Shown here: positions 1 through 64,000 of the stretch, piece after piece
Numbering within the stretch: position 1 is the stretch's first letter
Layout: each line of letters starts with the position of its first letter
Assembly (NCBI GenBank): GCA_000724175.1
Contig: JPGV01000012.1
Span: 1 to 64,000 of the forward strand
Direction of reading: 5' to 3'
Source of the DNA: [Candidatus Thermochlorobacteriaceae] bacterium GBChlB
Lineage (GTDB): Bacteria; Bacteroidota; Chlorobiia; Chlorobiales; Thermochlorobacteraceae
Length of the DNA stretch: 64,000 bases
Position numbers and translations under genes: made by a program
Notes under the pieces: generated by a model
The model's input: the letters and a program-made list of their open reading frames with translations, nothing else
What the model was told of the DNA's origin: nothing
The model's database searches: none

Positions 1-216
1 ATTTCGCGCCACCTTATCTCGTTTGCCGTCATAACTGTGTCGGTTTGATGCAGCAGCAAATTTACAATTTTTTTGATGCGCAAAAGACGCTGCACTGTGT
101 TATTAAATTTTAAACTTCGCCTTGCGTTGTTTTGCTGTGTGCAATTGGTTGTCGGAAAAAGCGTATAATGCTTTTAGGCGCGGCGACGACGCAGCGCGAA
201 GGATTCAGTTCAACGA
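1..216. other. Non-coding left edge
   Basis: No convincing coding sequence on either strand. Short open frames here run into the start of the VWA gene and have no recognisable product. The first 110 bases are fairly AT-rich and may hold the promoter of the VWA gene, but I cannot place one. Confidence 0.4.
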
Positions 217-2364
217 ATGTTCGGATTTTCTTTTTCAGTTTCAAATAGCTGGGCGCTTGCGCTATTTGCGGCTCTGTCAGCGTTGCTTGCCATTTATACC
301 TACCGCGCTTCTTTGCTGTCGCCCCCACTTAAAGTTTTTTTGGCGTCGCTCCGAGGCGTTGCCGTGTTTTTAACATGCGCCCTTCTGCTCGACCCCGCGC
401 TCAGTTCTGTCGAAAAACGCATTGACCTGCCCACACTCGCATTAGCCATCGACGACTCCGAAAGCTTAACCATCAAAGACAACGGGATTGCCCGAGACAG
501 CGTGCTTCGAGAGTTGCTCTCCGACAATCGAGACAACTTTACATCGTTAGGGAAATCATTGATGTTTTCGTTTGGCAAACGCCTTCGAGAAACATCGCTC
601 GATTCACTCACCTTCAAAGATAAAGAGTCGAACCTTTCGGACGCACTTCAGAGTTTATCGCGGCTAAAAGAAACAAAAAAGCTCAATGCGGTTTTGCTTT
701 TTTCCGACGGACAATTTACCGCGGGCGAAAATCCAATTTACGCCGCCGACGGCGCGCTCTTGCCAATTTACACCGTGATGCTCGGCGATACGGTCTCTAA
801 GCGCGATATTGTGGCGCGGCGCGTGGTTGCGCCCGAAGTCGCCGTTGTTGGCACAAAAGTTCCTGTTTCCGTCGTCGTTTCACAGACTGGGTTTCGTGGC
901 AGCCGCGTTGAGGTTATACTCCGCGACGGCGCAGACATACTTGAGCGCAAACTGCTTGACCTTACCGACATCGAGCAGCGCGTCGCGTTTGACCTTACCC
1001 CAAAAGCCGTCGGCGAGGCAAAGTATCTCATTTCTGTCTCAACGCTCGACGGTGAGTTCTCAACGCGCAACAATGCGCTCGCCTTTTTCATCAATGTGCA
1101 GAAGCAAAAGAAAAAAGTGTTGGTCATTACTGGCTTGCCCGACCCAGAGATTTCTGCTGTAAAGAATGCGCTGCTCTCGAACCCGTCGCTCAATGCTGTT
1201 TTTTTTACGCAGCGGTCGCCTACCGAATTTTTTGAGGGCGCCTTTTCTGCCGATGTACACAAAGACGCCGATGCTTGCATTCTTGTCGGTTTTCCAAACA
1301 CGCCTGCAAGCGAGTCGCTCTCGCAGCAAGTGTTGTCCTTTCTTTCAAGCACGAACATCCCCGTCTTGTCGCTCTTGACGTTTCAGAGTTCGGCGGCGCG
1401 CTTGAAACAATACGACGCACTGCTTGCAGTCAAAATCGGACGCACTCAGGGAGAGGTGTTGGACAATTTAGCCTTCATTGCGCTTGGCACAGCAGGCGCT
1501 CAATTTGCCGCCTTTCGCCCGATGTCTGCCACGCTCGATAACACGCTCAAACTTGCACCACCGGTCAGCTATCTTGAGTTTGATTTTCAACCCAAGCCGG
1601 CTGCATCGGTGTTGTGGCGACTTCGAGTCGGAAACCGCGTTACTGAGAAACTTCTCTTCGCCGCCGCGAAGTTGCCCGCGCGCAAAGTTGCAACGATTAC
1701 TGCGATTCAGTTGTGGCATTTGTCGCTCTCACCCGATAACGATGTGCGCGACTTTTATCGACAAACGCTGCTTGGCACGCTCGATTGGCTTGTCGCCGAT
1801 GAAGATACACGGCGGTTTAAAGTCGAGCCGACGTCCAAACTCTTCGATGAATCCAGCCGCATATCGTTTAACGCCACGCTTCAAGATGAGCTTTTACGAC
1901 CAATTTCTTCGGCGCGCATTTCCCTAAAAGTTCGTGAGAAAAAATCTGGTCATGAATTTTCCACTGAATTCGAGGCTGGCTCGGAAGCCGGACTTTACGC
2001 AGCCTCATTTGAACGATTGCCGTCGGGCGATTATGCCTTTTCGGCGGAAGCCCGCGAAGGCGAGCGCACACTTGGAACAGCGAGCGGCACTTTTTCCGTC
2101 AGCGAAACCAGCACAGAGTTTCGACTCACCGAAGCCAATCCCGATGTAATGCGCGAGATTGCTCGTCGAAGCGGCGGAAAATTTTATACCGAAAAAGACT
2201 TTGCTAATTTCTTCGATGACATCAAGCGTGATGCGGCGTTTCAACCAACGGAGACCTCCGCTACAACCCGCATCGAACTTGCCAATATCAGCGTGCTGCT
2301 CATTATCATCATTACCCTACTTGCCATAGAATGGCTGACTCGAAAACTCAACGCGCTGCCGTAA
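217..2364 (+). CDS. Large VWA-domain membrane protein (BatA-like)
   Basis: A 715-residue membrane protein. Hydrophobic stretches lie near residues 10-27 and 45-60, and a single C-terminal membrane helix lies near 688-705, so the central part is probably a large loop outside the cytoplasm. A von Willebrand A fold is suggested by a DxSxS metal site (DDSES, residues 79-83) followed by a strand ending in FSDGQ. A middle segment starting KKVLVITG resembles the class-I glutamine-amidotransferase-like domain that accompanies VWA domains in this family. Such proteins are usually called hypothetical or BatA-like, and their exact role is unknown. The sirtuin gene follows on the same strand after 39 bp. 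Family call by pattern only. Confidence 0.8.
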   Translation: MFGFSFSVSNSWALALFAALSALLAIYTYRASLLSPPLKVFLASLRGVAVFLTCALLLDPALSSVEKRIDLPTLALAIDDSESLTIKDNGIARDSVLRELLSDNRDNFTSLGKSLMFSFGKRLRETSLDSLTFKDKESNLSDALQSLSRLKETKKLNAVLLFSDGQFTAGENPIYAADGALLPIYTVMLGDTVSKRDIVARRVVAPEVAVVGTKVPVSVVVSQTGFRGSRVEVILRDGADILERKLLDLTDIEQRVAFDLTPKAVGEAKYLISVSTLDGEFSTRNNALAFFINVQKQKKKVLVITGLPDPEISAVKNALLSNPSLNAVFFTQRSPTEFFEGAFSADVHKDADACILVGFPNTPASESLSQQVLSFLSSTNIPVLSLLTFQSSAARLKQYDALLAVKIGRTQGEVLDNLAFIALGTAGAQFAAFRPMSATLDNTLKLAPPVSYLEFDFQPKPAASVLWRLRVGNRVTEKLLFAAAKLPARKVATITAIQLWHLSLSPDNDVRDFYRQTLLGTLDWLVADEDTRRFKVEPTSKLFDESSRISFNATLQDELLRPISSARISLKVREKKSGHEFSTEFEAGSEAGLYAASFERLPSGDYAFSAEAREGERTLGTASGTFSVSETSTEFRLTEANPDVMREIARRSGGKFYTEKDFANFFDDIKRDAAFQPTETSATTRIELANISVLLIIIITLLAIEWLTRKLNALP

Positions 2365-2403
2365 CTTTGCTGCCGCAGCCAGAATTATCCAATTGCATCA
2401 GAA

Positions 2404-3129
2404 ATGAAACGCATTGTTGTGTTTAGCGGCGCAGGTCTTTCCGCCGAATCGGGCATTCCAACCTTCCGCGACTCCGACGGGCTTTGGGAACAGCATCGCA
2501 TTGAGGACGTCGCCTCGCCCGACGGCTGGCAGCGTGACCCGGAACTTGTCTTGGACTTCTACGGCAAGCGGTTTCAAAAAATGAACCTCGTTCAACCCAA
2601 CGCTGCGCACTACGCTTTGGCTGAGTTGCAAAAAAAATTTGATGTCATCAACATCACGCAGAATATCGATACGCTCTTAGAACAAGCTGGCGCAAAAAAC
2701 GTCTGGCACTTGCACGGTCGGCTCGATACAGCAAAGTGCGAATTTCACCATGAGATTTTCGGCTATCAACCAACACATCGATGCGATTTCAAAACGCTAA
2801 TTTCAAAACCGATTGCGCTCGGCGACACCTGCCCGAAGTGCGGCGGACGCTTGCGCCCTGATGTGGTTTGGTTCGGCGAGTCGGTCGATATGCGTCAGCC
2901 CTATTTGGAAGAATTGATAGACACAGCATCGGTGTTCATTGGCGTCGGCACGTCCGCGCAGGTTTATCCTGCCGCAGGGTTGCTCACGCTCTTTGCCGAT
3001 ACCGAACAAAAGTATTTTATCGACCCAAATCCTGCCTACGGTGCGTTGTATGGGTTCAGCGTATTGGAAGGCAAAGCGTCGGTCAAACTGCCCGAACTTG
3101 CCAAGCAATTATTGGGGTCGGCGAACTGA
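2404..3129 (+). CDS. cobB: Sir2-family NAD-dependent protein deacylase (class III)
   Basis: A 241-residue sirtuin that removes acyl groups from lysines using NAD+. Visible motifs: the NAD site GAGLSAESGIPTFR near the N-terminus, TQNID at 85-89, catalytic His104 in HLHG, a zinc lobe with Cys112, Cys127 and CPKC at 143-146, and the GVGTSAQVYPAAG strand. Tyr53 and Arg56 form the YxxR pair that in SIRT5 and E. coli CobB reads negatively charged acyl groups, so desuccinylase or demalonylase activity is likely. The first half of the zinc lobe lacks a tight CxxC, as in other short-lobed class III enzymes. It follows the VWA gene by 39 bp. The next genes converge from the other strand. Confidence 0.93.
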   Translation: MKRIVVFSGAGLSAESGIPTFRDSDGLWEQHRIEDVASPDGWQRDPELVLDFYGKRFQKMNLVQPNAAHYALAELQKKFDVINITQNIDTLLEQAGAKNVWHLHGRLDTAKCEFHHEIFGYQPTHRCDFKTLISKPIALGDTCPKCGGRLRPDVVWFGESVDMRQPYLEELIDTASVFIGVGTSAQVYPAAGLLTLFADTEQKYFIDPNPAYGALYGFSVLEGKASVKLPELAKQLLGSAN

Positions 3130-3261
3130 ATGAGCGTTCATACCGCGCAATTATATTCATCGCTTGATAAAAATTCCAAACGATGAAGTTTATGTTCAAG
3201 ATAAACCGTAGAGGGGCTGTGACATGAGAGAGTTGCGGATAAGCACGGCGCCCGTCCGGAA

Positions 3262-3978
3262 TTATGAGTGCGTCCGAATTGTCAACTCGCGCGCTGCGTT
3301 CAGCAATGCCGATAGCACCGTGAGCGGCGTCTGCGCTGGACCGCGTAAGAGTTGCCCCTGCGCGCCAAATTGAGAGCCATGGCATCGGCACGTCCAAATC
3401 TGATTAGTCAGGTTCATTCCGCCGCAACCGGCGTGTGTGCAGATAAGCTCGAGCGCGAGAAAATCTGTCATTGACAACCGTTCAATGCTGATGAACGCCA
3501 ACTGCGGCTCGATTTGGGGTTCGCCGAATTGATTAACGTAAACTGTTTTGCCGACATCGGGCAATTGGGACGCGGCGACGCGGACGCCAGTTTGAACGCG
3601 CACTGTTGCCGATGAGAATGCAGACAATGTGCCGCGCCGATTTCTCGTCGCAACCTTGTATGACGGATTCAGCGCAAGTGACACGCCAGTATCGTTAAAG
3701 TCACGCGCCGACGCGCCGACTTCGCCGAGCGGACGAAACTCGGCGTCGGGAAAATCGCTGCGCCACACCTGATAGCCCTGAACATCTGCACCGACCGCGC
3801 CCGTCCAACTGATGAAGATGCTTCGGAGCAATGCTGTTGCCGCAACAGCTTCGGGCGGGAGCGGCACTTCGTCGGGCACATCAACGGCGGCTTGACATCC
3901 CGCCAAAGCATTGCCGACCGTGAGCATCGCAAGTCCCTCTGATGCGCGTTTCAAAAACGCTCGGCGCGAGTGTTTCAT
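3262..3978 (-). CDS. Exported Rieske [2Fe-2S] lipoprotein with FN3-like domain
   Basis: 238 residues. The N-terminus carries a twin-arginine motif (SRRAFLK, 4-10), a hydrophobic stretch and a lipobox ending at Cys28, implying Tat export of a folded cofactor protein and lipid anchoring. Residues about 48-130 look like one fibronectin-type-III domain. Residues about 135-238 are a Rieske domain with cluster ligands Cys180, His182, Cys197 and His200. Cys185 and Cys199 fit the extra disulfide of high-potential bc1-type Rieske proteins. There is no membrane helix of the usual bc1 kind and no cytochrome b gene nearby. It is the last gene after the PhoX-like and peroxidase genes on the same strand, so an envelope electron-transfer role is inferred. 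The partner is unknown. Confidence 0.88.
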   Translation of the reverse strand: MKHSRRAFLKRASEGLAMLTVGNALAGCQAAVDVPDEVPLPPEAVAATALLRSIFISWTGAVGADVQGYQVWRSDFPDAEFRPLGEVGASARDFNDTGVSLALNPSYKVATRNRRGTLSAFSSATVRVQTGVRVAASQLPDVGKTVYVNQFGEPQIEPQLAFISIERLSMTDFLALELICTHAGCGGMNLTNQIWTCRCHGSQFGAQGQLLRGPAQTPLTVLSALLNAARELTIRTHS

Positions 3979-4003
3979 ACATTTGACCAGTTGTGTTGAG
4001 GTG

Positions 4004-4042
4004 TTTAGGCGACCTCGTTGTCAAACGAAATAGCCGCCTAAA
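4004..4042 (-). promoter_or_regulatory. Intercistronic hairpin between peroxidase and Rieske genes
   Basis: An exact 8-bp inverted repeat (TTTAGGCG / CGCCTAAA) encloses a smaller CGTT-TGAC-AACG hairpin. It fills most of the 67-bp gap between the two genes. There is no U-tract, so it is more likely an mRNA-processing or stability element, or an attenuator, than a full terminator. Confidence 0.5.
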
Positions 4043-4045
4043 TTT

Positions 4046-6028
4046 TCAATAAGCTCCGCCGATTTTCCGCCGTTGCCATGCTTCCAAGTTAAAAGATGGG
4101 AGCGTTGTAGGTGTTACGGTTAATCCCGTTGTGTCGGTCAGTGTTGTGTCGGTCAGTGTTTTCACAAATGAAATGAGCGCGCGAATTTCAGACTGCGACA
4201 ACGCTAAAGAATCAAACGGCAGGGTTTGATTGGGCAAGTCAATGCCGATGCCTTTGCCGCCGCCCATGTTGTAGAAACGCATGACATCGTCAAGCGTCTT
4301 GTAGACACCGTTGTGCATGTAGGGCGCAGTCAGTTCGGCGTTTCGCACGGTTGTCGTCTTGAAGGCGTATCGGTGTAACTCCATGTGCGTCACTGCCTGC
4401 TTACCCGTGTCAGGGTCGATTTCAGCATTTGTCCATTTTGGCTCTTTCGGAACGCCGATGACTTCCGCTTCCATTCCGATGTAGGTCGGCGGAACAGTGC
4501 CATTGAAGAGCGGCATAAAGTGACACGTGCCGCATTTTGCTTTTCCCATGAAAAGATTAAACCCGTGCTTTTCTTCCGCGCTGATTTGGGCGGTATCACC
4601 GCGCATATACTTATCGAATCGCGAATTGAGCGATACAAGGGTTCTGACATAGGCGCCGATAGCCTGCTTGACCTGCTCTGGTGTGATAGGCTCTGTTGTG
4701 CTGATACCTGCCTGTTTTACTGGGAATGCCTTTTGAAACAGGGCAATATAGCCATCGCTTTTCATCAACTTTTCGGCAACCAGCTTGAGCGATGAGTGCA
4801 TTTCACTTGGACTTTGCAACACCTTCTCAACGCGGTCTTCAAGGTAGACGGTGCTTTGGTCGTAGGAGGAACTTGGCTGCAACGCGGCATTGATTAGCGT
4901 TGGCGTATTGCGCAGAACCGCATTATCCTTGCCAAGCGCAACGGCTCTGGGACGTCCGTCTTGAAACGCTTTTTCTGGTTGATGGCACGAGGCACAGGCA
5001 CGCTGATTGTTTTCGGAAAGAATTGGGTCGTGAAAGAGCAACTTGCCGAGTTGAACCAAATCGGGCGTTGAGTTTGGCACATAAAACGGTGCGTAGCCTT
5101 TAAGCACAAATGCATCTACATCGAAGAGCGTTTTGGCACGCGTCGAGAGCGGACGACGATAGTCGACGAAGGCGATGTCGGCGGCTGTTTGCATGTCATA
5201 CAGTGCCTCGCACAGCGGGTTGATGTAACGCGTGATGAATTCAGCACGGTCAAAGTCGTTGAACGACGCTTGAGAGCACTCGACATATTGAATCGCTGCA
5301 GTCAGTTTTTCCGAGAGCGCTCTGAACTGCGTTGGCTGTTTTGACGATAAGTCAGTTGCTAAGAAGCCCAATCCTTCTTCAACGCCGCGCAAGGCTTCTG
5401 CTGCTTCAGATACGGAGCGTTGAGCGATAGGAGAGTCGTAGCCCGATATGCCAAGCGTGATGATGCGGAAGAGTTCCTGACGCATTGCGTCAAAAAGAAT
5501 TGCATCGGTAAAGGCAATGCCGTCGAGCATGATGCGCATGCGCCGTGTCGCGCTTTGAATGCGCTTGAGCTCATCAATCAATTTTTCGGCATCTGCCACG
5601 TCCGCCTTCGGGAAAATAATTGCCTCGACCACTTGCAATCCCGACGGCGAGATGATTTTTTGGTCGGTCTCTTCGGCTTCGTCCAGAGCAGCACCGTTGA
5701 GTTGCTTTGCGCTTCCCGGACTGGTGGCTTCCACAATCCACTCAAGGCGTTTATAGGCTCGTCGCGCTATCTCAAAGCGGCAATGCATTGAGTCAGAAAA
5801 CGACGCGCTATGCTCAAGCTGCTGAATACTCCTTATCCAGTCACTCATTGAGCTATCTAACGCAAGTAACTTTGAAGAATAGGTCTTGAATATTGCCTCC
5901 GTATGAGGCGCATGTGGAAACCGCATAGACTGCTGAGTGCACCCCACAGCCATCAGCGAAATGATTGCGAGTGACGCTAATCGTTGCAATAGTGTTGTCA
6001 TAGAAGAAAGCAAGTTTTTACGATTCAA
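4046..6028 (-). CDS. Di-heme cytochrome c peroxidase-family lipoprotein with helical N-terminal domain
   Basis: 660 residues, with a signal peptide and lipobox ending at Cys30. Residues about 45-300 form an all-helical region resembling the imelysin-like domain found in front of Bacteroidota peroxidases. From about 325 onward it is the CcpA/MauG-type di-heme fold with c-heme sites CASCH (345-349) and CGTCH (499-503), and the typical LRNTPTL segment. The family reduces hydrogen peroxide or oxidises substrates with electrons from small cytochromes, and acts outside the inner membrane. Near the C-terminus a five-residue unit (LTDTT) is duplicated by an exact 15-bp repeat. A start at Met10 is also possible. 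The gene lies between the PhoX-like and Rieske genes. Confidence 0.9.
   Translation of the reverse strand: MNRKNLLSSMTTLLQRLASLAIISLMAVGCTQQSMRFPHAPHTEAIFKTYSSKLLALDSSMSDWIRSIQQLEHSASFSDSMHCRFEIARRAYKRLEWIVEATSPGSAKQLNGAALDEAEETDQKIISPSGLQVVEAIIFPKADVADAEKLIDELKRIQSATRRMRIMLDGIAFTDAILFDAMRQELFRIITLGISGYDSPIAQRSVSEAAEALRGVEEGLGFLATDLSSKQPTQFRALSEKLTAAIQYVECSQASFNDFDRAEFITRYINPLCEALYDMQTAADIAFVDYRRPLSTRAKTLFDVDAFVLKGYAPFYVPNSTPDLVQLGKLLFHDPILSENNQRACASCHQPEKAFQDGRPRAVALGKDNAVLRNTPTLINAALQPSSSYDQSTVYLEDRVEKVLQSPSEMHSSLKLVAEKLMKSDGYIALFQKAFPVKQAGISTTEPITPEQVKQAIGAYVRTLVSLNSRFDKYMRGDTAQISAEEKHGFNLFMGKAKCGTCHFMPLFNGTVPPTYIGMEAEVIGVPKEPKWTNAEIDPDTGKQAVTHMELHRYAFKTTTVRNAELTAPYMHNGVYKTLDDVMRFYNMGGGKGIGIDLPNQTLPFDSLALSQSEIRALISFVKTLTDTTLTDTTGLTVTPTTLPSFNLEAWQRRKIGGAY
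4128..4157. repeat. 15-bp exact tandem duplication inside the peroxidase gene
   Basis: The unit gttgtgtcggtcagt occurs twice without a gap (4128-4142 and 4143-4157). It adds five residues in frame to the low-complexity, Thr-rich C-terminal tail of the peroxidase, outside the heme domains. Confidence 0.85.
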
Positions 6029-6050
6029 GTTCTATGCCATGAAAAACATC

Positions 6051-6082
6051 GTGCCGCGAAAACATAGCTGTTTGCGCGGCAC
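6051..6082 (-). promoter_or_regulatory. Strong intercistronic hairpin upstream of the peroxidase gene
   Basis: GTGCCGCG pairs with CGCGGCAC, and inside it AAACA pairs with TGTTT across one mismatch, giving about 13 pairs with a 4-base loop. On the minus strand it is followed after GATG by TTTTT, just before the peroxidase start. It could be a leaky terminator or attenuator setting the ratio of PhoX-like protein to peroxidase. Confidence 0.55.
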
Positions 6083-6112
6083 GGAAAACAGAAACAAGTT
6101 CAGGGACTGTAG

Positions 6113-7675
6113 TTAGCGAGCCAAGCCTTTAAGAATGACTATTTGGCTGGCTTGGTCATCGGGCGCGCCGCCAAACACCGCAGGCTCATTGCCGTCTTTG
6201 TCAGGGTCGCGATACACAGCGCCTCTCCAGCCATGGGGCTGAATGCAAAGTAGGAAGGTTCCTTCAATGCCCGCCAGGTCGGACACATCGAGCATTGCGC
6301 CGTATTCCCAGCTTCCGTTTACGCCCGGATTAACTGTTCCACCAAACGGCGTGCCGTCGGTCTTCACAAATGGACGACCGCCTTCTCTGCGATGGTCTGC
6401 CTCCAACACCACTTTGAGCTCGCCCGTGTTGAGGTTATACTGATAGATATAAGCGTCATGACGATTGATGTTTGGGTCGCCACCGTTGTAGGAATTTGGG
6501 TCTTCCTGCACATAGAGAAAGTTGCGTGTGGCCACCAAGTTGTCTGGATTCATGAACGAAGTCTCGAGTGGACCAGTCGTGCGGTTTTCATTAAAGGTCG
6601 GAACGCCCGCGTTGAGTGTAACTTGGTCGCCATCGAGCAACACCGAGAGCTTGCCAACGAGTGGGTTTGTCGGGTCCAAGCGAAGGCGATAGACTCTGCC
6701 CCACTTGGTGCGCGAGCGGTCGGCTAATGAGCCAGTGTTGTTTTGACCCGTAACATTGAAGAATACTTCGCGTCCGACGCCATCTTTGCGGTAGTCGACA
6801 TCTTCGACGCGTCCAAAGCGAATGGCTTTCGCCGCTTCGGCAGCAGCATCAGTGCCGCTCAGGTTCAAGCCTCCCGGAATTTCGCGGAATACAACATCGT
6901 ATTCTTGACCCTTGACCATTTGCGTTTCGCGTTGTTCATCATTCGGGCGCGCCATCACATAGAGCTTGCCATTGTCCAAATCGCCGACGGTATTGCTGAC
7001 ATACATCGCCACCTGACCGCCGAAGGCATCGGTGTTATCATCGCCGATAACAATGACGGTACGGTTGGCATAGGCGGTTTTCGGGAGCGGCACGGCGTTC
7101 TCGGTGCTCCAAACGCCCAGAGCAGGCAAGGCTTTTGCCGTATTTCGCGGTCCGAGCGGATTGATTGCCCAGATGCGCGAGTCAACGCTGCCGTTGCCGC
7201 CAGCGCTGCTAAAGCCTTCGCTGCCCGAGAGGAAGACGGGACCAAAGCCATGTTCTTCTGGCGTTGCAAGCGTGCCAGAGCATTGACGCCAGTTGCCTTG
7301 CAACGAAGACATGACATAGTCGCCAGCAATTGGCTTAAAGTTCTTGTCCAGCGTCACGCGCGACACAGCGTAGTTATCTTCATGCTCTGTGAGCAAGGTA
7401 AATGTGCCGTCGTTGTTCTTGAGGATGCCTGCGCCGTCCGCCGCACCTCCAAAGACAAAGTTCGGCGAACCCGAAATACGGTCATCGCTGCTGATAAGCG
7501 AAAAGACTTCCACGCCGCTCATGACATTTTTGACGAGTGCGGGCGTTACCGAATAATTCCTTAGTTCAGCCGGCGTCACCGAACTGCCGTCCGTCGAGTT
7601 GTTGCGGCAACCCGAAAGTATCGCGCCACCGATGAGCAGACCGGAGAGCGTGTTTTTGAAGAGTTGTCTAAGCAT
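6113..7675 (-). CDS. PhoX/DUF839-like lipoprotein
   Basis: About 520 residues. I chose the ATG at 7675 because it places a signal peptide (LFKNTLSGLLIGGAIL) and a lipobox ending at Cys23 right at the N-terminus. An ATG at 7732 in the same frame would add 19 residues. The mature part looks like a beta-propeller of the PhoX/DUF839 type, with many short Gly/Asp-rich strands, segments such as NNDGTFTLLTEHEDN, and SWEYGAMLDVSDL near the end. PhoX proteins are calcium- and iron-dependent alkaline phosphatases, but I cannot confirm the metal ligands, so enzymatic function is open. It heads the set of three envelope lipoprotein genes, 84 bp upstream of the peroxidase. Confidence 0.72.
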   Translation of the reverse strand: MLRQLFKNTLSGLLIGGAILSGCRNNSTDGSSVTPAELRNYSVTPALVKNVMSGVEVFSLISSDDRISGSPNFVFGGAADGAGILKNNDGTFTLLTEHEDNYAVSRVTLDKNFKPIAGDYVMSSLQGNWRQCSGTLATPEEHGFGPVFLSGSEGFSSAGGNGSVDSRIWAINPLGPRNTAKALPALGVWSTENAVPLPKTAYANRTVIVIGDDNTDAFGGQVAMYVSNTVGDLDNGKLYVMARPNDEQRETQMVKGQEYDVVFREIPGGLNLSGTDAAAEAAKAIRFGRVEDVDYRKDGVGREVFFNVTGQNNTGSLADRSRTKWGRVYRLRLDPTNPLVGKLSVLLDGDQVTLNAGVPTFNENRTTGPLETSFMNPDNLVATRNFLYVQEDPNSYNGGDPNINRHDAYIYQYNLNTGELKVVLEADHRREGGRPFVKTDGTPFGGTVNPGVNGSWEYGAMLDVSDLAGIEGTFLLCIQPHGWRGAVYRDPDKDGNEPAVFGGAPDDQASQIVILKGLAR

Positions 7676-8091
7676 GGTTAGAGTTGTGTTTGGTTCAATT
7701 GTTGTTGAAAAAGACATAACCATTGCAAACAAATCCCTTGCGCCGTTTCCCTCATTGCGGCAGGCGAGGGGTTTATGCAGTTTCTTTCAATCAAGGCAGA
7801 GTATTGTTACTGCAAAAGCGGAAACTCGAAGGAACAACTGGTTTTTTAGAGAAACACGCTTGGGCGTTGTATGCAAAGTCGGATGCAAAGATAAGGATGC
7901 AAGTTTACGGAGATGTTACTTGGATGTTAAGTAACGATTAATCAACTGTATTTTGGCACAATGTTCGCCAAAAACGATAATTCGTGCCCGCGCAAATCTG
8001 TTTTACAAAAAAATCAACAACGCGCATTTCACGCCTATCACCTATTTCGTTGTATTTTTGAGATAAGTCCAAAATAAACAGAGACTGTAGA
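7676..8091. other. 416-bp divergent intergenic region
   Basis: This region separates the minus-strand lipoprotein cluster from the plus-strand nuclease-like gene, so it should hold both promoters. A perfect TAnnTTTG element (TATTTTTG) lies at 8053-8060, about 30 bp before the downstream start, but without a clear TTG at the usual distance. Small inverted repeats such as GCCG/CGGC occur at 7742-7762. I found no riboswitch that fits, and the short open frames look non-coding. Confidence 0.4.
8053..8060 (+). promoter_or_regulatory. Possible Bacteroidetes-type -7 element
   Basis: TATTTTTG matches the TAnnTTTG -7 consensus and lies 31 bp upstream of the start codon at 8092. No convincing -33 TTG was found at 17-21 bp upstream, so this is weak. 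Confidence 0.3.
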
Positions 8092-8763
8092 ATGGAAGGT
8101 TCAAATATCAATCGTCGCCTCACCGACCTTGAGGCAATTCTGGGCGAATATATGGCGCAAAATGCCCTTGCCGCCCGCCGCGCTCAATTAGAACAAGCAC
8201 AGCGCGACAAAGAAGCAAAAGAGTTCAAGGACGAAATGAAAGAGTTCAAAACGCAGACGCTGATTTATCAGGCGCGGTTGGAAGAAACTACTGTGGAACT
8301 TAAGCAGTCGGTCAAAGACTTGAACAAAAAGTGGGGCGAGTTGTCCAACAAACTTGGCACGATTGTCGAGGACATCGTCGCGCCAAACCTACCGTCGATT
8401 GCGGAGAAGTATTTCGGTTTAAAGAACATCGAGCGTATGATGCTGAACATTTATGTCAGCAGCCAAAAGCCCGATGTAATTGGCAGAGAGTTCGATGCGA
8501 TTTTAGTGTCGGGTGAAACCGTTGTGCTCAATGAAACCAAATCGACCGTCAGGCAAAATTATATGGAAGAGTTCATCGAGATGCTGCCCGAATTTTTCGA
8601 TTACTTTCCCGAACTTCAGGGCAAGAAAATCATTCCGATTTTTTCAAGCCTCTCGCTGAACCCTGCGCAAGTCGCGTTCCTGACCAAACGCGGTGTCTAT
8701 GCCATGGCGATGAGCGGCAACACAATGGATATTCTGAACTATGACGATGTCGCCCGCGCTTGA
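8092..8763 (+). CDS. Coiled-coil protein with PD-(D/E)XK nuclease-like domain
   Basis: 223 residues. Residues 25-95 are charged and heptad-like, a probable coiled coil. The C-terminal half has the outline of a PD-(D/E)XK nuclease fold: REFDAILV with Asp135, then VVLNETKS with Glu148 and Lys150, then a long helix and a strand ending near IIPIFSS. Proteins of this layout (DUF3782-like) are common in Cyanobacteria and Chloroflexota and have no settled function; DNA cleavage or a DNA-linked role is inferred only from the fold. It is followed 55 bp later by leuS on the same strand. No modification or restriction partner is adjacent. Confidence 0.75.
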   Translation: MEGSNINRRLTDLEAILGEYMAQNALAARRAQLEQAQRDKEAKEFKDEMKEFKTQTLIYQARLEETTVELKQSVKDLNKKWGELSNKLGTIVEDIVAPNLPSIAEKYFGLKNIERMMLNIYVSSQKPDVIGREFDAILVSGETVVLNETKSTVRQNYMEEFIEMLPEFFDYFPELQGKKIIPIFSSLSLNPAQVAFLTKRGVYAMAMSGNTMDILNYDDVARA

Positions 8764-8818
8764 CTTCTTCATCGCACATTTTTTACGTCAATCTTCTTGA
8801 TTCGCATTTAACTCGACG

Positions 8819-11284
8819 ATGAAATACAGCTACACCGATATTGAACAAAAATGGCAAGCCTACTGGCAGCAGCACGACACCTTCACAACCATCGAGGACA
8901 GCGCAAAGCCGAAGTATTATGTTCTGGATATGTTTCCGTATCCGAGCGGCAGCGGCTTGCACGTCGGGCATCTGGAAGGCTACACGGCCACCGACGTTGT
9001 TGCCCGTTACAAACGCCATAAAGGCTTTTGCGTTTTGCATCCGATGGGCTGGGACGCCTTCGGACTGCCCGCCGAACAATATGCCATCAAGACTGGCACG
9101 CATCCACGCATCACGACGGAACAGAACGTTCAGAGCTTTAAACAGTCGTTGCAACGCTTAGGACTCACCTACGATTGGTCGCGCGAAATTAACACAACCG
9201 ACCCTGACTATGTGAAATGGACGCAATGGATTTTTCTCAAACTCTACGAGCAAGGGTTGGCTTATGTCGCCGAAGTTCCAGTCAATTGGTGCGTTGAACA
9301 GAAAACCGTCTTGGCAAATGAAGAAGTCGATGAGTATTTGGAAAAAGGCTTCACCGTGGTTCGCAAGCCGCTTCGTCAGTGGGTGTTGAAAATCACGGCG
9401 TATGCTGAGCGGCTTTTGCACGACTTAGAGACGCTCGACTGGGGCGAGAACATCAAGGAAATGCAGCGCAACTGGATTGGCAGAAGCGAAGGGTGCAACA
9501 TCACGTTCGAAGTTCAGCGCAATCCCTTGACGACTCAGGCAAACATCACTGTTTTTACCACGCGACCAGATACGCTTTTTGGCGCAACCTATATGGTGCT
9601 CTCGCCTGAACATCCGCTGGTTGCCTCCATCACGACTGACACGCAGCGCGCCGCCGTTGACGCCTATCGAGCGGAGTCTGCCAAGAAGAGCGATTTGGAA
9701 CGCGCCGAATTGCAGAAAGAAAAAACGGGCGTCTTCACGGGCGGCTATGCCATCAACCCTGCGACCAGACAGCCGATTCCGATTTGGATTGCCGACTATG
9801 TCTTGATGAGCTATGGCACGGGCGCGATTATGGCAGTCCCTGCGCACGACGAGCGCGACTGGGAGTTCGCCAAGAAATTCAATTTGCCGATTGTTGAAGT
9901 CCTACAATCGCCGCACGACGTTCAGGAACAGGTCTTTGTGAACAAAGACGCACCGTGCGTGAACTCCGCTAACGCCGATGTTTCGCTCAATGGATTGACA
10001 TTCAAAGACGCCTTCGAGAAAATCGTCGCATGGTTGGAAGCAAAAGGCGTTGGACAGCGGAAGGTCAATTACAAATTGCGCGACTGGGTCTTCAGCCGGC
10101 AGCGCTACTGGGGCGAGCCGATTCCGATGAAGTATTATCAAGACGCACAAGGTAATTACACCATACTCAAACCTGAGACGACCTTGCCGCTGCTTCTGCC
10201 CGACGTGGAAAAATACGAGCCGTCAGGCACAGGCGAGTCGCCACTTGCAAACATTGACCACTGGCTCTACGGCGAAGATGCGCAGGGGAAGTTTCGGCGT
10301 GAAACCAACACCATGCCGCAATGGGCGGGAAGCTGCTGGTATTACCTGCGGTTCAAAGACGCGAAAAATCCAAACGCGTTTGTTTCGCCTGAGCGAGAGC
10401 GGTATTGGGGACAAGTCGATTTATACATCGGCGGCGCCGAACATGCCGTGTTGCACCTGCTCTACGCGCGGTTCTGGCATAAAGTGTTGTATGACATCGG
10501 ACTTGTCTCGCACCACGAGCCATTTCAAAAGCTCTTTAATCAAGGCATGATTTTGGGCGAAGATGGCGAAAAAATGTCCAAGTCGCGCGGCAACGTCGTC
10601 AGCGTCGATTCGTTGCTTGAAACCTACGGCGCCGATGTTGCGCGGCTCTATGTGCTGTTTTTAGGACCGTTGGAACAGGTAAAGCCTTGGAACACGAAAG
10701 GCATCGAGGGCGTCTCGCGCTTTCTCGGTCGAGTATGGCGGCTTGTCTATACCAATTTGCATGATGGCAAGCCCGATACCGATAGCACGATTGGCGTTAC
10801 TGACGAGCCAATGAGCGCAGCGATTGAAAAAGCCATGCACAAGACGATTCAAAAGGTCGATGAGGACTGCCAGAACCTGCGCTTCAACACGGCGATTGCG
10901 GCAATGATGGAGTTTGTCAATGTTCTGACCAAAGAAAATTGTCATAATCGAACGGCGATTGAACATTTGCTCGTGATGCTCTCGCCGTTTGCGCCGCACA
11001 TCGCTGAAGAGTTGTGGCAGGCGATTGGTCACGGCGACTCCATCGCCAACGCGCCGTTCCCGACATTCGATGCAGCACTGACCAAAGACGAAACGGTTAC
11101 GATTGCAGTGCAGGTGTCGGGCAAATTGCGCGGCACATTCGAGGCCACGGTCGGTATGCAGAACGACGACTTAATTGCTCGCGCCAAAGAGGTCGATTCA
11201 GTCGTGAAATTTCTGGACGGCAAAGAAATCGTCAAGCACATCGTCGTGCCAAATAAACTTGTTAATTTGGTCGTCAAGGGGTAG
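8819..11284 (+). CDS. leuS: Leucyl-tRNA synthetase
   Basis: 821 residues, normal for bacterial LeuRS. It charges tRNA-Leu with leucine in the cytoplasm. The class-I motifs are intact: HVGH at 48-51 (HIGH box, inside PYPSGSGLHVGH) and KMSKS at 585-589. The CP1 editing domain occupies roughly residues 220-430 and contains the Thr-rich TTRPDTLFGAT segment and the GTGAIMAVPAHDERD segment. The anticodon-binding helical domain and a short C-terminal domain follow. It starts with ATG and no strong Shine-Dalgarno. The ICMT-like gene lies downstream on the same strand and is followed by a good terminator, so the two may share a transcript. Confidence 0.98.
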   Translation: MKYSYTDIEQKWQAYWQQHDTFTTIEDSAKPKYYVLDMFPYPSGSGLHVGHLEGYTATDVVARYKRHKGFCVLHPMGWDAFGLPAEQYAIKTGTHPRITTEQNVQSFKQSLQRLGLTYDWSREINTTDPDYVKWTQWIFLKLYEQGLAYVAEVPVNWCVEQKTVLANEEVDEYLEKGFTVVRKPLRQWVLKITAYAERLLHDLETLDWGENIKEMQRNWIGRSEGCNITFEVQRNPLTTQANITVFTTRPDTLFGATYMVLSPEHPLVASITTDTQRAAVDAYRAESAKKSDLERAELQKEKTGVFTGGYAINPATRQPIPIWIADYVLMSYGTGAIMAVPAHDERDWEFAKKFNLPIVEVLQSPHDVQEQVFVNKDAPCVNSANADVSLNGLTFKDAFEKIVAWLEAKGVGQRKVNYKLRDWVFSRQRYWGEPIPMKYYQDAQGNYTILKPETTLPLLLPDVEKYEPSGTGESPLANIDHWLYGEDAQGKFRRETNTMPQWAGSCWYYLRFKDAKNPNAFVSPERERYWGQVDLYIGGAEHAVLHLLYARFWHKVLYDIGLVSHHEPFQKLFNQGMILGEDGEKMSKSRGNVVSVDSLLETYGADVARLYVLFLGPLEQVKPWNTKGIEGVSRFLGRVWRLVYTNLHDGKPDTDSTIGVTDEPMSAAIEKAMHKTIQKVDEDCQNLRFNTAIAAMMEFVNVLTKENCHNRTAIEHLLVMLSPFAPHIAEELWQAIGHGDSIANAPFPTFDAALTKDETVTIAVQVSGKLRGTFEATVGMQNDDLIARAKEVDSVVKFLDGKEIVKHIVVPNKLVNLVVKG

Positions 11285-11392
11285 CAGCATCGTTTTGTGC
11301 AGCGAGTTGAGCGACGGAGGCGTTTTGCACTGGCGACTCGCTGGTTTACATTGGCGTCATTTCACTTAAACGTTGGCGTAAAAGGAGAAAAC

Positions 11393-12076
11393 ATGAACGG
11401 AGTTCTAAAAGCCGCGCTGCTTTTTGCGCTGCTACTGTTGCTTGTCGGTGTATTGATTATTCTTCCTGCCTATCTTTTCGGTGTGTCATCAACGCTCCAA
11501 GCACAGGTCGCCGCAGCCGGGTATATCGTCTTTTTTTCAAACGCGGTTTGGCGCGGCACGCAGCATGGCGGGTTCGTCGCCTCCAAAGACGATAAACAAG
11601 TGCAGCACACAGGCGGAAGACTTGCGGCAGCATTTCGCATCGCTGGACTGCTCGGCGTGCATTGGCTTGCACCTTACACAGTTGCAGAGGTGCTTTCGAC
11701 AACGACGATTGACTTCGGCGCACCAGCGATGCTCGGCGTTGCGCTTATGCTGATTGCCTTCGGCGTTAATTTTTCGGCGATGCGCACGTTGGGCAGATTT
11801 TGGGATAAACTGGTCATCAAAGAGAATCACCGCGTCGTGCGCGATGGTATTTACAGTGTCATTCGCCACCCGATTTACACCAGTTACATCATGCTGTTCG
11901 TCGGCTATTGTTTTTTGTATGAGAGCTGGTTGAGCTTGGTCTTGCTCGCGGCAGTCTCTGTCGTCTGGTTCGGAAGCCGCATCAAGATCGAAGAAAATAT
12001 GCTTGTTGAAAAATTCGGCGATGAATATCGCGACTACATGAAGCGCACCAAGCGGCTTTTCCCGTTTGTTTATTGA
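11393..12076 (+). CDS. Isoprenylcysteine carboxyl methyltransferase (ICMT)-family membrane protein
   Basis: 227 residues. The start is set by an AAAGGAG Shine-Dalgarno at 11381-11387, just before ATG 11393; the open frame extends further upstream but without support. At least four hydrophobic helices are visible. The C-terminal third has the ICMT/PEMT signature: RHPIYTSY, then a helix pair, then a MLVEKFGDEYRDYMKRT block that binds S-adenosylmethionine. In bacteria these enzymes methylate lipids or small molecules, and the true substrate cannot be read from the sequence. It is the last gene of the leuS direction and ends only 6 bp before a strong terminator hairpin. Confidence 0.85.
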   Translation: MNGVLKAALLFALLLLLVGVLIILPAYLFGVSSTLQAQVAAAGYIVFFSNAVWRGTQHGGFVASKDDKQVQHTGGRLAAAFRIAGLLGVHWLAPYTVAEVLSTTTIDFGAPAMLGVALMLIAFGVNFSAMRTLGRFWDKLVIKENHRVVRDGIYSVIRHPIYTSYIMLFVGYCFLYESWLSLVLLAAVSVVWFGSRIKIEENMLVEKFGDEYRDYMKRTKRLFPFVY

Positions 12077-12082
12077 AATGAC

Positions 12083-12107
12083 AAGTCCCGCCGAAGCGGG
12101 ACTTTTT
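12083..12107 (+). terminator. Rho-independent terminator after the ICMT-like gene
   Basis: A perfect 9-bp stem (AAGTCCCGC / GCGGGACTT) with a CGAA tetraloop is followed by TTT. On the minus strand the stem has a UUCG loop but no U-tract, so it mainly serves the plus strand. It separates leuS/ICMT from the convergent susD gene. Confidence 0.88.
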
Positions 12108-12128
12108 GGTGTTGTTGCAGTTCATTTC

Positions 12129-13607
12129 TTACTGCGGAATGGGGAACGGCGAGACGCGGTTCTGCGCCAGAATAAAGTTCATATCATGCCGTATGGTTAC
12201 GCGGTTGAGCGTGGTTTCAATCGTGTAGGCATCCATTTGGTCTGCGGGCGGAATGTATGCAGGCACAACGACTTCCGTTCCCGGACTGCCAGCGGGCATG
12301 CTTGTGCTCCCTTCAATTTGGCGCTGCATCACGGGCAGTCGAATCCCTAAGTCGCTCATACGGCGCCCTTCCAAAAAGAAAATTTCCTGACGCAGCAAGT
12401 AGAGCATTCGCAAATGCGCCCTTGTGTCATTGGCGGGAAGCGCAGCAATGTCAGCACTTCTGATGCTGGTGCGCGAGATGTTATACATTGGCACAAGGCT
12501 GCCACTGCGACGCAAGATAAGCCCGGCGCGCGCGGTTGTATCGCCACGCGCGGGGTCGCCGGTTGCTCTGACGCGAAACGCTGGATTACTCGGTCTGCCT
12601 CGGCGTCGACGGTCGGGGTCGGCAATGAGCGTGTCGCCGGTGGTAACATTGACGGCGGGCGGGCGGCTAAGCGCAATAGAAATTGCCGTGTTCATTTGCG
12701 TCCGCGCCTCGGCAAGGTTGCCCTCTGAAATAGCAATCTCCGCCAAAATCAGCGGTGCTTCTTCAGGTTTCAAGGCAGGAATCGATGTCCCACGAAACGG
12801 ATATTTTGGGTCAAGAAAATCCAAACGCGGGAGCGGTTGCAGGTCTTCGCTGGTGCGCAGCAGCGCATATACTTGCACGTCGTTATCGACGATACCTTCG
12901 GTATATGTCGCAAAGAGAATCGAGCTGGTTGCCGAAAACGCGGTAACGGCTTGGGCATTGGCACGGGCTTGGGCGCGGTCGCCTTTCAAGCGGAAGGCGC
13001 GAGCCAGCGCAATGCGCGTCTGTTGGTCTCTGGCTGGCGCAAGCGTCCGCACCGTGTTAAACTGCGCAATCGCTGAATCCAACGCTACCGATGCGCTAAT
13101 TGCCGGTCCGTTCTCGACAATTGGGAAGCGCGTGAAGTTCTCGGCGAGCATCAAGAGCGCCATGCCTTTGTAGAGCCGAATTTCCGCAAGCTGCGCGGCG
13201 TTGGCATTGGGGTCGTTGGGCGCCAGCTGGTTTAAGCCAAAGTCGGCGAGCGCATTGACGCGTTGCAAGTTGAAATAGCAGCCCGTCGATCCAGTCGTGT
13301 TTATCGTCAAGTCAAGCGGCGCAATCGAGCGCGGGTCATCAATGAGCGGCGAGAGCGTTACGAAGACATGGTCGATGTTGTCCGACACAATGTCGGTGGT
13401 CAAAATTGTGCCACCGAGCGCAAACGAAAACTGTCGACGCAATCCGTTGAGCAACGAGCCAATCGACCCAGCAGGTGTTCCTATCAGAGATTCTTCTGTT
13501 ACCGACGGATTCTCGACGCCAGTTGGGTCAATATATCGGCAACTGCTGATGAGCGACATCAGCACAACACACAGCAGCGGAACTTTTGAACGAATGAGAT
13601 GAATCAT
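12129..13607 (-). CDS. SusD/RagB-family outer-membrane lipoprotein
   Basis: 492 residues, with a signal peptide and lipobox ending at Cys23. The body has the SusD layout: an early segment naming termini such as NPSVTEES, a helical TPR-like region with many Ala/Gln residues, and the C-terminal RRMSDLGIRLP block typical of this family (normally a WEGRRFxDLxR motif). SusD proteins sit on the cell surface as the lid of a SusC channel and bind the ligand. The gene starts 52 bp after the SusC gene on the same strand, forming the expected pair. No glycoside hydrolase or sensor gene is next to it, so the nutrient is unknown. Confidence 0.88.
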   Translation of the reverse strand: MIHLIRSKVPLLCVVLMSLISSCRYIDPTGVENPSVTEESLIGTPAGSIGSLLNGLRRQFSFALGGTILTTDIVSDNIDHVFVTLSPLIDDPRSIAPLDLTINTTGSTGCYFNLQRVNALADFGLNQLAPNDPNANAAQLAEIRLYKGMALLMLAENFTRFPIVENGPAISASVALDSAIAQFNTVRTLAPARDQQTRIALARAFRLKGDRAQARANAQAVTAFSATSSILFATYTEGIVDNDVQVYALLRTSEDLQPLPRLDFLDPKYPFRGTSIPALKPEEAPLILAEIAISEGNLAEARTQMNTAISIALSRPPAVNVTTGDTLIADPDRRRRGRPSNPAFRVRATGDPARGDTTARAGLILRRSGSLVPMYNISRTSIRSADIAALPANDTRAHLRMLYLLRQEIFFLEGRRMSDLGIRLPVMQRQIEGSTSMPAGSPGTEVVVPAYIPPADQMDAYTIETTLNRVTIRHDMNFILAQNRVSPFPIPQ

Positions 13608-13659
13608 TTTTGTAACTCTTAAAATTTTTGAAGTGGTTGATTTGCCTACGCTTGAATCC

Positions 13660-16581
13660 TTACGGTGTTATCTCGATGCCGAATCGATACTGAATCGCAG
13701 GCGAGACGGCAAGGTTTGCCACGCCGCCCAAGTCGACTTGGCGACCGGAACGAACCGTTGCCAGTTCAGGGTCGGCACCCGTTGTGCGCGTGCCGAAAAC
13801 AAACGGATTACGCACGTTGAAACTCAGCACCATGCCGTTCAGGAAATTGCCGATGATGTTTTTCGGCATACGGTAGCGTGCGCCGATTTCACGAATCTTT
13901 ATCCAGTCGGCAGGTTGCACAAGCAAGATGCTTGCATTATCGGTTACATAATTGTCGTTTGGCAGTTTGCCGTTGGCGAAGTTACGGCGTGAAATCTCAC
14001 CCTGCTGTTGCGGCGTTGCATTGTCGGGAATCGGGTCGCCGAGCAGGTCGTTATAGCCCTGATAGAACCGTGTGTCCAATGCTTGATTGAGCGTATAGTG
14101 TCCGCCTGCAAATTCACCGAAGATTGTTACGGTTAAGTCCTTAAAGATGGTCATATCAATGCCGAAAGAGCCAATGACGGTCGGTGTTGGCGAGCCGAAC
14201 AGTTCAGTTTTGAAATCGCCGGTGAATTGTCCATCGTCATCGGCAATCGGCACGGTTACTTGATAGGCGCCGAGCGGTCTGCCTTCTTCGGCACGCATCG
14301 GCAGGAACGCAAATCCACCGATGGTAAACGGCGCCGCGCCGCCCAAACTTACCAACAGGTTATCGACGGTCGAGACGGCGCCGCGCACGGCAATATCAAA
14401 GTTTGGCGATTGATACACCGACGCTCTGACCGAGAGTTCAATGCCGCGATTGCGAATCGAGCCAAGGTTGCGCAACTGCGTAATGCGCCCGCCTGCCGGG
14501 TCTTGCGGAAAATCAAAGAGCGCGGCGTCGGTCGTTTGTGTGTAGTAATTGAACTCGACGGCGACGCGGTCGTTGAGAAACGCGGCATCGAAGCCAAAGT
14601 CGTAACTGGTCGTGATTTCTGGGCCGAGGCTTCGATTGCCCGGGTTGCCGAAGTTAATGCCAGCGGTCGTCGCCGTGTTTCTGGCAACGTTAAATGTGCG
14701 GTCGCGCGCAAACGGCGTCGGGAAGAAGCCCGTTCTGCCGTAAGAAGCGCGCAGTTTGAACCCTGAAATAATTTCTCTCAGGCTCGATGGGAAGAACGCC
14801 TCGTCGGCGATGTTGTAAGCAATGCCGGCGGTTGGATAAAATTGGGTGCCGACTTCCGAGCCAAACGCCGTGTTTACATCGACGCGCGCGGCTAAGTTGA
14901 TGAACAAATTGTCGAAAATGCCGATTTGGTCTTGCAAATAAATGCCGCCGTTAAAAAGGGCTTGATTGCTTTCAAATGAGTTAATGATGCCAGAGTTGTC
15001 GAAGTCCTCCGTTCCTGCCGCAATGTTTTGACCTTCCGATGTAAACTCGCGGTCTTCCACTCTAAAGCCGCGCGCGCCAAAGGAGATTGTCTGTGAGATG
15101 CCGCCAAAATCTGGCAGTTTAAACGAGCCAGCGTATTCAATGGAGAGCGTCATAAAGTCTCGGTCGGCGCGCGTCAGCGACGAGGGCGGCGAGATGATGC
15201 CCGACGCAATCGCTGCTGGTGGAAATAAATTGCGCGCTTCGTTGCGACGATAATCAATGCCGAAGCGAAATGTGTTCGTCCATTCTTTGAGGGGCGCGAT
15301 GCTGAATGCCACCCCGCTTGTGAAGCGATTGACCGTTTCGCGCAAGTTCGGTATGAGTAAAAATTGCAAGATGCTATCGCGGTTCTGTGTGAATCCGGCG
15401 GGCGTGATGTAATTGCCCGGCGCGAAGAACGAGCCTGCCTCCATAGCGGAAAGCGGCGAGGCGTCATAAGCATTGTTGAGCAACGCTCTGCCGAATTGAT
15501 TGCGCGTGTAAGACGCCGTGAACTCCAAGTCGCTTTTTGGCGAGAGAATCGCACGCAGCCCTGTCGTAAAATTGTACAGGGTGTTATTGAGTTCATCGCC
15601 AGCGAAAACGCCCGGCGTATTTTGCAAACTTGCGGAGGCATTGTAAGTCAAGGCTTCGCTGCCGCCTGTTACATTGATAGCTTGTCGATTGAAGAACGCC
15701 GGTCGATACAGTGTCGTGCGCGTGCCTTCCTCGAAGGTGAATCGGGTTTCAGGCACATCGACGCCGTTGATGGTGCTGAAGCGGAACTTTGCCTCGCCCG
15801 GCGAGCCTTTCTTGGTGAAAATCTGAATCACGCCGTTTGCCGCCTCTGAACCGTAGAGCGTTGACGCCGCGCCGCCTTTAATGACTTCCACGCGCTCAAT
15901 ATCGCCGACGACCAAGTCCGCCAATGCCGATGACACCGCGCCGCCCGTGCCGTCGGCAAGCCGGAAGTTGTCGCCGTTATCTACCCGAATGCCATCAATG
16001 TAAATGACGGGGGTTGTGTTGGAAAGCGCACTTTTGACGCCGCGCGTTTGAATGCGTGCGCCCGTTCCACCGATGCCTTGCGCGTTAAACGACGATAAGC
16101 CCGGCACTTGCCCTTGCAAGAGTTGGTCAATCGATTGGGACGCTGTTTGTTCAATTTGCTTCTGCGAGATGGTCTCCACTGACGATGTGAGCTGGCGTTT
16201 CTGCGTAGCAACGCCTTGCCCAGTAACAACAATTTCATTGGCTTGTGCCGCACTTTGAACTAAACTGAATGAGACGGACGCGGCTGTTCCAGCCGACACC
16301 TCGACCGATTTCGTTTGCGGTTTGTAGCCCACATAACGAGCCACCACGTTGTGCGTTCCAACAGGAACTTTGCGAATGACAAACTCACCGTTTAGGTTCG
16401 TCGTTGCGCCGATTTTTAAATCAGGTATAGACACATTTGCGCCGATGATGGGCGAACTGTCAGCCGCATCTGTAACAATGCCGCGAATTTCGCCGGTCTC
16501 TTGCGCGCTTGCCCGCCCTGCAACCAGCGTCAATATAATTGCAAGCAGAGAGGCAATGCTCCTCTTTGGAAAAAACTTCAT
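13660..16581 (-). CDS. SusC/RagA-family TonB-dependent outer-membrane transporter
   Basis: 973 residues. It has a signal peptide cleaved near ASAQE, a carboxypeptidase-regulatory-like beta domain (about 30-110, starting GEIRGIVTD), and the plug opening with NEIVVTGQGV. The plug motif VIYIDGIRVDNGD and the VIKGGAASTLYGSEAANGVIQIFTK segment are diagnostic. A 22-strand barrel fills the rest. It imports a bulky nutrient with energy from TonB, together with the SusD protein encoded downstream. The start at 16581 is backed by an AGAGGAGG Shine-Dalgarno a few bases upstream and by a likely promoter at 16654-16683. Confidence 0.95.
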   Translation of the reverse strand: MKFFPKRSIASLLAIILTLVAGRASAQETGEIRGIVTDAADSSPIIGANVSIPDLKIGATTNLNGEFVIRKVPVGTHNVVARYVGYKPQTKSVEVSAGTAASVSFSLVQSAAQANEIVVTGQGVATQKRQLTSSVETISQKQIEQTASQSIDQLLQGQVPGLSSFNAQGIGGTGARIQTRGVKSALSNTTPVIYIDGIRVDNGDNFRLADGTGGAVSSALADLVVGDIERVEVIKGGAASTLYGSEAANGVIQIFTKKGSPGEAKFRFSTINGVDVPETRFTFEEGTRTTLYRPAFFNRQAINVTGGSEALTYNASASLQNTPGVFAGDELNNTLYNFTTGLRAILSPKSDLEFTASYTRNQFGRALLNNAYDASPLSAMEAGSFFAPGNYITPAGFTQNRDSILQFLLIPNLRETVNRFTSGVAFSIAPLKEWTNTFRFGIDYRRNEARNLFPPAAIASGIISPPSSLTRADRDFMTLSIEYAGSFKLPDFGGISQTISFGARGFRVEDREFTSEGQNIAAGTEDFDNSGIINSFESNQALFNGGIYLQDQIGIFDNLFINLAARVDVNTAFGSEVGTQFYPTAGIAYNIADEAFFPSSLREIISGFKLRASYGRTGFFPTPFARDRTFNVARNTATTAGINFGNPGNRSLGPEITTSYDFGFDAAFLNDRVAVEFNYYTQTTDAALFDFPQDPAGGRITQLRNLGSIRNRGIELSVRASVYQSPNFDIAVRGAVSTVDNLLVSLGGAAPFTIGGFAFLPMRAEEGRPLGAYQVTVPIADDDGQFTGDFKTELFGSPTPTVIGSFGIDMTIFKDLTVTIFGEFAGGHYTLNQALDTRFYQGYNDLLGDPIPDNATPQQQGEISRRNFANGKLPNDNYVTDNASILLVQPADWIKIREIGARYRMPKNIIGNFLNGMVLSFNVRNPFVFGTRTTGADPELATVRSGRQVDLGGVANLAVSPAIQYRFGIEITP

Positions 16582-17015
16582 TATTCCTCCTCTTGAAGTC
16601 TATGCTGTTGTTGATAGAATCTGCGCGACTTTCGCCGACGCAGGATGTAAAGCAAGATAGTTTTTTCTCCGAAAAAAAGTCAACGGAATTAAATTTTTTA
16701 GGACATCATGACTATTCGCCTAACTTTTTTCGATGTCGTCTCAATTGGCGACAGGAAGAGGCGGTCAATCATACGACTGATGTTTTTTATTTCGGTTGAA
16801 AATCTTTATGATTGCGTCGTTTCAGAAATCATCTTCGGGGCGCTGACGGGCATTCGTCGGCTGAGAAGCACTCGAGGAACTTGACGCGGATAATGCCGAC
16901 GAAAGGAAAGGTGATGCTGAACGCTCCAAAGCGATGTTTCTCCCGCCTGCTTTACGAGCCGACGCGCCGCTATCTGCTCTCGCTTGCCGCATCTTTGACA
17001 ACAAAATCATTTGAT
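16582..17015. other. 434-bp divergent intergenic region
   Basis: It holds the susC Shine-Dalgarno and likely promoter on the minus strand. On the plus side the frame of the SDR gene stays open back to about 16812, but the extra residues are Arg-rich, resemble no SDR N-terminus and lie before the true start, so I treat them as non-coding. Nothing else was recognised. Confidence 0.45.
16654..16683 (-). promoter_or_regulatory. Likely promoter of susC with a palindromic spacer
   Basis: On the minus strand TTGACT is followed after 18 bp by TATCTT, close to a sigma-70-like promoter and also near the Bacteroidetes TAnnTTTG form. The spacer contains a perfect 7-bp palindrome arm pair (TTTTTTC-GGA-GAAAAAA), which could be an operator. 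It lies about 75 bp upstream of the susC start. Confidence 0.45.
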
Positions 17016-17789
17016 ATGACAATGCTTTCGGGAAAAGTTGCTCTGGTAACAGGCGCAAGTCGCGGCGTGGGCGCAGCCATCGCAAAAACCTTGTCAAGAG
17101 CCGGCGCGGCGGTCGCCGTAAATTATTTTCAGAGCGCGGAAAAGGCGGTGAGCGTCGTCAAAGACATCACCGACTCTGGCGGCAGCGCAGTCGCGCTGAA
17201 AGCCGACGTAACCCATGCGGCAGAGACACAAAAAATGATTGACGATATCGTCTCCACATTTGGGCGGCTCGACATCATCGTCAATAACGCGCTGCCAAAA
17301 TATGCCTTCAATCCCACCGAAAGTTACGTCAGCATTGAGTCGGTCGAGTGGTCTGACTTTGAGCGGCAATTCAGGGGCGCGGTCGGCGCCGTCGTCAACA
17401 CCACCAAAGCGGCATTGCCGACGATGAAAGCGCAAGGCTTCGGAAAAATCATCAACATCTCGACGAACCTCGTCTATAATCCTGTGGTAACTTACTACGA
17501 CTACACAACCGCGAAAGCAGGACTTCTGGGACTGACGCGCACTCTTGCCGCAGAACTCGGCAAATACGGCATTCGTGTCAATTTAATCGCGGGCGGGCTG
17601 CTCTCTCTCACCGACGCCAGCGCAGCAACCACGAAGGAAGTATTTGATTTTATTGCAAGTTCAACGCCGCTTCGCAAGGTAACCACCGTCGAGGATTTCG
17701 CACAGTCTGTTCTGATGTTCGCCGCCGATTTCAGCAACGCCCTAACGGGACAATCTATTTCGGTTGATGGTGGGCTGACGATGCCGTAA
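17016..17789 (+). CDS. SDR-family oxidoreductase (FabG-like)
   Basis: 257 residues with ATG at 17016, chosen because the classic N-terminus MTMLSGKVALVTGASRG begins there. It is a short-chain dehydrogenase/reductase with the TGASRGVG nucleotide loop (12-19), NNA at about 90-92, catalytic Ser149 and the Tyr163-xxx-Lys167 pair. The C-terminal SVDGGLTMP fits 3-oxoacyl-ACP reductase-like members. It reduces or oxidises a ketone or alcohol with NAD(P)H. The substrate is unknown, and no fatty-acid synthesis genes adjoin it. It converges on the peptide deformylase gene, with only 4 bp between stops and no room for a terminator. Confidence 0.9.
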   Translation: MTMLSGKVALVTGASRGVGAAIAKTLSRAGAAVAVNYFQSAEKAVSVVKDITDSGGSAVALKADVTHAAETQKMIDDIVSTFGRLDIIVNNALPKYAFNPTESYVSIESVEWSDFERQFRGAVGAVVNTTKAALPTMKAQGFGKIINISTNLVYNPVVTYYDYTTAKAGLLGLTRTLAAELGKYGIRVNLIAGGLLSLTDASAATTKEVFDFIASSTPLRKVTTVEDFAQSVLMFAADFSNALTGQSISVDGGLTMP

Positions 17790-17793
17790 TTTT

Positions 17794-18303
17794 TCAGCCT
17801 ATTCTTGCAGGCAGTTCTACTTCGCTTCGCAGGGCAAACGAGCGTCCGTCAATTGCGCGCGACACGGCGAGCATGCCGTCGAGATGGTCGTATTCATGTT
17901 GCAAGAGTTCCGACAGGTCGTCGCTAAACGACGCCGTTTGTTTTTTCCAATCAAGGTCGTAATACGACAGTGTGATGTATCGATGGCGTCGGACTTTGAC
18001 GAGCATTTCTGGAAAGCACATACAGTCGTCCCAAAGCTCGAACATCTCGTCGCTCTTGAACTCATAGACGGGATTGAGCAGCACGACGGGCGCGTCGATG
18101 TGCATATAAATCACGCGCTTCATCACACCAAGCTGCGGCGCGGCAATGGCTCTGCCTGCGCGATATTTTTCACGAAACGCCAGCATCGTATCGTGTAAAT
18201 CTTGAACAACGGTTTTGATGAAGGGCAGTTCGTCTGGCTCGACGGGCGCAGAGATGTCGTAGAGTTTTGGATTGCCGAGCGAGAGAATTTCTTTAACAGC
18301 CAT
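17794..18303 (-). CDS. def: Peptide deformylase, divergent
   Basis: 169 residues, starting MAVKEILSLGNP at 18303. The frame is open further upstream but would overlap the tenA start region. It is a metal-dependent deformylase that removes formyl from new protein N-termini. Motif I is GRAIAAPQLG (50-59) and motif III is QHEYDH (135-140), both intact with His136, Glu137 and His140. Motif II is unusual: the usual EGCLS reads as DDCMC (92-96), keeping metal-ligand Cys94 but replacing Gly and Ser. It may be a secondary or specialised deformylase. It is divergent from tenA, with 18 bp between start codons. Confidence 0.87.
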   Translation of the reverse strand: MAVKEILSLGNPKLYDISAPVEPDELPFIKTVVQDLHDTMLAFREKYRAGRAIAAPQLGVMKRVIYMHIDAPVVLLNPVYEFKSDEMFELWDDCMCFPEMLVKVRRHRYITLSYYDLDWKKQTASFSDDLSELLQHEYDHLDGMLAVSRAIDGRSFALRSEVELPARIG

Positions 18304-18321
18304 ACACTTTACTTTTTTCAG

Positions 18322-18981
18322 ATGAAATTTACGGACAAACTTTGGATAAGCATCTTGCCGATTTACCACGCAATTCTTAAACACCCGTTCAATCAAGAAT
18401 TGATGCGTGGCACGCTGCCGAAAGAAAAATTTCAATTTTACATCAAGCAAGATGCGCTGTATTTGACCGATTTTTCGAGGGCGTTGGCGCAGCTTGCGGC
18501 GAAATCATCGAGTCAAGCCGACATCGTGATGTTCCTTAAATTTTCGGAGGGCGCTATCGTCGCCGAGCGCGGTCTGCACGAATTTTACTTTCAGGAATTT
18601 CAAACCACGCTCGATGTAGATTACGCGCCATCGTGTTTTGCTTACACGAACTATTTGCTTGCGACCGCTTCGCTCCGCAGTTACGAAGAAGCATCGGGTG
18701 CACTCTTGCCGTGCTTTTGGATTTACCGCGAGGTTGGAACGTATATTTACAACAACGCCGCGCCGAACAACCCATATCAAAAATGGATTGATATGTATTC
18801 GAGCGACGAGTATGGAAAAGTCGTCGACCAAGCGATTGATTTTGTTGAGGCGCTCTTTGATAAGTCAGGCATTGAAACGCGAATGAAAATGGCGATTGCT
18901 TTTCAGACGTCGTCGCGCTTGGAGTGGCTCTTTTGGGACGGCGCATATCGTATGGAACAATGGAAGCCCGAAACCGCCTGA
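18322..18981 (+). CDS. tenA: TenA-family thiaminase II / aminopyrimidine aminohydrolase
   Basis: 219 residues from ATG 18322. The family recycles thiamin breakdown products by hydrolysing aminomethylpyrimidine, or cleaves thiamin. Residues aligned by eye with Bacillus TenA: Asp44 (KQDALYL), nucleophile Cys131 in LLPCFWIY, and Glu201 in LEWLFWD. The length is typical. No thiamin synthesis gene or transporter is next to it, and the 18-bp spacer to the divergent def start leaves no space for a TPP riboswitch, so it appears unlinked to thiamin control. purB follows on the same strand after 62 bp. Confidence 0.9.
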   Translation: MKFTDKLWISILPIYHAILKHPFNQELMRGTLPKEKFQFYIKQDALYLTDFSRALAQLAAKSSSQADIVMFLKFSEGAIVAERGLHEFYFQEFQTTLDVDYAPSCFAYTNYLLATASLRSYEEASGALLPCFWIYREVGTYIYNNAAPNNPYQKWIDMYSSDEYGKVVDQAIDFVEALFDKSGIETRMKMAIAFQTSSRLEWLFWDGAYRMEQWKPETA

Positions 18982-19043
18982 TTTGACAAGCATTTTCAGG
19001 CATCGTGTAAATTTATCACCAATATCTACTATCTAAAATTATC

Positions 19044-20348
19044 ATGATTCCTCGTTATTCGCCGAAAGATATGTCCGACATTTGGACAGAAGAATCTAAG
19101 ATGCAGCGTTGGCTTGAAATTGAGCTTGCCGCCGTCGAAGCCCGCGTTGCGCTCGGCGAAGTGCCTGAAAAAGATTTTCGTGTCATTCAAAAACGCGCCA
19201 AGTTCGATGTCGAGCGCGCACTGGAAATTGAAAAAACCACGAAGCACGATGTCATTGCGTTTCTCTCTAATGTCGCTGAACACGTCGGAAAAGAATCGCG
19301 CCATATTCACCAAGGTATGACATCGAGCGATGTCTTGGACACTGCGCTCTCTATGCAGTTGCGCGACGCGGGAAAGTTGCTGCTTGCTGATACCGACGCC
19401 TTAATCAACCTATTAGGCAAACGTGCAAAAGAATTTAAATACACGCTTCAAATCGGGCGCACGCACGGCGTCCATGCTGAACCGATTACCTTTGGCTTGA
19501 AACTTGCGCTCTGGCGCGAAGAAATGAAGCGCAACCGCGACCGGCTGCAACGCGCTGTCGAGATAATTTCTGTCGGCAAAATTTCTGGCGCTGTCGGCAC
19601 CTACGAGCATCTCTCGCCCGACGTAGAAAAATTCGTTTGTAAGAAAATCGGCTTGAAGCCCGCACCGATTTCAACGCAAGTCTTACAGCGCGACCGACAT
19701 GCTGAATACCTTTGCACGCTGGCAATTGTCGCTTCCTCCATCGAGAAATTTTCTATCGAGCTTCGGCACTTACAGCGCACCGAAGTTTTGGAAGCCGAAG
19801 AATTTTTCAGCGAGGGACAAAAAGGCAGCTCCGCAATGCCGCACAAGCGCAACCCAATTACCTTTGAACGCCTCTCGGGACTGGCGCGCGTGGTTCGCGC
19901 CAACGCGCTTGCCGGACTTGAAAACGTTGCGCTCTGGCATGAACGCGACATTTCGCACTCGTCAGTCGAGCGCATCGTGATGCCCGATTCAACCATCGGG
20001 CTTTGCTATATGCTGCGAACCTTTACAGAGTCGCTCGAAAAACTCATTGTCTATCCGTTGCAGATGCAGAAAAATTTAGACGCAAGCTACGGTTTGATGA
20101 GTTCACAAAGCATTATGCTTGCGCTGACGAACAAAGGGCTGACGCGCGAAGACGCCTACAGGCTCGTGCAGCGCAATGCCATGAAGTGCTGGAAGGAAAA
20201 AGTCCATCTTCGTTTCCTGATTTCGCAGGACGATGACATTACCAAATGGCTCTCCGATGCGGAAATCGAGAAACTCTTTTCTCCCGATACCGTCTTGAAA
20301 AAAATCAAAAAAAGCGTCGACGTGATTTTTAAGCGCGTGAAACTCTGA
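19044..20348 (+). CDS. purB: Adenylosuccinate lyase
   Basis: 434 residues, usual for the short bacterial form. It acts twice in purine synthesis, releasing fumarate from SAICAR and from adenylosuccinate. The fumarase/aspartase superfamily signature [11 protein letters not shown] is present (near residue 265), as are the TSSDVLDTA segment and the [10 protein letters not shown] segment with the catalytic His. All helices of the superfamily appear present. No other purine genes are close. The gene ends just before an AT-rich stretch with a 13-bp tandem repeat. Confidence 0.97.
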
Positions 20349-20379
20349 TTTTTTTCGCGCATTGCTTTTTTCGTTTCGC

Positions 20380-20405
20380 CGAAATTGTATATCGAAATTG
20401 TATAT
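20380..20405. repeat. 13-bp exact tandem repeat upstream of the pseudo-receiver gene
   Basis: cgaaattgtatat is repeated twice head to tail (20380-20392, 20393-20405). It lies 9-30 bp before the possible starts of the next gene, so it sits in promoter position and could be a protein-binding site. Confidence 0.8.
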
Positions 20406-20434
20406 TAGATACGGTGAGACCTAAGCAAGCAGCG

Positions 20435-20773
20435 ATGCGAAAAGTTTACTTCTTCATTGACGATTTGATAGTCAGAAGCCAAGTTCAAGTTGCGCTTCAA
20501 GGGTCTTCCGCCTCGTTTGAATTCATCACTTCGCTGGAACAGATTTCATCGCCCGACGATTCTTCAATGCTCGCGGTGTTCGATTTAAGCACGGGCGACG
20601 TCTCTATGCTCAAACAGTTCCGAGAAAAATTTCCGTCAGCTCAGACGCTCGCCTTTCTGCCACATGTGCGCGAGGACATTCGCGCAGCAGCCGTATCGTT
20701 AGGCTGCCAGAGAGTCGTATCAAGGTTTGAGTTTTCAAAAAACATCGCCGCGTTAATTGACACAAGCAGTTAA
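20435..20773 (+). CDS. Degenerate receiver-like (CheY-fold) protein
   Basis: 112 residues from ATG 20435; a GTG at 20414 would add seven. The alternating strands and helices fit a response-regulator receiver: acidic pair Asp9-Asp10 after the first strand and Asp50 at the end of the third strand (LAVFDL). The usual fifth-strand Lys is replaced around VVSRFEF, so normal phosphorylation switching is doubtful. There is no output domain and no kinase nearby. The free-methionine sulfoxide reductase gene follows after 79 bp. It may be a stand-alone signalling adaptor. Moderate confidence in the fold, low in function. Confidence 0.6.
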   Translation: MRKVYFFIDDLIVRSQVQVALQGSSASFEFITSLEQISSPDDSSMLAVFDLSTGDVSMLKQFREKFPSAQTLAFLPHVREDIRAAAVSLGCQRVVSRFEFSKNIAALIDTSS

Positions 20774-20852
20774 ACTTTTTAGGTATAGGACTGTTTTTAA
20801 TGAACATTTTGCAAATTCACTATCTTTCAACTTAAATAAGAAAGGAGCCGAC

Positions 20853-21353
20853 ATGTTTGAACTGATAGACACGCCAATTACCTCCAAGACAGACCAGTAT
20901 AAATCTCTCACCACGCAGCTCTACGCCTTGTTGGAAACGGAACGCGATTTCATTGCCAACGCTGCAAATTTTTCATCGCTGTTGTTCAACGCGCTGCCCG
21001 ATTTGAACTGGGCAGGGTTCTATGTTTTCAAGGGCGGCGAATTGGTCTTGGGCCCGTTTCAAGGCAAGCCTGCGTGTGTGCGCATCGCCGTCGGCAAAGG
21101 TGTCTGCGGCACGGCAGCACAGCGTATGAAAACTGTCGTCGTTGAAAACGTGCATGAGTTTCCCGGACACATCGCCTGCGACAGCGCGTCGAACTCAGAG
21201 ATTGTCGTTCCAATGATTAAAAACGGTGTGCTTGTGGGCGTATTGGATTTGGACAGTCCCGCTTACGCGCGGTTCGATGAAGACGACAAAGCCGGTTTGG
21301 AGAATCTCGTCGAGGTCTTTCTCGACCGCACCGACATCTATTTCGTTGATTGA
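20853..21353 (+). CDS. msrC: Free methionine-(R)-sulfoxide reductase (GAF-fold)
   Basis: 166 residues. The start is fixed by AAAGGAG at 20841-20847 before ATG 20853. This single GAF-domain enzyme reduces free Met-R-sulfoxide in the cytoplasm. All three cysteines used by E. coli fRMsr are present: Cys75 (KPACVRI), Cys85 (GKGVCGTAA) and Cys109 (HIACDSASNSEI). The length and the ending match the family. It faces panC, which comes from the other strand and stops 10 bp later. Confidence 0.95.
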   Translation: MFELIDTPITSKTDQYKSLTTQLYALLETERDFIANAANFSSLLFNALPDLNWAGFYVFKGGELVLGPFQGKPACVRIAVGKGVCGTAAQRMKTVVVENVHEFPGHIACDSASNSEIVVPMIKNGVLVGVLDLDSPAYARFDEDDKAGLENLVEVFLDRTDIYFVD

Positions 21354-21363
21354 TTGAGCACGC

Positions 21364-22218
21364 CTACACAACGAAGCGACAGTTATCCAGCAACCGCACG
21401 TTGCCAAAGCGCACGGCGAGCAGCAAAAAATACTCGGTGCCTTCTTGCAGCGTTACGGCTTCTTCAAAATCATCGGTGCGGACGATGGCGGCATAGTCGG
21501 GCTTTGCTAAGAGCGTCGCCGACGTAATTTGGTTCAACGTGTAGGCACAAACAGCTTCTGCATTTCGCTCCCCGCTACGAATTTTTTTCTCTGCAAGCAC
21601 CAATGCCTGAAAGAGCGCTGTTGCCGCGCGGCGCTCTTCTGGCGAGAGATACGCATTGCGCGAACTCATCGCCAAGCCATCTGCTTCCCGCTCAATCGGC
21701 GCAGGAATAATCTCAATATCAAAATTCAAATCTCGAACCATTTTGCGCACAAGCATCAGCTGCTGCGCATCTTTCTCGCCGAACACTGCGATATGCGGTT
21801 TCGTGATATTGAAGAGTTTGGAGACAACAGTTGCCACACCGCGAAAGTGCGTCGGTCGAATTTTGCCCTCGAGTTTTTGTGAGATGTGGTCCAGCGCGAC
21901 AAAGGTTTCAAATTGCTCGGCGTAAAGTTCGTTCAGCTGTGGGTGAAACAGCACGTCGACACCTTCGCTCGCCGCAAGCGCCTTGTCGCGTTCAAACGGA
22001 CGTGGATAGCGCGAGAAATCCTCCGTCGGCGCAAATTGAAGCGGGTTGACAAAAATGGTCATCACCACTACATCAGCATGCCGCTTTGCTAATCTCACCA
22101 AGGCGAGATGCCCGTTGTGTAGCGCGCCCATCGTTGGCACAACTGCAAGCCGCTTGCCTGAAAGCCGTAACGATTCGGAATACTGTTGCATTTCCCTCAC
22201 GTTTTCAATTAGTTTCAT
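21364..22218 (-). CDS. panC: Pantothenate synthetase
   Basis: 284 residues from ATG 22218. It joins pantoate and beta-alanine with ATP, the last step of vitamin B5 synthesis. The PTMGALHNGHL segment contains the HxGH site (34-37), and there are FVNPLQF, GEKDAQQ and MSSRNAYLS motifs. The start overlaps the 3' end of rsmI by 14 bp, suggesting translational coupling. An ATG at 22233 would add five residues. panB and panD are not in the window. Confidence 0.96.
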   Translation of the reverse strand: MKLIENVREMQQYSESLRLSGKRLAVVPTMGALHNGHLALVRLAKRHADVVVMTIFVNPLQFAPTEDFSRYPRPFERDKALAASEGVDVLFHPQLNELYAEQFETFVALDHISQKLEGKIRPTHFRGVATVVSKLFNITKPHIAVFGEKDAQQLMLVRKMVRDLNFDIEIIPAPIEREADGLAMSSRNAYLSPEERRAATALFQALVLAEKKIRSGERNAEAVCAYTLNQITSATLLAKPDYAAIVRTDDFEEAVTLQEGTEYFLLLAVRFGNVRLLDNCRFVV

Positions 22219-22939
22219 CGCGCTCCTCTTCATTTTCGGATTCAACGGTGTCGTCTTTGTCGCTTGCTACCAACGGACTGACGACGACGACAAATTCGCC
22301 CAAGATTTTTTTTGATGATAGTTTCTCTTTTAGCTCTGAGGGCGAACCGATTAAAATTTCTTCGTAGAGTTTCGTTAGTTCGCGCGCAATCATCACTTGA
22401 CAAGCGCCGAAATAGGTATGCACCTCATCAATGAGCTTTAAAATTCGGTGTGGCGATTCGTATAGCACGATGGCACAGTCGAGCGCCGCGAGAAATTTCA
22501 AGCGGGTTTGTCGTCCTTTTTTGTGTGGTAAGAATCCTTCAAAGTAAAATCGATTGATTGGCAACGGACATACCGAGACCGCCGCCGTGAGTGCAGAGAC
22601 GCCCGCAATCGGCACAACGCGAATTCCCTCTCGATACGCCGCACGCACCAAATAAAATCCGGGGTCGGAGACGCTCGGCGTTCCCGCATCGCTGACCAGC
22701 GCGACACTCTCACCTCCGGCTAACCGTGCCAGTAGTCTTTCGGCGCACTGCCGCTCGTTGAAATTGTGATAGCTGACGAGCTCTTTTTCAGGTAGGTTGA
22801 GATAGCGCAACAGCTGACCAGTACGGCGTGTGTCTTCGCAAGCAATGATGGGGGTCTCGCGCAATGTTTGAATCGCGCGAAGCGTGATGTCGTCTAAATT
22901 TCCAATCGGTGTGGCGACGATGTAAAGCGTTGCGGACAA
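22205..22939 (-). CDS. rsmI: 16S rRNA (cytidine-1402-2'-O)-methyltransferase
   Basis: About 244 residues if it starts at TTG 22939, giving the classic N-terminus MSATLYIVATPIGNL. An ATG at 23056 adds 39 residues that resemble no homologue and would lie in the promoter region of the divergent ATPase gene, so I prefer the TTG. It methylates the ribose of C1402 in the decoding centre using SAM. The tetrapyrrole-methylase fold is shown by CEDTRRT, ALVSDAGTPSVSDPG and FEGFLPHKKGRQ. It is coupled to panC by a 14-bp overlap. Confidence 0.92.
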   Translation of the reverse strand: MSATLYIVATPIGNLDDITLRAIQTLRETPIIACEDTRRTGQLLRYLNLPEKELVSYHNFNERQCAERLLARLAGGESVALVSDAGTPSVSDPGFYLVRAAYREGIRVVPIAGVSALTAAVSVCPLPINRFYFEGFLPHKKGRQTRLKFLAALDCAIVLYESPHRILKLIDEVHTYFGACQVMIARELTKLYEEILIGSPSELKEKLSSKKILGEFVVVVSPLVASDKDDTVESENEEERDETN

Positions 22940-23107
22940 TAATAAGCACGTTTTGTTGATGTGGTAATAATACGACGCGAAAGCCGTTTCATAAACGGTC
23001 AGCCGACGAATTGACAATCCACTCTTGAACAGACCATTGGGATTTGAAGAGAGCATCGTGGCGTGCTATATTCTACCTGTATTTTCCATCTTGAGCTTCC
23101 AAATGTT

Positions 23108-24226
23108 ATGGCAACGGTGGTTCTCAACGACGTTGAAAAAATCTATGAAGGCAACGTCAAAGCGGTTCATCACTTCAATATCGACATCAAAGATAAAGAG
23201 TTCATTGTGCTGGTCGGGCCATCGGGCTGCGGCAAATCGACCACACTGCGCATGATTGCCGGACTCGAGGAAATCTCGTCGGGCGACTTGCTCATTGATG
23301 GCGTGAGAATGAACGACGTGCCACCCAAAGACCGCGATATTGCCATGGTGTTTCAAAACTATGCGCTCTACCCGCACATGTCGGTGTTCGAAAATATGGC
23401 GTTTGGATTGGAATTGCGAAAATACCCTAAAGACGAAATCAAGCGTCGCGTCGAGGAGGCAGCGAAAACGATTGGACTTCTTGACTACCTCGACCGAAAA
23501 CCGAAAGCCCTATCGGGCGGACAGCGTCAGCGCGTTGCCTTGGGCAGAGCAATTGTGCGCAAACCAAAAGTGTTTTTATTCGATGAACCGCTCTCGAACC
23601 TCGATGCCAAACTTCGGGTTCAAACACGCACCGAAATTTCCAAGCTGCATAAATCGCTGGGGGCCACGATGATTTATGTTACGCACGACCAAGTGGAAGC
23701 CATGACAATGGCAGACAGAATTGTCGTGATGAAAGACGGCTTCATCCAACAAATTGATACGCCACTGAATCTTTACAATAAGCCCGCTAATAAATTCGTC
23801 GCAGGCTTTATCGGCAGCCCTGCGATGAACTTCATTCACGGCTTGCTGTATCAGAATGGGAACACACGCTTCAAAGATAAATCAGGACAATTAGATATTG
23901 CCTTGCCCGATAGCCTTGCATCACAGGTTGCTTCGCATCTTGGCAAAGAAGTTACGTTGGGCATTCGTCCCGAAGACATCTATGATGCATCATTCGCACA
24001 GCGCGCGGGCGCTACATCGACGGTATCGTTGCCGCTCGATGTCGTCGAGCCAATGGGCAATGAAATTTTCCTCTATTTTCCGATGCCGGGCGCAAGCGAT
24101 GGCAGTCAGTTCGTCGCCCGCGTTGATGCTCGCGACGTGCCAAGCGTTGGCTCGACCTTTCATGTTGCGATTGACACCACAAAGGCGCATTTCTTCGACC
24201 GCGAGACCGAAAAGGCAATTGTCTAA
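23108..24226 (+). CDS. ABC transporter ATPase of the UgpC/MsmX/MalK type
   Basis: 372 residues from ATG 23108. It energises sugar-type ABC importers from the cytoplasmic side. Walker A is GPSGCGKST (37-45), the signature is LSGGQRQR, Walker B is [13 protein letters not shown], and the switch His is in VTHDQ. The C-terminal OB-fold regulatory domain (from about 240, with LGIRPEDI) is typical of the MalK branch. There are no permease or binding-protein genes beside it. In other bacteria one such ATPase serves several distant importers, which would explain the orphan position. polA starts 12 bp downstream. Confidence 0.93.
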
Positions 24227-24237
24227 ATAAAATTTAT

Positions 24238-27036
24238 ATGTCCATTCAAGATGCTCCCAAAAAGCCAACGCTGTTCCTGTTAGACGGCATGGCACTTGTC
24301 TATCGCAGTTACTACGCGCTGATGCCCGCACGAATGCAAACCAAAACAGGCTTTCCGACGGGCGCGACATTCGGCTTCACCAATACGCTGCTCAAACTCA
24401 TCGACAACTACAAGCCCGACTACATCGCTGTTGCATTTGACAGCAAAGAAAAAACATTTCGTCACGAAAAATATCCGCTCTATAAAGCACAGCGCCCGAT
24501 TCCGCCCGACGACCTAATTCAACAGCTCGAGAAAATTTACGCGATTGTCACCGGCTGCGGCGTCAAGATGCTCAAAATGCCGGGCTTCGAGGCGGACGAC
24601 ATCATGGGAACGCTTGCAAAAAAATATGAACAGCAGTGCAACGTTTTTCTCGTTACGCCTGATAAGGACTTTTCGCAACTCGTGAGCGAGAGCGTGAAAA
24701 TTCTCAAACCCGCCAAAGAAGACGATAAGTTCGACCTCTATGGGCGACAACAAATCAAGGAGAAATACGGTGTCTATCCCGAGCAGTTCGTCGAGATGCT
24801 TACGCTGATGGGCGACAGTTCCGACAACATTCCGGGCGCGGAGGGCGTTGGACCGAAAACCGCTGCATCGCTCATTTCCGAATATCAAACGATAGAGAAC
24901 ATCTACAAAAATCTGCCGCTCATCAAAAAGCCAAAACTGCGCCAAAGTCTGCAAGACGCCAGAGAACACTTGCAACTCGGAAAATTTTTGGTAACGATTA
25001 AGGTCGATATGTCAATTGAGACCTCGCTCGACGAGCTGCGTCCGCAATCGCCCGACGCCGAAACGCTTGCGCCGATTTTCGAAGAATTGGAGTTCCGCCA
25101 ATTCCTTTCCCGCCTGAAACGCCCTGTAAAATCAAGCATTGACGGCGATGCTGCTGATGCGCCCGAACCTAACGACCTTTCATTTGATTTCGGCGCCAAT
25201 GTAGAGGAGTCTTACGAATTCTCAATGCCGCAACCGCACACGCTCGGCGCCTATACGCTCATCGATGAGCCGATTGCGTTCAGCGATTTTTTAGAGAAAC
25301 TCCGCGCCGCCAAAGAATTTTCGTTTGATACCGAAACCACCAGCCTTGATGCGCTCGATGCCGACCTTGTCTGCATCTCGTTCTCAACCGCGCCGCGCGA
25401 AGCATACTCGATTTACTGCGCAGGAGAACAGTTGACGCTAAATGAAATCGTTAGGGCACTAAAGCCATTTTTGGAAAATCTGTCCGTCAGAAAAGTCGGT
25501 CAGAACCTCAAATATGATATGCTCGTGCTGAAAAAATATGGTATCGAGGTATCCGCGCCGATTTTCGATACGATGCTTGCCAGCTACGTGCTCAATCCCG
25601 ACAAGCCACATAACCTCGACGACATGGCAGAAGACCTCTTGAAATTTCGGACGGTGCGCTACGATGAACTTGTCGGCACGGGAAAATCGCAAAAGTCCAT
25701 TTACGACGTTCCGCTTGACCAACTGCGCGACTATGCCTGTCAGGACGCCGACATTGCGCTGCAACTTAAAGTCGCGCTTTCAGCAAAGCTCGCCGATGAA
25801 CCCGCGCTCGAGAGAATCTGCACCCAGCTTGAATTTCCGCTCGTCAGCGTGCTTGCCGATATGGAATCTTACGGCATTCGAATTGACACTGCTGTATTGA
25901 GCGAAATTTCTAAATCGCTCAGCGAGGCAATCGATGCCGCATCAAAAGACATTTTCAGACTCGCCGACGCGGAGTTCAACATTGATTCGCCTAAACAACT
26001 TGGCGAAATTTTGTTCGACAAAATGAACATCCCGCCGAAGAAGCGCACCAAAACAGGCTTTTCCACCGATGTTCGCGTGTTGGAAGAACTTGCTGAGGAA
26101 TACCCGATAGCAACGAAAATTTTAGAATACCGAAGTTTGCAAAAATTAAAATCGACCTATGTCGATGCCTTGCCTGAACTCATTAGGGTAAGGACGGGCA
26201 AAGTTCATACATCGTTCAACCAAAGCGTGGCAGCAACGGGACGCCTGTCGTCATCAAATCCGAACTTGCAAAACATTCCAATTCGCACCGAGATTGGTCG
26301 GGAGATTCGCAAAGCGTTTGTGCCGAGCGATAAAGCGCACGTGATTTTATCGGCGGATTATTCGCAAATCGAGCTGCGCATCGCCGCCGAACTCTCCGGC
26401 GACCCAACGATGACACAGGCGTTTCAAGACGGCGACGACATTCATGCCGCTACTGCGAAATTGATTTTCGAGACCAACGCTGTAACAAAAGACATGCGCC
26501 GTAAAGCGAAGGAAGTCAACTTCGGCGTCCTCTATGGGATTCAACCGTTTGGATTGGCGCAGCGCTTGGACATCTCACAGTCGGAAGCCAAAACGCTCAT
26601 TGAAAATTACAAAGCAAAGTATCCGAAAATTTTTGAACTCACGACGCGCATTTTGGAGCAAGCCCGCCTGAAAGGGTATGTGGAAACAGTGATTGGGCGG
26701 CGGCGGTATTTCACTGACATCAACAGCAAAAATTTTTCCATTCGCAATGCGGCGGAACGCGCTGCCGTTAATACGCCGATTCAAGGAACGGCAGCAGATA
26801 TGATTAAACTGGCGATGATTGACATTGCCGCCGCGCTTCGCCAGCGAGACCTGCGCTCAAGAATGATGCTGCAAGTTCACGACGAACTCGTCTTCGATAT
26901 GCACATTTCGGAACAAGACATCTTGCCCGACCTTGTGAAAAACATCATGATTGGCGCCGCAGCGAAAGCGGGCATTAAAAAAATTCCCATCGAGGTCGAG
27001 ACAGGTGTTGGACAAAATTGGCTCGATGCACATTGA
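24238..27036 (+). CDS. polA: DNA polymerase I
   Basis: 932 residues, full length. It fills gaps and removes RNA primers during replication and repair. Residues 1-300 form the 5'-3' nuclease with Asp-rich FEADDIMG and GDSSDNIPG motifs. The 3'-5' proofreading domain keeps its acidic residues (Asp364 and Glu366 in FDTETTSL, later NLKYDML and ACQDADIA), so proofreading is probably active. The polymerase domain has DYSQIELR (Asp707), the RRKAKEVNFGVLYG helix and VHDEL (Asp882). It follows the ATPase gene by 12 bp. Confidence 0.98.
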   Translation: MSIQDAPKKPTLFLLDGMALVYRSYYALMPARMQTKTGFPTGATFGFTNTLLKLIDNYKPDYIAVAFDSKEKTFRHEKYPLYKAQRPIPPDDLIQQLEKIYAIVTGCGVKMLKMPGFEADDIMGTLAKKYEQQCNVFLVTPDKDFSQLVSESVKILKPAKEDDKFDLYGRQQIKEKYGVYPEQFVEMLTLMGDSSDNIPGAEGVGPKTAASLISEYQTIENIYKNLPLIKKPKLRQSLQDAREHLQLGKFLVTIKVDMSIETSLDELRPQSPDAETLAPIFEELEFRQFLSRLKRPVKSSIDGDAADAPEPNDLSFDFGANVEESYEFSMPQPHTLGAYTLIDEPIAFSDFLEKLRAAKEFSFDTETTSLDALDADLVCISFSTAPREAYSIYCAGEQLTLNEIVRALKPFLENLSVRKVGQNLKYDMLVLKKYGIEVSAPIFDTMLASYVLNPDKPHNLDDMAEDLLKFRTVRYDELVGTGKSQKSIYDVPLDQLRDYACQDADIALQLKVALSAKLADEPALERICTQLEFPLVSVLADMESYGIRIDTAVLSEISKSLSEAIDAASKDIFRLADAEFNIDSPKQLGEILFDKMNIPPKKRTKTGFSTDVRVLEELAEEYPIATKILEYRSLQKLKSTYVDALPELIRVRTGKVHTSFNQSVAATGRLSSSNPNLQNIPIRTEIGREIRKAFVPSDKAHVILSADYSQIELRIAAELSGDPTMTQAFQDGDDIHAATAKLIFETNAVTKDMRRKAKEVNFGVLYGIQPFGLAQRLDISQSEAKTLIENYKAKYPKIFELTTRILEQARLKGYVETVIGRRRYFTDINSKNFSIRNAAERAAVNTPIQGTAADMIKLAMIDIAAALRQRDLRSRMMLQVHDELVFDMHISEQDILPDLVKNIMIGAAAKAGIKKIPIEVETGVGQNWLDAH

Positions 27037-27280
27037 CCCTGTTTTTACTTGCACAACTGCGCCCTCCGAAAAAATTTTTCTGCAATGCTTAGAGAAAGTT
27101 TATCACGCTCGACTTTCGTCGGCATGACAAGAAAAATCTTACTTTCTTCAAATCATATAGCATCAATTCTCACGATAGCAAGGAGAATAATACGGATATA
27201 ATTTGAAGAGATGGATTCCTCGCTTCGCTCGGAATGACGCCCTTGTAAAACCTACTCCTTTTCTAATTATTTTGGTATAA
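27037..27280. other. Intergenic spacer with REP-like palindrome
   Basis: No coding sequence. The 21-bp imperfect palindrome ATTCCTCGCTTCGCTCGGAAT lies at 27215-27235, of a kind often dispersed in bacterial genomes. A weaker relative (CTCGACTTTCGTCGGCATGAC) occurs about 100 bp earlier. The spacer is AT-rich and may be a short repeat remnant between convergent genes. Confidence 0.4.
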
Positions 27281-27721
27281 TTACGCCAGACCTTTGGTAT
27301 TTAAGTCAATTTTCGCGTCGGTGAAAATCGTATCTTTGAACATTGCTCCGATGAAGCTCGCGCCGCGCAAGTCTGCACCCGTGAAGTTCGCGCCACGCAA
27401 GTAAGTGCTTCCTAAATCCGCACCTTGCAAATTTGCGCTCGATAAATTCGCGTCGTGCAAGTAGGCTTGATACAAATTCGCCTGAAATAAATTTGCGCTC
27501 GATAAATTCGCGTCGGTGAGATTGGCGTTTTTAAGAAACGCGTTTGCAAGCGAAGCGCCACTAAGGTCTGCACCTTGCAAATTGAGCGGACGATACTGTT
27601 CGCCTACGGAACTAAGCGCAATCAGCATCCATAGGTCGCGGTCGGAAAGATGTCGCATGGCTTGAAGCGATATTGATGAACAGAGTTTCTTAATCGAAGG
27701 GATATTCAAATGTTCTTTCAA
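27281..27721 (-). CDS. Pentapeptide-repeat protein
   Basis: 146 residues. After about 45 helical residues it has roughly 16 tandem A(D/N)LxX five-residue units (for example GADLSGASLANAF and DANLSSANL), which fold into a right-handed square helix. The DNA contains a 27-bp exact repeat at 60-bp period (27429-27455 and 27489-27515), so the array grew recently by duplication. Some relatives mimic DNA and protect gyrase, but most are of unknown role. No signal peptide, so probably cytoplasmic. The start overlaps the end of the upstream small membrane protein gene by 32 bp, suggesting coupling. Confidence 0.88.
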   Translation of the reverse strand: MKEHLNIPSIKKLCSSISLQAMRHLSDRDLWMLIALSSVGEQYRPLNLQGADLSGASLANAFLKNANLTDANLSSANLFQANLYQAYLHDANLSSANLQGADLGSTYLRGANFTGADLRGASFIGAMFKDTIFTDAKIDLNTKGLA

Positions 27722-28070
27722 CGCCGTTCTTGCTTACGAAGGTAACGCTGCTTTCTCTTTGTCGTTTAAACGCCGTCGCCGACGATGCAATAAATTCATC
27801 GCGCTCGGTATTTTTACCTAATTCGTAGCTTAACGAATGGCCATTTTTTCCATGAATATACACGGTGCGTTGTCGCCGCCCCGATGTTTCTGTGTAATCA
27901 TATATTTGCACATTGCCGGAAAATTCTCTTTGTAAAAACCATGCCGCCGCTTCTTTTTTCTTTTTAATGTCGTCCAATTTAAAGACAACGCCAAAGAAAA
28001 GCCATATTCCCGCGAACAGTAACGCCGCCACAATCACAACTCCAACCGCTATTTTTAATAACAATGACAT
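27690..28070 (-). CDS. Small single-pass membrane protein, unknown function
   Basis: 126 residues. A strong N-terminal membrane helix (about 4-30) is followed by a soluble domain of about 95 residues with a mixed charged pattern and repeated beta-like stretches (VQIYDYTE, TVYIHGKNG, SVTFVSKNG). I recognise no family. It overlaps the pentapeptide gene by 32 bp and starts 17 bp after the TPR/AT-hook gene, so the three are probably one transcript. Confidence 0.7.
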   Translation of the reverse strand: MSLLLKIAVGVVIVAALLFAGIWLFFGVVFKLDDIKKKKEAAAWFLQREFSGNVQIYDYTETSGRRQRTVYIHGKNGHSLSYELGKNTERDEFIASSATAFKRQRESSVTFVSKNGVERTFEYPFD

Positions 28071-28087
28071 AGCTTATCCTTACATTC

Positions 28088-29587
28088 TTACATATTATAC
28101 TTTTGGAGTAAGAGTTCAATGGCTTCAGTCGTCAAGGCGGAAAGGTCGCGTCCTGTTTCCACGCTGAGCAATTTTAATTTTTTTTCTAATACAAGGTTTT
28201 TTAGATAGTAGGTAATCTTTTTCGGTTTTTCGCCGACGTGTGGCTTTCGTCCGCGTTTTTTTTTCGGTGTTGTGATGATTGTGTCAGCCGTAGCACTTAC
28301 TGGCATCTCTTTTAGGTCGCCTGAAACTTTTTGTTCACCTTCTCTCAGCGAGGGTTTGGTCTGTTCATGTTTTGCCAGCATCAAGTAATCGGATTCATCG
28401 AAGAGTGCCTCGTGCGACTTTTTCTCCTGTCCGACACGCGCCGCAGTTTCATCGACCATTTTCCGAACTCGAATCACCCCGCTTTCTTCCGCTGTATCAT
28501 GCGCGTTTGGAAACTCTGATTTTTCAGGCGGAAGCGGACGAGACGCGGACGACGGTTTTGATTTGAGGGCATCAGCAAGCGAGAGCGCACGCTGAAAATG
28601 CTCGCTGGCTTTGGCATTGTTTTGTTGCTTGGTAAAAATCTTTCCGAGCCGCATCAGCGTTTCCGATTCACCTTGTTTGTCACCGATGTGCTTTTGCAGC
28701 TCCAACCCGCGCTGATGAAACATCAATGCCCGCTCATGGTTGCCAAGCTGCGAGAAGATATTTCCGATGCTGTTGAGCAAATACGCTTCGCCTTGTTTAT
28801 CGCCCGCCTCTTGCTTGTATTTCAAAACGCGCTGATAACAGTCAAGGGCTTTTTCATAGTGGCCGAAATTGTAATGAATGTTTCCCAAGCTCTGCAACGC
28901 CGCTGCTTCACCTTTTTTATCGCCGATAGAGATGCGGATTTTCAAACTCTTTTCGTAGTACTCCAAGCCGCGCTTCGGGTCGCCGAGATACGAATACACG
29001 CTTGCCAAATGATTGAGTGAATTGGCTTCACCAACACGATCTTGAATGGCGATGCGGATTTTCAGACTCTTTTCATGAAACTCCAACGCGCTTCGATAGT
29101 CTTTGATGCTTGCATAAATGCCGCCGATGTTGTTGAGCGAATTGGCTTCGCCGCGTCGGTCGCCCACGACCTGATTCAGTACAAGCGTTTTTTGGTAGCT
29201 CTCCAACGCCGATTTGTGGTTGCCTGATTTGTAGTGAATGTTTCCAAGCGTATTCAGCACGCTGATTTGCCCGCCCATATCCTCGATTTCTTCGAAGATT
29301 TGCAGCGCGCGCTGCGATTCGTTCAAGGCTTTTTCAAACTCGTTTTTTCTCCAAAGACAAAATCCACGACTGCGCAGCGCCTCAGCTATCCCTTTGGCAT
29401 AACCAACTCGCTTCGCTTCCTTCAACGCCTCGTCAGCCCACTGCATTGCCGTGTGAGCATCGCCGAAACGCAACTCCCATGCCGCATGGTTCAAGGCATC
29501 AACGCGCTCTTCGCTCGTCGCCGCAATTTTCAGCGATGCCTCTAATTCTTTGATAATGGCGTTTATCATATTCGTTGGCTGTTGCAC
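28088..29587 (-). CDS. TPR protein with AT-hook and ribbon-helix-helix-like C-terminus
   Basis: 499 residues, no signal peptide. Residues about 15-335 hold seven to eight 40-residue tetratricopeptide repeats of the NSLNNIGxIY...ALEFxEKSLKIR type (protein-binding, LGN/Rapsyn-like). A disordered linker follows. At 441-450 is PKKKRGRKPH, an AT-hook core (RGRKP) that fits the minor groove of AT-rich DNA. Residues 456-499 (KITYYL, then LVLEKKLKLLSVETGRD and LSALTTEAIELLL) have the strand-helix-helix layout of CopG/ParD-type ribbon-helix-helix DNA-binding domains. So it may link a protein partner to DNA. It is followed closely by the small membrane and pentapeptide genes. The DNA-binding part is my inference. 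Confidence 0.85.
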   Translation of the reverse strand: MQQPTNMINAIIKELEASLKIAATSEERVDALNHAAWELRFGDAHTAMQWADEALKEAKRVGYAKGIAEALRSRGFCLWRKNEFEKALNESQRALQIFEEIEDMGGQISVLNTLGNIHYKSGNHKSALESYQKTLVLNQVVGDRRGEANSLNNIGGIYASIKDYRSALEFHEKSLKIRIAIQDRVGEANSLNHLASVYSYLGDPKRGLEYYEKSLKIRISIGDKKGEAAALQSLGNIHYNFGHYEKALDCYQRVLKYKQEAGDKQGEAYLLNSIGNIFSQLGNHERALMFHQRGLELQKHIGDKQGESETLMRLGKIFTKQQNNAKASEHFQRALSLADALKSKPSSASRPLPPEKSEFPNAHDTAEESGVIRVRKMVDETAARVGQEKKSHEALFDESDYLMLAKHEQTKPSLREGEQKVSGDLKEMPVSATADTIITTPKKKRGRKPHVGEKPKKITYYLKNLVLEKKLKLLSVETGRDLSALTTEAIELLLQKYNM

Positions 29588-29641
29588 ATCACATTTTGCT
29601 GGTAATTAACAACACAACAGTATGCCAGCATAGCCCAAATT

Positions 29642-29682
29642 AAAAACTCTATGAACAGACTCATAACGTCAGCGGAGTTTTT
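29642..29682 (-). terminator. Putative terminator after the comEC/lipoprotein operon
   Basis: AAAAACTC pairs with GAGTTTTT across a 25-base loop that holds a small ATGA/TCAT hairpin. On the minus strand it ends in TTTTTAATTT. It lies just after the lipoprotein stop codon and before the TPR gene. The long loop makes this only moderately certain. Confidence 0.5.
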
Positions 29683-29691
29683 AACGAATTT

Positions 29692-30648
29692 TTAACGCGA
29701 TATGCCTGATGCCGTTACAGCGCGTTGTTCCGTCGTATACTTTCTCGATTTGAGCATTAGTCTGCGACCGTCTTGCCGCTCGGCTTTCACCAAGATATTC
29801 GGCGCATTTTTCTCGAGCCAATACACGCCGCTCGTCATGCCGTTTTGCTCCGCTACAATTTTCCAGCACTCAATGTTTCCCATAGCGGTTTGCACGACTG
29901 CCAATGAGTCGACCTTAAAGTCTGTCGGTATGATTTCAGGCGGTAGGGTGTTCGGAGAAACTTGGGAATGCAATGTCTCGCGCAGAAATTCTTGTCCCTG
30001 CTTGAAGTTCAGGCTTCGCAGCGAGAGCGGGAGTTGGTCATCGAGAAAGACATCTCGCGGCAGGTCATGTTCGCCATCGCCTATCGTGCCTTCCGACGCA
30101 TGAAAATACAGTTTCGACCGCCCGACTAATCGTCGAAAAATTTTACTTGTTATTCCCAACTCATCGTGCCACATCGCGACATACTTTACCAGTTTCACCG
30201 GTTCACTCTGCAAGACCGATACGGTCGATGAGACTTGCGTTGGGAATCCGCCCGTCTGAATCCGCGCCGCTGTGTGCTGCACAATGACCGCAAACGCACC
30301 TGACTGCGTCGTGTCTGCCGCCATTGTATGCGATTCTCGATTGTAAAATTTTCGTGAAGTATGTCGCGTTTCCGTGTAGGCACTTGCATCGTCGCCCGTC
30401 GCAGGCAGCACATCGTATTCAGCAATTTCGGCAACACCGCTTTTCCAAAAGTTTGCCCACTCCGAGTTCAGCAATTCGTTGCCGGTTCGCACCGAAGGCT
30501 CTGACGACGCTTTTGTTGATGTTTTCGGCGACGCTTGGTCGAGTCGGTCTGAGACAGCTTTCGGCGGTTTCCCATCGCACCCCGTCAACACAAGTGTGTA
30601 GAGGAGGCAAGCTAATTTGAACAAGCTACTCAATGACGAGTTGACCAT
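29692..30648 (-). CDS. Putative lipoprotein, unknown function
   Basis: 318 residues from ATG 30648, chosen because it gives a signal peptide and lipobox ending at Cys24 (LVLTGC). The frame opens 69 bp further upstream without such a signal. A Ser/Thr-rich linker follows, then a beta-rich domain of about 260 residues that looks like the DUF3108-type or LolA-like envelope fold, with segments such as VQTAMGNIECWKIVAEQNG and a C-terminal VKAERQDGRRLMLKSR block. I cannot name the family with certainty. Its start overlaps the comEC stop by 23 bp, so it is translationally linked to comEC. Confidence 0.7.
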   Translation of the reverse strand: MVNSSLSSLFKLACLLYTLVLTGCDGKPPKAVSDRLDQASPKTSTKASSEPSVRTGNELLNSEWANFWKSGVAEIAEYDVLPATGDDASAYTETRHTSRKFYNRESHTMAADTTQSGAFAVIVQHTAARIQTGGFPTQVSSTVSVLQSEPVKLVKYVAMWHDELGITSKIFRRLVGRSKLYFHASEGTIGDGEHDLPRDVFLDDQLPLSLRSLNFKQGQEFLRETLHSQVSPNTLPPEIIPTDFKVDSLAVVQTAMGNIECWKIVAEQNGMTSGVYWLEKNAPNILVKAERQDGRRLMLKSRKYTTEQRAVTASGISR

Positions 30649-32839
30649 CTCGTTCCGTTGTTTTAAGGCGTGGTTCAGTTGAGGCATACCGATAAAATTT
30701 CTTTTTCTCAAAAGCATTCATCCAGCTACTTAGTTCCGCCACACAGCAACTTGGGTTTGCATAGTCCAGCCATTGGCTCAACAGTGCCTTCTCTTTCTCG
30801 CCGAATTTTCTCAGCTGAATCAACGCAACATCACACTTAAAGAACGGCGACAGCTTTAAATCCGACACCCGTTGCGCGCATAATAGACGCTTTGATTTCG
30901 TCATGATTTTCAAGAGATATGGTGTTGGACGATAACAAATCATCGTGCGCAGTTTTAATACGCTGTCCTTCCGCAAAAAAGTTTGAGCAGCATTTATGGC
31001 ATTCACGAGTCCTGTTTTGCTTGAAAATTGCACCGCCGCCGCCAGCGAGTCGGCTTTAAATAAAGCACGTTGTTTGTTAATTCTTGACCATTGTTTTTCC
31101 GATGTTCCCGCATCAATGAGAATTGACTCAGTTGTTGTTTTGCAAATGACCGCATTGCCGCGCCCGATGGCGCTAAACATAATGATTGGCTGCGGCGCCT
31201 TGTCCCACAAGCCTTTCCAGATGACGATATTGACCGCAACCAGCGCGGCAATCAGCCAACGCACATCTCTTTTCGGCTCGGTCAATTTTAGGACTGCAAT
31301 TGTTGTTAAGAAAAATGCAACGATGCCGAAAGCTGATAATTGAAATTCAACGCTTGCAAATGGAACTTTGCTAAACCATTCTGTAATTCCGATTGACCAG
31401 TGAATTAAATAAAACGCGCACAGTGCATAATAGGTTGAAATTCCGATGCCGAGCGACTCAAAGAGAATTGCGGGAATCATTGAAAGCACGGCAAGCGATG
31501 TCATATCAACAATGACGAGATTAGCGAAAAGCCCCAACATCGGCACGCTTCCAAACATGAATGCAATGAAGGGCGTCGTGCCAATTGTCGCCGCAATTGT
31601 AAGCGAGAGTGCATTCCAAAAAAATTTGCCAACGCCAGTGATGACGTCTAATACTGGGTTCTTCTTTTCAGGATCGTAGAGCGCCGAGAGTCGCGGATAA
31701 ATCAGTATAATCGCGGCGACAGCGCCGTTGGTCAAGTGAAAACTTAAGCTAAACAGCTCTCTCGGATTCCATATCAACATCATTGCTGCAGCGGCGCCGA
31801 GCGTATTGAGCGACAGTGATTTTCGTTCCATAAGCACTGCAAACTCGAACAGAATTGCCATTATCACTGCTCGCTTAACTGGCGGCGTGTTTCCCGTCAT
31901 TTGACTGTATAACACCAGCGCGAATACGGTAAGGAAAAACCGCAACCATTTTGCCCAAACGGTTGTATTTAGTCGCTTCAACAGAACGTTTAAGATGAAC
32001 GCAATCAGGCTGATGTGCAATCCCGAAATGGCAAGCACGTGCATCGTTCCTGTTTTCTGAAACGCCATGCGCACGTCGTCGGAGATGCCGCTTCGGTCGC
32101 CCAGCAACAGCCCTTTGATGAAACTTTGTTCGTCGCCGTCTTTAATCAGTCGTTCAATGCTTTTTTTGACAGCGGCATAGGCGGGCAAGACAAACGTATC
32201 GTAATAAAAATTTTCTTCACGCTCGTCGGTATGTTTTACGCTTGCTTCGCCTGTCGCGCTCAGCAGCGCGTAAATCTCTTGTTGTTCTAAAAACTCGCGA
32301 TAATTGAACTCGCCTTTATTTCTGGCGGTCGGCGGCAATGTCAGCCTCCCATTCACCCAGCATTTATCGCCGATAGTCAGATTTATTTTTTCTTTGTCTT
32401 TTAAGTTTATGCGTATGCGCACGTTGCCCGAAATCGTTAGTGTATCGATTTTATCTTTGGTCGATAAAATGATTTTTTCAACGCTTGCCGTCCACTGCAC
32501 TCGATTGTCTTTTTGAGACGGTTCGGTTTTAACGACGACTTTGATGGGCGCTTTCTCATTTACGAACATCAGCACAGAATTTGGCGGAACAAAGTGAACC
32601 GTCGACGCTGTGTATGCGGCGAATGCAAGTATGACTGCCAACGGATAACCTGCGGTCCAAAGCGTCGATGCAAGTAACATTTTTCGTTTGGAAATCTCTT
32701 CGATGAGCGCAGCAGAGCCTGTTAGGGCGACAATGAGGACGGCGGCAAAAAAGGTGAATGGGAAAAGTTTTGGAAGGTAGAATCCGAGCAAGATGCCCGA
32801 AACTATCAGTAAACACAAGCGAATCGCGGGGTATGCCAT
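30626..32839 (-). CDS. comEC: ComEC/Rec2-family competence membrane protein, degenerate C-terminal domain
   Basis: 737 residues. ComEC forms the inner-membrane channel for single-stranded DNA uptake in natural transformation. Visible: an N-terminal pair of membrane helices, an OB-like DUF4131 region (about 80-170), the competence domain with GLLLGDRSGI and HVLAISGLHISLI, and about ten membrane helices to around 530. From about 550 the metallo-beta-lactamase-like domain begins with IGRGNAV and ILIDAG, where families normally have VGQGDA and a following HxHxDH metal motif. Here that His/Asp motif is absent, so the proposed nuclease activity is probably lost. It is coupled upstream to the alkaline-phosphatase-superfamily gene (10-bp gap) and downstream to a lipoprotein gene. 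Confidence 0.88.
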   Translation of the reverse strand: MAYPAIRLCLLIVSGILLGFYLPKLFPFTFFAAVLIVALTGSAALIEEISKRKMLLASTLWTAGYPLAVILAFAAYTASTVHFVPPNSVLMFVNEKAPIKVVVKTEPSQKDNRVQWTASVEKIILSTKDKIDTLTISGNVRIRINLKDKEKINLTIGDKCWVNGRLTLPPTARNKGEFNYREFLEQQEIYALLSATGEASVKHTDEREENFYYDTFVLPAYAAVKKSIERLIKDGDEQSFIKGLLLGDRSGISDDVRMAFQKTGTMHVLAISGLHISLIAFILNVLLKRLNTTVWAKWLRFFLTVFALVLYSQMTGNTPPVKRAVIMAILFEFAVLMERKSLSLNTLGAAAAMMLIWNPRELFSLSFHLTNGAVAAIILIYPRLSALYDPEKKNPVLDVITGVGKFFWNALSLTIAATIGTTPFIAFMFGSVPMLGLFANLVIVDMTSLAVLSMIPAILFESLGIGISTYYALCAFYLIHWSIGITEWFSKVPFASVEFQLSAFGIVAFFLTTIAVLKLTEPKRDVRWLIAALVAVNIVIWKGLWDKAPQPIIMFSAIGRGNAVICKTTTESILIDAGTSEKQWSRINKQRALFKADSLAAAVQFSSKTGLVNAINAAQTFLRKDSVLKLRTMICYRPTPYLLKIMTKSKRLLCAQRVSDLKLSPFFKCDVALIQLRKFGEKEKALLSQWLDYANPSCCVAELSSWMNAFEKKKFYRYASTEPRLKTTERDGQLVIE

Positions 32840-32849
32840 ATTTTACTCG

Positions 32850-33776
32850 TCAGAATTTGCTCATATAGTCTAAAACGCTGTTTGTAATTTGGTCAATAGA
32901 AGATACGGAAAGAAAGTCATCTGCGTGGCGCCCGATGGCGAGCAACGGCACGGGATTTCGCGTGTGTCGGTCATTTGAATCGTCTTCAAAATTTCCGTGG
33001 TCGCTGGTGAGCAGAAGTACCGTTTCTTCGTTGAGGTTTTCAATCGCCGCCGATAGAAACATGTCCAACAGCTCAATAATATCTTTTTTTTCAACATCGA
33101 TTCGCTGATGACCAGCAAGGTCAGTTAAAAAAAATTCATAGAAGACTGCGTCATAGTCGCTCGTTAAATTTACTAAATGTTGCGCAGCGCGCTGGGGTGA
33201 AATGATTTTAATGTCTTTGGCTTCCTGCGTATTCCCAATGGTTTTCACCCACCAATTATTGGTGATGTCTCCCGAAACCGCTTTTTCCCGTTGAAGGTCT
33301 TTCGCGCCGCGTATTAAAATATCTTCTTCGATTGCCGCTTCAAATAAAACAGAATGTCGAATTTTTCCCGCTTGTCGAAGGTCGATTGTGGTTTTTACAT
33401 AGCGTGCGGAATAAGCGTTGGCGTAGCAGCTTTTTTTTCCAAGCGTTTTCAGCCGTCGGAAAATGTTGTTTTCTCTGAGCGATGCTCGCAGCGTTGACGG
33501 CAGATGCGGTCCGTAGTGCCGCCCAAACATTGCCGCGCCGTTTTGAGATGTGTAGATTGAAAATTGCCCTGTGCCACTTTGTCCGTCGCCGCTTATGCCA
33601 AGCGAGGCATCAATGGGAATAAATATGCGATTATGTTCGCGCAGGGTTGCCTCTTCAATAAACCATTCTCGTCCGATTTTTTTTCTCAGTTCAATCATTG
33701 GGGTTTGAGCGAAGGGATTGCTTGCGGAGCGCGGCGCGAGTCCAACGCCATCAAGAAAGATGAATACCAATTTCAT
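32850..33776 (-). CDS. Alkaline-phosphatase-superfamily metalloenzyme (phosphoglycerate-mutase-like)
   Basis: 308 residues, no signal peptide. The N-terminus KLVFIFLDGVGLAP matches the metal-binding start of the superfamily that includes phosphoglycerate mutase and phosphopentomutase. A GDGQSGTGQFSIYTSQNGA loop carries the probable nucleophile Ser/Thr, DLAGHQR supplies a His, and LLTSDHGNFED plus DRHTRNPVPLLA supply the last metal ligands. It is shorter than true phosphopentomutase or iPGM and is usually annotated only as a metalloenzyme. The ATG directly follows the lysA stop (TGAATG), so it is translated in concert with lysA. Confidence 0.75.
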   Translation of the reverse strand: MKLVFIFLDGVGLAPRSASNPFAQTPMIELRKKIGREWFIEEATLREHNRIFIPIDASLGISGDGQSGTGQFSIYTSQNGAAMFGRHYGPHLPSTLRASLRENNIFRRLKTLGKKSCYANAYSARYVKTTIDLRQAGKIRHSVLFEAAIEEDILIRGAKDLQREKAVSGDITNNWWVKTIGNTQEAKDIKIISPQRAAQHLVNLTSDYDAVFYEFFLTDLAGHQRIDVEKKDIIELLDMFLSAAIENLNEETVLLLTSDHGNFEDDSNDRHTRNPVPLLAIGRHADDFLSVSSIDQITNSVLDYMSKF

Positions 33777-35021
33777 TCATCGCTCATTTTGTATCATTTG
33801 TTCAAGTGTTTCACGTTTGCGCGCGAGCCGAACCGTTTTTCCGCTCACCATCACTTCCGCCGCCCTTGGACGCGCGTTGTAATTGCTCGACATCACATAT
33901 CCGTATGCGCCTGCGGACATCACTGCAACATAGTCGCCTTCCTGCACGGACCCGATTTCACGGGCGCGCGCGAAAAAATCTCCTGATTCACACACAGGGC
34001 CGACAATATCCGCCGTTATTTTTCCTGCTTTTTTCTTAATCGGCAAAATTTCATGATACGAGCCGTAGAGTGCTGGACGAATTAAATCGTTCATTGCCGC
34101 ATCTACAATCACAAATTTTTTGCCGTTCTCATTTTGTTTGATATACAGCGTTTTGCTAACAATAACCGATGCGTTTGCGACCATAAATCGCCCCGGTTCA
34201 AACAAAATTTTCGCGTCAATGTTTTTCAAAAGCGGCACAAGCATTTTGGCAAATTCTTCAATCGGCGTCTCCTGCTCGCCAATGTGATACGGAACGGGAA
34301 ACCCGCCACCGATGTCGAAATGCGTTATCTCAATCCCCAGTTTTTCCGCCAGCGATTTTACTTCTAATAGTTTCAGTGTTGCATCGTAGTAGTATTTGGG
34401 GTTGGATATTTTCGAGCCGATGTGCATTTCCAATCCCGACACGGTGATGAACTTCATTTTTTTCACTGCAAGGAGCGTTTTTTCCATCAGCCGTTCATCA
34501 ATGCCGAATTTCTCGTCGGCGTTTCCAGTGCTGATATATGGGTGGGTTTCAGCGGTGATGTTCGGCGTTACGCGAATGCCCACAGAAGCCTGTATTTTCA
34601 GGCGTCGAGCGACTTTTTCAATTAACTTCAACTCTGAAAGCGACTCTGCTTTAATCATCAAAATTTTTTGACGAAGCGCATACTCAATCTCCGCTTCCGT
34701 TTTTCCGACGCCCGCCATGATAATTTTTTGCGGCGAGGCGCCTGCGTTCAACGCGCGATACAATTCGCCCTCCGAATTGACATCGAGACCGCTTCCCGCA
34801 TCGACGAGCGTGCGAATGACAGACAAGTTGTAGTTCGCTTTGACAGAGTAACAGGTTAGATGATTGAGAGCAGCAAACGCCTTCTCGAAGCGGTGATATT
34901 GTTCGAGAAGGCTTTGTTTGCTGGTAACAAACAGCGGTGTTCCAAACTTTTTGGCGAGTTCTAAGAGCGAGACGCTTTCACAAAAGAGAAGAGAGTTTTT
35001 GTAATAAAAAAAAGTATCCAC
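33777..35021 (-). CDS. lysA: Diaminopimelate decarboxylase
   Basis: 414 residues. It is a PLP enzyme making lysine from meso-diaminopimelate. PLP Lys61 is in CYSVKANYN. HIGSKI, the GGGFPVPY glycine loop, EPGRFMVANA and CESGDFFA all match the fold-III alanine-racemase/decarboxylase family. Near-complete match in length. It lies 21 bp after the AT-hook gene and abuts the next gene with no gap. Other lysine genes are absent from the window. Confidence 0.95.
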   Translation of the reverse strand: MDTFFYYKNSLLFCESVSLLELAKKFGTPLFVTSKQSLLEQYHRFEKAFAALNHLTCYSVKANYNLSVIRTLVDAGSGLDVNSEGELYRALNAGASPQKIIMAGVGKTEAEIEYALRQKILMIKAESLSELKLIEKVARRLKIQASVGIRVTPNITAETHPYISTGNADEKFGIDERLMEKTLLAVKKMKFITVSGLEMHIGSKISNPKYYYDATLKLLEVKSLAEKLGIEITHFDIGGGFPVPYHIGEQETPIEEFAKMLVPLLKNIDAKILFEPGRFMVANASVIVSKTLYIKQNENGKKFVIVDAAMNDLIRPALYGSYHEILPIKKKAGKITADIVGPVCESGDFFARAREIGSVQEGDYVAVMSAGAYGYVMSSNYNARPRAAEVMVSGKTVRLARKRETLEQMIQNER

Positions 35022-35042
35022 AGCGTCGCGCCCTGATTTTCC

Positions 35043-35768
35043 TTAAAGACTTTTCAGCAAATTCGCCAACTCATCTTGACCTGCGGCGGTCAACTCAATT
35101 TGACTTTTCGAGACTCTTTTGATGGTTTCTTCTTGGCGCGACAAATTTCCCGGAAAATTATTGTCGTAGACACCGAACCGTTTACATTCTTCTCGAACCG
35201 CTTTGAGGTCAGCGATGAATTGCCCTGTTGCAATCGCGCCTGCAAAACAGCTAAGCAACATTACACGCACTTGCGCTTGCGACTTTTTATCGGTGCCGAG
35301 CGATTCATAAACAGGCATCACGCTTTCCTCGCCTATCGCGAAGAGTTTGAGGACAGTGTTTTCAGCGATACCATTTCTTGTCAGGAAGTCGCTCACGTTG
35401 TTCAGCGACGGCGCTGCCTTTACGGTTGGGATAGGTTCGGCTTTTGGCGGTCTGCCGCGTCGTCCTGTTTTGGGTCGTCCAAATGCGGTTGCCTGAGCTT
35501 TTGGCGGCCTGCCGCGTCGTCCTGCTGTTTTTAACACGACGTCTGTGTTTTTTTTTCTGCCCGGCGGTCTGCCTCTGCGTTTTTGCGTGGGCATTTCGAG
35601 TTCGCCATTAGCAACTGCCGACCCTGCGGTTGATCTCAGCGTTGCACCGCCCGTCATTGCATCTTCGAAGAGCATTTTCAAAACTACTTCTCGGTCTTGA
35701 CCGTCGAATTTATCGGCGATTTTTTTGATGCCATCCAAGTGAGGTAGAATTTTTGAATAATCTCTCAT
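35043..35768 (-). CDS. Triple AT-hook protein, unknown function
   Basis: 241 residues, no signal peptide. An N-terminal helical segment (1-40) is followed by three near-identical AT-hooks: RRGRPPGRK (64-72), RRGRPPK (84-90) and RRGRPPK (103-109), plus a partial FGRPK unit, each set in basic linker. These bind the minor groove of AT-rich DNA as in HMGA proteins. Residues 120-241 form an unrecognised helical domain whose end (IELTAAGQDELANLL) resembles a winged-helix dimerisation tail. It heads the lysA-comEC run and has a very AT-rich promoter region, so it could be an architectural or autoregulatory DNA-binding protein. Function unproven. Confidence 0.85.
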   Translation of the reverse strand: MRDYSKILPHLDGIKKIADKFDGQDREVVLKMLFEDAMTGGATLRSTAGSAVANGELEMPTQKRRGRPPGRKKNTDVVLKTAGRRGRPPKAQATAFGRPKTGRRGRPPKAEPIPTVKAAPSLNNVSDFLTRNGIAENTVLKLFAIGEESVMPVYESLGTDKKSQAQVRVMLLSCFAGAIATGQFIADLKAVREECKRFGVYDNNFPGNLSRQEETIKRVSKSQIELTAAGQDELANLLKSL

Positions 35769-35849
35769 TTTTCTTTTCTTTAAGTTGATATTGCAGCGAT
35801 GAACGAAGCTAATACTTTTTTTATTAAATCAAAAATTTTTTATTAAAAA
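35769..35849. promoter_or_regulatory. AT-rich divergent promoter region with phased direct repeat
   Basis: 81 bp between the AT-hook gene and the KdsC-like gene. The 12-bp sequence TTTTTTATTAAA occurs twice (35817-35828 and 35836-35847) with 19-bp period, about two helical turns. Long A/T tracts suit binding by the adjacent triple AT-hook protein. I could not assign -33/-7 elements confidently. Confidence 0.6.
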
Positions 35850-36374
35850 ATGAAAAAATCCCTTTCGCTTGCCGCCTTAAAGACGCGCGCCTTGAATGTA
35901 AAGCTCGTTTTAACCGATAACGATGGCGTTTTAACTGACACAGGCGTTTATTATTCGGAGCGCGGCGAGGAACTCAAGCGGTTTTCCATACGCGACGGCA
36001 TGGGCGTCGAGCGACTTCGAAAAGCAGGCGTTGAAACCGCCATCATTACGGGCGAAAATTCCGGCAGCGTCAAAAAGCGCTCCGAGAAACTCAATATGCC
36101 GTTTCTTTATCTGGGCGTCTCGAATAAACTCGCACAACTGGACGCCATTCTCGCAGAAACCCACTTGACCATTGAGCAACTGGCTTATATTGGCGATGAT
36201 GTCAACGATGTGAAGATCATGCAGGCGATTGGAAAAGTTAGCTTGACCGCTTGCCCATCGGACGCTATGCCAGAGGCTCGAGCGGCAGCGCACTATCGCT
36301 GCAAGGCGCGCGGCGGGAACGGCGCGTTCCGCGATTTCGCCGAGTGGATTTTACGCCTGCGCGGCGCCCGCTAA
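35850..36374 (+). CDS. KdsC-like HAD phosphatase (C0 type)
   Basis: 174 residues. It is a cap-less HAD phosphatase of the KdsC family, in which tetramer contacts act as a lid. Motif I is TDNDGVLTD with Asp23 and Asp25, motif II ends in ITGENS, and motif IV is YIGDDVNDVKIM. The length equals KdsC. It could hydrolyse KDO-8-phosphate, but the NeuB-like gene next to it suggests a nonulosonic-acid 9-phosphate instead, as in Bacteroides KDN 9-phosphate phosphatase. The family is certain, the substrate is inferred. Confidence 0.88.
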   Translation: MKKSLSLAALKTRALNVKLVLTDNDGVLTDTGVYYSERGEELKRFSIRDGMGVERLRKAGVETAIITGENSGSVKKRSEKLNMPFLYLGVSNKLAQLDAILAETHLTIEQLAYIGDDVNDVKIMQAIGKVSLTACPSDAMPEARAAAHYRCKARGGNGAFRDFAEWILRLRGAR

Positions 36375-36466
36375 CAGATGCAACGTTTTGACATAAAAGC
36401 CGTAACTTCCAGACCAATCTCATTTATGCGAGAACTTGATTTTCAAATTACCTAACAACAAAACTC

Positions 36467-37369
36467 ATGGCGACAGTTCACATCGGTCATAAACTCGTCG
36501 GAGACGGGGAATCCGTATTCATCATTGCGGAAATCGGCATCAATCACAACGGCTCTCTTGACATTGCAAAGAAACTCATTGATGGCGCAGTGCTTTCGGG
36601 CTGCGACGCCGTTAAGTTTCAAAAGCGCACGCCTGAACTCTGCGTTCCGAAAGACCAATGGCACTTGGAGCGCGACACGCCTTGGGGGAGAATGACATAT
36701 ATCGACTACCGACACAAAGTCGAGTTCAGCGAAAAAGAATACGCCGAAATCGACCGACATTGCAAGGAGCGCGGCATTTTGTGGTTTGCTTCCTGTTGGG
36801 ACGAGCCATCGGTGGACTTCATGGAAAAGTTTGACCCGCCCTGCTACAAAGCAGCCTCTGCGTCGCTCACCGATTTGGATTTGCTGCGCAAGAAAAAAGC
36901 CACTGGCCGCCCGCTTATCATCTCCACTGGTATGTCGACGATGGAGGAAATCGAAGCAGCCGTAACTGCCGTCGGCACAGAGAACCTTTTAATTGCACAT
37001 GCCACATCGACCTATCCATGTCCGTTACAGGAATTAAATTTGCGCGTCATTCATACACTTAAAGCAAAATATCCGATGTGTCCGATTGGCTATTCGGGTC
37101 ATGAGACGGGGCTGGCGCCGACATGGGCGGCGGTGGCGTTAGGCGCGACCTTTGTCGAGCGACATATTACGCTCGACCGCGCGATGTGGGGAACAGACCA
37201 AGCGGCGTCAGTTGAAATCGGCGGCATGATGCGCCTCGTCTCTAACATTCGAGATATTGAGAAATCTATGGGAGACGGTGTCAAGCGGCTATATGACAGC
37301 GAGCTTGCGCCGCGCAAAAAACTGCGTCGTGTTCAATCGAGTGTGCCATTATCTTCAAATCACAACTAA
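36467..37369 (+). CDS. NeuB-like sialic acid/KDN (9-phosphate) synthase without SAF domain
   Basis: 300 residues. It condenses phosphoenolpyruvate with a hexose (or hexose 6-phosphate) to a nonulosonic acid in the cytoplasm. The TIM barrel is clear: IAEIGINHNGSLDIAK, DAVKFQKRTPE, ISTGMSTMEEI, GYSGHETG and FVERHITLDRAMWGTDQ. The usual C-terminal antifreeze-like SAF domain (about 60 residues) is missing, the protein ending soon after RRVQSS. It lies 92 bp after the KdsC-like phosphatase, matching a synthase-phosphatase pair. No CMP transferase gene was found in the window. Confidence 0.9.
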   Translation: MATVHIGHKLVGDGESVFIIAEIGINHNGSLDIAKKLIDGAVLSGCDAVKFQKRTPELCVPKDQWHLERDTPWGRMTYIDYRHKVEFSEKEYAEIDRHCKERGILWFASCWDEPSVDFMEKFDPPCYKAASASLTDLDLLRKKKATGRPLIISTGMSTMEEIEAAVTAVGTENLLIAHATSTYPCPLQELNLRVIHTLKAKYPMCPIGYSGHETGLAPTWAAVALGATFVERHITLDRAMWGTDQAASVEIGGMMRLVSNIRDIEKSMGDGVKRLYDSELAPRKKLRRVQSSVPLSSNHN

Positions 37370-37390
37370 CCTGTAAGTCGATTGGCTGCT

Positions 37391-38257
37391 ATGTCGTTGG
37401 AGCATGTCTCGATTCTATCGCCGATTATTGTTGCCAGCGCCGCCGCGCTGTTCATTGTGCTGGAACGGCTTTTTCCCTACACAACCGGGCAACGATTTTT
37501 CCGCGAAGGGTTCTTCACTGATTTAATTTTTTACGCACTTCTTCAAAGTGCGATATTGAGCGTTATCATTGGCTGGATAGTTCAGTGGATTGATGCGGCA
37601 AGCGGCGTTTCGCGTCTTCGCTTGATTTCCGACTGGTCGATTCCCGCACAGGTATTGTTCTTTCTCGTTACGCACGATTTTTACATTTATGTTTTTCATC
37701 GATTTCAGCATCGAAACAAATTTTTCTGGCGATTGCACGAAGCGCATCATTCAGCGAAATCGGTCGATTGGATTGCGGGAATGCGCTCGCACTCGCTTGA
37801 AATTTTGATTAACCAAACGGTTGAATTTGCGCCGATTGTCTTGCTGGGCGCCGCGCCCGAAGTGATCGTCATTAAAGGTATGCTCGATGGCATTTGGGGA
37901 ATGTGGATTCACAGCAACATCGACGTCAAATCGGGCTGGTTGCAATACCTCATTAACGGTCCCGAAATGCACCGATGGCATCATGCAGAGGAAATTACCG
38001 AAGGCGGCTTGAACTTCTCGACGAAACTTGCCATCTGGGATTGGCTTTTCGGCACAGCGTATTTGCCCAAAGAAAAACCGACGGGCTATGGCATTAGCGA
38101 CGACCTGTATCCACTTAGTTCTACCGATACGCCGCTTCCGCAACGTTTTTGGGACGACCTAAAAAGTTACGTTAGGCAGCATCTCTATGCGTTTCGTCCG
38201 ATGGACTCTGGCTCAGGCTCGCACGTGCTTGCTAAAAACATCAGCGCTGGAACATAG
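37391..38257 (+). CDS. Fatty acid hydroxylase / sterol desaturase-family membrane protein
   Basis: 288 residues from ATG 37391; a TTG nine bases earlier is a weak alternative. It is a di-iron membrane oxygenase with the histidine clusters HDFYIYVFH (95-103), HEAHH (116-120) and HRWHH (194-198), plus His107. Hydrophobic helices surround them. Such enzymes hydroxylate or desaturate lipid chains or carotenoids with O2. The substrate is unknown. It follows the NeuB-like gene by 21 bp. Confidence 0.9.
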   Translation: MSLEHVSILSPIIVASAAALFIVLERLFPYTTGQRFFREGFFTDLIFYALLQSAILSVIIGWIVQWIDAASGVSRLRLISDWSIPAQVLFFLVTHDFYIYVFHRFQHRNKFFWRLHEAHHSAKSVDWIAGMRSHSLEILINQTVEFAPIVLLGAAPEVIVIKGMLDGIWGMWIHSNIDVKSGWLQYLINGPEMHRWHHAEEITEGGLNFSTKLAIWDWLFGTAYLPKEKPTGYGISDDLYPLSSTDTPLPQRFWDDLKSYVRQHLYAFRPMDSGSGSHVLAKNISAGT

Positions 38258-38378
38258 ATTGGTCTCGTCTATCCCTCTATCGGGAAAAGCGTTGCACTTG
38301 CCCATTCTAAACGGCTTACTGGGAATTAAACATACCGTCGACCGATTTAAAATTGCACTTTAAGGAAGAAATTTCTTG

Positions 38379-38405
38379 AACGCCGCATCGGCAAAGAACG
38401 GCGTT
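38379..38405. other. Small hairpin in intergenic spacer
   Basis: AACGCCG pairs with CGGCGTT (7 bp, 13-base loop). No U-tract follows, so it is a weak terminator or a chance structure between the hydroxylase and BON genes. Confidence 0.35.
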
Positions 38406-38473
38406 GCACCATTGAATCATTTTAGAAACTTGAATCGAATTAGTTTATTTTGACCTATCATTGAAACACAGCT

Positions 38474-38863
38474 ATGCAACCAACAAATACGCCTGATACG
38501 AGGTCTGAGACACGCACGACCAACACTCGCAAGTGGCTTTGGGGACTAATTGGATTAGCATCAGCCGCCGTCGTCGGCGTCGTTATTTCTCGAAAACCGC
38601 CGTTGAAGCGCGAGACAAAACCGCCCGTCGCCGATTGGCAACTGATTGGTCGCATCGACCATGCCTTGAGTCAAGCCGATATTTCGGGAATCGATGTGTA
38701 TGTCAATGGCGGTCGCGTGATGTTGATTACCGAAGCAGGAAGCGGCGTGGACATTTTGCACGCCAAATCCATCGTGGCGGCGTTGCCAGGCGTTGAAGCG
38801 GTTGATGTCGTCGCCAAGCACGTGGGCGAGACTGTTTCGTATTCACGACACTCTGAACTATGA
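38474..38863 (+). CDS. Membrane-anchored BON-domain-like protein
   Basis: 129 residues. One membrane helix (about 20-43, KWLWGLIGLASAAVVGVVIS) follows a polar N-terminus. The rest (50-120) resembles one BON domain: DWQLIGRIDHAL, DVYVNGGRVMLITEAG and VAALPGVEAVDVV. BON domains bind phospholipid or peptidoglycan-associated partners in the envelope. It overlaps the ATP-grasp gene by 4 bp (ATGA), so the two are coupled. Confidence 0.72.
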   Translation: MQPTNTPDTRSETRTTNTRKWLWGLIGLASAAVVGVVISRKPPLKRETKPPVADWQLIGRIDHALSQADISGIDVYVNGGRVMLITEAGSGVDILHAKSIVAALPGVEAVDVVAKHVGETVSYSRHSEL

Positions 38864-39927
38864 AAGTCGCGCTGCTCTACAACCAAAAGCCAGACATTCA
38901 AAACGGCGCGGGAAAGTATGCGTCCGACGAATACGCCGAGTGGGACAATCCCGAAACGATTGACGCCGTTGCTGCCGCGCTCTCCGAAACCCATCATGTC
39001 ATCAAAATTGATTGTCATCCAAATCGTCTTCGAGAAATTATCGAGACACTGGAACGCGAGAAGCCTGACATCTGCTTCAACATCGCCGAAGGCGCGGGCG
39101 CTGTCAGCCGCGAAGCACATGTGCCTGCGCTGCTGGAAATGCTTGGACTCAAATACACAGCGTCTGACCCGATGACACTGTGCATTACGCTCGACAAAGC
39201 CCGCACGAAAGAAATTCTTGCCTATCACAACATTCCAACACCTGCGTTTCACCTTGTTTCATCACTTCGCGACATTGAGCCAGTTCTCGCCGTCGAGAAA
39301 AAATTTCCGCTCATCGTTAAGCCGTTGCATGAAGGGTCGAGCAAAGGCATTTTTGAACGCTCTGTCGTCACCACAAACGATGACTTGAAGGCGCAACTGA
39401 TGGAAGTGTTGACGCAGTATAGACAGCCTGCGCTCATCGAGGAGTTTTTAAGCGGGCGCGAATTTACAGTCGCGCTGCTTGGCAACGGCGAGGGCGTCGA
39501 AGTTCTTCCCATTGTCGAGCTGACATTCGACCACTTGCCGCACGGCTCGAGACGGATTTATTCTTATGAAGCAAAATGGCTTTGGGATAACCCGCAGAAC
39601 CCAGTCGAGGTCTTTCACTGCCCTGCGCCGCTTGCGCCGCCGTTGGAAAAGAGCATTGCTGAAATTTGTAAGCGTGCGTTTGTCGCCTTGCGCTGTCGCG
39701 ATTGGGCGCGCATTGATGTTCGGCTCGATGCGCATGATAACCCCTACATCATTGAGGTCAACCCGTTGCCGGGCATTTTGCCCAATCCCGACGAACACTC
39801 TTGTTTCCCGATGGCGGCGCGACAAGCTGGACTGTCATACAATCAACTTATCAACCGCGTCTTGAACGAAGCACTTCAGCGTTACAATGCCTTGCCGCAG
39901 GCTGACCATGTGTTTCTGCGCACTTGA
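38860..39927 (+). CDS. ATP-grasp ligase, D-Ala-D-Ala ligase-like
   Basis: 355 residues, with the overall D-alanine-D-alanine ligase fold: N-terminal domain to about 110, central ATP-grasp with FPLIVKPLHEGSSKGI (phosphate loop) and QPALIEEFLSGREFTV, and the C-terminal metal site IDVRLDAHDNPYIIEVNPLPGI. The N-terminus and several loops differ from true Ddl, so it may be a Ddl paralogue joining another amino acid or peptide. ATG overlaps the BON gene stop by 4 bp. No mur or ddl cluster adjoins. Confidence 0.88.
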   Translation: MKVALLYNQKPDIQNGAGKYASDEYAEWDNPETIDAVAAALSETHHVIKIDCHPNRLREIIETLEREKPDICFNIAEGAGAVSREAHVPALLEMLGLKYTASDPMTLCITLDKARTKEILAYHNIPTPAFHLVSSLRDIEPVLAVEKKFPLIVKPLHEGSSKGIFERSVVTTNDDLKAQLMEVLTQYRQPALIEEFLSGREFTVALLGNGEGVEVLPIVELTFDHLPHGSRRIYSYEAKWLWDNPQNPVEVFHCPAPLAPPLEKSIAEICKRAFVALRCRDWARIDVRLDAHDNPYIIEVNPLPGILPNPDEHSCFPMAARQAGLSYNQLINRVLNEALQRYNALPQADHVFLRT

Positions 39928-40099
39928 ACTTTCCGAGAAAAACATATCTTCGATTCGCTTGTTTTTCGTATTATTACGGTCCCTAACAAGCACATTGAAG
40001 CACATGCACATTTTTTCAGTAAACGCGAACAAAAATACAGTAACCTATCTCAATTTGAGATGTTAACCACATTCGGGTAGTAGTAGGACCCAAGACATT

Positions 40100-41425
40100 A
40101 TGACTGCAAGAGAAATCGCTATTAAAGTTCTTAAAGATGTGGAGACTGGCAAATCGAAGTCTGACACTGCCATCAACCACTATTTCAATGAAAGTTCGCT
40201 GGAAGCGCTCGATAAAGCCTTCGCCATGCAGGTTATTTACGGCACGTTGCGCGAGCGCATGAAAATCGACCATGTCATTGAGCAATTTTACAATCATGAT
40301 TTTAAGAAAATGGATCCCGATGTGCGCAACATTCTGCGCATCGGCGTCTATCAACTCTTTTACCTGACGCGCGTGCCGAAGTGGGCGGCGGTGAACGAGT
40401 CCGTCGAACTTGCCAAGAAAACCAAAAACCAATTTTTAGGCAACTTGGTGAACGGTGTTCTTCGAAACATTGCGAACAACCTCGAGAGTGTGACATTCAA
40501 GGTCAAAGGCGGCACATTTGCCGACCAAGTCGCGCTGCAATACTCGCATCCCAAATGGCTTCTGGAACGCTGGTTACAGCGGTTTTCTTTTCAGGAAGCG
40601 CAAGACATCATGGCGGCAAATAACCAAGTGCCGCGTGTTGCGTTCAGAGTTAATCGTCTGAAAACCACGCCCGCAGCCGTCGAGGCACTGCTCACCGAAA
40701 AGCAACTCTCTTTTCAAAAATCGCTCGTCGATGGCTTCATTGTGCCAGAACGCTTTTTCGACATGGAGTCTTTCTTAAAAGATGGACTTGTCTCGGTGCA
40801 AAGCGAATCGCAAGGCATTGCTTGCCTGCTTGTCGACCCAAAACGTGGCGAGCGTATTTTGGACATGTGCGCTGCGCCAGGCGGAAAATCGACCTTCATG
40901 GCAGAGCGTATGCAGAACGAGGGAAAAATCGTGGCGCTCGATTTGTATCAAAGTAAAATCAGTGACATTCATCGTGGCGCAAATACGCTCGGCGTGAAAA
41001 TTCTCGAGTCGGCGAAAATTGACGCGCGCCAATATCAAAGCGATGAAAAATTCGACCGTGTCTTGCTCGACGCGCCTTGCACGGGAACGGGTGTCCTCTC
41101 GCGCCGCGCTGAACTGCGCTGGCGGCTTTCGCCCAACGATGTTACTGCTATGGCGAAATTGCAACGCGAACTTTTAGAAAATGCGGTTACGCTCACCAAA
41201 GACCACGCGACGCTTGTCTATTCCACCTGCTCCATTGAGCCAGAGGAAAATTGGCAACTCATTGAGGCATTTCTCGCCGACCACCCCGATTGGAAAGTCG
41301 AGAACGCCAAAGACATCTTGCCTGAATCGCTGCATCAGTTCGTTAATGAACACGGCGCAGTTGAAATCCTTCCCCATAAACATCAATTGGACGGCGCGTT
41401 CTCAGTGCGCTTGGTGAAAAAGTAG
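40100..41425 (+). CDS. rsmB: 16S rRNA (cytosine-967-C5)-methyltransferase
   Basis: 441 residues. The N-terminal NusB-like RNA-binding domain (about 1-140) and the SAM-dependent Rossmann domain carry LDMCAAPGGKST, DAPCTGTG with Cys327, and the nucleophile Cys377 in YSTCSIEPEEN. It methylates C967 of 16S rRNA using SAM. The two-cysteine mechanism residues are both present. Upstream lies a 172-bp spacer with no other features seen. Confidence 0.95.
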   Translation: MTAREIAIKVLKDVETGKSKSDTAINHYFNESSLEALDKAFAMQVIYGTLRERMKIDHVIEQFYNHDFKKMDPDVRNILRIGVYQLFYLTRVPKWAAVNESVELAKKTKNQFLGNLVNGVLRNIANNLESVTFKVKGGTFADQVALQYSHPKWLLERWLQRFSFQEAQDIMAANNQVPRVAFRVNRLKTTPAAVEALLTEKQLSFQKSLVDGFIVPERFFDMESFLKDGLVSVQSESQGIACLLVDPKRGERILDMCAAPGGKSTFMAERMQNEGKIVALDLYQSKISDIHRGANTLGVKILESAKIDARQYQSDEKFDRVLLDAPCTGTGVLSRRAELRWRLSPNDVTAMAKLQRELLENAVTLTKDHATLVYSTCSIEPEENWQLIEAFLADHPDWKVENAKDILPESLHQFVNEHGAVEILPHKHQLDGAFSVRLVKK

Positions 41426-41446
41426 TCCTGCCGCGCTGGCTGCAAG

Positions 41447-41480
41447 CACAAGGGGACGCGGTCGCCCGAATCCCCTTGTG
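41447..41480. terminator. Hairpin between convergent rsmB and subtilase genes
   Basis: CACAAGGGG pairs perfectly with CCCCTTGTG (9 bp, 16-base loop containing GC-rich inner pairing). No U-tract on either strand, so termination would have to be weak or factor-dependent. It lies 22 bp after the rsmB stop and 26 bp before the subtilase stop. Confidence 0.5.
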
Positions 41481-41505
41481 AAACCGATGCGTTACAGACA
41501 TACGC

Positions 41506-43958
41506 TTACTTCGCTAAAATCATCTTTTTGGTTTGAACAAACTCGCCTGCCTGCAAGCGATAGAAATATGTCCCCGACGAGAGCCTGCTTGAATTAAACA
41601 CAGCTTGATAAACGCCTGCTGATTTCGTTTCATTGACCAATGTTTCAACTTCGCGCCCCAAGACGTCAAAGACCGTCAGTTTCACCCGTGCGTCTGTCGG
41701 CAGAGCGTAGCTGATGGTCGTCGTTGGGTTGAACGGATTGGGATAGTTTTGGTCGAGGCTGAACGCGGTCGGCAATGGTTTGTCGTTCTCGTCGCGTCGC
41801 ACGGAATACGGTCCGCCCGAACCGGTGAAATAAATGTTAGTGGCGTCTTGCGCCTGCCGACCTTGTGCATTGGTAACGGTAACGCGCAATGTCCAATAAT
41901 TGTTCGGGTCGCCGCCGCCGAAATTGACGGGATTAGTATTGCCGACCGAATACCAACTGCCCGTCCCGTAGTTGCTTTCCCAAGCGTAAGTGAAGGGCGC
42001 GGCACCGCCCGTGATATTGGCAGTGTAAGAATTGAAGGAATAGGCAGGCGGTTCGGTGATGCCTGTGATGGTAACGGACGGCGGCGGAATGCCGGGAACG
42101 CCCCAAACGGTATAAGCATACTGCACCTGCGAGGGCTGACATGGATACCAACCTAAATAATATGCTGGTTGCCCAAGAATGTTTGGAGCCCATACTTCAT
42201 AAACAAAAGTTTGCAAGTCAATTGTATATGGCGTGTATGTTACTTCGCAATAACCTAATTGATAGTTTGGATTTGAGCCAGTGTTTGACCAACCAATGCT
42301 GGCATTTGCACCTCTTCCCCACGCGTGGAATTGCGAGAAAGAGTTTACAGGAATAGTTTTTCTTACATCATAGCGCTTGCCCCAATAATTTCCCGATGGC
42401 AACGGACCGCCTGAACTGAAATTTATCCATTGGTCGCCCAATGTTCCAACGACCGTCCCGCCGTATGCCATTTGTTGACTAAGCGTCCAGCCGCCAACAC
42501 CGCTCAATCGTTCCACTGCGCGACCCGCATTGCTACGTCCATATCCAACATTTTCATTGTAGCCGTTTGCGTAGAAATAACCTGGCACTTTATCCGCCGA
42601 ATGTCGAATGATTCCTTCAACATCTTGCGCATGAAGATTTGAACTAGCAGACATGATAAGTGCTGCTAATCCGGAAACATGAGCGGCGGCAGCAGATGTG
42701 CCGTTAAAATAATTGTAGCCTGTGCGAGTTGTAGTAAAAACCAAATTATTTACACCGGGTGCCGCAACATCAATACTATTGCCATAACTTGATGAATAAC
42801 CATCCTCTCCGTTAACGCGTTGGTCATTACTTCCTGTGGCACCAACTGCAATTGTCAATGGATTATCATAGTCGGCGGGATAATTTGGAGCTGTGGTTCC
42901 ATTGTTGCCTTTTGAAGCAACAAACACGACATTATTGAGAGCGGCAAAAGCAACGTGTCCGCGCAATTGCTCGTCGTAAAAATCTCTTCCCCAACTATTG
43001 TTCAAAATATGACAACCAAATCCTGAAGCAGATACAGATCTTGCTCCGGCAGAGATTGCGGCACACAAACTCGAGGTGGTTCCAAAATCTGACGAATTTA
43101 TTCCTTTCAATGCTATAAGTTGAACGCCTGTATTTCCAACCGCAACATTCCCGCCTGCCAGACCTGCAATTCCTTGACCATTGTTTCGGAATGCCCCAAT
43201 AATTCCTGCACAGAGGGTTCCGTGACTACTTTCAGCGTCATCTCTTGGGTCACCGTCACCATTAAAATAGTCATATCCGCCTACCACTTTAACATTTGAG
43301 CCAATACTTGCTCCGCCTAAATCCGTAGCGAAATACTCAATTCCTGTGTCTATAACGCCTACTCTAATCGTGGAACTTCCTGTGGTATAATTCCAAGCAG
43401 TTGGAGCTTGAATATTTGCTAAATTTGGTTGACCTGAGATATGCGAAAAAAAACCACGTTGCAGATCGTAAAAGTTATCATTTGGCGAAGAATCTGCGTA
43501 GTAAATAAAGTTTGGCTGTGCAGATTCAATAAATGGTAGCTTTGAAAGTTCCTTGCATGTTTGTGTGATGTCTGTATTTTGCGGCATTTCCATAACCATA
43601 ACATTCCAAAAATCTGGAACACGCACTTCTTGCCCTGAGCGAGATACGGATGTTTTTTGATGCGGACGTAGGTCTGGTATCATGCGTCGCAGTTTGAGAA
43701 TTGAAAATTTTTGTAAAGAATCACGTCCCGAAGATTGTCTAATCAATCGACTACTTGGCAAGAATTCTTGATCCGGTTTTTCCAATTCAAGGCTATCCAA
43801 ATAACCGACTTTAAACTTGACAATGACTTCGCCTTTTACAAATTCTTCTCTTTGTGATTGATGGAGCCGGTTTGTCCATATACATCAAGAACCGCAAGGC
43901 TGAGCAGAAAAAGTAGCAGATAGTTTTTGAGGTTCCGAATATGAATTGAAAGCATCAT
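41506..43958 (-). pseudogene. Subtilisin-family (S8) secreted protease with T9SS domain, frameshifted near the signal peptide
   Basis: The long frame ends at 41506 and can be read back to about 43800 (TTG) or to 43884. It carries the catalytic triad Asp151 (VGVIDTG), His193 (SHGTLCAG) and Ser369 (GTSAAAAHVSG), with Asn268 for the oxyanion hole (numbered from 43800), a PKD-like segment and a T9SS C-terminal domain (NYPNPFNPTTTISY). This frame has no signal peptide. A signal peptide (MMLSIHIRNLKNYLLLFLL) starts at ATG 43958 with AAAGGAA upstream, but in another frame that stops at 43836. The sequence EEFVKGEVIVKFK, the usual pro-region start, lies in the protease frame. One lost base would explain it. 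It could be a real mutation or a base-call error. All protease motifs are intact. Confidence 0.75.
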
Positions 43959-44023
43959 AATTTGGTTTCCTTTATGGATAAGTTTGATTATTTTTGATTT
44001 CATTTGTTTTTCGAAAAAGAAAT

Positions 44024-44101
44024 GCCCTCGTTCTTTTTGGGACAAAATTTTGACTGTCTGGCGGACGTCGATTTTGTGTTCACATTTGTGAAAACGAGGG
44101 C
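44024..44101. repeat. Inverted repeat (9-bp arms, 60-bp loop) between subtilase and WD40-like gene
   Basis: GCCCTCGTT (44024-44032) pairs with AACGAGGGC (44093-44101). Inside is a smaller TTCACA/TGTGAA hairpin. On the minus strand the right arm is followed by ATTTCTTTTT. It may terminate the upstream lipoprotein gene or form an RNA structure in the subtilase leader. Function unknown. Confidence 0.45.
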
Positions 44102-44152
44102 TTTTATTTAACGCTCATAATCCTTCACCTCCTTCAATTGATTATAATTCGG

Positions 44153-45250
44153 TTAAAGATTGGACGCGGTGATAGCCTCATCAACATTGAGTTTTCGCAG
44201 TGAGATAAAGCCGCTCACAAATGTTCCTCTGCCAGACATACCGCGTGGTGTTCTTTCAATTCTTGTTACGCGCAGTTGTTCAAAAACAATATGCTTTCCA
44301 TCGGGATACCAAGAAGCCTGCCCTGCCACAAACCCTACTTGCTCGCCTTCAACCGTTGTTTCGTTGGGACGTGAAAGATAAGTTGGTAGGAGGCGTTTGA
44401 GGTTGCTTCCGTCGCTGTTCATTACCCAAATGCCTTGTGTGTTCCAAAACAAAATCCGTGTTCCGTCCGGCGAATATTGTGCAGATGCGTTAGACTCGTT
44501 TTCCGTGCCGCTTAAAATTTTCTCAGTGCGATTCGTCTTTAGACTAAAAACTGGAAATTGAGTGGTGATGTTTGTTGCAGAGAAGCCTCTAATCCCAAGC
44601 ATTCCCTCTCCGCTTGGATGCCAGTTTGGCTCTGCGGCAACAAAGAGTAGACGATGTTGCAAGAAATTTTGTTGAGAGCCATCAGCCTTCAGGATATAAA
44701 TTCCGCCCTTCCCTGTTCTGTAATCAATATTGTACTGATACGCAATCTCTGTTCCGTCCGGACTCCATGCAGGAAAAAACTCACTGCCATCATACAGAGA
44801 TGCGTAGTTGATTTCAGGGAAACGCGTTGGAAAAGTTAATTGAGTCAAGTTGCTACCATTTTTCCGTATTTTGAAAATACGTTGTCCTATGTTCAGCGCG
44901 AGCCATTCGCTGTCGGGCGACCAATCAGGCAACATTGCAAGCAGGTCGCTTACGAGTAATCGTTTTTGCCCTGTGGTCAAATCCAGAATGTAGACACCCG
45001 CCGAATCGCGCGGCACATCATTGAGGCGTCGATAGGCTATCAATTGCCCATTAGGCGAAACTTTTGGGGTTGCATCAATACCGCTAAACGGCAGTTTATC
45101 CGAAATAAAATATTCCGTGTTGGGAATCATCTCGCCTTGTAGGAAACGGAAATTATCCGTTGGGTCAACGGGATTGCGGCACGAGTTGAAGAGCAGCGCG
45201 GCAAGCAATGAAAACAATAGCAGAGCTGATGGCGATGAAGCGGTCTTCAT
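44153..45250 (-). CDS. Lipoprotein with WD40/TolB-like beta-propeller
   Basis: 365 residues from ATG 45250, chosen because MKTASSPSALLLFSLLAALL leads into a lipobox ending at Cys24. The body has repeated propeller units with the signature (S/H)PDG or PNG: KVSPNGQLIAY, DWSPDSEWLAL, AWSPDGTEIAY, NWHPSGEGML, QYSPDGTRILFW and WYPDGKHIVF, about six blades. Such WD40-like Beta Propeller (PD40) repeats occur in TolB and in surface proteins of Bacteroidota. It is divergent from the 1266-residue barrel gene. The binding partner is unknown. Confidence 0.85.
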   Translation of the reverse strand: MKTASSPSALLLFSLLAALLFNSCRNPVDPTDNFRFLQGEMIPNTEYFISDKLPFSGIDATPKVSPNGQLIAYRRLNDVPRDSAGVYILDLTTGQKRLLVSDLLAMLPDWSPDSEWLALNIGQRIFKIRKNGSNLTQLTFPTRFPEINYASLYDGSEFFPAWSPDGTEIAYQYNIDYRTGKGGIYILKADGSQQNFLQHRLLFVAAEPNWHPSGEGMLGIRGFSATNITTQFPVFSLKTNRTEKILSGTENESNASAQYSPDGTRILFWNTQGIWVMNSDGSNLKRLLPTYLSRPNETTVEGEQVGFVAGQASWYPDGKHIVFEQLRVTRIERTPRGMSGRGTFVSGFISLRKLNVDEAITASNL

Positions 45251-45466
45251 GGTCTTGTTTTGTTTTGGCGTTGTCCGCACTTGGGCGGATAAGGATAAAG
45301 GTAATGTCTGGTTTTTATCGCACGATGAGTGCCAAAGACGCATCGCGCAACCGCAAAGCAAAAAAACTCGGCAAAAAAACAAATTTTATGCCAACATTTT
45401 TTTTAAAAAAATGAGTGCAACGAGGTGCTAATCAATGAGCCGTAAATCACGGGTTGAAATTCACGG

Positions 45467-48400
45467 GTGCAAGGTGCTAACTTCGCTTCCGAAACATTGC
45501 ACAGAGGCTCAACCCGTCGACCGTTGCCGCAGAACCGCTTTCATCACATTGCCCGCCCGACACAGCTTTTCTGTGCGTTCATTTTTGCCGCGCTCTTCAC
45601 GCGGAACGCCGTTGCACAAACCGCCGACACGGCAACAGTCGATACTTCGAAAGCCGATACTTCGAGAGCCGATGCCGTAAAATTCGACACTTTAAAGACC
45701 GACCGCTCGCAAGCCATGACTCGACAAGCCCGCACGGTCGGCGGCGAAAAAATTCTCACCTTCACCACGCGCTCGCTCGACTCGCTCAAACTGCCCGATG
45801 AATTTATTTTTCGCGGTACGGAAAAAATTTACTTCGACAACCTGCGCATCGACTCCACGCGCTACCGCTTGGACGCGCGCAAAGGCGTGCTGTATCTGCG
45901 CTACCTCTTTCGGGATACGCTCGCGCATCGCATTGAGATTCGATATCGAGCCTTGCCGTTCCAATTGAAACAAGAATTTTTGCGCCGAGAACTCATTGTT
46001 CAAACAGCCGACACGCTTGCGCGAGACACCTTGCTCACGGCGAAACCAAAGACATCAACATTTCAACTCGACGATATTTTTTCAGGCACGGAACTTCGTC
46101 GGTCGGGCAGTTTGGTGCGCGGCATTACGCTCGGCTCGAACCAAGATTTGAATGTTACATCGGGCTTGCGCTTGCAGTTGGAAGGCAGGGTGGCGCCGGG
46201 TGTGGAAATCGCCGCCGCGCTCACCGATGAGAACACGCCGATTCAACCCGAAGGCAACACGCAAACCTTGCAGGAATTCGACCGCGTCTTTATTGAAGTG
46301 CGCTCGCAAAATGCAAAAGCCACTGTCGGCGATTTTAATTTGTCGCTCGCTGGAACGGAGTTTGCCAATCTTGAACGCCGATTACAGGGCGGCAAACTTG
46401 ACCTTTCATTTCAACTCGAGAGCGGGGCAGCCACATCAGGAACATTCGGATTCGCCAACGCTCGCGGACGATTTAACATCAACCAGTTCAACGGGCGCGA
46501 CGGCGTTCAAGGTCCGTATCGACTGACGGGAACCAACGGCGAGCCGTTCATCATTGTGCTGGCAGGAACGGAGCGCGTCTATGTCGACGGCGAACAGATG
46601 ACTCGCGGACAAAACAACGACTATGTGATTGAATACGCGACGGGCGAAATTTTTTTCCAGCCACGTCGGCTCATCACGCAGCAAAGCCGCATCACCGTTG
46701 ATTTTCAATTTACTGACCGACTTTATCCGCGAAATTTTTTGGCAGGAAAAACCGAAACATCGCTCTTTGGCGGGCGCGTTAAATTTCAGGCGTCGTATCT
46801 TTCTGAATCGGACGATGAAGCGTCGCCGATTGATTTTTTACTCTCTGCGTCGGCGATTGAGGCGCTACGCGGCGCGGGCGCAGACCGACTGCGCGCCGTT
46901 GATACGACGGCGTTTGTCGGCGTTGATACGCTTGGTCGACCGCGCGGAAGTTACGCACGTGTCGACACCGTTGTGAACGGAAGCGCGACGCAAATTTTTC
47001 GCTTCGTCGGACAGGGCGGAGACAGCGCGTTTTGGTCGCCGCCGTTCAGCATCGTTCCCGATGGGCAAGGCAGTTACAGAAGAGTCTCATTTGGCATTTT
47101 TGAATTTGTTGGTGAGGGCTTGGGCAACCATGTTCCCGTGCGGCTCTTGCCGATTCCGACGGCACAGAGCGTTTTTGACCTCTCGCTGCAAGCGTCTCCG
47201 TTTAAAGAGCTTACGGTTTCCGTCGAGGGCGCGTTATCGCAGAACGACCTGAACAAATTTTCCACACTCGATGATTCACTCAGCGCGGGCAGCGCGTATA
47301 AATTTTCTGCGACACTTGCGCCAAAAAATGTATCGCTGTTCGGCGCAATGCTTGGCGATATGAGCGTTCAATTTTCGCAACGTTTTACAGGACGCACCTT
47401 TGCGTTTATTGATAGAACACTGCCCGTCGATTTAAACCGCAGTTTCAACCTGATTGATTTCGATGGTCGCGCGCTCCTCACTGCCCAAACGGCGGAACTC
47501 ATTCGCACTGCATCGGTCGTGTATCAGCCCGTCAAACCGCTTCAACTCTCGTATCAATTCGGCAGGCTCGACCGTGAGGCGTTGTTTAGTTCAACCCGTC
47601 AAGAACTCGACGCGCAACTTAGAATTGACTCGCTGACGACATCGAGCTACAACGCAGCTTTCACCAGCAGCAGAAACGGTCAAACCTTGGAACGCGCCGA
47701 CTGGCTACGGCAGGTAGGACGAGTCAATCTGCAATTTCGTCTATCAACAGAAGGCGCGCTTAACTTTCTGGTGCAGCCGTTTTTGAGCATAGAACTTTCA
47801 GACAAAAAAACGCGCAATCTTGCAACCGACACGCTGCGCACCGATAGCCACAACATTCTCGACGCGACCGCTGGAGTGCGCTTATTGGGTCTTTTTGGAC
47901 AAACGCTTGGATTTAGTTTCGGGTATCGCTCCGATGACCTCTTCGATGCGGTTGAACCGTTCAGCGCAGCGCTCGTTCCCGCCTCGATTGCGCGGACGCT
48001 CTCGGCGGAGTGGCTTGTGCCAACAACCGGCGATTTTCTCGCGCAGTTCAATTTCACCAATCGCATTCGCCAGTTCAGTCGGCGCTTTAGAGAACGCAGC
48101 AATGCAGACAACGAGACGTTCATTTTGCGCTTGCAAACCCGATACACGCCGTTCAAATCCGCTCTCGAAGCCGAATGGCTCTATGATGTCTCGACGGAGC
48201 AAACGTCGCGGTTGGAGCGGCAATTTTTCGCCGTGCCACTTGGGCGAGGCAACTTTATCTGGCGCGACCGCAATCAAAATGGGTTGCGCGAATTTGAAGA
48301 GTATGTTCCAATCACGTTCATCGGCGAACTTGGCGACGACAATTTGCAGTATGTCTTGCGCACCTTTCCGAGTGACCGGCTTTTTCCGACCATTGATTTG

Positions 48401-49267
48401 CGCACCAGCGCACGCCTTCGCTTACGCCCATCGAGATTCTTCCCCACCCGCGACGCCCTGTTGGAAAAGGTAATTTCAGCTATCTCGACCGAAACATTGG
48501 TTCGACTCGAGGAACGCAGCACCGAACCCGACTTACGACAAATTTATTTTTTGAACTTCTCGCGCTTTCAAAACGACTCGACGACTCTTGCGGGAAATTT
48601 CACCATTCAACAAGATGTATGGCTGTTTGAAAATGAACTCACGAATTTCCGATTTCGATTCCAACGGCGGAACGGGCTCAATCAATTCAGCTTGGGCGTC
48701 GAGCGGCGGCTGTTTGAAGAACACAGCGTGCGATTCGTTACGCGCATCGGTTATGAACTCGGCATCGAACTCAATGCGTTCTCGACATTCAACCGCTCAC
48801 TTGCCGCATCAACGACGTCAATTGCAGGCGGAACAAGTCGGCAGTTCAACATCAACGCGGTCGGTGTTACGCCCGATATCTCTTATCGTCCATTTCAGGA
48901 TTTTGAGTTGGGGATTCGGGTCAGCTATGAACAGCGCGACGATGTATTTCCACTTGAGCGTGGCGGCACCGCAGCACGGTCGGTGATTAACTCGCAGCAA
49001 CTTCGCGCCACATATTCATTTCGCGGCAAAGGCAGAGTAAGCGCGCAGGTCGAGCGCAATCAATCCGTTCTATCAGGCATTGATGCCTTCGATGCCGTTT
49101 TTGAACTCACCAACGGCAATCCCTTCGGCACTAACTTTATTTGGCGTGTGGACTTTGATTACCGCATTAGTCAATTCATCACTGCGTCGGCAGGCTACGA
49201 CGGACGCGCACTCTCCACAGGCAGAGTCATCAACACTGGCAGAGCCGAAGTGCGTGCCGTATTTTAA
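45467..49267 (+). CDS. Large outer-membrane beta-barrel protein, unknown function
   Basis: About 1266 residues, start uncertain (GTG 45467 gives a plausible signal peptide ending NAVAQ). After a Thr/Asp-rich stretch (repeated DTSKADTSRADA) there is a middle block containing ERVYVDGEQMTRGQNNDYVI and EYATGEIFFQPRRLIT, similar to the beta-domain seen in SprA-type T9SS translocon proteins and many Ignavibacteria surface proteins. The C-terminal two-thirds show alternating short beta strands and the protein ends in Phe, the usual signal for outer-membrane barrel insertion. Possibly a T9SS- or transport-linked barrel. No domain can be named with certainty. Confidence 0.75.
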   Translation: MQGANFASETLHRGSTRRPLPQNRFHHIARPTQLFCAFIFAALFTRNAVAQTADTATVDTSKADTSRADAVKFDTLKTDRSQAMTRQARTVGGEKILTFTTRSLDSLKLPDEFIFRGTEKIYFDNLRIDSTRYRLDARKGVLYLRYLFRDTLAHRIEIRYRALPFQLKQEFLRRELIVQTADTLARDTLLTAKPKTSTFQLDDIFSGTELRRSGSLVRGITLGSNQDLNVTSGLRLQLEGRVAPGVEIAAALTDENTPIQPEGNTQTLQEFDRVFIEVRSQNAKATVGDFNLSLAGTEFANLERRLQGGKLDLSFQLESGAATSGTFGFANARGRFNINQFNGRDGVQGPYRLTGTNGEPFIIVLAGTERVYVDGEQMTRGQNNDYVIEYATGEIFFQPRRLITQQSRITVDFQFTDRLYPRNFLAGKTETSLFGGRVKFQASYLSESDDEASPIDFLLSASAIEALRGAGADRLRAVDTTAFVGVDTLGRPRGSYARVDTVVNGSATQIFRFVGQGGDSAFWSPPFSIVPDGQGSYRRVSFGIFEFVGEGLGNHVPVRLLPIPTAQSVFDLSLQASPFKELTVSVEGALSQNDLNKFSTLDDSLSAGSAYKFSATLAPKNVSLFGAMLGDMSVQFSQRFTGRTFAFIDRTLPVDLNRSFNLIDFDGRALLTAQTAELIRTASVVYQPVKPLQLSYQFGRLDREALFSSTRQELDAQLRIDSLTTSSYNAAFTSSRNGQTLERADWLRQVGRVNLQFRLSTEGALNFLVQPFLSIELSDKKTRNLATDTLRTDSHNILDATAGVRLLGLFGQTLGFSFGYRSDDLFDAVEPFSAALVPASIARTLSAEWLVPTTGDFLAQFNFTNRIRQFSRRFRERSNADNETFILRLQTRYTPFKSALEAEWLYDVSTEQTSRLERQFFAVPLGRGNFIWRDRNQNGLREFEEYVPITFIGELGDDNLQYVLRTFPSDRLFPTIDLRTSARLRLRPSRFFPTRDALLEKVISAISTETLVRLEERSTEPDLRQIYFLNFSRFQNDSTTLAGNFTIQQDVWLFENELTNFRFRFQRRNGLNQFSLGVERRLFEEHSVRFVTRIGYELGIELNAFSTFNRSLAASTTSIAGGTSRQFNINAVGVTPDISYRPFQDFELGIRVSYEQRDDVFPLERGGTAARSVINSQQLRATYSFRGKGRVSAQVERNQSVLSGIDAFDAVFELTNGNPFGTNFIWRVDFDYRISQFITASAGYDGRALSTGRVINTGRAEVRAVF

Positions 49268-49281
49268 TCGTTCGCGGTTTT

Positions 49282-49414
49282 ACCTAACAGCGGTTTGGCG
49301 TAATGGCGGGTGCAGTTCTTCGTATGACAGTATTGTGGTAGGTTCAGGTGCAGTTCTTCGATTGCACTTTTGTGCTAAAAATCCGCCACTACGCCAAGCC
49401 GCAAAACGTTAGCA
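49282..49414 (-). repeat. Integron attC recombination site of the toxin-antitoxin cassette
   Basis: 133-bp imperfect palindrome. On the minus strand it opens with R'' box TGCTAAC (49414-49408) and closes with R' box GTTAGGT (49288-49282), the latter matching GTTRRRY. Two 20-bp arms (49290-49309 and 49383-49402) pair at 18 of 20 positions. The loop holds a 14-bp direct repeat GGTGCAGTTCTTCG (49309-49322, 49347-49360). Recombination would fall between G 49288 and T 49287. Confidence 0.85.
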
Positions 49415-49447
49415 GTGGTTTTTCTTTCTTCGTCCGTTAATTTGCCC

Positions 49448-49750
49448 TTAGAGTTTAATTGAGAGTTCTAGGTGTCCTCCAAGTCCAAGTTCAACTATTT
49501 TTTGAAGCGTCGAAATACGAACTTCCTTAATGTTGTTCTCGATTTTTGAAATGTAGCCTTTGTTTGTTCCGCATTTTTCTGCAAGCTCTTCTTGTGTCAT
49601 TCCTTTTTCAAGTCGAGCTTGTTGAATGAGAAAACCGAGTCTAAATGCTTCATAACCTTTTTCAAACTTGTCACGTTTGTCTGTTCCTTTTTTACCATAT
49701 TGTTCTTCAACAAATTGGTCAAGTGTTTTTAAATTATTTTTCTTGCTCAT
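49448..49750 (-). CDS. HigA-like XRE-family antitoxin
   Basis: 100 residues. A helix-turn-helix domain (about 40-95) of the Cro/C1 type carries MTQEELAEKCGTNKGYISKIENN. In HigBA systems it binds and neutralises the toxin and represses its own operon. Its start overlaps the toxin frame end by 17 bp, in toxin-first order as in higBA. The Lys-rich N-terminus (1-35) would contact the toxin. It is intact even though the toxin is broken. AT-rich compared with its neighbours. Confidence 0.88.
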   Translation of the reverse strand: MSKKNNLKTLDQFVEEQYGKKGTDKRDKFEKGYEAFRLGFLIQQARLEKGMTQEELAEKCGTNKGYISKIENNIKEVRISTLQKIVELGLGGHLELSIKL

Positions 49751-50088
49751 ATTCTTTTTTAATTTTTAATGCTTTTTCAATTTCTGATTTTGGTGTCTTC
49801 TGGGTCTTTTTTTGAAACCCGTTAGCCAGCACTATAAGTTTTCCTTCGTCAAAGAAGCAGAATATGCGAAAAATATCACTCCCTTGCTTAACTCTGATTT
49901 CATAAAGTCCATTCGTCCCCGTCATATGCTCAAAGTAATCGGTCGGAATGTGTTGATGAGTGTTGATGAGTTTCAATAATTCTAAACGTCCATAGTATCT
50001 TATCTTTTACTTTCTGCTTCTGTTTTTCAAAGAAGTCGGTAAAGTAGTTTTTATACAAAGTAACTGTCCTTAGTTTTATTTCACTCAT
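49734..50088 (-). pseudogene. HigB/RelE-type toxin, disrupted by a 10-bp tandem duplication
   Basis: The start is ATG 50088 (MSEIKLRTVTLYKNYFTDFF). Translation runs well to ETHQH, then shifts frame because the 10-bp unit tgttgatgag (plus strand) is duplicated at 49951-49960 and 49961-49970. Deleting one copy joins the two halves into one continuous protein of about 114 residues (RIIETHQHIPTDYFEHMTG). The distal half alone (YEIRVKQGSDIFRIFCFFDE, QKKTQKTPKSEIEKAL) is the RelE-fold HigB core. HigB cleaves mRNA on ribosomes. The toxin is presumably inactive here. The intact antitoxin gene follows. Confidence 0.85.
49951..49970. repeat. 10-bp exact tandem duplication breaking the toxin gene
   Basis: tgttgatgag occurs twice head to tail. 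Ten is not divisible by three, so the toxin frame is lost at this point. Confidence 0.92.
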
Positions 50089-50094
50089 ACGTTG

Positions 50095-50125
50095 CAAAGG
50101 TATGAAAAGTTGTCCTAATGAGCAA
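50095..50125 (-). promoter_or_regulatory. Bacteroidetes-type promoter of the cassette
   Basis: On the minus strand TTG (50125-50123), then 20 bp, then TACCTTTG (50102-50095), matching the -33 TTG and -7 TAnnTTTG pattern. The expected start of transcription falls at about the toxin ATG (50088), so the mRNA would be almost leaderless. Confidence 0.7.
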
Positions 50126-50213
50126 CTTTATTTTTGATTTTTGTGACACTTTGTTTTAAGGGGTCGTTTTTCTAAAATCACTGCTAACAGATTTATTTAC
50201 GCCTGAACAGCGC

Positions 50214-52250
50214 TTACCGAATTTTTACGGACAGAATTTTATCGCCGATTTCAATCTTGTCGACGACATCTATTCCTCTCACGACTTTGCCAAACACGGT
50301 GTAGCGTCCATCTAAATGCGGGTGATGCGCGTGCATAATAAAAAACTGCGAGCCTTCGGTATCTTTTCCTGCCGACGCCATGCCGAGTATTCCGCGCTCA
50401 TAGCGACGCCTTGTAAACTCGGAGCGAATGGAATACGGCGGTCCGCCTGTGCCGTCGCCGCGTGGGTCGCCGCCCTGAATGACAAAACTCGATACCACTC
50501 GATGAAATGGCAATCCGTCGTAAAAATTTTTCTCTACAAGCTCAACAAAACTCTTGACGGTATATGTCGCTTCGTTGATGAATAGGTCAAGTTCAATTTC
50601 GCCTTTGGTCGTGTTCAAAATCGCCGTTGGATTTTTCGGATATTTTTTCAGCCATGTCCAATCGGCAGGTTTTTTTGGCGCGTCTTTTACAGCAAGCGGT
50701 GTTTCCATTAATGTGTAATACACATCTGCCGCTTTTTTTCGAACTGCCGCGTTGTCGTCGGACGCATATATTTTCACACCCTCTGCAACACTTGCGTCTT
50801 TTAATTTTCCAAGCGCGTCTAAAAGTTCAATAACGGTCTCCACATCGCTCGATGACTGAATTTTTTTCAGCGCATTCAGAATCGGCACAGCGTATTTCGG
50901 CTGCGCGTGCAGCGAATCCACGAGAATGGACACGATGAGTTGAACTGCGCCCGTGTTCTGCGGCGACGCAGAAACGTGAAACGCTAATGCGCTCAGCAGT
51001 GCGCTTTCAAAGAGCGTGTCCGTTGTATTTTTTTGCTTATCGAGTTTCCAGCAGCGTCCCCATGCTTGTAACGCAGCGCGCGCTAACGATGGGTCTTTGG
51101 ATTCCAAGTTCGTTTTCAGGAGCGGCAAAAAATTTTGGTATGACGCGCCTTTCTCGGCAAAAAGTCCGACGGCAGTTAAGTGCGCGGGGACGACTGCGTT
51201 GTTTTTTTGCGCGTCCGAAATCAGGGCAGCAGCCTTTTCAGGCGCAACTTGTGCAAGCGTGCGAATGGCTTCGGCGCGAAGGTCTGGCGATGCAGCATTG
51301 AGCGACGATTCAACCTGTGCAATGAGCGCAGCGTGTTTTTCCATAGCATCGTTCAAACTTTTCCGGCGCGCCAGCGCCAGCAATGCTTCTTTGTGCAAAT
51401 GATAGTTCGTCGATTGCAAGAGCGTTTGAATTGATGCGTAAATCTTTGCGGCATCGTCGGGATAGAAATTTGATAGCGAGCGTAGGGCGCTGACCGCCAC
51501 GCGCCAATCTTTATCGGTTGTTGCTTTTGCCAGCGCGTCGACCGACGCTCTTGAGTTCACTCTGCCAAGCGCAACGGCCGCATACAGTCTTGCATCTGCG
51601 CTGCTCGAGGCAATTGCATCGAGCAACGTTTTCTCTGCCAAACTAAGAAATGACGCCGTTGTTACGCGAGCCAACCCATATATCGCAAAATTGAACGACG
51701 CAGATTTTTTCGTGGCTTGATACAGTTCAATCAATTTGGCAACCGATTTTTGCGAGACAACATTGCGAATGGCGAAGCGCGCGAGCGCCTCCGCTTGTGC
51801 CTGACGCAACCGCTCGGTTTTGAACATCAGCGCTGCCACTTCTTCTAACGCTGCTTCCGACCCGAACAGCCCGATGGCGTTGAGCAGTTCCGCTTTAACA
51901 AATTCATCGCGTTCATCGGACAGTTTTTTCAACGCATCAGGTTCGTCAGTTTTTGCATTGGGCGATACGCGCAGTGTTTGTCCTAAGGCGAAGGCCGCCG
52001 CACTGCGGACATTTTTTTCGGGAGAGCGCATCGCTTCTAAAATTTTCGGTGCGGCGCTGTCTGCTTGAACTGAGGCAAGTGCAAGAAGCGCGGCGTTATC
52101 GATCGCAGCGTCTTTGCCAATGAACGACACGACTTTTTTCCAGTCGCGTGCATCGGCAGCTTCCTTAATCAAGCGCATATCAGGCGTGAGGGATTGCGCG
52201 GCGAGTGCGGTCGAGCACATCAGCGCCACGAGCGCAACGAACAGTTTCAT
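50214..52250 (-). CDS. Exported HEAT-repeat protein with C-terminal cyclophilin
   Basis: 678 residues. A signal peptide (MKLFVALVALMCSTALAAQ) is followed by a long solenoid of HEAT/PBS-lyase-like repeats (about 25-540, such as AAAFALGQTL and AAVALGRVNS). The last 130 residues are a cyclophilin-type peptidyl-prolyl isomerase: LPFHRVVSSFVIQGGDPRGDG, GMASAGKDTEGSQFFIMH and HLDGRYTVFGKV. It probably folds or scaffolds proteins in the periplasm. The integron cassette lies 26 bp after its stop. A terminator separates it from the upstream TPR gene. Confidence 0.9.
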   Translation of the reverse strand: MKLFVALVALMCSTALAAQSLTPDMRLIKEAADARDWKKVVSFIGKDAAIDNAALLALASVQADSAAPKILEAMRSPEKNVRSAAAFALGQTLRVSPNAKTDEPDALKKLSDERDEFVKAELLNAIGLFGSEAALEEVAALMFKTERLRQAQAEALARFAIRNVVSQKSVAKLIELYQATKKSASFNFAIYGLARVTTASFLSLAEKTLLDAIASSSADARLYAAVALGRVNSRASVDALAKATTDKDWRVAVSALRSLSNFYPDDAAKIYASIQTLLQSTNYHLHKEALLALARRKSLNDAMEKHAALIAQVESSLNAASPDLRAEAIRTLAQVAPEKAAALISDAQKNNAVVPAHLTAVGLFAEKGASYQNFLPLLKTNLESKDPSLARAALQAWGRCWKLDKQKNTTDTLFESALLSALAFHVSASPQNTGAVQLIVSILVDSLHAQPKYAVPILNALKKIQSSSDVETVIELLDALGKLKDASVAEGVKIYASDDNAAVRKKAADVYYTLMETPLAVKDAPKKPADWTWLKKYPKNPTAILNTTKGEIELDLFINEATYTVKSFVELVEKNFYDGLPFHRVVSSFVIQGGDPRGDGTGGPPYSIRSEFTRRRYERGILGMASAGKDTEGSQFFIMHAHHPHLDGRYTVFGKVVRGIDVVDKIEIGDKILSVKIR

Positions 52251-52281
52251 TTATTATTCAAGTTAAAGTGAGACAAAAATG

Positions 52282-52316
52282 AAAATAAAAAAGCCCCGCG
52301 TCTTGGCGAGGCTTTT
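52282..52316 (-). terminator. Rho-independent terminator after the TPR gene
   Basis: Minus strand: AAAAGCCTCGC pairs with GCGGGGCTTTT (11 bp, one G-T pair, 6-base loop), followed by TTATTTTC. It lies between the TPR gene stop (52334) and the HEAT-cyclophilin start (52250), so the two are separate units. Confidence 0.88.
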
Positions 52317-52333
52317 GGGTGCTGGCATCAGCG

Positions 52334-53545
52334 TTATTCTTCTTTGCCTGTTTTCTCTTTATCGAGTGCATCTTTGGATTCCGCGTTCATATCCAAATTC
52401 GCATACACGGTGGCGAGCAGTCGCCAGTACATCTTTTTGTTTTCGCGCTCTGCGGCAGGCTTCAGCACTTCTAATGCTTTTTGGTAATACGGCTTGCCTT
52501 CGGTGTAGTCAGGAATACGCGCGTTTTTCTTCTTCTTGTCCTTCGCATAAACGGCTTTTACGCTGTCTTCGAACGTTTGTTTTTTGGCGCGCGCGAGTCG
52601 AACATAGCAGTAGGCGATGTCGTAAGCAATGTCCGAATTGGTCGGCGCAAGTTTCGCTGCTTCGTTGTATTCGGCGATGGCTTCTTCGTAGCGACTGCTG
52701 TCTTGTAAGGCTCGACCAATTAAACGATGCACGTTGCCCGCTAAATCAATGACGCGCTTTTTGTCTCTCTCCGACGCGGTGGCGATGGCTTTATCAAGCA
52801 GTTTTTCCGCATCTTTCATTCGACCGCCTTGCGCGTATGCGACGATAAGGCGCGTCAAAATCTCGGAAGAACCGTAGCCTTTGCTAACCGCGCCTTCGAA
52901 GACCTCAATGGCTTTGTTGGAGTCGTGCATACGGTCGGCGTAGAGCGAGCCGAGTTGCAAATAGGCGAGCGTGTCGGTAGGCTTTTTGGAAATATATTTT
53001 TTCAACGCCGCTTCGGCTTCGGGATATTTTTTCTGAACAATGTAGGTTCGCGCAAGCGGGTCGTAAGGCTGAGCGCTATCTGGACAGAGGTCGGTGGCGA
53101 GTTTAAATTTCATTCCCGCCGAATCGAGCAAAGCAATCTTTTTGGGCTCTTCTTTTTCTGAAATGGCGTTGTTGAAGAGCGTGATGCCATCGTTGAAGAC
53201 CACCACCCACATGCCGCGAATACCGTTCTCGGCTTGAATCTTCATCAGTTTCGCGTTGTTATCGTTGGCGTTGATCTCCAAGACTCTCGCATAGGCTTCT
53301 TTCGCCTTGATGTAATCGTCAGCCCGATGGTCGGCTTGAGATTTTTTATAGTAGAGATTACCAAGCAATTGATAGCCCTCAATGGCGTTGGAGTTGTTCG
53401 GGTCGTCTTTCAGAATGCGCGTGATTTCGGCGATAGCTTTATCATCTTCGTTGCGCTGAATCATGGATTTCACTGAACCCCATTGTGCGGTTGCCGCCGT
53501 CGTTAATAGAGCGGACACACACACAGTCAAAACTAAACGTTTCAT
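52334..53545 (-). CDS. Exported TPR-repeat protein
   Basis: 403 residues with a signal peptide cleaved near TAATAQ. At least six tetratricopeptide-like repeats are visible (for example YIKAKEAYARVLEINAN, YPEAEAALKKYISKKPTD, YEEAIAEYNEAAKLAPTN), so it likely scaffolds envelope proteins. The last part is Lys-rich with DALDKEKTGKEE. No catalytic motif. Own transcription unit, ended by a strong terminator. Function not known. Confidence 0.85.
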   Translation of the reverse strand: MKRLVLTVCVSALLTTAATAQWGSVKSMIQRNEDDKAIAEITRILKDDPNNSNAIEGYQLLGNLYYKKSQADHRADDYIKAKEAYARVLEINANDNNAKLMKIQAENGIRGMWVVVFNDGITLFNNAISEKEEPKKIALLDSAGMKFKLATDLCPDSAQPYDPLARTYIVQKKYPEAEAALKKYISKKPTDTLAYLQLGSLYADRMHDSNKAIEVFEGAVSKGYGSSEILTRLIVAYAQGGRMKDAEKLLDKAIATASERDKKRVIDLAGNVHRLIGRALQDSSRYEEAIAEYNEAAKLAPTNSDIAYDIAYCYVRLARAKKQTFEDSVKAVYAKDKKKKNARIPDYTEGKPYYQKALEVLKPAAERENKKMYWRLLATVYANLDMNAESKDALDKEKTGKEE

Positions 53546-53729
53546 TTCTGCTGGTTTAAGTTGCTTGTTGCTTTTGAATTATTTTCAAATTTAGATTGAA
53601 GAATGAAAATATAGCGCACCGTGCTTTTTTTCAAGTCTCTTTTTCACGCGTGGTTTTTTGGTTTAGCGGGCGGCGATTGCATATATTTGCAACTTTGTAA
53701 AATTGCTTAACGCTAAGCTTCTCTGCGTA

Positions 53730-54614
53730 ATGATAGAAAGCATGACGGGCTACGGCAACGGGAGTTGCTCTGATGCCGGCTTGCACGCCTCCGCCGAAAT
53801 TCGTTCTGTCAACAGCCGTTTCATTGAAATTTCGGTCAAGTTGCCGCGTCAGTTCAGCGCGCGCGAATTGGAAGTTCGCGAATTTATTCGAAAAGAGTTG
53901 CAGCGTGGGAAAATCTCCGTTACGGTTCAATTGGAACGCGACGCAGGCAGAGACCTTCCCATTCGCATCAATGTTGAAAGTGTCCGTGCTTACGCAGCCT
54001 TGCTCTCTGAACTGCGAACAGCCGCAGGTATCGACGAGCCAATTCGCTTAGACCATCTCTTGAAATTTTCCGAAGTGTTTGTATCCAACGAAGATGCCGA
54101 CAGCGGTCAGGACAAAGAGTGGTCAGCAGTGCAGAAAGCCTTGATGCTCTCGATTCACGCGCTCAAAGAGATGCGCCGCAAAGAAGGCGAAGAACTCTTA
54201 CGCGATTTTCAAAAACGCATTCACTCGATTGAAGAGACGCTCGATCGTGTGCAGGCGCTCTCTCAAAAAACCATTGACGATGTGCGGGAAAAACTGCGTG
54301 GGCGCGTCCGCGAAATTCTTGTTGACGAAAGCAAAATCAGCCGAGAGCGCCTGGAACTTGAACTTGTTTTGCTCGCCGATAAATTAGACATCACCGAAGA
54401 ATGCGTTCGGTTCAGAAGCCATAATAAATTTTTTCTGAAAACCTTGATGCAGGACGATTCGCCTGGACGCAAATTAAATTTCCTTTTGCAGGAACAAAAT
54501 CGCGAAGCCAACACCATTGCGGCAAAAGCACAAAACGCCGACATCGCGCAAGCGATGGTCTTCGTGAAAGAAGAGCTTGAAAAAATCAGGGAGCAAGTTC
54601 AAAACATTGAGTAA
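53730..54614 (+). CDS. yicC: YicC/YloC-family endoribonuclease
   Basis: 294 residues from ATG 53730. MIESMTGYGNGSC is the diagnostic N-terminus, with EIRSVNSRFIEISVKLPR and, at the end, LNFLLQEQNREANTIAAKAQN. The family is a metal-dependent endoribonuclease implicated in RNA turnover, often encoded next to gmk and rpoZ. Here gmk follows after 23 bp and rpoZ after that, which is the classic order. A Thr/Ser-poor charged coiled region is present in the middle. Confidence 0.95.
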   Translation: MIESMTGYGNGSCSDAGLHASAEIRSVNSRFIEISVKLPRQFSARELEVREFIRKELQRGKISVTVQLERDAGRDLPIRINVESVRAYAALLSELRTAAGIDEPIRLDHLLKFSEVFVSNEDADSGQDKEWSAVQKALMLSIHALKEMRRKEGEELLRDFQKRIHSIEETLDRVQALSQKTIDDVREKLRGRVREILVDESKISRERLELELVLLADKLDITEECVRFRSHNKFFLKTLMQDDSPGRKLNFLLQEQNREANTIAAKAQNADIAQAMVFVKEELEKIREQVQNIE

Positions 54615-54637
54615 CTTACCACTTTCAGCATTGCGCT

Positions 54638-55243
54638 ATGACGCTCGGCAATGAGGCACATACCAGCGCTCCCGCCTTGCACGGCAAACTCGTCGTCTTC
54701 GCTGCGCCGTCGGGAACAGGCAAATCGACGATTGCCAAGCGCGTCTTGGAAACTGTTCCGAACTTGTCGTTCTCTGTTTCGGCGACGACGCGACCGAAGC
54801 GGTCTGGCGAAGAAAACGGACGCGAGTATTTCTTTTTGAGCAAAGCCGAGTTCGAGCAAAAAATTCAGCATGGCGACTTCATTGAGTATGAGTTGTTCTT
54901 CGACAACTACTACGGCACGCTTAAAGGCGCTACCGACGAGATACTTCGTCGCGGCAAACACCTTTTGCTCGATTTAGATGTCAAAGGCGCGCTCAATGTA
55001 AAACGGCTTTACGACGGGCGCGCGCTGCTTTTGTTCATCAAGCCGCCCAGTTTTGAGATATTGCGCGAGCGGCTCATGAATCGAAAAAGTGAGACAGCAG
55101 AGGCCATCCAAAAACGTTTGGAACGCGCCAGCTATGAATTGTCGTTTGCTGAACAGTTCGATAAGGTCGTCGTGAATGACGATTTAGAACGTGCCTGTTC
55201 AGAGGTGATTTCAATTATCAATCAATTTATCAACGCAGCCTAA
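54638..55243 (+). CDS. gmk: Guanylate kinase
   Basis: 201 residues. It phosphorylates GMP to GDP with ATP. P-loop APSGTGKST (23-31), ATTRPKRSGEENGREYFFL (GMP-binding), HGDFIEYELFFDNYYGT and the nucleotide-binding LLDLDVKGALN. Typical length. It lies 23 bp after yicC and is followed by rpoZ with 8 bp. Confidence 0.97.
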   Translation: MTLGNEAHTSAPALHGKLVVFAAPSGTGKSTIAKRVLETVPNLSFSVSATTRPKRSGEENGREYFFLSKAEFEQKIQHGDFIEYELFFDNYYGTLKGATDEILRRGKHLLLDLDVKGALNVKRLYDGRALLLFIKPPSFEILRERLMNRKSETAEAIQKRLERASYELSFAEQFDKVVVNDDLERACSEVISIINQFINAA

Positions 55244-55251
55244 TACATACC

Positions 55252-55572
55252 ATGCCAATTAGAGCCTTAGATTACGATAAAATTCGTCATCAATCGCAGA
55301 ACATCTACGAAATCGTGGCAGCCTTGTCGCGTCGCGCCAAAGAAATCAACGAGCAGCAACGCGCCGAGTTAGAAGAAAAACTCGCGCCGTTCAAGGCAAA
55401 AATCCGTAACCCTGCCAACGAAGGCGAGGCCGATAAAGTCTTTCCCGAACAAATTGCCATCAGTCAAAAATATGAGCGCTTGCCGAAACCGACGATTCTT
55501 GCGATTGAAGAATACGAACAACAAAAATTCACATTCGATTACCGCGAGACTAATCCCAAAGGGCGCAAGTAA
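55252..55572 (+). CDS. rpoZ: RNA polymerase omega subunit (Bacteroidota-type RpoZ/RPB6)
   Basis: 106 residues. The omega/RPB6 fold is recognised by NIYEIVAALSRRAKEINEQQR and AIEEYEQQKFTFDYRE, plus the position after gmk. Omega helps RNA polymerase assembly. The long spacer with KFKAKIRNPANE-type charged residues is common in this group. The start is 8 bp after gmk. Confidence 0.88.
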   Translation: MPIRALDYDKIRHQSQNIYEIVAALSRRAKEINEQQRAELEEKLAPFKAKIRNPANEGEADKVFPEQIAISQKYERLPKPTILAIEEYEQQKFTFDYRETNPKGRK

Positions 55573-55595
55573 ACCAGTTCGAAAAAAACCAAGTT

Positions 55596-56102
55596 ATGCC
55601 TAACCTTACTGGCATCAGCCAAATCACGCTGCGCGTCAATGACCTGCGGAAATCGGAAGAGTTCTACACAAAAATCATCGGGTTTAAACTCCACCATCGG
55701 CTTGGCATCAACATGACGTATCTGCAAGCTGAGCGCGATATGCTCGTCTTGGTGCGCGCCGAAACGCCCAGCCCTACCGACTGCCGCGATATTCGCGTCG
55801 ACCACTTCGGCTTGCGCTTAGCGACGGACAGCGAAGTCGATGACGCCGCGTTGTTCTTCCGAGAAAACGGCGTGCATCTGCTCACCTCACCTGCCCGACG
55901 ACGCGACGGCAGAGCGTTTTTTATTTTAGACCCTGACGGCAACATGATTGAAGTGTATTCCTCGACGGGAGAAGTGTTTGCGACCGACGATGTCAATCCC
56001 GACACGCCGTCTTCGCGCCGCCGCGGACGCAAGCCCAAAGCAGGCGCCACGCCGCGTCCAGAACGCCCTGCTGTTCCTAAACGTCGCCGTAGCCGAAAGT
56101 AA
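55596..56102 (+). CDS. VOC-family (glyoxalase/dioxygenase-like) protein with AT-hook tail
   Basis: 168 residues. Residues 5-125 form one vicinal-oxygen-chelate unit (ITLRVNDLRKSEEFYTKIIGF, then VDHFGLRL with His70, FFILDPDGNMIEVY with Glu119). The substrate is unknown. The tail (138-168) is basic and holds RRRGRKPKAG (141-150), an AT-hook core, followed by a Pro/Arg-rich end. Such a tail is unusual on VOC proteins and suggests DNA or RNA contact. It follows rpoZ by 23 bp and may be in that operon. Confidence 0.85.
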   Translation: MPNLTGISQITLRVNDLRKSEEFYTKIIGFKLHHRLGINMTYLQAERDMLVLVRAETPSPTDCRDIRVDHFGLRLATDSEVDDAALFFRENGVHLLTSPARRRDGRAFFILDPDGNMIEVYSSTGEVFATDDVNPDTPSSRRRGRKPKAGATPRPERPAVPKRRRSRK

Positions 56103-56260
56103 CACAGCGGCCTGCGGACGCTGCTTTCTCCGCCAGTGCATCGCCCAACGAGCGAAGACCATCTTTGCTCGCGGCTATCGTCTCTTTGAGTTCAGACCCG
56201 CCGCTGATTATATTCAGTCTCTGAAAAAGCGACCTCCGAATCATTAACGCAGAGAATTTT

Positions 56261-59260
56261 ATGAAGCTAATTTTTCGATGCTTTTCTCACGCACCCGTTT
56301 TTCTCGGACTCGTGTTTGCAACGCTCTCCGCTCACGCGCAAGTCGGAAATATGAACTTTACTGTCTCGTTTGGAACGACGGCGGCTCCGTTTGTTCAAAT
56401 TTCTGGTCGGTCGGGCAGCACAAGTCCTGCGCTCGCGTCTGGCTCTACGGACGACGGCGTCTATCCGCTCGTTCCAATTGGATTTTCTTTTTCCTACCAA
56501 GGTCAGGTGTTTACTCAGGTCAGCGCGAACACCAACGGCATTTTAACCTTCGGCGCGTTATCGTCGGCTTCAACCACGACGAACCTCTCAAGCGGGACAC
56601 CGCGCCCGTTTCTTTCGCCGTTCAATGACGACTTGGAAACGCCGACATTTTCATACCGCACCGAGGGCGCCTCGCCAAACCGCGTCTTTACGGCAGAATG
56701 GCTGAATGTCGAATGGCGATTTGGCTCTGACCAACCCAACTTGACGTTCCAAGTCAAGCTCTATGAAGGCAGCAACCGCATTGAATTTCACTACCGGCGC
56801 GAGGCGGGAACGCCCAACGGCAGGAATGCAGTCATCGGTATTGCAGGCGCCTTGTCCGGCTCTGGTAATTTTATTTCGCTGACGACGTCCGGTCCGCTCA
56901 ACGGCAGGGCAACCCCACAAACGAGCGCGACGGAGGTAAGTCCTGTAGATACAATTCCTGCAACGGGACAGGTTTATACCTTTACGCCGATTGCTGGCGG
57001 ACAAGCGCCGAGCGCCACGACTAACGCAGCAACGGGCATTACGCAAACTGCTGCTGTATTGAACGCCAGCATCAACCCGAACAATTCGCAAACACAATAC
57101 TTTTTTGAATACGGCACCACAACATCTTACGGCACACAAACCCCTGCGCAAACTTTAGCGGCTGGAACACAAGCCGTTCCCGTTACAGCGAGCATTTCAA
57201 GTTTGAATGCAGGAACGGCGTATAATTTCCGTGTCGTCGCCATCAACGCTAATGGTCGCACTAACGGCGCGAACCAGACGTTCACCACAGCAGCGTCTCC
57301 GCTTACCGTACCAACGCTAATTGCGCCCGCAAATGGCGCGACCGTACCGTTTGCGCGAGTAAATTTCAGCATCTCGGCAGTTACTGGCGCAACGTCATAT
57401 CGTATCGAGATTGACCCAAGCGGTCAAGATTTTACCTCAAGCGATGTGCTTAGCGCAACTTCGCCCAATCCTAACGGAATGTTCGCGGACACCAGCGTTT
57501 TAAGCCCAAACACGACTTATGCGTGGCGCGCGCGCGCTTCTGACGCCAACGGCAACGGGCCGTTCTCGGCAGTTTTCACATTTAGAACGGCGGCAACGGC
57601 AGCTCCAACGGCGCCAACGCTACTCTCGCCTGCCAACGGCGCAACGAATCAGCGCGTCGATACCGTGCAAGTTTCTTGGACAGCCGTAACAGGCGCGACC
57701 TCATACCGCTTACAAATAGCCACGGAAAACACATTCGCCAGTCCGACAATTAACCAAGTTTTTACAGGAACAGTCGTCAATGTGTTCAACAACACCCCGA
57801 ACACACAGTATTTTTGGCGCGTCCGGGTTGAAACGCCAACCGTTGGATCATATTCTACACCGTTTAGTTTCACCACAGGGTCAAGCGGCGGCGGAACGGG
57901 CGGCACGGTTTCCATCAATGCCAACCCGCGCACCATTGAATTTCCAGCCAATCCCGTTGCGCGGGATTACAAACTTGTCGGCATACCGGGCAATTTAAGC
58001 GATGGCATCAACATCGGCGGCTCGAACGTCAATCCGATTCGCTTACGCAATATCATTTCGTCAGGCACACAGGGCAGAGATTGGCGCGTGTTCAGAGACA
58101 ACGGCGCAGCCTCAGACTTTCTGGAAGAACTCTCTGGCGAAAGCACCATTTTCAACGGTGAAGGTCTATGGATGATTGGGCGCGGTAACATCACGATTCC
58201 CGCCATCACTGGCAGTGTTACGCTTCGACCAGACCGCACGTTTTTATTGCCGATGAACTTCAACGCTTGGAACATCATCGTCAGTCCGTTCAACGCCTCT
58301 GTATCGGTTGCCGATATTCGTCGCGCGAACAACTTGCCTGATAATCAACAATTTTTCCGTTGGAGCAACGGCGGATTTACCCCTGCTGTCGCGCTCGAGC
58401 CGTTTGAAGGGCTGTATTACCGTGAGGGCAGAGGACAAGGGCTGTTTATCCCTGCGCCAACCACCGGCGCAGCACTTCCCGACCAAACGGTTCAATCTAC
58501 GGCGGCAAGCCCGACAGCCAGTGAGGCGGCTCTTTACAGCTGGCGCGTTCAACTCAGTTTCGAGACCGACGTTAGCTCCGACAGTTACAATTTCATTGGC
58601 GTTGCGCCAACCGCAAAGCAAGGGTTCGACAACCTCGACGGCTACAAGCCACCAATGGTCTTTGATGCTGGATTCCTGTATTTCCCTCACCGCGAGTGGA
58701 ACGATAAATACAGCCGCTTCAACGAGGATTATCGACCAACTATCGGCGACGGTCAAGTCTGGGAGTTTGAAACGCGCCATCCGCGACAATCAATAAGCGC
58801 GATTCACTTCGGCAACCTTGCGAGCGTGCCATCAGAATATGAGGTTTATTTGGTCAATCTTGCCCATAGCAGCACGGCGATTGATTTGCGCCGAAATAGC
58901 GAGTATCGGTTTCAACACATCGGCGAGGTGATGCGGTTCAAATTGCTCATTGGCAAACGCGAGTTCGTCGCAGCGCAAATTGGCGCTGTTCAGCCGCGCA
59001 CGTTCGAGCTTTCGCAGAACTATCCAAATCCGTTCAATCCGTCCACAGTCATCAGCTATCAGTTACCAACCAGCAGCGAGGTAAGTTTGAAGGTCTATGA
59101 TATGCTAGGTCGAGAACTGCAAACGCTTGTCAATACACGGCAAGATGCCGGGCGCTACACGGTGTTGTTTAACGCTACAAGTTTAGCCAGTGGTTTATAC
59201 TTTTATCGGCTACAAGCTGGCACATTTATCGAGACAAGAAAAATGACGTTGGTGAAGTAA
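56261..59260 (+). CDS. Secreted multi-domain surface protein with FN3-like repeats and T9SS sorting domain
   Basis: 999 residues. Signal peptide cleaved near LSAHAQ. A beta-rich lectin-like N-terminal domain (to about 240, with NTNGILTFG and FHYRREAG) is followed by about three fibronectin-like units (ATGITQTAAVLNASI, PTLIAPANGATVPF, PTLLSPANGATNQR). An intermediate domain follows, and the T9SS type-A sorting domain with NYPNPFNPSTVISYQL ends the protein. It is probably exported by T9SS to the surface. No catalytic residues seen. It lies on the same strand as the metacaspase, with one small gene between. Confidence 0.88.
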   Translation: MKLIFRCFSHAPVFLGLVFATLSAHAQVGNMNFTVSFGTTAAPFVQISGRSGSTSPALASGSTDDGVYPLVPIGFSFSYQGQVFTQVSANTNGILTFGALSSASTTTNLSSGTPRPFLSPFNDDLETPTFSYRTEGASPNRVFTAEWLNVEWRFGSDQPNLTFQVKLYEGSNRIEFHYRREAGTPNGRNAVIGIAGALSGSGNFISLTTSGPLNGRATPQTSATEVSPVDTIPATGQVYTFTPIAGGQAPSATTNAATGITQTAAVLNASINPNNSQTQYFFEYGTTTSYGTQTPAQTLAAGTQAVPVTASISSLNAGTAYNFRVVAINANGRTNGANQTFTTAASPLTVPTLIAPANGATVPFARVNFSISAVTGATSYRIEIDPSGQDFTSSDVLSATSPNPNGMFADTSVLSPNTTYAWRARASDANGNGPFSAVFTFRTAATAAPTAPTLLSPANGATNQRVDTVQVSWTAVTGATSYRLQIATENTFASPTINQVFTGTVVNVFNNTPNTQYFWRVRVETPTVGSYSTPFSFTTGSSGGGTGGTVSINANPRTIEFPANPVARDYKLVGIPGNLSDGINIGGSNVNPIRLRNIISSGTQGRDWRVFRDNGAASDFLEELSGESTIFNGEGLWMIGRGNITIPAITGSVTLRPDRTFLLPMNFNAWNIIVSPFNASVSVADIRRANNLPDNQQFFRWSNGGFTPAVALEPFEGLYYREGRGQGLFIPAPTTGAALPDQTVQSTAASPTASEAALYSWRVQLSFETDVSSDSYNFIGVAPTAKQGFDNLDGYKPPMVFDAGFLYFPHREWNDKYSRFNEDYRPTIGDGQVWEFETRHPRQSISAIHFGNLASVPSEYEVYLVNLAHSSTAIDLRRNSEYRFQHIGEVMRFKLLIGKREFVAAQIGAVQPRTFELSQNYPNPFNPSTVISYQLPTSSEVSLKVYDMLGRELQTLVNTRQDAGRYTVLFNATSLASGLYFYRLQAGTFIETRKMTLVK

Positions 59261-59302
59261 CGTCGTCTCATCACTTTTTAACCAGATTCAGGAGATTGTC
59301 TA

Positions 59303-59848
59303 ATGAGCATACTGACTTTCTTGCGCATTCAGCGTCCCATTGCGTTTTTATTGTTGGTGTCGTTTTCATTCTCAATAGGTTCTGTTCCCGTCGGCGCAGC
59401 CACGCACGCTGCCGACGATATCACTGCGCGCATTACCGATGTGCAGTATGAAGACGAGCGTGTAGTGATTACCTACGACCTCATTGGCGCGCCGAAAGAC
59501 GTCTATGAAGTCAAAATCGTGTTCCTTAAAAAAAGCGACCCTGCATTCCGAGTTATCCCAGAGACGATTAGCGGCAATGTCGGCAGAGGCGAATTTGCTG
59601 GGTCAGGGCGCACCATTATTTGGGAATTTCGAAAAGACAACCCCAGCGGCTTTCCGATAGCCGACGACTATTATTTTCAAATGACCATCAAGCGCATTGG
59701 TGGCGAGGGCGGCGGATTTCCTTGGTTGTGGGTGGGCATTGGCGCAGCCGCAGTGGGCGGCGGCGCAGCCGCAGTTATTCTTTCCGGCAATCGTAGCGGC
59801 GGCGGAACGACAGGCGACTTGCCCGCGCCGCCAAACGTTAGACCATAA
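59303..59848 (+). CDS. Small exported protein of unknown function
   Basis: 181 residues. Signal peptide (FLLLVSFSFSIGSVPVGA), then a beta-rich domain of about 100 residues (ITARITDVQYEDERVVITYDLIG, TIIWEFRKDN), then a Gly/Ala-rich hydrophobic helix (PWLWVGIGAAAVGGGAAAVIL) and a Gly/Pro-rich tail. No named family, though a similar gene preceding caspase-like genes is familiar from this group. It lies between the T9SS protein and the metacaspase. Confidence 0.72.
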   Translation: MSILTFLRIQRPIAFLLLVSFSFSIGSVPVGAATHAADDITARITDVQYEDERVVITYDLIGAPKDVYEVKIVFLKKSDPAFRVIPETISGNVGRGEFAGSGRTIIWEFRKDNPSGFPIADDYYFQMTIKRIGGEGGGFPWLWVGIGAAAVGGGAAAVILSGNRSGGGTTGDLPAPPNVRP

Positions 59849-59906
59849 CGCGCATCTAAATTTTTCCTAACGATAAAATTCAGTCACTTTTACTGTGGAG
59901 GACAAT

Positions 59907-60839
59907 ATGATGAAGTGCATACAGTTTGTTTTGTTTTTGTTTATCGCCGCTGCGTCGGTGAGCGCGCAGGAAGTAACGATTGAAAGCAAACCCGGCGGCT
60001 GGAGCGCATCGAAGCCGACGACGAAAAAACCGCTTGCCGTCAATGTGCCACCCAGCGACGTTGATATTGACATTCCGAACACAGGCACAAAAAATCCCGA
60101 TGCGATTGCCGTCATTTTTGGCATTGAGGATTACAAGCGCGTTTCCAAAGTCCCGTTTGCTGCGCGTGATGCAGAAGCCTTCAAAAAATACGCGGTTGGC
60201 GTTTTGGGCGTTACCGACGACAAAAATCACATTTACTACGAGACGAACGACAACGTTACTAAAACCGAATTTGAAAAAGTTTTCGCAAGCGGCGGCTGGC
60301 TCTCGAAGCGCGTTACGCCCAAGTCCGACGTGTATGTCTATTACGCGGGACACGGCGCGCCCGACGCGAAAGATAAAAAAGCATATCTCGTGCCAGTCGA
60401 TGCCGACGGCAACTACATCGCACAAAGCGGCTATCCGCTCGACCAGCTCTACCTTGAACTCGGAAAGCTCAAGGCGAAGTCCATTACGGTCTTTATCGAT
60501 GCCTGCTTCAGCGGTGAATTGGTTGAGGGCAAGCGTGCGCTGCCGATTCCCGTGCAAAGCCCGTCGCTCTCGTCCGATAAAATCACCGTGTTCTCGGCGG
60601 CGAGCGGCACGCAAACCAGCAACTTCTATCCCGAAAAAGGACATGGCATTTTTACATATTACTTGCTCAAAGCCCTGCGCGGCGACGCGGCTGGAAAAGA
60701 TAACACGATTACCGTCGGAGAGTTGGCGGAATATCTTAGCGCGAACGTTTCTAAAACCGCGGGACAATTAGACAGCGAGCAAACACCCGAAGTAAAAACC
60801 AAAGATAAATCGCGCCTTGTCGTCAAGTTGAAAAAATAA
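59907..60839 (+). CDS. Exported caspase-like (C14, metacaspase) protease
   Basis: 310 residues from ATG 59907, set by the GGAGG at 59897-59901. Signal peptide (FVLFLFIAAASVSAQ). Caspase fold with catalytic His149 in YYAGHG and Cys200 in FIDACFSG, plus VIFGIEDYKR, VPFAARDAE and VFSAASGTQTS. Bacterial C14 proteases may act in signalling or cell death, and the substrate here is unknown. Because it is exported, the target is probably in the envelope. It is followed by a bidirectional terminator and faces an exported TPR protein. Confidence 0.92.
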   Translation: MMKCIQFVLFLFIAAASVSAQEVTIESKPGGWSASKPTTKKPLAVNVPPSDVDIDIPNTGTKNPDAIAVIFGIEDYKRVSKVPFAARDAEAFKKYAVGVLGVTDDKNHIYYETNDNVTKTEFEKVFASGGWLSKRVTPKSDVYVYYAGHGAPDAKDKKAYLVPVDADGNYIAQSGYPLDQLYLELGKLKAKSITVFIDACFSGELVEGKRALPIPVQSPSLSSDKITVFSAASGTQTSNFYPEKGHGIFTYYLLKALRGDAAGKDNTITVGELAEYLSANVSKTAGQLDSEQTPEVKTKDKSRLVVKLKK

Positions 60840-60888
60840 TCACTGCTGATTGCGAGAGCATCAGTGGCAATTTCCCAAACGAAAATTG

Positions 60889-60925
60889 AAGCGTCTTGAT
60901 GAGATCGAGACGCTTTTTATTTTTT
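60889..60925. terminator. Bidirectional terminator between metacaspase and TPR genes
   Basis: AAGCGTCT pairs with AGACGCTT (8 bp, 11-base loop), followed on the plus strand by TTTATTTTTT. The minus-strand TPR gene stops inside the T-tract. A weaker hairpin (CACTG.../...CAGTGG) lies just before at 60841-60867. Confidence 0.8.
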
Positions 60926-61969
60926 GTATCGATTGATAAGCGTTTTGAACTCGTTGCTTTTTCGAATGTTATCGAGATCGGTATCGCGGCTTAAATGATT
61001 GAAATCGCTGAAGCCCGCTTTGAACGCTGCTTCCAAGTGGTCGAGCGCGTCTTTTTGTTTGCCTTGTAGGGCATAGACGCACGCCAAGTTGTAATGCACA
61101 AAGTAATCTGATGCGTTGAGTTTGGCCGCCTCGCTCAGGTCTTGCGCCGCGCCAGCGTAATCTTTCAGCGCGATTTTAGCCACACCGCGATTGACAAATG
61201 CGGGTGAATACTTTGGGTTGATTTGCAGCGCTGTTGCAAAATCGGGCAACGCGCCAGCGAAATCGCCAAGCGCGTAGCGCACCGTGCCAAGATTGAAGAA
61301 CACAACATAGTTGCCGTCGTCCAATTTTGCTGCCTCGGTGAAGTGCGCAAGTGCTTCGTCATATTTTTGTCGGAAGTAGGCGTTGTAGCCTTTCTCGGCT
61401 TGGTCGAGAGAGGTGAGCCGCGTGCTGCTTTCGCCGTATGTTTTTTTCAGCGCGGCTTTTTCGGCATCAGATTTCGCTTTAGCCAATTCTTTTTTGAGGC
61501 TGTCTAATTCCGACAATCTCGCGTTGGCTTGTCGGCGCATTTCCTCCAATTCCATCACGCGGTCGCGGTCTTTGGCAATTGCTTTCACTTTCTCACGCAC
61601 ATCATCGACATCAATGCGTATTTCGGCTTTGAGGTAATAGTTTTCGCCGTCCCACTTCTCCGATAAAATCTTCGTCTCTGTAACGCCTGCCGTGATGCTC
61701 ATAATTTGGCTGCGCGTCAGTTCCTTGAATGTAGATTTGTCTCCGACGGTTGTTTCAGTAGCAACATTCTCGAACTTGCTCTCGAGGTAGACGCCGATTT
61801 CTTCGAGCAAAAGTTTCTTGACCTGCTCGAGCGCATTGGTTCGAGCCGTGAGCTTGCTGTCGGCTTCGCCTGCTTTGTAAGTGTATTCACGCACAAATGT
61901 TTTTACTTCGGCTGCCACCTGCGCCGACCACAAAAGCAGCATCGCCACCAAACTACGCCACATTGTCAT
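60917..61969 (-). CDS. Exported protein with LPP20/FlgT-like domain and TPR repeats
   Basis: 350 residues from ATG 61969. Signal peptide (MWRSLVAMLLLWSAQVAA). The first 130 residues (SKLTARTNALEQVKKLLLEEIGVYLES, then QIMSITAGVTETKILSEKW, YYLKAEIRIDVDDV) resemble the FlgT/LPP20 N-terminal fold often found with secretin and peptidoglycan-linked proteins. A charged coiled coil follows (about 130-185), then about three TPR repeats. Likely an envelope assembly or signalling scaffold, convergent with the metacaspase. Function unknown. Confidence 0.8.
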   Translation of the reverse strand: MTMWRSLVAMLLLWSAQVAAEVKTFVREYTYKAGEADSKLTARTNALEQVKKLLLEEIGVYLESKFENVATETTVGDKSTFKELTRSQIMSITAGVTETKILSEKWDGENYYLKAEIRIDVDDVREKVKAIAKDRDRVMELEEMRRQANARLSELDSLKKELAKAKSDAEKAALKKTYGESSTRLTSLDQAEKGYNAYFRQKYDEALAHFTEAAKLDDGNYVVFFNLGTVRYALGDFAGALPDFATALQINPKYSPAFVNRGVAKIALKDYAGAAQDLSEAAKLNASDYFVHYNLACVYALQGKQKDALDHLEAAFKAGFSDFNHLSRDTDLDNIRKSNEFKTLINRYKK

Positions 61970-62008
61970 ATCGTAACTGCACAGATTAAACAAACGGTTT
62001 TATGTTGC

Positions 62009-64000
62009 CTATGGCGTCTGCGATGGAACAACGCCCAACTCGCGCATCATAAACGCATACTCAAACGCAATTTCTTTCAGGCGGTCGAAGCGTCCCGACG
62101 AGCCGCCGTGTCCTGCATCCATATTCGTTTTGAGCAGCAACGGGTTTTTGTCGGTTTTCAAATCGCGCAGTTTCGCCACGTATTTCGCTGGTTCCCAATA
62201 CATCACTTGGCTGTCGTTGAGCGACGTCGTAACGAGTATCGACGGATAATTTTTTGCCGCCAAGTTCGTGTAGGGACAATACGTTTTCATGTAGTCGTAT
62301 TGCTCTTTGATTTTTGGATTTCCCCACTCGATAAATTCGCCGACGGTAAGCGGCAGTGTTTCATCGAGCATCGTGTTAATGACATCGACGAACGGCACGG
62401 CAAGGTGCGCGACTTTGCACACATCGGGACGCAAGTTCAAAACCGCGCCGATAAGCAAGCCGCCTGCGCTGCCGCCTTCAATCGCCATGCGTTTGTGCGA
62501 TGAGTATTTTTCTTTCACAAGGTAATCGGCGCATGCGATAAAATCCGTGAAGGTGTTCATTTTTTTCATCATCTTTCCGTCGTCGTGCCATTCTTCGCCC
62601 ATATCGCCGCCGCCGCGAATGCTCGCCTGCGCATAGACGACGCCTCTATCGAGGAGCGAGAGCCGCGCACTGCTGAACGTCACGGGTAATGAAAATCCAT
62701 ACGAGCCATACGCATACAGCAGCAGCGGTGCGTTCCCGTCGCGCTTAAACCCTTTTTTGTAGACTATCGCTATCGGGATTTTCTTGCCGTCCGCCGCCGT
62801 TGCAAAGACACGCTCGGACGCATACTGCGCAGCATCGTAGCCACCGACAACTTCCTGCTGCTTCATCAACTTGCGCTCCTTCGTCGACATATTGTAATCA
62901 TAAACGGAGTTTGGCGTTACGAGCGATTGATAGGTGAAGCGAAGCGTGTTTGTTTCATACTCGGGCGTCGCGGCAGCATTGATGGTATAGACGGGTTCGG
63001 GCACCTCGACGAGATGCTCTGCTTTTGTGTTGAACTCGACGACGCGCAGTTCGGGCAAGCCATTTTGACGTTGGCTTATCACGATGAACTCTTTGAACAT
63101 CACCATGCCCTCGAGCTTGACGGCGGCGTTGTGCGCGATAAAATCTGTCCATGCCGTCGGCGCATTGACCGGCGCGGTAACGATGCGAAAGTTCTTCGCG
63201 TCCTTATTGGTTCGAGTGTAGAAAAGTCCGTCGTGGTGTTCGGCGAAGTATTCGTGTTTGTTTTCGCGCGGCAGAATCACCTTAAACGTGCCGTTTGGTG
63301 TGTCGCTCGAGAGAAAGCGTTGTTCCGATGTTTCCGAGCTTGCCGAGATGGAAAACAAGTATTTTTTATCGCGCGAGCGCGAGATGTATGTTCCGAAGAG
63401 TTCGTCTTTTTCTTCATACAGCAATTCATCTTTCGTGCCGCCGACGGTCATACGAAAAAGTTGATTGCTTCGTTTGGTAATTTTGTCTTCAGTCGTGTAG
63501 AATAGCGTCTTGTTATCTGCTGCCCATTCTGCACCGGTAACGCGCTCGCGGACGTCTTTCATCACATCGCCCGTTCTGAGATTCTTAACATACAGCGTGT
63601 ATTGGCGAAAGCCCGTAAGGTCGAGCGTATATGCAAGCCATTCGCCATTATCGCTGACGCTGTAATCGCCGAGCGCAATAAACTTTTTCCCCTCACCGAG
63701 TTTGTTGAGGTCGAGTGTAACTTCCTCTATGCCATCGAGCGACCCTTTTTTGCGACAATAAATTGGATACTGTTTGCCCTCCTCATATCGTGTGTAATAA
63801 AAGTAGTCGCCGTCTTTGTATGGCACGCTCAGGTCGGCTTCTTTGATGCGCCCGCGCATTTCTTTGTAAATTTTTTCCGACAGGTCTTTAATATCCGCCG
63901 TCATGGCGTCGGTATAAGTATTTTCGGCATTAAGATAGGCGATGACTTCGGGATTGTCTTTTTCACGGAGCCAATAGTAGTTATCGACGCGCACGTCGCC
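62009..64000 (-). CDS. ptrB: Oligopeptidase B-type prolyl oligopeptidase (5' end outside the window)
   Basis: At least 661 residues; the frame stays open through the right edge, and the start lies beyond it. RVDNYYWLRE is the family's early segment, so little is missing. It cleaves peptides after basic residues. The propeller is followed by the alpha/beta-hydrolase domain with GGSAGG (Ser), TSLNDSQVMYWEP (Asp) and DAGHGGSSGRFD (His). RGGGDMGEEWHDDGK is the typical block. Cellular location cannot be told without the N-terminus. Confidence 0.92.
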   Translation of the reverse strand, partial: GDVRVDNYYWLREKDNPEVIAYLNAENTYTDAMTADIKDLSEKIYKEMRGRIKEADLSVPYKDGDYFYYTRYEEGKQYPIYCRKKGSLDGIEEVTLDLNKLGEGKKFIALGDYSVSDNGEWLAYTLDLTGFRQYTLYVKNLRTGDVMKDVRERVTGAEWAADNKTLFYTTEDKITKRSNQLFRMTVGGTKDELLYEEKDELFGTYISRSRDKKYLFSISASSETSEQRFLSSDTPNGTFKVILPRENKHEYFAEHHDGLFYTRTNKDAKNFRIVTAPVNAPTAWTDFIAHNAAVKLEGMVMFKEFIVISQRQNGLPELRVVEFNTKAEHLVEVPEPVYTINAAATPEYETNTLRFTYQSLVTPNSVYDYNMSTKERKLMKQQEVVGGYDAAQYASERVFATAADGKKIPIAIVYKKGFKRDGNAPLLLYAYGSYGFSLPVTFSSARLSLLDRGVVYAQASIRGGGDMGEEWHDDGKMMKKMNTFTDFIACADYLVKEKYSSHKRMAIEGGSAGGLLIGAVLNLRPDVCKVAHLAVPFVDVINTMLDETLPLTVGEFIEWGNPKIKEQYDYMKTYCPYTNLAAKNYPSILVTTSLNDSQVMYWEPAKYVAKLRDLKTDKNPLLLKTNMDAGHGGSSGRFDRLKEIAFEYAFMMRELGVVPSQTP

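Follow-up and report, generated by a model that had tools for sequence, protein, structure and literature searches.

A TPR protein with a ribbon-helix-helix-like C-terminal tail in two genera of a hot-spring Chlorobi lineage

Introduction

In transcription factors of the RNPP, AimR and AfsR types the DNA-binding module is an HTH or SARP domain situated at the N-terminus. It is coupled to a TPR domain, and the TPRs of RNPP and AimR have been found to bind peptides (PMC5131891, PMC6458997, PMC10936776). Standalone repressors of the Arc/CopG/RHH_3 kind (PF12651, PF20605) have a strand-helix-helix pattern with a basic arm before the strand. Most AT-hooks contain a GRP core, non-canonical ones carry extra residues within the core, and WhiB7 is a bacterial AT-hook protein (PMC11354804).

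The protein described here is encoded in a 64,000-nucleotide stretch of contig JPGV01000012.1 (the window) from a hot-spring relative of green sulfur bacteria. Its tail shows the basic arm and the strand-helix-helix pattern of the standalone repressors, but in contrast to these it is the C-terminal part of a 499-amino-acid TPR protein, and unlike in the RNPP, AimR and AfsR-type factors the putative DNA-binding module is at the C-terminus. All parts of this TPR-RHH protein are known; their combination is lineage-restricted and was seen in two genera. No paper on a TPR-RHH or an AT-hook-RHH fusion was found in the literature searched.

Results

TPR array and linker

The protein consists, in this order, of eight TPRs, a disordered linker and a C-terminal tail. 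The gene and the segments coding for these parts are:

28088-29587, minus strand: TPR-RHH gene, ORF of 499 amino acids with GTG start
28562..29578, minus strand: TPR array, residues 4-342, eight 40-residue TPRs and a capping helix (Pfam, AlphaFold, Foldseek)
28268..28561, minus strand: disordered linker, residues 343-440 (AlphaFold pLDDT mostly <50; pN/pS 0.73-0.81)
28238..28267, minus strand: basic, AT-hook-like PKKKRGRKPH, residues 441-450 (alignment of four species)
28091..28228, minus strand: RHH-like segment, residues 454-499 (RHH_3, Arc-like PHROG, modelled helices)

Translation may start at the ATG at 29569, six codons after the GTG, since the proteins of the relatives begin opposite Met7-Ile8.

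The protein belongs to the TPR family by its match to Pfam TPR_12 (E=1.6e-48). In AlphaFold runs, which were performed on the monomer with a two-row alignment (the window protein and one relative), 17 helices were obtained across residues 4-342 with mean pLDDT mostly 88-98, and the chain was mostly disordered from the end of the TPR array to about residue 462. Both the length and the sequence of the linker differ among species. The best Foldseek matches of the TPR part were the TPR domains of LGN/Pins (E about 1e-14), which likewise have eight 40-residue TPRs forming the same type of superhelix (PDB 4wne, 4jhr). Solved LGN complexes contain Insc, NuMA and other partners, and the title of entry 4jhr describes auto-inhibition by the protein's own GoLoco motifs; such motifs were not seen in the TPR-RHH protein. 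With 22-31% identity the likeness is one of fold alone, and the eukaryotic polarity function of LGN/Pins is not implied.

Sequence and models of the tail

The sequence of the tail (residues 441-499) is PKKKRGRKPHVGEKPKKITYYLKNLVLEKKLKLLSVETGRDLSALTTEAIELLLQKYNM. Its basic PKKKRGRKPH is followed by KPKKITYYLKN...LLLQKYNM, in which KKITYYL is the ribbon predicted by homology, with helix A at 465-478 and helix B at 487-496. With the curated Pfam RHH_3 cut-off of 21.6 bits, the full-length protein remained below the threshold (18.2 bits). The isolated window tail scored 21.7 bits as an 80 aa segment and 24.5 bits (E=2.7e-5) as the last 45 aa, and the isolated tails of three related species 25.4, 22.4 and 22.6 bits, which by sequence match places the isolated tails in the MetJ-Arc type RHH_3 family only just above the cut-off. 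In the PHROGs collection the tails of two species matched 'Arc-like repressor' (E=1.7e-4 and 5.7e-6), and KKITYYL could be aligned with KKVTYYI of a protein (L040) that scores 32.7 bits across the whole RHH_3 model. The claim of the earlier note that a long TPR array is fused to a CopG/Arc-type RHH segment is borne out by these matches and by the retention of the segment in homologues (see below).

When a profile of the four tails was compared with 32 independent standalone RHH domains, hhalign gave a probability of 79%, and none of 200 column shuffles of the tail profile exceeded 11%. Searches of single tails against the same 32-sequence profile with hmmsearch did not separate them from shuffles. 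Taking the two results together, there is a genuine signal of homology, though a modest one. With four independent RHH sequences hhalign gave 5.7%, yet this was above 100 shuffles; a value of 93% obtained with five RHHs was set aside because two of the five had been found using the tail itself. When PDB sequences were searched with the tail, neither phmmer nor profiles found an RHH; the best profile matches were response regulators over a short helix. Taken as a whole, the sequence support for an RHH tail appears good but not overwhelming.

In the AlphaFold monomer the tail formed the two helices (465-478 and 487-496) with moderate confidence and no strand or ribbon, and a fold search of this model (again from the two-row alignment) found no match in the PDB, RHH included. 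It should be mentioned that the RHH ribbon forms only in the dimer. With no strand and no RHH match in the PDB for this low-depth monomer, the RHH fold is a prediction from sequence. These models, and the failure of the single-profile hmmsearch to beat shuffles, would be explained if the tail were a basic helical segment other than RHH whose profile matches reflect the compositional likeness of two amphipathic helices. This is improbable in view of the Pfam matches in four species and the PHROGs matches in two, the 200/200 result of the profile-profile comparison and the KKITYYL alignment.

The basic motif

K442, K444, R445, G446 and R447 are invariant in all four species, defining the motif K-x-[KR]-R-G-R; of 32 sampled RHH_3 proteins, none had an RGR motif ahead of the domain. 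KRGRP, the canonical form, is present in the three relatives. In the window protein the sequence is KRGRKP, i.e. the GRP core flanked by basic residues that defines an AT-hook is broken, and Pfam AT_hook was not reported. An RGRP-type motif standing beside another regulatory or DNA-binding module is also seen in HMGA and WhiB7 (PMC11354804); unlike these, the window protein has the broken core, which its relatives keep intact. Of the AT-hook proposed by the earlier note, the invariant basic RGR thus stands, but to judge from the residues present 'AT-hook' is too strong for the window copy, for which 'AT-hook-like basic arm' seems a fair description. A role of RGRKP as a non-canonical AT-hook-like element is possible.

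Distribution and conservation

Among 61 whole genomes (the window genome and 60 relatives) the TPR-RHH tail was found only in the window genome and in three others, which belong to a second genus of the family, Candidatus Thermochlorobacter, and all keep the whole domain order. Absence of the C-terminal segment from every homologue, the finding on which the earlier note would have been given up, is therefore not what was observed. In one Thermochlorobacter-genus copy (G004, L033:29-1701) the TPR region is split into two overlapping frames, by either an assembly error or a recent frameshift, and the tail is conserved. The TPR and RHH parts were most likely joined before the two genera separated.

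Identity between the window protein and its relatives is 71-76% in the tail, 53-56% in the TPRs and 18-25% in the linker. The pN/pS ratios, which are only comparative because synonymous sites are saturated, were 0.21-0.27 for the tail between the window and the relatives, 0.08-0.15 for the tail among the relatives and 0.72-0.81 for the linker. The tail is under the strongest constraint in the protein and is its best-conserved part, which argues that it is a functional domain.

A draw of 394 genomes of the phylum added only weak standalone RHHs, and a tblastn search of plasmids and phages with the tail gave no match. A degenerate-pattern scan of genome contigs for the tail, the sole type of search by which phyla beyond Bacteroidota were covered, matched only two Thermochlorobacter contigs, so that TPR-RHH proteins may occur in other phyla. 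RHH_3 matches in 296 genomes of the phylum were nearly all in short frames, mostly <230 aa, and the two other long frames that were opened (G101, G181) looked spurious. RHH_3 as part of a long fusion appears to be rare in this set.

Genomic neighbourhood

Two ORFs follow the TPR-RHH gene with operon-like spacing:

27690..28070, minus strand: small ORF, 126 aa, with an N-terminal hydrophobic stretch, 17 bp past the TPR-RHH stop
27281..27658, minus strand: pentapeptide-repeat protein, 125 aa from MRHLSDRD (Pfam Pentapeptide, E=1.8e-29)

The 126-aa ORF has no relative in the 61 genomes and no Pfam match, and it is inserted between the TPR-RHH and the pentapeptide gene in the window genome alone. 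The pentapeptide protein, which has a conserved non-repeat N-terminus (MRHLSDRDLWMLIALSS), was found in 9/9 searched genomes of the family. In Thermochlorobacter its gene comes directly after the TPR-RHH stop (76-77% identity to the window protein), and a pentapeptide gene is located immediately or nearly downstream of every TPR-RHH gene. It also occurs, with 68-72% identity, in 5/5 genomes of two other genera of the family, where its neighbours are different genes and TPR-RHH is absent. In the two genera that have TPR-RHH the linkage is real, but, given these other occurrences, the partners are not obligate. In at least two Thermochlorobacter genomes a CheY-like receiver gene is divergent from the TPR-RHH gene.

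The neighbours read around TPR-RHH comprised the TM ORF, the pentapeptide protein, the response regulator and other non-toxin genes. A toxin-like gene, the neighbour by which an RHH antitoxin of a type II TA system is recognized, was not among them in either genus. These observations bear on the idea that the tail works like an antitoxin or binds a protein, folding on its partner, with DNA binding as a secondary or lost function. Its weak matches do include Antitox_RHH and RelB-like, but with no toxin-like gene nearby and with an invariant basic RGR arm we consider this idea unlikely. Neither was a parA or other partition gene, as would accompany a ParA-linked RHH, adjacent among the ORFs read. 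No convincing shared operator was found upstream, as the palindromes of the window gene do not match those of Thermochlorobacter, and a promoter and terminator scan was at chance level. A defence role was also looked at and dropped: the PADLOC matches were almost only to the TPRs, none to the tail.

Comparison with TPR paralogues and with ParA-linked RHH proteins

Nine TPR_12 paralogues of the same genome were examined. They carry at the C-terminus HisKA/HATPase (five), GGDEF (one) or a LuxR-type HTH (three, of which two were recognized by Pfam and one by eye), and several of the closest matches in relatives also end in GGDEF or a histidine kinase. These proteins share with TPR-RHH the N-terminal TPR_12 array followed by a C-terminal output; TPR-RHH differs from them in the putative RHH output and the long disordered linker. 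The earlier note could name no standard family with this domain order. This fits insofar as RHH_3 in a long fusion is rare and undescribed in the papers found, but not for the architecture as such: judged by domain content, a TPR array with a C-terminal output is common in this genome, and RHH as the output is the unusual choice.

In two other Bacteroidota (L042:488-1662 and L043:1504-2654) an RHH-tailed protein of 130 aa, with an N-terminus that is probably disordered, is encoded directly after a ParA gene, and the two are likely to be a partition pair.

Discussion

Since the nine TPR paralogues carry histidine kinase, GGDEF or LuxR-type HTH outputs, the best reading is that the TPR-RHH protein is a soluble TPR-sensor regulator with a DNA-binding RHH output, to which we assign a slightly better than even chance. 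Consistent with this, the isolated tails of four species reach the RHH_3 cut-off, an Arc-like PHROG is matched, the tail is constrained (pN/pS 0.08-0.27), the TPR fold is LGN/Pins-like, and tail-like RHH domains adjoin ParA, a known kind of DNA-acting partner, in L042 and L043. Arguing in the other direction are the tail models, which have no ribbon and no RHH match in the PDB, the PDB sequence searches, the marginal RHH_3 scores with a sub-threshold full-length scan and the want of a convincing shared operator.

The earlier note had envisaged protein partners being linked to AT-rich DNA. In such a DNA-anchored scaffold the RHH/AT-hook tail would dock on a specific site or on the nucleoid and the TPRs would recruit proteins, with no transcription switch. 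The long disordered tether and the basic, minor-groove-like motif would suit such a function, and the tail-like RHH proteins next to ParA make it respectable. In view of the lack of an adjacent ParA or partition gene among the ORFs read, and because the paralogues with TPRs in this genome are signalling proteins, it is nevertheless a clearly less probable explanation.

If the protein is a TPR-sensor regulator, its LGN-type superhelix would bind a peptide in extended form, either from a partner or from its own linker. The linker of ~100 disordered residues would tether the superhelix to the C-terminal RHH domain, which would dimerise and insert a two-stranded ribbon into the DNA major groove, while the RGR-rich basic arm might contact the neighbouring AT-rich minor groove. 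Binding of the partner would alter dimerisation or operator binding. The probable target would be the protein's own promoter region, with the presumed operon that includes the pentapeptide protein and, in Thermochlorobacter, the divergent response-regulator gene as the genes concerned, and this would amount to autoregulation.

A bolder formulation, put forward tentatively and with odds well short of even, is that of a new class of one-component regulators, which arose by the swapping of an RHH onto a TPR sensor in one hot-spring Chlorobi lineage. Here a peptide- or protein-sensing TPR superhelix would control, through a disordered tether, a DNA clamp made of an RGR arm in the minor groove and an RHH ribbon in the major groove. 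Should the regulator interpretation hold, RHH would join the DNA-binding outputs placed behind bacterial TPR sensors, the protein would show how the shuffling of sensors and outputs creates lineage-specific regulators, and bacteria would provide an example in which an RGR-type arm acts jointly with an RHH ribbon. As the gene was seen in only two genera among the genomes covered, it opens no wider question alone.

A separate observation concerns a ComEC-like protein of 737 aa encoded in the same window:

30626-32839, minus strand: ComEC-like protein (Pfam Competence, E=2.4e-55, and DUF4131)

Its nuclease-type domain may be degenerate: a beta-lactamase-type domain was not detected at E 0.001, although an LIDAG-like string is kept at the C-terminus.
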